Source: a virus
IMG/VR virus record: IMGVR_UViG_3300025131_000457
Span: 1-23,120 of that record
DNA: 23,120 nt
Strand: one strand, 5' to 3'
Below the pieces are notes generated by a model. The model was not told the DNA's origin. It saw only the letters and a program-made list of their open reading frames with translations, and did no database searches. Position numbers and translations under genes: made by a program. Positions 1 to 23,120 of this stretch are shown here, one piece after another. Within the stretch, counting starts at the first letter, position 1; the number at the start of each line of letters is the position of its first letter.

Positions 1-2
1 TC

Positions 3-989
3 GATGATCCATGGAACCTCCAAGAGTCTGAAGTGCAGCCAATGGTTGAAGAAATGATGGAGTCAAATGCACGCATCAATTATGTCCCTGATAACAGTGG
101 ACTATACGGTACCGATGTTCCAGAAAAGCGAGTTATTTATAAACGTGCTATAAATGAAAGGGTAATAAGAAAGAAAAATGCATGGATAACTCTTGGTACC
201 GACAAACCTGGAGATATTACAGACGGTTTAGGTAGAGCCGGCGCTCAAGGTGCTAATAGGATTGATATCGTTGTCGGCAGACTCGCCTCTGTTAATGAAG
301 GAAAAGGCCCCAGAAACCGCATACGAACAGGAAATAATTTTATTGCTGATGCTGCGAGGATATATATATGTGAATCTACAAATATCGATGAACATTTTGG
401 AATTGTTGATGGTAGAGTTCCAGCAACAACCACAGATGGCCATTCTGGGATAGCTGTAAAAGCAGATATCGTGAGAGTGATAGGAAGAGAGGGAATAAAG
501 ATAGTAACAGGACAAGCTAAAGGTACTAGTGAGACTAATTCTCACGGAGGAAAATTATACGCCGCCCCACCAATTGAGTTAATAGCGGGAAACTCTAACG
601 AACCGTTGGAGTATCTTAACCCTAACACCGGACAAAAAGAATTGGTTAGATATTTACAACCAGTAGCTCTAGGGGATAATACTAGAGATTGTATTGTAGA
701 ATTAAGTGCAATGATTGATAATATTTGGGCAGCATTGGATAATTTTTTGAAAACACAGATGGTATATAATAGCTTAATTGCAGCCGCAGCAGGTCCAACT
801 GCAGCAGTGCCAGGGTTGGCTATGTGGGCTTCAGTTTCTGCTAAAGGATCGGCAGACGTTTTAGGGAATATCGCTAAGTCAATGAGTCCTTTATGGAATA
901 CTAGAGTTTCAAAGTTAATGTGGGAACAGTATTATTTAATGCCTTATGGATATAAGAATATCTGTAGTAGACATGTGTTTGCAACATAG
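3..989 (+). CDS. Conserved phage structural protein, probably baseplate/spike-associated (5' partial)
   Basis: The frame is open from the first complete codon at position 3, so the gene begins upstream; the GTG at 33 and the ATG at 42 are internal. There are 328 visible residues. In visible numbering, a Gly-rich stretch at about 67-86 leads into IDIVVGRL (about 87-94). Then come two short strand-like segments, VRVIGREGIKIVTG (about 157-170) and PIELIAGN (about 190-197), separated by Ser/Thr/Gly-rich turns. The C-terminal third looks helical, then Ala/Gly-rich, and ends at a TAG. The pattern resembles conserved proteins that I recall lying beside baseplate genes in large T4-like phages, with a beta-rich body and a helical C-terminus. 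The precise role is not known to me; a spike, hub or baseplate accessory protein is an inference from context. The next gene starts 17 bases downstream, suggesting one transcript. Confidence 0.6.
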   Translation, partial: DDPWNLQESEVQPMVEEMMESNARINYVPDNSGLYGTDVPEKRVIYKRAINERVIRKKNAWITLGTDKPGDITDGLGRAGAQGANRIDIVVGRLASVNEGKGPRNRIRTGNNFIADAARIYICESTNIDEHFGIVDGRVPATTTDGHSGIAVKADIVRVIGREGIKIVTGQAKGTSETNSHGGKLYAAPPIELIAGNSNEPLEYLNPNTGQKELVRYLQPVALGDNTRDCIVELSAMIDNIWAALDNFLKTQMVYNSLIAAAAGPTAAVPGLAMWASVSAKGSADVLGNIAKSMSPLWNTRVSKLMWEQYYLMPYGYKNICSRHVFAT

Positions 990-997
990 TTGTAGTT

Positions 998-1001
998 GGA
1001 G
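998..1001 (+). promoter_or_regulatory. Ribosome binding site GGAG for the 2097-residue protein
   Basis: GGAG lies 5 bases before the ATG at 1007, in the short gap after the TAG at 987-989. It supports 1007 as the start rather than a later ATG. Confidence 0.6.
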
Positions 1002-1006
1002 TTAAG

Positions 1007-4000
1007 ATGTCAGAATCACAATTTTTAAAATATCAAGATAAAGATGGAAACGGCTTAGTCGATGCATGTGATGATGTTGTTTCTATTCCTCCAGCAAAAG
1101 TATGTCCTGATTGCACAAAAGATCCGGCAGCAATGGTTCCAAAATGGAATGCTGCACCTTTTGAGCCGTTTTTAAATAAACAAATTTGTGAATTTCAAAT
1201 TCCAATAATAACCAAATATACAACCACTATTGACGAGTCTCACCTAGAATTAGCAAGTTTAAAGAAACTATCAGAAAATAAAGCAAAAAAAGCATTAATT
1301 GAAAGATTCGATGAATATGTTGATGAAGCGATAGAAGTGTTGTTGGATTTTCATAACAAAGATGACTCTGAGAAGTCTATTTCTGCGATTAAAGAAGTTA
1401 TTGATTATACTGAATATCATTTAGATGTGCGGCATAAATCTAGGTTAATGTTACTTTATTCTGTGCCTCATGATGATTTGGTTGCTTTAGATGATGCCGT
1501 TGATGAAGCTGACGAAGACGAGGATGAGGGAGATATAAAAGTAACCTATGAACCCTCAAGTTTAGAATTGCAATTGATTCGAGTACGAAAAGGTTTGGGA
1601 TTATATAGCAGATATCAGAAGGCATACATGGCACTTGAAGACGGACAGTTATATTTTTCAGATTCTGGAGTTCCATTTAATTTAGCAGATTATGGCGATT
1701 TAGGTTTACGCAAAAGATCGATAATGGCTGATATTCTCCCGCAATTAGATGAATTTTTGAATAACAAAGGGTATAATATTCGTGGTGTTGGGAATTTATT
1801 TGGTGGCATCGGTTTAGATTCAGTGAATAAAATGGAATTTACATTCACTTCGGAATATAAATTAAAGAAATTGTTATTTTATACTACACTATGCGGTGAA
1901 AAACCGGTAATTTATATGAAAAAACTTAAGAGTTTGCAATCTAAATCTGCCTGGAAAGATCCGACAGCCATGGCATATTTTGCAAGATTAGATGACATGG
2001 AGAGAGATTTAACCGCTAGAGATCCTAAACCATGGCTAGAGTTCACGAGAGAACACACCTATCCAGGAATCTATTCTGATATTAATGCTGCTTATTCTAA
2101 TGCTGATCCTGAGAACTCTATAGGTAGTTGTGTTGCCGATGCGTTAGAACGAGAAAGTAAACAACTTGGCCAAGATATCTTGGATGAAGTGTTTGGCATT
2201 GGTGACGCTATAGCTGCTAAGTTTCATAAACTTTGGTGCAATACAGATGAAGAAGAATATCTGGAAATGTTAAAAGATCTTGGTTTATCAGATGATCCAA
2301 GTCAATATAGTTATAATCCAGACACTAAAAAATGGGAAACAAGAGGTAAGAATATAAATATCTGGGCAGCAGCAAAAGAACAAGCATATAAAGAAATATC
2401 CGGCGAACAATCTCCTTGCGATTTGCTAAGTGTCACATTAGAACGTTTGAGTTCCCGTCAATCTGGTGATCAAAATATTCGTGAATTCTGGAGTGGGCTT
2501 TGGGATCAACTAAAAAAATGCGGCCTTAATGATTTGTTATTTAAAGCTATCGAGTGTTTAATGGGCGGTTTATCGCTTGAAGAGGCATTAGCGGCAATGT
2601 TAAAAAGCGCCCTGAGAGCTATGTCAATTGAATATTTTGGAGATTTATTTGTTGGACTACCAACAGAGAAGCAGCTTGAATTAAATGACTTAGTGCAGAA
2701 AAAACTACAATCAGGAGAGCTTTTTGATAAATCTTCAGAAGATTTTGCTTATGTAGAAGCTGCTGATAGTGATGTTGCTGATCAACCATTAGTAGGAAAT
2801 CTAGAAGAGACTTGGTACCCGGCCGATAAATTAGCAGAATTAGAAGAAGAATCTTCCGCCACTGACACCCGCCGCACATTGGCAAAGAATTATGATTCAT
2901 CAGGTATCGATGATGCAAAATCAAAATTAAACCCCAAGGTATTATTCGAGGCATATATCATAGCATTATTGGAGGTGTATGCTGACGATTATTTGAGCTT
3001 ACTTGACGAAATGAATAAATTTCCAGGCGCCCAATTAGTCACCACTATTATTTCTATGTTTAGATGTCCCGGTCCACCAAGGCGAGATATTTTTGATTTT
3101 ATTCATGATTTTGAGTTACCGTTTTGTCGAGGAAAACAAGAACTTGTTCTTCCAAAACTTCCTAATCCTTCTGAGATAGCTCAAACTTTTGCGGATCTTT
3201 CTCATCTTTTTTGGCAAAAAATTAAATTGATGATACAGCAAATTCTTATGAAGATTTTATTTCTCTTAATGACTAAAATTTGTGAATTAATTGGTCGCGC
3301 TATGTGTGCTGCTTTGGAGGCAACAGGAGCCGCTATAGCTGCTATACCCGCCGCCGCAACCGGTCGCTCAAATTTGATTGATGTATTTAAAGAATCAATT
3401 TGCGGAGAAGACGCCTCAGATGAACAAATTGAAGATACAATCGTTGACACCATGACGACATTAGGATTAGGCAGTGCAGCTTTGGCTGATTCTGAGCAGG
3501 TTTTGAGTTTCGCTGAAGACATTTCTTCTGCAACAACACGGACGGAGTTAATGAATGCGTTTTTAGGAAAACCTTCTGAAGAATTCTTAACAATCGTTGA
3601 AGTTATGGTAGGTGCAGAATATCCAGATTATGCCGATGCTTTAGGAAATAAAAATAAGATTGAAACACTTTTTGGGAATATGGGCAATTTGATGCCTGCA
3701 GATTTCAAACAACAAATGAAAGATTTTGTTAATCAATTACCTCCGATAGATATGATGCCAGCAAATCCATCGCTCTGTGCTACCCCTGAACAGATTGAAC
3801 AATTCTGTGAATTAAGGATTGAAATATTAAAAGGCAGAGCAACCGAAGAACAGATTCGAGAGATGTGTGAAAATATTCAGAAGCAAAATTTAAGCGATTT
3901 AGAACAATTATCTACTGCGTTGCAAGATCCTAATTATATAGCAAACAATATGCCACCAGTTGTTTCTGCTCCTGGTTGTGATGATGGATTGTTGCCTTAT

Positions 4001-7000
4001 GAGTCAGATTCAGCTATTGCTACTTCAACTTCTGTTTTAGGCGGTGAGTTAGAGTTGTTGAAAATGGAATTTTCAATTGATATGCTGGGAAATGGACCAG
4101 GTAAGAGTAATTGGGGATTCATAAACATGATTCTCAGTGATACTATGGGACGCCCATATACTAATCATATGAGGAAAGCGCACGGCTGGACCGGTAGAAC
4201 ATATGTTGACTTTTATGTTGATTTAGGTCAAGTTGATACCGACGCTGACGGCGTGGGCGCTGGAAATTTTGCAGATCCATGGCGCCAAGAGGGTGCTTTT
4301 CCTCAAAGAGTAGCTGGTTGGTTGAGTGATTATCTAACAGACGGGATCCTTGCTCCAACATTCGAATCAAGCAATGATGCTCAAGCAGATGAAGTTATAT
4401 CAAAAGATTTTGATGCTTTTGGTATTTCAAGCTTTAAAGGAAGCCCTCAGAATTTATTAATGCTCCCAGATTTAGGATACAACGTTGAAATAGATCCAGA
4501 CATAGAGGATGAGCAAGTAGATTTCACCATTAAAGCCCGTAAAGCAGCGCCAGATATGACATTATCTTTTGAGGATAATGCCGCTGGGGAAATGGACCAT
4601 TTCCCTAAACAAGTTTATAATTATGGATTTGATATAGAAATGTATCTAGCAGACATTGAAGAATCAGGGAGTACATATGTCAATAGGCAAGGTGACGCTA
4701 CAAGAATTAAAATAACTAACCGTTATAATGGAGCAGAAGCTTCATTTGCAAATAGTGCATATGAAGACGCCGACGACACCGGTACCCCCCAGACAGATGA
4801 AGAATATATTGCGGTGAGAGAATTCGAGTTTTTAGCAGTCGATGATACATTGAGTGATGTGGAAATAGATTTAACAAATTATGTTGACTTTCTTTCCACA
4901 TTTGAGGCTCAACAAGATTATATACCGCAAGTTGTCTTATTAAAAGAGATTTTGAATGAAGGTGGTGGAAGTTTTGAAAGTAACACGGTTAAAGCATTGC
5001 ACGATGAATTTATGACGAATATAACAGCAGAATTCATAAGCACTCTTGCAGAAAATACTGACGCTTTTGATTATGGTGCGAAATTTGATGATTTAGCTAC
5101 AACAGATATCGCATATGTTACTGAAGATGGTGAGTCATATTTTGATTCGGGTTATACGAATGATGATCAAGTCTTAGGCATTAGTCAGATGCAATATGAT
5201 GAAGAGAACAACGATGGCCCACCTAATAGGGTTTTCTATTTAGATCCGTTGCAGTTTGGCGGTACGTATATGAATCCACCGATTTATATTTCCCCACTTA
5301 CTGGATCTGGCTGGACGGGTATTGTGGATTTATTATTTCCAGAAATAAGTCCGTGTAAGCCATTTAGAACTGATTTGATTGATTTCGGAGATATCCAAGA
5401 TAAAATAGATGAAGTGTATCCTAATATTCCAGAAGATGAAAGATTAATGTCTAGTGAAGAATGCGTGCTGGAGGTTCCATATAATAGAATTTTAGAAAGA
5501 GTATCCGCAGCCGGCTTGGAAGGGTTAATAACAGCCGCTATTAGAATTTATGTTAGTGTGCATTTTTTAAAATCGTTGGCTACTTTTACGACATTTTATC
5601 CAAAATTTCCACAAACGTATAGCAGTATATATGCTCAGTATATTGTTGAAGATATGGAGAAGAATTTTAAAGACGCCCAGAAAGCTGGTTGGGAATTTTT
5701 TAATCCCTTTAAAGATGAGGAATTTTGGTATGCTTTCTTGGAACAATCAGTGCAGGTGTACGCTAGAAGAGTAGATAGTGAGGATATAGAATTTCCTTCA
5801 AAATCTGCGATAGATGCGTGTGGCATTCTAAATGATATGCAGGATGATTATGATTATCCATATAGAGAAGATTTAAGAGAAGAAAAACAAGATAGAACTG
5901 TAAGTTTCTTTAAAACATTAAAGAACTATCGTTCTGAAAAAAACCTCCAAGCAGTACAAGAAACGGAAGAGTTGGCAAAATTAGTTCTCAAAGATTTAGT
6001 AATGGAACAATTAGAGTTTATGGGTGAGAAATTTGTTTCTAATCTTAAACAAATTGGGATGACTCCTCCGATATTTGATTTAGATTATTATTTGTTAACA
6101 AATCTTTCTCAAGGAACATTAGAATTAGATTTAAATAAGGAAATTAAAGAAGAAGTAGACGTAGACGGCTGGCCAACAGAAGAAGAGAGTGAATTATATA
6201 CAGGCGGTGGCGAACTGTATGTTTTTGAAAAAAATGACGAAGATAGTGATTCTGAAGAAGGTGAAGAATATATTGGTTATTGGCACGCATTCAAAAACGA
6301 AGAAGGTGAGTTGGTTTATATGTCTGGTGAGTTTCACAACGAAGGTGATCACGATATCTTGGTTCCTTTCGCTAATAAAGTTACCGTTCCTATAGGTGAT
6401 GTGGAAGAATACGAATTTAGCCCAGACACATCAGACACCACGAAGCCATTTGTTGTTGAGAAATATATTAGTATCGATGGTACGAAATACGCACCTTCAA
6501 CAGCGATAGATATAATCAAAGCAAATGATAATACTTTAAATATTTCAGACGTTTATCCTGGCACGTTAGAAGTTTTAGTTGATAATAATGGCAACGGAGT
6601 TGGATTGGATGGTGAGTTGGGTATCCGTTATGGGTTGCTTTTTTCTATGATTGCAGATGGAACTAAAGTAGAAATCACAACCGTAGAAGTAGATGCGTTG
6701 GATCTTGCAATAGGGCAAATTGCTCCTTTTGATGGAGATAGTAAACAATTGTTGTGTTTAATTAATCTTTTGAAACGTGATAGTAAGTTTAAACTAATAT
6801 CACGTTATATTTTCCCATTGAGTAAAATCACATCATTATTGGCGATTTATAATGATTTTGCCTTTTTACCATCGATAGGACAAATCACAGTGGAAAAAGG
6901 AGCATATAGATCCAACGAGGCCGAAGAAAAACCCGGCTCTTATATGACGGATGTGGATGATAATGGAAATCCAGTAATCACACCAGGCGAAGACGGCTGG

Positions 7001-7300
7001 GCAAATGTAAGAGATAGAAGTGGCTGGAGTCCATTTATAACAACTTGGGACGAGTGGGACCAAGAATTGTTAAGAAATACAAATAGTAGAATAAAGAAAT
7101 TATTTAAAAATCACTATAATTTAAGAGATTTCAACCCCGGCGAACTTGACGATGATTTGAAGCCAGGTAAGATACTTTTAAATGAGTTAAGAGAAAGATT
7201 TAAACCCGCCGCCGGTCAGCGCTTGCTTCCATGGTGGAAACGACGAATGATGAGATCTAACCCATTTAATTCTGAAGGCGAATTATGTGAAAAAGATTGA
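1007..7300 (+). CDS. Giant acidic virion structural protein (2097 aa) with N-terminal EF-hand/dockerin-like loop
   Basis: No enzyme domain was recognised. Residues 11-22 (DKDGNGLVDACD) match a calcium-binding EF-hand/dockerin-type loop, with acidic or Asn ligands at loop positions 1, 3, 5, 9 and 12. C33 and C36 form a CPDC motif, followed by a Pro/Trp-rich segment that I recall from large structural proteins of T4-like environmental phages. A long helical region follows, rich in Asp/Glu/Lys. About residues 735-785 form a strongly hydrophobic, helix-like patch running into an Ala-rich stretch. The C-terminal third has more Asp/Asn/Gly turns (about 1076, 1860 and 1984). Family length is unknown to me. 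It lies directly upstream of the gp25- and gp6-like genes, so a baseplate or tail-tip role is likely. A tape-measure role is less likely, because coiled-coil repeats are not evident and Asp/Gly-rich beta-type segments are plentiful. Confidence 0.65.
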   Translation: MSESQFLKYQDKDGNGLVDACDDVVSIPPAKVCPDCTKDPAAMVPKWNAAPFEPFLNKQICEFQIPIITKYTTTIDESHLELASLKKLSENKAKKALIERFDEYVDEAIEVLLDFHNKDDSEKSISAIKEVIDYTEYHLDVRHKSRLMLLYSVPHDDLVALDDAVDEADEDEDEGDIKVTYEPSSLELQLIRVRKGLGLYSRYQKAYMALEDGQLYFSDSGVPFNLADYGDLGLRKRSIMADILPQLDEFLNNKGYNIRGVGNLFGGIGLDSVNKMEFTFTSEYKLKKLLFYTTLCGEKPVIYMKKLKSLQSKSAWKDPTAMAYFARLDDMERDLTARDPKPWLEFTREHTYPGIYSDINAAYSNADPENSIGSCVADALERESKQLGQDILDEVFGIGDAIAAKFHKLWCNTDEEEYLEMLKDLGLSDDPSQYSYNPDTKKWETRGKNINIWAAAKEQAYKEISGEQSPCDLLSVTLERLSSRQSGDQNIREFWSGLWDQLKKCGLNDLLFKAIECLMGGLSLEEALAAMLKSALRAMSIEYFGDLFVGLPTEKQLELNDLVQKKLQSGELFDKSSEDFAYVEAADSDVADQPLVGNLEETWYPADKLAELEEESSATDTRRTLAKNYDSSGIDDAKSKLNPKVLFEAYIIALLEVYADDYLSLLDEMNKFPGAQLVTTIISMFRCPGPPRRDIFDFIHDFELPFCRGKQELVLPKLPNPSEIAQTFADLSHLFWQKIKLMIQQILMKILFLLMTKICELIGRAMCAALEATGAAIAAIPAAATGRSNLIDVFKESICGEDASDEQIEDTIVDTMTTLGLGSAALADSEQVLSFAEDISSATTRTELMNAFLGKPSEEFLTIVEVMVGAEYPDYADALGNKNKIETLFGNMGNLMPADFKQQMKDFVNQLPPIDMMPANPSLCATPEQIEQFCELRIEILKGRATEEQIREMCENIQKQNLSDLEQLSTALQDPNYIANNMPPVVSAPGCDDGLLPYESDSAIATSTSVLGGELELLKMEFSIDMLGNGPGKSNWGFINMILSDTMGRPYTNHMRKAHGWTGRTYVDFYVDLGQVDTDADGVGAGNFADPWRQEGAFPQRVAGWLSDYLTDGILAPTFESSNDAQADEVISKDFDAFGISSFKGSPQNLLMLPDLGYNVEIDPDIEDEQVDFTIKARKAAPDMTLSFEDNAAGEMDHFPKQVYNYGFDIEMYLADIEESGSTYVNRQGDATRIKITNRYNGAEASFANSAYEDADDTGTPQTDEEYIAVREFEFLAVDDTLSDVEIDLTNYVDFLSTFEAQQDYIPQVVLLKEILNEGGGSFESNTVKALHDEFMTNITAEFISTLAENTDAFDYGAKFDDLATTDIAYVTEDGESYFDSGYTNDDQVLGISQMQYDEENNDGPPNRVFYLDPLQFGGTYMNPPIYISPLTGSGWTGIVDLLFPEISPCKPFRTDLIDFGDIQDKIDEVYPNIPEDERLMSSEECVLEVPYNRILERVSAAGLEGLITAAIRIYVSVHFLKSLATFTTFYPKFPQTYSSIYAQYIVEDMEKNFKDAQKAGWEFFNPFKDEEFWYAFLEQSVQVYARRVDSEDIEFPSKSAIDACGILNDMQDDYDYPYREDLREEKQDRTVSFFKTLKNYRSEKNLQAVQETEELAKLVLKDLVMEQLEFMGEKFVSNLKQIGMTPPIFDLDYYLLTNLSQGTLELDLNKEIKEEVDVDGWPTEEESELYTGGGELYVFEKNDEDSDSEEGEEYIGYWHAFKNEEGELVYMSGEFHNEGDHDILVPFANKVTVPIGDVEEYEFSPDTSDTTKPFVVEKYISIDGTKYAPSTAIDIIKANDNTLNISDVYPGTLEVLVDNNGNGVGLDGELGIRYGLLFSMIADGTKVEITTVEVDALDLAIGQIAPFDGDSKQLLCLINLLKRDSKFKLISRYIFPLSKITSLLAIYNDFAFLPSIGQITVEKGAYRSNEAEEKPGSYMTDVDDNGNPVITPGEDGWANVRDRSGWSPFITTWDEWDQELLRNTNSRIKKLFKNHYNLRDFNPGELDDDLKPGKILLNELRERFKPAAGQRLLPWWKRRMMRSNPFNSEGELCEKD

Positions 7301-7322
7301 TTAAGATATAATTATAGAAAGT

Positions 7323-7327
7323 GAGGA
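7323..7327 (+). promoter_or_regulatory. Ribosome binding site GAGGA for the gp25-like gene
   Basis: GAGGA lies 7 bases before the ATG at 7335. It decides this start over the in-frame ATG at codon 20, which has no such site. Confidence 0.7.
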
Positions 7328-7334
7328 ATAAAAT

Positions 7335-7727
7335 ATGAATGCATTTGGTGTAGCACTTCCGGTGCGAAGAGATTCGAATGATGGGTTTGTGATGCTTAAA
7401 ACTTTTAAGAAGTTGTTTAGTCAAAATTTGAAAATGTTAATATTAACAACACCTGGCGAAAGGGTAATGGAACCAAATTTTGGAGTTGGAATGAGAACAT
7501 ATTTATTTCAGAATTTTGGACAAAACACAGAACAAGCTATCGCATCAAAAATCAGAGAACAAGCAAGTATTTATTTGCCGGCTATTAAGATTTCTTCAAT
7601 TTCTTTTAATTCAACTGGCATAGACAGCAATAGGTTGGGTATCATAGACAGCAATAGGTTGGGTATTGCTATCTCTTATTCAATACCAGATATTAATATA
7701 AAAGATTTTATAGAGATTACTATTTAA
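7335..7727 (+). CDS. 25: gp25-like baseplate wedge protein
   Basis: The 130-residue protein matches the gp25-like family (T4 gp25, P2 gpW). After a short N-terminal arm comes a helical segment around KLFSQNLKMLILT, then the family hallmark PGERVMEPNFGVG (about residues 40-52), followed by LF and a long helix (about 60-78). Two C-terminal strands follow. In the family this small protein sits in the baseplate wedge and helps trigger sheath contraction. Just before the last strand, eight residues are present twice (GIDSNRLG, then IIDSNRLG) because of an exact 24-base tandem duplication. Without it the protein would be 122 residues, closer to what I expect for the family. The frame is kept, so the gene may still work, but the lengthened loop is odd. 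It lies 34 bases after the giant gene and 16 bases before the gp6-like gene, the usual wedge-gene company. Confidence 0.93.
   Translation: MNAFGVALPVRRDSNDGFVMLKTFKKLFSQNLKMLILTTPGERVMEPNFGVGMRTYLFQNFGQNTEQAIASKIREQASIYLPAIKISSISFNSTGIDSNRLGIIDSNRLGIAISYSIPDINIKDFIEITI
7619..7666 (+). repeat. Perfect 24-base tandem duplication inside the gp25-like gene
   Basis: Bases 7619-7642 and 7643-7666 are identical. The period-24 match stops exactly at both ends: 7618 is G against T at 7642, and 7667 is T against C at 7643. There is therefore no extra microhomology. The repeat adds eight residues in frame and contains SNRLG twice. Confidence 0.97.
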
Positions 7728-7731
7728 AATT

Positions 7732-7736
7732 GAGGA
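7732..7736 (+). promoter_or_regulatory. Ribosome binding site GAGGA for the gp6-like gene
   Basis: GAGGA lies 7 bases before the ATG at 7744 and begins 4 bases after the stop of the gp25-like gene. Confidence 0.7.
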
Positions 7737-7743
7737 AATTTAC

Positions 7744-9540
7744 ATGTCTGACGAACAAAAGAAAATAGTTCCAATTGATTATACTCATCGGGATTTTCAA
7801 AGTATAAAAGAGGACTTATTGGAGATAGCAGAGAGGTTTTATCCTGATAATTTTCAAGATTTTAGTGAGGCTTCTTTCGGCGCTTTAATGCTAGATGCAG
7901 TTGCATATGTTGGCGATCAGCTATCATTTTATCTAGATTACAATGTAAATGAGTCATTTTTAGACACTGCCTACCAGCAAAACAATGTACTTCGCCATGG
8001 TAGGGTATTAGGATATAAACACCCCGGCAGAGCCTCGACATATGGAAAAGTAGCGTTATATGTTTTAGTGCCGGCTTCTTCAACCGCAGTCGGCCCTGAT
8101 TCTGATTATATTCCAATTTTAAAAAGAGGAACCAGATTATCTTCTACCGGCGGCTTGAATTTCATTTTAATAGAAAATGTAGATTTTGATAATCCAAAAA
8201 ATTCTGTGGTTGTTGCGAAAGTGGACAGCACAACAGGCGCCCCCACTCATTTTGCTATTAAGGCATATGGAAATGTTGTTTCTGGCCAATTTGGCACTGA
8301 GCAATTTACAGTAGGAGCATATGAAAGATTTAAAAAGATAAAATTATCATCACCAAATATTACCGAAATTATATCGGTATTTGATAAAGAAGGGAATGAA
8401 TATTTTGAAGTAGATTATCTTGCGCAAGATATGGTATTTAAAGAGATATCGAATACTAATTTTAAGAATGACAACGTTCCATCGATTGTAAAACCATATT
8501 TGGTATCTCGTAAGTTTGTTGTGCAAAGAGATAGCCGCTCTGCATATTTGCAATTTGGCAATGGAAAATCGGGAGAAACAAATGTTGTTGCTAACCCTCA
8601 ATCAGTAGCGCTTGATATATTTGGAAAAGATTATGTTACTAGCACAACTTTTGATCCAACTAAGCTGACGAAAAATGAAAATTATGGAATAGTTCCATCT
8701 AATACAACGCTGACTGTTAATTATAGAATGACAAATCCATCTAATTCTAATATTGCTGTCGGTACGCTTACAAGTGTTTCAAATGCACGAGTAGATTTCA
8801 AAGACAGAACAAAACTGGTTACCTCAAAGGCCCAGGCGATTGTTGAATCTTTTGAGGTAATCAATGAAGAACCAATTGTTGGCGATGTATCAAATATCTC
8901 AACAGATGAAATGAAAATGAGAATTTTTGATACATTCCCTACTCAAAATAGAGCAGTCACCCAAGCAGATTATGAAAATCTCACTTATAGAATGCCGGCA
9001 AAATTTGGCTCAATTAAACGATGTTCTGTGCAAAAAGATCCAGATTCTCTTAAACGAAATCTCAATATGTATGTGATATCAGAAGATCAATTTGGCAAAT
9101 TAACGAAAACAAATTCGACGATTAAGAATAATTTAAAGATTTGGCTGAATCATTATAGAATGATAAATGATACGGTAGATATATTAGATCCTTTTATTCT
9201 TAATTTAGGAATTGAGTTTTCAGTTAAGGCGTCAGCCGGGGTTGATAAGTATACTTTATTAGATTCATGCGTAAAAGCATTAAGTAAGAAATATGCAACA
9301 ACATTTTATATTGGCGAGCATTTTTATATCAGTGATATTTATCAAGAATTAAAGAATGTAAGAGGTGTGCTCGATGTTGTGAAGGTTAAATTAGTTAATA
9401 AATCAGGTACCGGTTATTCGGGAGTTGAGTTAAGTATTAACAATAACCTATCGCCAGATGGAAGTTATTTGATAATACCTAAGAATGTAATATTGGAGAT
9501 AAAATATCCATCGGTAGATATTAAGGGAAAAGTTAGTTAA
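7744..9540 (+). CDS. 6: gp6-like baseplate wedge protein (baseplate J family)
   Basis: The 598-residue protein has the architecture of T4 gp6 and baseplate J-like proteins. The N-terminus has IDYTHRDFQSIKEDL (11-25), then FSEASFGALMLDAVAYVGDQ (about 40-59), LSFYLDYNVNESFLDTA (about 60-76) and VLRHGRVLGYK (82-92), the typical opening of gp6 homologues in T4-like phages. The middle is beta-rich. TQNRAVTQADYENL (about 400-413), followed by the GSIKR segment, is the conserved J-family motif. Near the C-terminus YISDIYQELKNVRGVLDVV (about 529-547) matches the usual closing segment. In T4, gp6 dimers form the continuous ring of wedge cores that surrounds the hub and opens on infection. It follows the gp25-like gene, and its TAA overlaps the next ATG by one base, implying translational coupling. 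Confidence 0.94.
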   Translation: MSDEQKKIVPIDYTHRDFQSIKEDLLEIAERFYPDNFQDFSEASFGALMLDAVAYVGDQLSFYLDYNVNESFLDTAYQQNNVLRHGRVLGYKHPGRASTYGKVALYVLVPASSTAVGPDSDYIPILKRGTRLSSTGGLNFILIENVDFDNPKNSVVVAKVDSTTGAPTHFAIKAYGNVVSGQFGTEQFTVGAYERFKKIKLSSPNITEIISVFDKEGNEYFEVDYLAQDMVFKEISNTNFKNDNVPSIVKPYLVSRKFVVQRDSRSAYLQFGNGKSGETNVVANPQSVALDIFGKDYVTSTTFDPTKLTKNENYGIVPSNTTLTVNYRMTNPSNSNIAVGTLTSVSNARVDFKDRTKLVTSKAQAIVESFEVINEEPIVGDVSNISTDEMKMRIFDTFPTQNRAVTQADYENLTYRMPAKFGSIKRCSVQKDPDSLKRNLNMYVISEDQFGKLTKTNSTIKNNLKIWLNHYRMINDTVDILDPFILNLGIEFSVKASAGVDKYTLLDSCVKALSKKYATTFYIGEHFYISDIYQELKNVRGVLDVVKVKLVNKSGTGYSGVELSINNNLSPDGSYLIIPKNVILEIKYPSVDIKGKVS

Positions 9541-11264
9541 TGGCGATTAAGAAATATAAAGCTAATGCGGATACAACAATAGTTAACGCCTATCAGAAGA
9601 ATTTTAGAACTCGCGGCACTGGTTCAAATGCTGGTGAAGCAGATGTCTTGGAAGTGTATTCTATATACGGACTAGTGACAACTAGTTCTGCGGAGCTATC
9701 TAGGGCATTGGTGAAATTTCCAATAACTGATGTTTCTACGGATAGGACAAACGGTGTACTTCCCGCTAGCGGAAGTGTTAGTTTCTATCTTCGAATGTTC
9801 AATGCCCCGCATTCTAAAACTGTTCCTGCTGATTACAAACTTTCAGTGTTGGCGGTGTCTCAATCATGGCAAGAAGGCACTGGATTAGATTTAGAAGGGT
9901 ACAAGGATTTAACTAAAGGTAATTCCGGTGCAAATTGGATGAGCGCTTCAAATACGGCATATTGGACGGATACAGCGGGTTCAGTATTAGCCGGCGGTTC
10001 TTATCACACAGGCAGTAGCGATACAGAGACATTTTTACTCACTCAAAGCTTTACAACCGGTTTGGAAGATTTGGAAGTTGATATCACTCCGATAGTCGAA
10101 CAATGGATAGCTGGAACGTATACAAACTACGGACTAGGCGTTCATATGTCTGCTAGTTATGAAGCATATATTTCTGGAACAGCGAACACAATTGTTAGTC
10201 GTATGCCTGGTGAGTTAGCATTAGATGCCGAAGATACAACTCAGAGTGTGATATACAACCCTAGCGGCTCTACGAAATCATATTATACGAAGCGATTTTT
10301 TGCAAGAGGTTCGCAATATTTCTTTAAACGTCCTGTGATTGAAGCAAGATGGGATGATAAAATTACAGACGATCGTGGTGATTTTTATTTTAGTAGTTCT
10401 TTAGCAACTGCTGCTGATAACTTGAACACAATCTATTTGTATAACTATGTTAGGGGTAAGTTGGCAGATATTCCAGCTTTAGGTGATGATAAAAGGATAT
10501 ATGTTAGTTTATTTTCCGGTTCTGTTGGTGGGTTTTATGCTGATCAAGGAGGTGGTGATGGAGATGACATGGCGCCGTCTGATATTCCAATATCAGGGAC
10601 GACATCGGCAAACACTGGTAGTGTACAGATTCTATCCGCTGACAATAGCAGTTTTGTCAGCAGTGACAATAAATTAGTTGCAACAGGCGGAATTGTTTCA
10701 ACTGGAATTTACAGTGCATCGTTTGCGTTCACTGGATCAACATTGCTGGAAACTGTATATGATGTTTGGTTTACTGGGAGTCATACCACGACTAGTGCTT
10801 TTGATGCTATAACTCAATATTTCACTGGTACTATTAAACCGGTGACATTGAGAGCAGAGCAAAGTAATTCACATCCAACATATTATTTGAATATTACAAA
10901 TCTTCAACAAAAATATCGCGGCAATCAAACCCCGCGCTTTAATCTGTTTGTTAGAGAGAAGTATTGGAATCCAACTATTTATACGAAAGCGACAGCAACT
11001 GCGCAGTCAGCAACCGTTGTAAGTGCTTCGTATCGTGTATTTAGAACTTTAGATGCATATGATGCGATACCCTACGGCACAGGTAGTGATTTACATACTT
11101 TGATGTCATATGATGAGTCTGGTAATTATTTTGATTTAGATATGAACTTATTAGAGCCAGGATATGAATATGGGCTTAAGTTTTCATTTTATGATAATCA
11201 ACTGAGTAGTTGGGTTGAGCAAGATAAAGTATTTAAGTTCAGAGTAGAAGATTATGAGTATTAA
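9540..11264 (+). CDS. DNRLRE-type beta-sandwich virion protein, probably baseplate-associated
   Basis: This is a 574-residue protein. Residues about 1-210 carry the pattern of DNRLRE / CBM96-like domains: KANADTTI near the start, SRALVKFPI (54-62), a strand pair around VSFYLRMFNA, WQEGTGLD with a downstream NW, and DITPIVEQWIAGTYTNYGLG (about 181-200). DNRLRE domains are beta-sandwiches found in surface and secreted proteins, often with carbohydrate binding. The middle (about 266-480) has further strand-like segments. The C-terminal 75 residues contain SYDESGNYFDLDMNLLEPGYEYG, a pattern that I recall from structural proteins beside gp6 homologues. The start is the ATG overlapping the gp6-like stop (TAATG), with AAGGGA 11 bases upstream. 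The stop overlaps the next gene by 11 bases. A role as a wedge-peripheral or fibre-attachment protein is inferred from position; adhesion is possible but unproven. Confidence 0.75.
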   Translation: MAIKKYKANADTTIVNAYQKNFRTRGTGSNAGEADVLEVYSIYGLVTTSSAELSRALVKFPITDVSTDRTNGVLPASGSVSFYLRMFNAPHSKTVPADYKLSVLAVSQSWQEGTGLDLEGYKDLTKGNSGANWMSASNTAYWTDTAGSVLAGGSYHTGSSDTETFLLTQSFTTGLEDLEVDITPIVEQWIAGTYTNYGLGVHMSASYEAYISGTANTIVSRMPGELALDAEDTTQSVIYNPSGSTKSYYTKRFFARGSQYFFKRPVIEARWDDKITDDRGDFYFSSSLATAADNLNTIYLYNYVRGKLADIPALGDDKRIYVSLFSGSVGGFYADQGGGDGDDMAPSDIPISGTTSANTGSVQILSADNSSFVSSDNKLVATGGIVSTGIYSASFAFTGSTLLETVYDVWFTGSHTTTSAFDAITQYFTGTIKPVTLRAEQSNSHPTYYLNITNLQQKYRGNQTPRFNLFVREKYWNPTIYTKATATAQSATVVSASYRVFRTLDAYDAIPYGTGSDLHTLMSYDESGNYFDLDMNLLEPGYEYGLKFSFYDNQLSSWVEQDKVFKFRVEDYEY

Positions 11265-14200
11265 GAAACTTTTTGAATCCACAGATAAATCAAAAAACTA
11301 CCTCGCAGACACCACGGAAAAAGAGGCGTTCCAAGAGGTAGAGTCTGCCAGAAATGTAAAAGCAATAAAAGAAAAACAGGATACTTACGTTCCTCAGATA
11401 GATTATTCGGATCCAGCTAATTTTGTTAAATATGGTTCAGCTTATCTTTATTATAAATCTGCAGTGGAAAGAATCATTGATTATTATCCGTATGATGGGT
11501 CTGATGCGGAGGTAAATGAGTTTTATAATAAATCTCTTGATATTGAGAAGTATATTTTCAATAATTTATATCCAAGAACGACAGGACACGTTAAAGTTGG
11601 CACGGATTGGACCAACACAAGTGGATCCAAAATGTCCGGTTATGGCCGGCCAAATACTTTAGAATATATTGATTTTAAAGGTGGCCCTAATACTATCACT
11701 TCTTCAACAACTGCTGGATTGTTTAAGGATCCTAATTCTTCTAATAGAGAATCAGCTAACATTTATGATGAAGATATTTATACATCAGCGGGTTTACCCA
11801 CAAGCTACGGCACTGGTTCTCGCGAGTCTAATTTAAGAGCTAATTTCGACAGCGGTGTCACTATTGAATTTTGGGCAAAATCAGGATCTTTAAGTTCAGC
11901 AAAAACTAGCAAGCAAGTCTACGTTGATGTTTGGAATAATGAATTGTCTTGCAGCGCTTATGGAGGTACGCTTAACACGAATTCGAATTCGGCATACGGA
12001 CGTATCACTATCATATGGGAAGAGACTTTAGAGCGTTTTAGAGTCACAGCACAATCTGGTACAGCAACAAGCGCAAACGGCATCTTTGAGCAGCCGATAG
12101 GAACAAGTCTTACAGGTTCTTTATCTGATTGGAAGCATTATGCGTTTGTGCTTAACAATAGTGGCAGTGCTTTTAATTCTAAATTATATGTCAATGGAAG
12201 ACTTAATGATTTTACTTCTTCTGCTGCGATTAACATCAACGAAATTAATTCAAAGAATATGGTTGGTAGAGTCGGCGCACTCTTAACTGCTCCTTCTGGA
12301 TCTGCTGGTTCTGCCCAAGAAACACAAAATCTTGTTGGCGGTGGCAAACTCAGCGGCTCCCTCGATGAGTTTAGATATTGGAAAGAAGCACGTTCAGGTA
12401 AAGATATTGGAAAGAACTGGTTTACGCACGTTAGAGGCGGAACAAATACAGATATTTCTAACACAACATTAGGGGTGTATTATAAATTTAACGAGGGCAC
12501 AACAGGCACCACTGCCACTGATCAAGTAGTTTTAGACTATAGCGGGAGAGTTAGCAATGGAACTTGGACAGGGTATAATTCCTTTTCAAGACTTTCAGGT
12601 TCAGCGATAGTTGAAGCAACAGCTTCTGCTGTAGAATATAAAGATCCAATTATACACTCGACACATCCAGATGTTGTGTCGTTAAAAGATAGCTTATTAA
12701 CTTCTGGTTCGTATCATGATTCCACAAATAATGCTGCATTTTTAAACTTAGTTCCAGATTGGATAATACAAGATATAGAGACAGATGGTACGGAAGATGT
12801 AAGGCTTATATCCCACATTATGGGTGCATATTTTGATAAAATTCATTCGTGGATATCAGCAGTTCCGCAGTTTAAAGCCGACATGCACACTAGCGCTTCT
12901 CACACGCCTGTTCCTTTTGCACAGCATTTGCCGCAATCATTAGGCTTGTATACTCCTGAGATATTTATAGATTCGAATATTTTAGAGAGATTTATGAATC
13001 GTAACGAAGATAGTAATTTCGAAGGAGATTTAACGGAAGTAAAGAATCTAATTTATCTGAATCTTTATAATAACTTAACCCATATTTTTAAAGCAAAAGG
13101 CACAGAGAAGGCTATAAGAAATGTATATAGATGTTTTAACATTGATGATAGTTTAATTAATTTAAATACTTATTCGGATAATAATGTTTATACATTGGAG
13201 AATAATGCCAAACAAATATTGCTCAATAAGAGATTATTAAATTTCAATGATAAAAATAACACCGAAGCAGTTATATTTCAGACAACCGGTAGCTCAGCTG
13301 CTACTGAAACTCGTGGGTACATTTCTGGTTCAAATGATGTCGGAAACGAAAATAAATATGGCTGTACATTAGAGGCAGAAGTGTTGTTTCCAAGATATTT
13401 CCAGAATAATGATAAGTTTGATAGAAGCTTTTCTGAGGTTTCTTTATTCGGAATGTATACTGTAGATACTGGAAGTGCTGATTCTTTAAATGGCATTACA
13501 ACACAGTTTACCGATGTGGATTATGCAAATTTACAAGTTACTGCAGTAAGAGATTCTCTTCGTTCTAAGAATGTTTATTTCAGATTAACATCCTCAAATC
13601 ATCCAGTTTATGTCCCAGAACTGACAAGCAGTGTCTTTTTTGGTGTTTATGATCAGAATAAATGGAATATTTCTGTAAGAGTTAAACCTTCAAATTATGG
13701 ACTTACCGATATTGTAACCGGCTCGGAAGGATATACATATGATTTAATTTTCAAAGGAACAAACTCACAACTTGGAGATGTAGTTGATAGTTTTACTTTG
13801 ACTGCTTCTTTGGGTAAGACTGCAGGGCAAAACTTTTTAGGATCATCAAAAAGAATATACGCTGGCGCAAGAAGAACGAATGTAACTGGTGCGGTTCTAA
13901 ATAGATCTGATGTATTAATGGGAGGTGTTAGATATTGGACAAAATATCTTACCGACACAGATTTAGAACATCATTCGGATGATATCAATAACAGAGGTAT
14001 TTCAGGTTCAAATCGACATTTTTCTTTCAAAGATCCAAACATTCAAGGCACAACAGCGGCGCCTTTATCACATCAGAGTATAACGAATTTAAATGCATTG
14101 GCGATGGATTGGAGTTATGATACTGTTACTTCGTCTGATAGTGCAGGAAATTTCTTTGCAACAGATTATAGTTCAGGTTCGTCTCTTTTGCGAGATAATT

Positions 14201-17200
14201 ATGGCTGGGTTGGAGGAGTTGGAGGATATCAACATGCGGGATTCGGATATGGTTTTGCTACTTCATCTGCTGTTATAGTATCCACAGAAGCGATAAATGC
14301 ATTTAAATTCACTGATCCTGAAAAAGTAATATCATCAGATATGGTCCAAATATTATCAGAAGATGATAAACTTTACGGTGTTGTTGATTCGATTCCAAGT
14401 TATCGATATACTTTGGAAAAAAGCATGCATAACGTAATATCAGAAGAGATGTTACAATTCTTTGCCGGCGTTGTTGATTTTCATAATATTATTGGCGAAC
14501 CTGTCAACCGATATCGCGATAGATACAAAGCGTTGGAGAAATTAAGAGAAATTTTCTTCAGAAGAGTTACAGAGATAAAAGATGTAGAGAAGTTTATCAC
14601 TTATTATAAGTGGTTTGATGATTCGTTGTCGGATATAATTTCTCAATTAATTCCTGCATCTGGTGATTTTAATTCTGATATGTATAATGTTATTGAAAGT
14701 CATGTGTTGGAGAGAAATAAATATAAATCTCAATTTCCGACTATTGAGTTTATTGAACCCGATCTTGACGCCGCAATGCAAGGAGCATATGCTTCGACTT
14801 ATCCTTATGAAGCCGGCTCTACCCCTCTCCCAACGTCTCCAAGATCTACTCAAAAATATAGATTTTACTGGGACAGCAGGGCCGAGCGTGGTGCTGCTGA
14901 GATTACTTCAAACAATTCTACAGTTGACGAACAAAGAGATACTATTAGAGATGTTGTATTTAATAACAGTACTTTAACACAAAGTATTCCAAGATTTTCT
15001 GCTAGTGCTGGGTTATTTGAAGGTAGAAAGTTTACAGTTAAGCGATTAGCAAAAACGTTTCAAATGAACTTTGATAGTCCATTTGTAAGTTCTAGTTTTA
15101 TAAAAGGTGGTGTTAATTTTACCGATAATAAGAATATTCATTTCACATACAATGCTCTATATCCTGCAGGCCCAGTTAATCGCGATGATTCTAAATATGT
15201 TCCACGGAATGTTATATTTGCGCGCACTGAAGATATGGAAAAATATCATGAAACAGTAGATTTGAATAACCCTCGTAAAAAATACAAGAGATATATTAAA
15301 GCATATCACGGTAGAGATTGGGAAAATGGAACAGGATATTCAAATGTAAAATCTTCTTATGTTTTCCCGTTTAATATAATAAGCCCTGCACCTTCATCTG
15401 GTTATAATAAAGCAGTTATCGACAAAGTAACAGGCAATGTTCAAGTAACGAACCTTCACAATGACTCGTATTATGAAGACATGGATGTTCCAATGCAAGG
15501 CCCTTTTACGAATTTTGCCGTTGGAGGACATCAATCACGTCATGTTGCACTTAACACAGGAGGTGATGATTACACTAATCGCCCTGAAGCGTGGAAGCTT
15601 CTTTTAGGAGCAACCGTCCAAATCACCGGCGCGATAGGTATGGTTGGGGCTGATTATCCATGGCCTGAAGCAAATGCTGTAGGAGAAATTCCTTATCCAA
15701 TGACTGCATCACAAAAAGCAGTCTATTATCGCAATGTACTAACAAAACGTCCAGTAAATATTCGCAATATACAGCGTACTACATCTTCTGCTTTGGGGAA
15801 TTATAGTGAGAATTATGAAGTAGTGATGACAGTTGGAGCGTATCAGAATCCTCGATGTTTTATTGACAACCAACCAACGTTGCCTTCCCAGATAACTCAA
15901 ACACCATCAGCGTCTCAAGGTAGAATCTTTCTTGATATTCATCGAACTGAAGATGGACATACTGAGTTTATTCCTTCTTATTCGGTTGGGTATTTAACAG
16001 GAACAAATAATAAATCAGTTATTGTTTCTCGTTTTTCTACTCCAGGTGCTATTGAAACGATGGGGGTTGGATATAAAGATATTCGATCAGCAGAGTATTC
16101 AGTTTATAATGTGATAAATTATCGTAATTTAACTGTAATTAAACCATCACAAGGGCCAAGTGGAACTATTTCGGAAGCAACCGGTAGTGGCACGCCTGGT
16201 ATTAGAGTTTATGATATTCATGCAAAAGATTATGGCTTGCGTTCTCATTTAGCCCGTCATACGGCAAGATTTGGAAGAGATTCCTTCTGGATTACTGGAT
16301 CCACTTCGACAATCGATGGGCCAGAAACTACTGCCGGTGGCCCTGGAGCATCTGATAATCAATTTCCTGGTTTTCATAAAGTTCATAGAAACACTAAAAG
16401 AATAATAAAAGTAACAAACGCAGGCACTTTAACAGATATTCAAACTGTAGCGGTTGAATCATCTTCACAATATGATAATTATTTTGTTCAACATGCAATT
16501 CCTCGTTCCGATAGGCAGTATTCATGGATAACGTCATCTTTAATTAATTCTAATGATGAAAAATATTTTGATTATGCATCGACTAATCCTGCAGTAGTTG
16601 GTTGTTATTCAGCCTCAACTGGTTATATTTCGTTCTTTGATTTTGTTTCAGGAAGCAGTATTTCTTCTTCGACTATTCCTACTTTTTATCAACCAATCAA
16701 TACACTGAATGTGTTTGTTATTGATCCGGTTAGCGGTTCAACGGATAATGTTCTTGGTTTCGCTTCGGGAATTCCCACTTCTTCTTATTATAATAAAACA
16801 TTATTAGATAATATTCCAACTGCTGTGTCTGCTGCTGTTGTACAAGATGATGCGAATTATTTTAATCTTCTCATGTCTAAGAGAGGAAATACTTTTGGAT
16901 GGAATTGGAAAAAAACAAATCAAAGTTATAGTCCTATAATAGCCGCAGAGAGGAAGGCAAATTATATTACGATTGGTGAGAATATGGATTCAATTAAGAG
17001 ATATTCTTTACCGCCAGTCACCACTCGTGGACGCCCTGTGCTGGTTAATTTTGATTCAGTAACCTCAATTGATTCAGAATCAGAAATTACAGATAATAAT
17101 ATTACATTTAAAATAACAAACAATAATGAAAAGCTATATTTTTCTGATATTCAATTAGAAGATTATCTGTTAGACTCAATTGATTCAACAATAACTCCTT

Positions 17201-20200
17201 TTGATCAAATTTTAACCATAATTAATTCTTCCACTAATTACAATTTAAATTGGATAAGATATTCAGAGGCATTATTTCCATCTGCACGGAATGAATTTAG
17301 ATCTTCTTCTATAGAAAGAACGGATTATGATAATAAATTTTGGAGAGATTCGGAAGCAGACAGAGTAACCCTTGGAGCTACAGTTCCTAATTCATTTGGA
17401 TATATTGATACATTATCGCAGAGTAGTTGGATTTTAGATGCACAGGAGGACTGGAAAACAAGAACAGGTCCAGTCACTGGTTCGGATCCAGATTATTATC
17501 AATTTCCTACTTACGGTAAAGCGGGAGAATTACAAAACAATTATTTCTCTTATGTTACTGGAACTCTTGCTAATACCTCCGAAGGTCTTACGTACAAACA
17601 GCCTAGGCTGTTAAGGATGGGAGCGTTATATTCCAGGAAACATATGATTTCAACTCCACGCTCTGCTAGATCTCCAACAGGTCCCAAGTTAATTGTAGAG
17701 CAAGGTGTGACACTGACGACACCATGTGTTTTTTCTGGCGCGATTGCTCCATATTCAGGTGAAGCATTATGGGAGGCAGCATCTCAAGCAGGTATTATAG
17801 AACGCACAGCATCAGTTGCCGGCCATAAATTTACAGGATATCCATCGGTACCATGGTTTAATGAATATAAAGATTTCAAAGAAGATATCAAACTTCAAGC
17901 AAGAGGGTATGCTATTATACCAGAATTTAGAATCAGCGAACATGTTAGAGATTATTTGAAATTCGGAATTAATAATGTAGAAAAAATGAATACTTTTGAA
18001 ATTCCAGGTACCGACATTGAAAGTGTATCTAGTTCTTTTTATGTAGATTATTCTAATTCAGAATTTATGAAAGATTTTTTGAATATTAAGAATGATTCTT
18101 TGCTAAATGCAACGGAAATTAAATTAGTATGCAGTGCTGCAATTAGATTTAATCCATATAAAGGTTTTTATCCTGCCCAGAGAACGTTAGATTTAGTTTC
18201 TCAATTTTCTCATTCATATGCGCCGGCTCTTATCGGAAGGGCACTGGAAACTACCCCATGGGCGATGGACAATTATAGATTCAATCAAATGACTTCCCCT
18301 GGCTCACCGGCAGGTGCGATGCGTCCGTTAATGCAAACACTTTTTTCACCTGGACTTCTTTATAATTCAATTAAATCTGGATTGGCTGTGGATTATCCGG
18401 TGGTTACTGATACCAATAAGATTAGTAGGTATGATAATTTTTATGGTTCTTCGCACGCAGATCTGACAGATAATTTTGCTCTCACTCCTGATAGTGCCAG
18501 CGCAGTCGGTGCGGTTGGATTGGGTTATAGTGGCTCGCTCAATGCTAGCGCTGGTGAATATTGGGATAAGCGAATTCCATTTGAAGCTATTATGAACCCT
18601 GCGAAAACGCTTAATGGATTAACTTTTTATGATGTTGAATCTCACCCTTCGATGAGTATGAATGTCACATCATCATGGTCGGGAAAAAATGATGATAGAG
18701 TTTATACATTAATGGCGAGGAATTTTTTTGGAGAAGTTGGGAATTTCTTCTTGAAAGATCAAGGATATACAAAATTACAATCCACTGCTTTAGCAGATTC
18801 TATGAAATTTCCTAGTGGCAGTTGGTATGGCGCTAGGTTGGTATTACGCCGCACCTCTGTCGGTGCAAGAACTTATGAATATGAATCTGGTTCTGCGGGA
18901 AATAATGAACCATATGGTACTTATGGCGGTTTATTTTATGCTGCAGCTTTAGGTTTCGTTACTGGCTCAGAGTATCCGATACCACAAGATCCTAGACAGA
19001 ATCCAGGGTTTAGAGAAAATTTCACGATGTATAGTCGTCCAAGTGCTTTTGGGCCGCCTATAGGTGGCAGACCCACTGGTTCTTTCGCTTTATATCCAGA
19101 AGTTATTAACACTTCTCCTGTGGATAGTTTTAGCGGCTTTAATTGGGCATATACTCCTCCGTACTATAATGGTGAAGCTTGGGTGGACCTTGTATTTAAA
19201 CCCAACCATACAACAACTTATGATTTAGAACAAATCCTATCAGAAATCGAAACAGTATATCGGAGAGTGGATCCTGGATATAGTAAAGTTGCTAAGCTAG
19301 GTTATGATGTCGGAGAGACAACGCTACTTAGTTCTTATGTTACATATTCTGGCTCTATGCAGCAAATTTATTCAGGAAGAAACGTTAACAGTAATGCTAT
19401 GCAGATATCTGCAAGTATTAATCTTTTTGGAATAGAAAGTGTTGACGAACAGGAAACGGATAAGTTTGGAAATATGATAAAGAGTGTAAATAAATCCGTA
19501 GGTAATAAGTGGGTTATTCAGCCTAAATTTGAAACACCAATGCTGAATTTTGCCGATTCGGGCATACATTCAATAACTGCATCAAATGGTAATTTAACTT
19601 TACCGTCAAATTTTGGTTCCGGCGCCGTCCCACAAGGTATGTGGCATCAATTTGGAACATTCCCGTCCATTCCGTCCGAAGGTGTGTTTCTCGAAATTGG
19701 TGATATTCCAACTGATTGGTTGAAGTATCACTATGATGTTGTGAATAATGCACATGCTGTTTATAATGACTCTAACGCTACATTTGGCAGAAAAGTTTAT
19801 CAAAAAATGAAATCTTTGACTGATTTAGTTGGATTTGAAGAGGATAATAGTGTTAGATTAGGTGAGGTATCATCACAAACAGTTTTGCGAGAGGCTATTG
19901 TTGCAGTTCCATACATTGTTGATACTGTAGATACTGTGACTTTAAAGAAGACTAGCCTCGATAGAAATATTGCAAAAAGAAGAAAATCATTTATTGATAT
20001 CCCAACTCAACGATATGATGCAGCGCTTTCATCGGAAAAAGGTAGTTTATCTGGCGATTCATTAGATGTTTCTGGAGAGTCAATTAGAAAATTAGTTCAA
20101 AAAATGGATCGCTATATTCTACCACCCCAATTTGACTTTTTAAATAATGAAGAAATCGATCCTATTGTGATGTATATATTCGAATTCGAATATAAATTAG

Positions 20201-20865
20201 ATAAAGATGATTTGAGTTATATTTGGCAGAATCTTGCCCCTAGAAATTTCCGAAAACTAACTCTTGAAGCGCAATCGATATCTCATGAGTTATCATTTAA
20301 TGAGTTGTTGAGTGAAGACAATATTATGGATAATGATAATCTTCGCTGGATGGTGTTCAAAGTGAAGCAGAAATCGCAGATAAATTATGGTGATTTAGTG
20401 GCATCACAAGTTGAAAAAGCAACTAAAAGTAAAACACAAGCCAGTTCAGGCAACTCCAATGCTTCAGGCGCAGACAACTGGTTGCATGAGCAGCAATACG
20501 GCCACACCCGCAAATCAAGAAAAACAAAACAAAGTACATCAAGATCTCAACGAGCAACAGTGTCATCGAACAGTGGATATGAAATTGGATTTAACTGGCC
20601 ATATGATTATGTATCATTTGTAGAGATGGTGAAAATGGATGCAGAAGTGTTATATGGAGATACAAGCTCTGAAACATCAGTTGCTGGTGTTAGTGCTGAG
20701 ATTGATACTACCGCTGCGAGCGAAACAAGCACTCCTACTACCGGCACAACAACGACTAGAAAAACAAGTAGAAGTAAGACTAGTAGACAAACATCACGTA
20801 AGTCATCAAAATCTAGAAGCTCTACTGGTGCATCACGATTGCGAACGAAATCGAGGACAAAATAA
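11254..20865 (+). CDS. Giant LamG-domain virion protein (3203 aa) with tail-protein-I-like core and basic C-terminal tail
   Basis: The N-terminus is helical and polar. Residues about 190-440 form a LamG / concanavalin A-like domain: VTIEFWAKS, WKHYAFVLN, KLYVNGRL, GSLDEFRYWKEARSGKDI and YYKFNEG occur in the canonical order. Residues about 470-690 resemble the phage tail protein I type of baseplate protein, including PDWIIQDI, PFAQHLPQSLGLYTPEIF and KGTEKAIRNVYRCF (615-628). A second, weaker LamG-like domain spans about 695-925 (SLFGMYT ... GGVRYWTKYLTDTDL). Residues about 1050-1180 are helical. The long remainder is mostly beta-rich with Ser/Gly/Thr/Tyr turns, and I recognise no domain in it. 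Near the end a compact motif, NWPYDYVSFVEMVKMDAE (about 3114-3131), sits between two Ser/Lys/Arg-rich low-complexity segments; the last 35 residues have 14 basic and no acidic residues. The ATG at 11254 overlaps the previous gene by 11 bases. It is probably an outer baseplate or fibre-like component; sugar binding by LamG is inferred. Confidence 0.8.
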   Translation: MSIKKLFESTDKSKNYLADTTEKEAFQEVESARNVKAIKEKQDTYVPQIDYSDPANFVKYGSAYLYYKSAVERIIDYYPYDGSDAEVNEFYNKSLDIEKYIFNNLYPRTTGHVKVGTDWTNTSGSKMSGYGRPNTLEYIDFKGGPNTITSSTTAGLFKDPNSSNRESANIYDEDIYTSAGLPTSYGTGSRESNLRANFDSGVTIEFWAKSGSLSSAKTSKQVYVDVWNNELSCSAYGGTLNTNSNSAYGRITIIWEETLERFRVTAQSGTATSANGIFEQPIGTSLTGSLSDWKHYAFVLNNSGSAFNSKLYVNGRLNDFTSSAAININEINSKNMVGRVGALLTAPSGSAGSAQETQNLVGGGKLSGSLDEFRYWKEARSGKDIGKNWFTHVRGGTNTDISNTTLGVYYKFNEGTTGTTATDQVVLDYSGRVSNGTWTGYNSFSRLSGSAIVEATASAVEYKDPIIHSTHPDVVSLKDSLLTSGSYHDSTNNAAFLNLVPDWIIQDIETDGTEDVRLISHIMGAYFDKIHSWISAVPQFKADMHTSASHTPVPFAQHLPQSLGLYTPEIFIDSNILERFMNRNEDSNFEGDLTEVKNLIYLNLYNNLTHIFKAKGTEKAIRNVYRCFNIDDSLINLNTYSDNNVYTLENNAKQILLNKRLLNFNDKNNTEAVIFQTTGSSAATETRGYISGSNDVGNENKYGCTLEAEVLFPRYFQNNDKFDRSFSEVSLFGMYTVDTGSADSLNGITTQFTDVDYANLQVTAVRDSLRSKNVYFRLTSSNHPVYVPELTSSVFFGVYDQNKWNISVRVKPSNYGLTDIVTGSEGYTYDLIFKGTNSQLGDVVDSFTLTASLGKTAGQNFLGSSKRIYAGARRTNVTGAVLNRSDVLMGGVRYWTKYLTDTDLEHHSDDINNRGISGSNRHFSFKDPNIQGTTAAPLSHQSITNLNALAMDWSYDTVTSSDSAGNFFATDYSSGSSLLRDNYGWVGGVGGYQHAGFGYGFATSSAVIVSTEAINAFKFTDPEKVISSDMVQILSEDDKLYGVVDSIPSYRYTLEKSMHNVISEEMLQFFAGVVDFHNIIGEPVNRYRDRYKALEKLREIFFRRVTEIKDVEKFITYYKWFDDSLSDIISQLIPASGDFNSDMYNVIESHVLERNKYKSQFPTIEFIEPDLDAAMQGAYASTYPYEAGSTPLPTSPRSTQKYRFYWDSRAERGAAEITSNNSTVDEQRDTIRDVVFNNSTLTQSIPRFSASAGLFEGRKFTVKRLAKTFQMNFDSPFVSSSFIKGGVNFTDNKNIHFTYNALYPAGPVNRDDSKYVPRNVIFARTEDMEKYHETVDLNNPRKKYKRYIKAYHGRDWENGTGYSNVKSSYVFPFNIISPAPSSGYNKAVIDKVTGNVQVTNLHNDSYYEDMDVPMQGPFTNFAVGGHQSRHVALNTGGDDYTNRPEAWKLLLGATVQITGAIGMVGADYPWPEANAVGEIPYPMTASQKAVYYRNVLTKRPVNIRNIQRTTSSALGNYSENYEVVMTVGAYQNPRCFIDNQPTLPSQITQTPSASQGRIFLDIHRTEDGHTEFIPSYSVGYLTGTNNKSVIVSRFSTPGAIETMGVGYKDIRSAEYSVYNVINYRNLTVIKPSQGPSGTISEATGSGTPGIRVYDIHAKDYGLRSHLARHTARFGRDSFWITGSTSTIDGPETTAGGPGASDNQFPGFHKVHRNTKRIIKVTNAGTLTDIQTVAVESSSQYDNYFVQHAIPRSDRQYSWITSSLINSNDEKYFDYASTNPAVVGCYSASTGYISFFDFVSGSSISSSTIPTFYQPINTLNVFVIDPVSGSTDNVLGFASGIPTSSYYNKTLLDNIPTAVSAAVVQDDANYFNLLMSKRGNTFGWNWKKTNQSYSPIIAAERKANYITIGENMDSIKRYSLPPVTTRGRPVLVNFDSVTSIDSESEITDNNITFKITNNNEKLYFSDIQLEDYLLDSIDSTITPFDQILTIINSSTNYNLNWIRYSEALFPSARNEFRSSSIERTDYDNKFWRDSEADRVTLGATVPNSFGYIDTLSQSSWILDAQEDWKTRTGPVTGSDPDYYQFPTYGKAGELQNNYFSYVTGTLANTSEGLTYKQPRLLRMGALYSRKHMISTPRSARSPTGPKLIVEQGVTLTTPCVFSGAIAPYSGEALWEAASQAGIIERTASVAGHKFTGYPSVPWFNEYKDFKEDIKLQARGYAIIPEFRISEHVRDYLKFGINNVEKMNTFEIPGTDIESVSSSFYVDYSNSEFMKDFLNIKNDSLLNATEIKLVCSAAIRFNPYKGFYPAQRTLDLVSQFSHSYAPALIGRALETTPWAMDNYRFNQMTSPGSPAGAMRPLMQTLFSPGLLYNSIKSGLAVDYPVVTDTNKISRYDNFYGSSHADLTDNFALTPDSASAVGAVGLGYSGSLNASAGEYWDKRIPFEAIMNPAKTLNGLTFYDVESHPSMSMNVTSSWSGKNDDRVYTLMARNFFGEVGNFFLKDQGYTKLQSTALADSMKFPSGSWYGARLVLRRTSVGARTYEYESGSAGNNEPYGTYGGLFYAAALGFVTGSEYPIPQDPRQNPGFRENFTMYSRPSAFGPPIGGRPTGSFALYPEVINTSPVDSFSGFNWAYTPPYYNGEAWVDLVFKPNHTTTYDLEQILSEIETVYRRVDPGYSKVAKLGYDVGETTLLSSYVTYSGSMQQIYSGRNVNSNAMQISASINLFGIESVDEQETDKFGNMIKSVNKSVGNKWVIQPKFETPMLNFADSGIHSITASNGNLTLPSNFGSGAVPQGMWHQFGTFPSIPSEGVFLEIGDIPTDWLKYHYDVVNNAHAVYNDSNATFGRKVYQKMKSLTDLVGFEEDNSVRLGEVSSQTVLREAIVAVPYIVDTVDTVTLKKTSLDRNIAKRRKSFIDIPTQRYDAALSSEKGSLSGDSLDVSGESIRKLVQKMDRYILPPQFDFLNNEEIDPIVMYIFEFEYKLDKDDLSYIWQNLAPRNFRKLTLEAQSISHELSFNELLSEDNIMDNDNLRWMVFKVKQKSQINYGDLVASQVEKATKSKTQASSGNSNASGADNWLHEQQYGHTRKSRKTKQSTSRSQRATVSSNSGYEIGFNWPYDYVSFVEMVKMDAEVLYGDTSSETSVAGVSAEIDTTAASETSTPTTGTTTTRKTSRSKTSRQTSRKSSKSRSSTGASRLRTKSRTK
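20175..20194. repeat. Perfect 20-base palindrome inside the 3203-residue gene
   Basis: The sequence is its own reverse complement over 10 base pairs on each side of a central GAATTC, and the symmetry ends at 20174/20195. It encodes an alternating IFEFEY segment, so protein constraint may explain part of it. No function is assigned. Confidence 0.85.
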
Positions 20866-20868
20866 AAA

Positions 20869-21492
20869 ATGGCAAAATTTTTAAATAAAAAAGAACAAGT
20901 TTATGATTTAAAACTCACTAGCTATGGTCATCATTTATTATCTACTGGTAAGTTTAAGCCAGTTTATTATGCTTTTTATGATGATAATGTGATTTATGAT
21001 ATTAGATATGCTTCTGGAAGCGCTAGCGCATCCATTGAACCACAAAATAATATTCATGAGAGAATCAAAGAAAATACTTCTTATTTGGAAGGACAGGTTT
21101 TATTTTCAGAAGTTGAGAGAAACATTAATAAAATCACAGAACTTGATTTTTTTGAGACAGATATAACACCTACCATGATTACGCCAGCAGAAGATTTTAA
21201 TAAAATAAATAAAATGATTGGCGATGCTTGGCTGGATGGAGATACAAACAAAGCCCCAGCTTGGAAAGTGGTTGCTTTAGATGGAAAGATTTTATCTTCA
21301 TCGTATTATGATCATAATAGACAAACCCATGATCAACAAATTAATTTTGATTTATTATATTCTTTAAAAGCAGTCGACCCGCTCTTTCGAGTAAACCCTA
21401 ATGAGATAGCACAATTAGAAAATGCTACACCTATTTTTGCGGACGGACACACCTATTTTTGCGGACGGACAAAGAATTGTTTTAGAGCCTGA
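20869..21492 (+). CDS. N-terminal part of a conserved phage structural gene broken by a frameshift
   Basis: This frame encodes 207 residues, but only about the first 193 belong to the original protein. The N-terminus (MAKFLNKKEQVYDLKLTSYG, then LLSTGKFKPVYYAFYDDNV, then a NNIHERIKENTSYLE segment) matches a family I recall in large T4-like phages just after the giant baseplate genes. Its function is not known to me. At 21427-21470 an exact 22-base duplication shifts the frame, so the last residues (HTYFCGRTKNCFRA) are not native and the TGA at 21490-21492 is premature. Removing one copy joins ADGQRIVLEPDDAMVYVEE without a break and gives a single protein of 453 residues ending at 22252. GAGGA at 20853-20857 lies 11 bases before the ATG, which follows the previous stop by 3 bases. 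Either the gene is truly broken in this genome or the duplication is an assembly error. Confidence 0.85.
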   Translation: MAKFLNKKEQVYDLKLTSYGHHLLSTGKFKPVYYAFYDDNVIYDIRYASGSASASIEPQNNIHERIKENTSYLEGQVLFSEVERNINKITELDFFETDITPTMITPAEDFNKINKMIGDAWLDGDTNKAPAWKVVALDGKILSSSYYDHNRQTHDQQINFDLLYSLKAVDPLFRVNPNEIAQLENATPIFADGHTYFCGRTKNCFRA

Positions 21493-22252
21493 TGATGCGA
21501 TGGTGTATGTAGAGGAAGTCAACACTCAGTTGTTAACAGAGAATTTCGATATTGAAGTGTTTCATCTTTCTGGTGCTGTTGGCGCCACAGCTACTTATAC
21601 ACAAGAATCAGGCACTCCAAGTGCTATAACCGGAAAAACGTTAACTCTTGAAGACGCACTAGGCACCACCCATACAATGACTTTTAATTCTAGTGCTGGA
21701 ACCACTACCTCAACGATTATTTACGTAAATGGTTTGAATAAGCCGACAATTGTTAAACAAATCATAACTGCAATTAATTTAGCAAGAGATGCAGGGTTGA
21801 TTGGTATCACTGCATCTAGAGTTAATCCATCAACGATATCGTTGGTAATGGATACAACTGCGTATCCCGAAGCAGGAAATGATAAAACAATAACTGGTAC
21901 AATTATAGATGACTCATTAGCTACTGCTGTAGATTTTGGCGGTGGCGCCAGCGCTGTAATGAAAAGAAAATATTTTCAAAAAGATATTCAACAGATTAAA
22001 GACGGTATCATGCTAACAGAGACGCCATTGCAAAATACACCTGATAGTTATACAACAAATAGTGTAGAATATTATTTCGATATTTTAACAGATGTGCAAG
22101 TAAACCACACAAAAGCATGCGTAGGTGCGGAATCTTTTAATAAACAGTCATATTATGTAGATTTAGATTTTGATTGTACAGGAACGGATGAAGAAATAGT
22201 GTTTTATGATATTTATGGACCAGTTACGGAGCCTGAAATATGTCAAGATTAA
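21422..22252 (+). CDS. C-terminal part of the frameshift-split structural gene, with an inserted Ig-like domain
   Basis: The open frame could start at the ATG at 21422, giving 276 residues, but that ATG lies out of frame within the upstream half and has no close Shine-Dalgarno site. The native sequence resumes at TPIFADGQRIVLEPDD. A beta-strand segment, FDIEVFHLSG, is followed at about residues 53-178 of this fragment by a Gly/Thr-rich module (GKTLTLEDALGTTHTMTF, then a helix IVKQIITAINLARDAG, then ITASRVNPSTISLVMDTT, then NDKTITGTI). It resembles an Ig-like/adhesive module found repeatedly in environmental phage structural proteins. After it the core appears to resume with KRKYFQKDIQQIKDGIML and VEYYFDILTDVQV. 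The module therefore looks inserted within a conserved core. The stop overlaps the next gene by 13 bases. As written this half would be translated poorly or only after a +1 shift. Confidence 0.8.
   Translation: MLHLFLRTDTPIFADGQRIVLEPDDAMVYVEEVNTQLLTENFDIEVFHLSGAVGATATYTQESGTPSAITGKTLTLEDALGTTHTMTFNSSAGTTTSTIIYVNGLNKPTIVKQIITAINLARDAGLIGITASRVNPSTISLVMDTTAYPEAGNDKTITGTIIDDSLATAVDFGGGASAVMKRKYFQKDIQQIKDGIMLTETPLQNTPDSYTTNSVEYYFDILTDVQVNHTKACVGAESFNKQSYYVDLDFDCTGTDEEIVFYDIYGPVTEPEICQD
21427..21470 (+). repeat. Perfect 22-base tandem duplication causing a frameshift
   Basis: Bases 21427-21448 and 21449-21470 are identical, and the period-22 match extends only one base further, to 21471. Because 22 is not a multiple of three, the downstream half of the gene is in another frame. 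Deleting one copy restores a single open frame from 20869 to 22252. Confidence 0.97.
22228..22231 (+). promoter_or_regulatory. Ribosome binding site GGAG for the last gene
   Basis: GGAG lies 8 bases before the ATG at 22240, inside the end of the preceding gene. It supports this overlapping start. Confidence 0.55.
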
Positions 22253-23120
22253 TATACAAAGGGGATACGATTAATAATTTTGGTAAGCACTTGCCTACGC
22301 CATATATTGATAGAGTGATTGTTTACGACGAGAAGCTTGAAATAACAGTTTCATTGTTTATCAACGCTCCAGAGAATGATAAAGATGATATTATAGACTG
22401 GATTGAGGATAGAATTTATTTAAATATTGTTACAATGACCAGTTTAACTGAAGACGAAATAGAAGATCTTACCTCTGGAGAGATGAATTGTGTACAATTT
22501 ATAGCTGATGGCAATGCGGACACGACACAGTGGGATGAATTTTTTAGCGATCATGCAAAGAATACCACAATAGTATATGATGATGAAGGAAATAGATATT
22601 TAAAAATTACTAAAGAAGAAACTTTCTCCATCGGAACGGATCCGTGGACGGAGCTAGTATCATCCAACGCCTTATATGAGTCTGAGAATTTTTATATTGG
22701 GTTTTTTACTTCAATTAATGATTATACATCTACTGAACTTTCTACAAACACTGAACAAACAAATAATTTAATAGCAAAAAACATCAGCGATATGGCGTTT
22801 GAGAAAATAACTGAAGACGGTGACTTGCCTCCTCAAAAAGAGATTCTATGGGTGGATCCAGAAGGGGATCCTTATGGTTTAATCCCACTTCAGAATCTTA
22901 CTAGTCAATATTATACAGCGGAAAACATCACACACCAGGACATTGTGGATTCATTTCAGGAATTATTGGATGAATATGAAGCCAAAACAGAAACATACCC
23001 CAAATTAAAGAAAATGGTCGATAATATTTCTTATATTCTGGCAAAATATGGTAAAACATTTCAATTATTACCACAACTTAATTTATTGAGAAAAGTTTTT
23101 TCAAGCAAAACTGCCGCAAC
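22240..23120 (+). CDS. Acidic phage protein of unknown function (3' partial)
   Basis: From the ATG at 22240 the frame stays open to the window edge, giving 293 complete codons and two leftover bases. The start overlaps the preceding stop by 13 bases. The N-terminus reads MSRLIYKGDTINNFGKHLPT, then IDRVIVYDEKLEITVSLFIN, a strand-rich opening. Residues about 47-190 are acidic and of mixed character. About 228-275 looks helical and charged (IVDSFQELLDEYEAKTE, then YPKLKKMVDNISYILAKYG). There is no signal peptide, membrane segment or catalytic motif that I can name. Opening with a strand-rich segment right after the split gene and sharing its transcript suggests a further baseplate or tail-peripheral structural protein, but I do not recognise the family. 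Confidence 0.75.
   Translation, partial: MSRLIYKGDTINNFGKHLPTPYIDRVIVYDEKLEITVSLFINAPENDKDDIIDWIEDRIYLNIVTMTSLTEDEIEDLTSGEMNCVQFIADGNADTTQWDEFFSDHAKNTTIVYDDEGNRYLKITKEETFSIGTDPWTELVSSNALYESENFYIGFFTSINDYTSTELSTNTEQTNNLIAKNISDMAFEKITEDGDLPPQKEILWVDPEGDPYGLIPLQNLTSQYYTAENITHQDIVDSFQELLDEYEAKTETYPKLKKMVDNISYILAKYGKTFQLLPQLNLLRKVFSSKTAA

Follow-up and report, generated by a model that had tools for sequence, protein, structure and literature searches.

In the window, that is, the whole 23,120-base stretch of a virus record analysed here, two overlapping open reading frames of the + strand fill positions 20869-22252. ORF 1 (20869-21492, 207 aa) holds the N-terminal part of a member of a conserved but unannotated marine-phage protein family, while ORF 2 (21422-22252, 276 aa), read in the +1 frame with respect to ORF 1, holds the C-terminal part of the same gene. 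The frame is shifted at an exact tandem duplication: a 22-bp unit, ACACCTATTTTTGCGGACGGAC, at 21427-21448 on the + strand, is followed at once by an identical copy at 21449-21470, and the period-22 identity extends one base further, to 21471. This duplication, noticed in an initial sequence-only reading of the window, is confirmed by direct sequence comparison. It lies far beyond chance, since exact tandem repeats with a period of 18-40 were absent from 20 Markov shuffles of the window. Removal of one copy leaves 1384-22 bases, which amounts to 453 codons and a stop, in agreement with the single 453-residue frame proposed on collapsing the repeat. Genes resembling gp25 and gp6 are found upstream of the split gene, which is preceded by an ORF of 3203 aa.

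Relatives of the split gene were collected in two steps, a first search giving 21 viral loci and a profile search giving 80 distinct contigs, those 21 included. When compared by tblastn with the first 21 loci, residues 1 to about 194 of ORF 1 and the residues of ORF 2 from about residue 10 match the same frame, within one ORF of the relatives. ORF 1 and ORF 2 are therefore halves of one gene, and the family sequence does continue from the first frame into the second, as had been proposed. In the wider sample a single ORF, without stops, spans the family profile in 80 of 80 related marine viral contigs; the gene being whole in every one of them, the split is private to the window's record. The possibility that homologues are naturally two separate proteins, raised in the sequence-only reading, was examined in this way and is ruled out. 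It might still be imagined that the duplication is tolerated, with ribosomes shifting by +1 to yield a full-length protein carrying a few extra residues. The stretch 21419-21489, where ORF 1 and ORF 2 overlap, is indeed open in both frames; however, the relatives need no such shift and show none, and we find this scenario scarcely credible. Under the explanation favoured below, this is an ordinary gene made of one ORF, from an uncultivated group of marine tailed phages.

In 76 of the 80 contigs the ORF preceding the family gene has at least 1000 aa or is cut by the beginning of the locus; most of these ORFs are near 3000 aa or longer, and the 3203-aa ORF of the window is in line with them. The family itself is real and unannotated: it has no match in PHROGs, in Pfam or among PDB sequences; no isolated phage relative was retrieved by tblastn of the split gene's family or by blastn of 18000-23120; and no bacterial or archaeal genome contig matched it. 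A fold search with the family core gave no match either, a result of little weight because the model has low confidence (mean pLDDT 58.7). The gene had been described as a conserved structural gene. Its conservation as a single gene stands, and a virion role is plausible from its position, with the gp25-like and gp6-like genes upstream; family, PDB and fold searches brought nothing to the structural part of that description.

Within ORF 2, positions 21578-21955 (+ strand) encode about 120 aa whose place within the protein is different in other phages. The segment lies in the C-terminal half of the protein in the window, and near residue 55 in L019-L023, L059, L065, L085 and L103-L105 (for example at L019:4782-5144, L020:5163-5528, L021:4683-5036 and L065:9590-10024). 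The family protein does without it in contigs such as L005, L007 and L009. Judging from this distribution, the segment is a portable insertion domain, and no family is known for it. It had no match in isolated phages, and its structural model (mean pLDDT 42.9) is too weak to interpret. One weak copy (E 0.00065) is seen in another contig, within the large ORF that precedes the family gene (L106:3-9998, + strand). Elsewhere in the window, a 574-aa ORF (9540-11264) has a sub-threshold Pfam match to Disaggr_repeat (E 0.0047).

The module around the split gene had been considered otherwise intact. This is not the case: a second exact tandem duplication, overlooked at first and detected both by TRF and by an exact scan, occupies 7619-7666 on the + strand, where the 24-bp unit CATAGACAGCAATAGGTTGGGTAT is present twice. 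It lies in a gp25-like baseplate wedge gene (7335-7727, + strand) which matches the GPW_gp25 family of Pfam (PF04965, E 3e-10, 40.1 bits for a cut-off of 27.2), yet differs from its relatives by 8 extra residues, the duplication being in frame and adding IDSNRLGI. The five same-species contigs that cover the site (L024-L028, 98-99.3% DNA identity) all lack it, as do the other gp25 relatives, and in L025, L026 and L027 no other indel occurs over 4.7-10.3 kb. As for the 22-bp site, we found no same-species contig reaching 21427, and the nearest evidence comes from the 80 more distant relatives, in which the gene is intact. A degenerate pattern for the single-copy junction of this site gave no match in close relatives within the collection searched, and the two-copy junctions of the 22-bp and of the 24-bp duplications are both absent from every other viral contig searched.

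The 24-bp duplication falls at a point where strain variants meet. Compared with the same-species contigs, the window displays 8 SNPs in 219 bases (7400-7618), nearly all of them common to every same-species relative against the window, and the last position of this tract, 7618, adjoins the first base of the duplication. Beyond the duplication no SNP is seen up to 8435, the next difference being at 8436, so that the SNP-free stretch exceeds 750 bases. A random mutation could have fallen anywhere in that stretch, and the exact fit to the edge of the tract thus favours an assembly artefact over mutation. This is strong support for an artefact, not proof, because the pattern at the strain boundary was recognised once the data had been seen and had not been predicted. 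The window has other variable regions. Another dense SNP tract, at 8961-9638, sets it apart from all covering same-species contigs, and the edges of this tract carry no duplication. Two short, highly divergent stretches, 4233-4278 and 6976-6993, show indels between same-species contigs inside a 2097-aa ORF, which suggests local hypervariability or recombination.

How unusual are two such duplications in one contig? The background was counted in 1.32 Mb of non-redundant related sequence. It comprises 6 distinct exact tandem arrays of 14-80 bp, of which half fall in low-complexity or multi-copy repeats, and in the related loci all such arrays lie outside the aligned family gene. The probability of meeting two arrays in 23 kb is about 0.005 when all 6 are counted, and about 0.001 when the background is restricted to the three plain two-copy cases. 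One of these arrays, at L113:12875-12938, doubles 29 bp exactly in tandem and goes on matching for 6 bases more; it interrupts a long frame and is perhaps the same kind of error.

These figures bear on the view, also put forward in the sequence-only reading, that the duplication is a recent mutation in a defective genome. According to this view a real tandem duplication arose lately in the phage lineage, knocking out the gene, and the assembler happened to pick up the genome concerned, a minor and probably defective one. Exact copies do imply recency, and real recent duplications would likewise be exact and private; the window's record is a private strain with SNP tracts of its own, and the case of L113 shows that frame-breaking exact duplications exist in the collection, whatever their cause. 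By contrast, two events in a single 23-kb contig fit poorly with a background of 6 arrays in 1.32 Mb from relatives, mutation would not predict so precise a placement of the 24-bp copy at the border of a SNP tract, and the loss of a gene kept whole in all relatives should presumably be purged fast. The ends of both duplications are, in addition, almost devoid of microhomology (1 bp and 0 bp), and replication slippage is not suggested by such ends. We hold a recent mutation to be less likely than an artefact, yet a serious rival: the exact and private copies agree with it, the number of events and the tract-edge fit do not.

The reading we prefer, at a probability of roughly 0.7, is that the 22-bp duplication is an assembly artefact, in which the overlap of two pieces was written twice. 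An assembly or consensus error had been listed among the initial options, and it is now the best supported of them, through the private split of the gene combined with a private 24-bp duplication at the edge of a SNP tract. The edge of such a tract is where a junction is to be expected in an assembly of mixed strains: a path specific to a strain variant would rejoin the shared path at 7618/7619, and the bases by which two contig or graph pieces overlap would be kept twice where they are joined. At the other site the doubled 22 bases would put the rest of the gene out of frame and so divide an intact gene in two. The strain-boundary argument covers the 24-bp copy only; for the 22-bp copy an artefactual cause is inferred on the assumption that the same joining error was at work, and the virus itself would carry a single copy of the 22-bp unit. 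With the record alone, artefact and real private mutation cannot be told apart for certain.

The details of the joining error can be narrowed down somewhat. A fixed overlap of k-1 bases in an assembly graph was considered and discarded, as the two lengths, 22 and 24 bp, disagree and one such overlap cannot explain both. One JGI recipe uses large k-mers and 80-bp overlaps, which does not explain duplications of 22-24 bp (PMC5369317), although the assembler used for the window may differ. A precedent is found in Vibrio fischeri ES114, where a genome assembly of about 2001 contained false tandem 'expansions' of 318-1264 bp; they were proven by PCR and resequencing, the sequence of a conspecific strain having served as a clue (PMC2330054). 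As in that account, a unique stretch appears here twice in tandem, with extra or truncated ORFs and few differing bases at the ends; unlike the V. fischeri expansions described there, those of the window are of 22 and 24 bp, and belong to a metagenomic contig (PMC2330054). The mechanism would be of the same kind. Apart from this precedent, literature searches on phage phase variation and on assembly artefacts yielded nothing directly concerned with short exact duplications in viral contigs.

There remains, among the initial proposals, a reversible switch in which recombination or slippage would turn a one-copy (ON) form into a two-copy (OFF) form and back. In phase variation of this type, based on short tandem repeats, a tandem repeat within a gene changes its frame. 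A direct repeat of 22 bp could in principle collapse, and its length is not a multiple of three. The window differs from phase-variable genes, however, in having only two copies of the unit, with none in the relatives, and the two forms are not in evidence. In not one of the 80 relatives is the gene divided here or an exact repeat present, and the two-copy junction is found in no other record. The 24-bp duplication, for its part, affects an unrelated baseplate gene and, being in frame, would not act as a frameshift switch. The proposal thus finds no support, and a switch appears very improbable. Equally improbable is the underlying claim that the duplication is real, with a mixed population of one-copy and two-copy genomes, and that, by gaining and losing a short tandem repeat, a marine phage makes a protein of its tail module variable.

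If the assembly artefact favoured here is indeed the cause, genes may be falsely split wherever a single metagenomic viral contig carries a short, exact tandem duplication, and such duplications deserve to be checked against sister contigs and for a location at the edges of SNP tracts. Were the duplication to be a real switch, marine phages would have a means of varying a protein of the tail module that is new.
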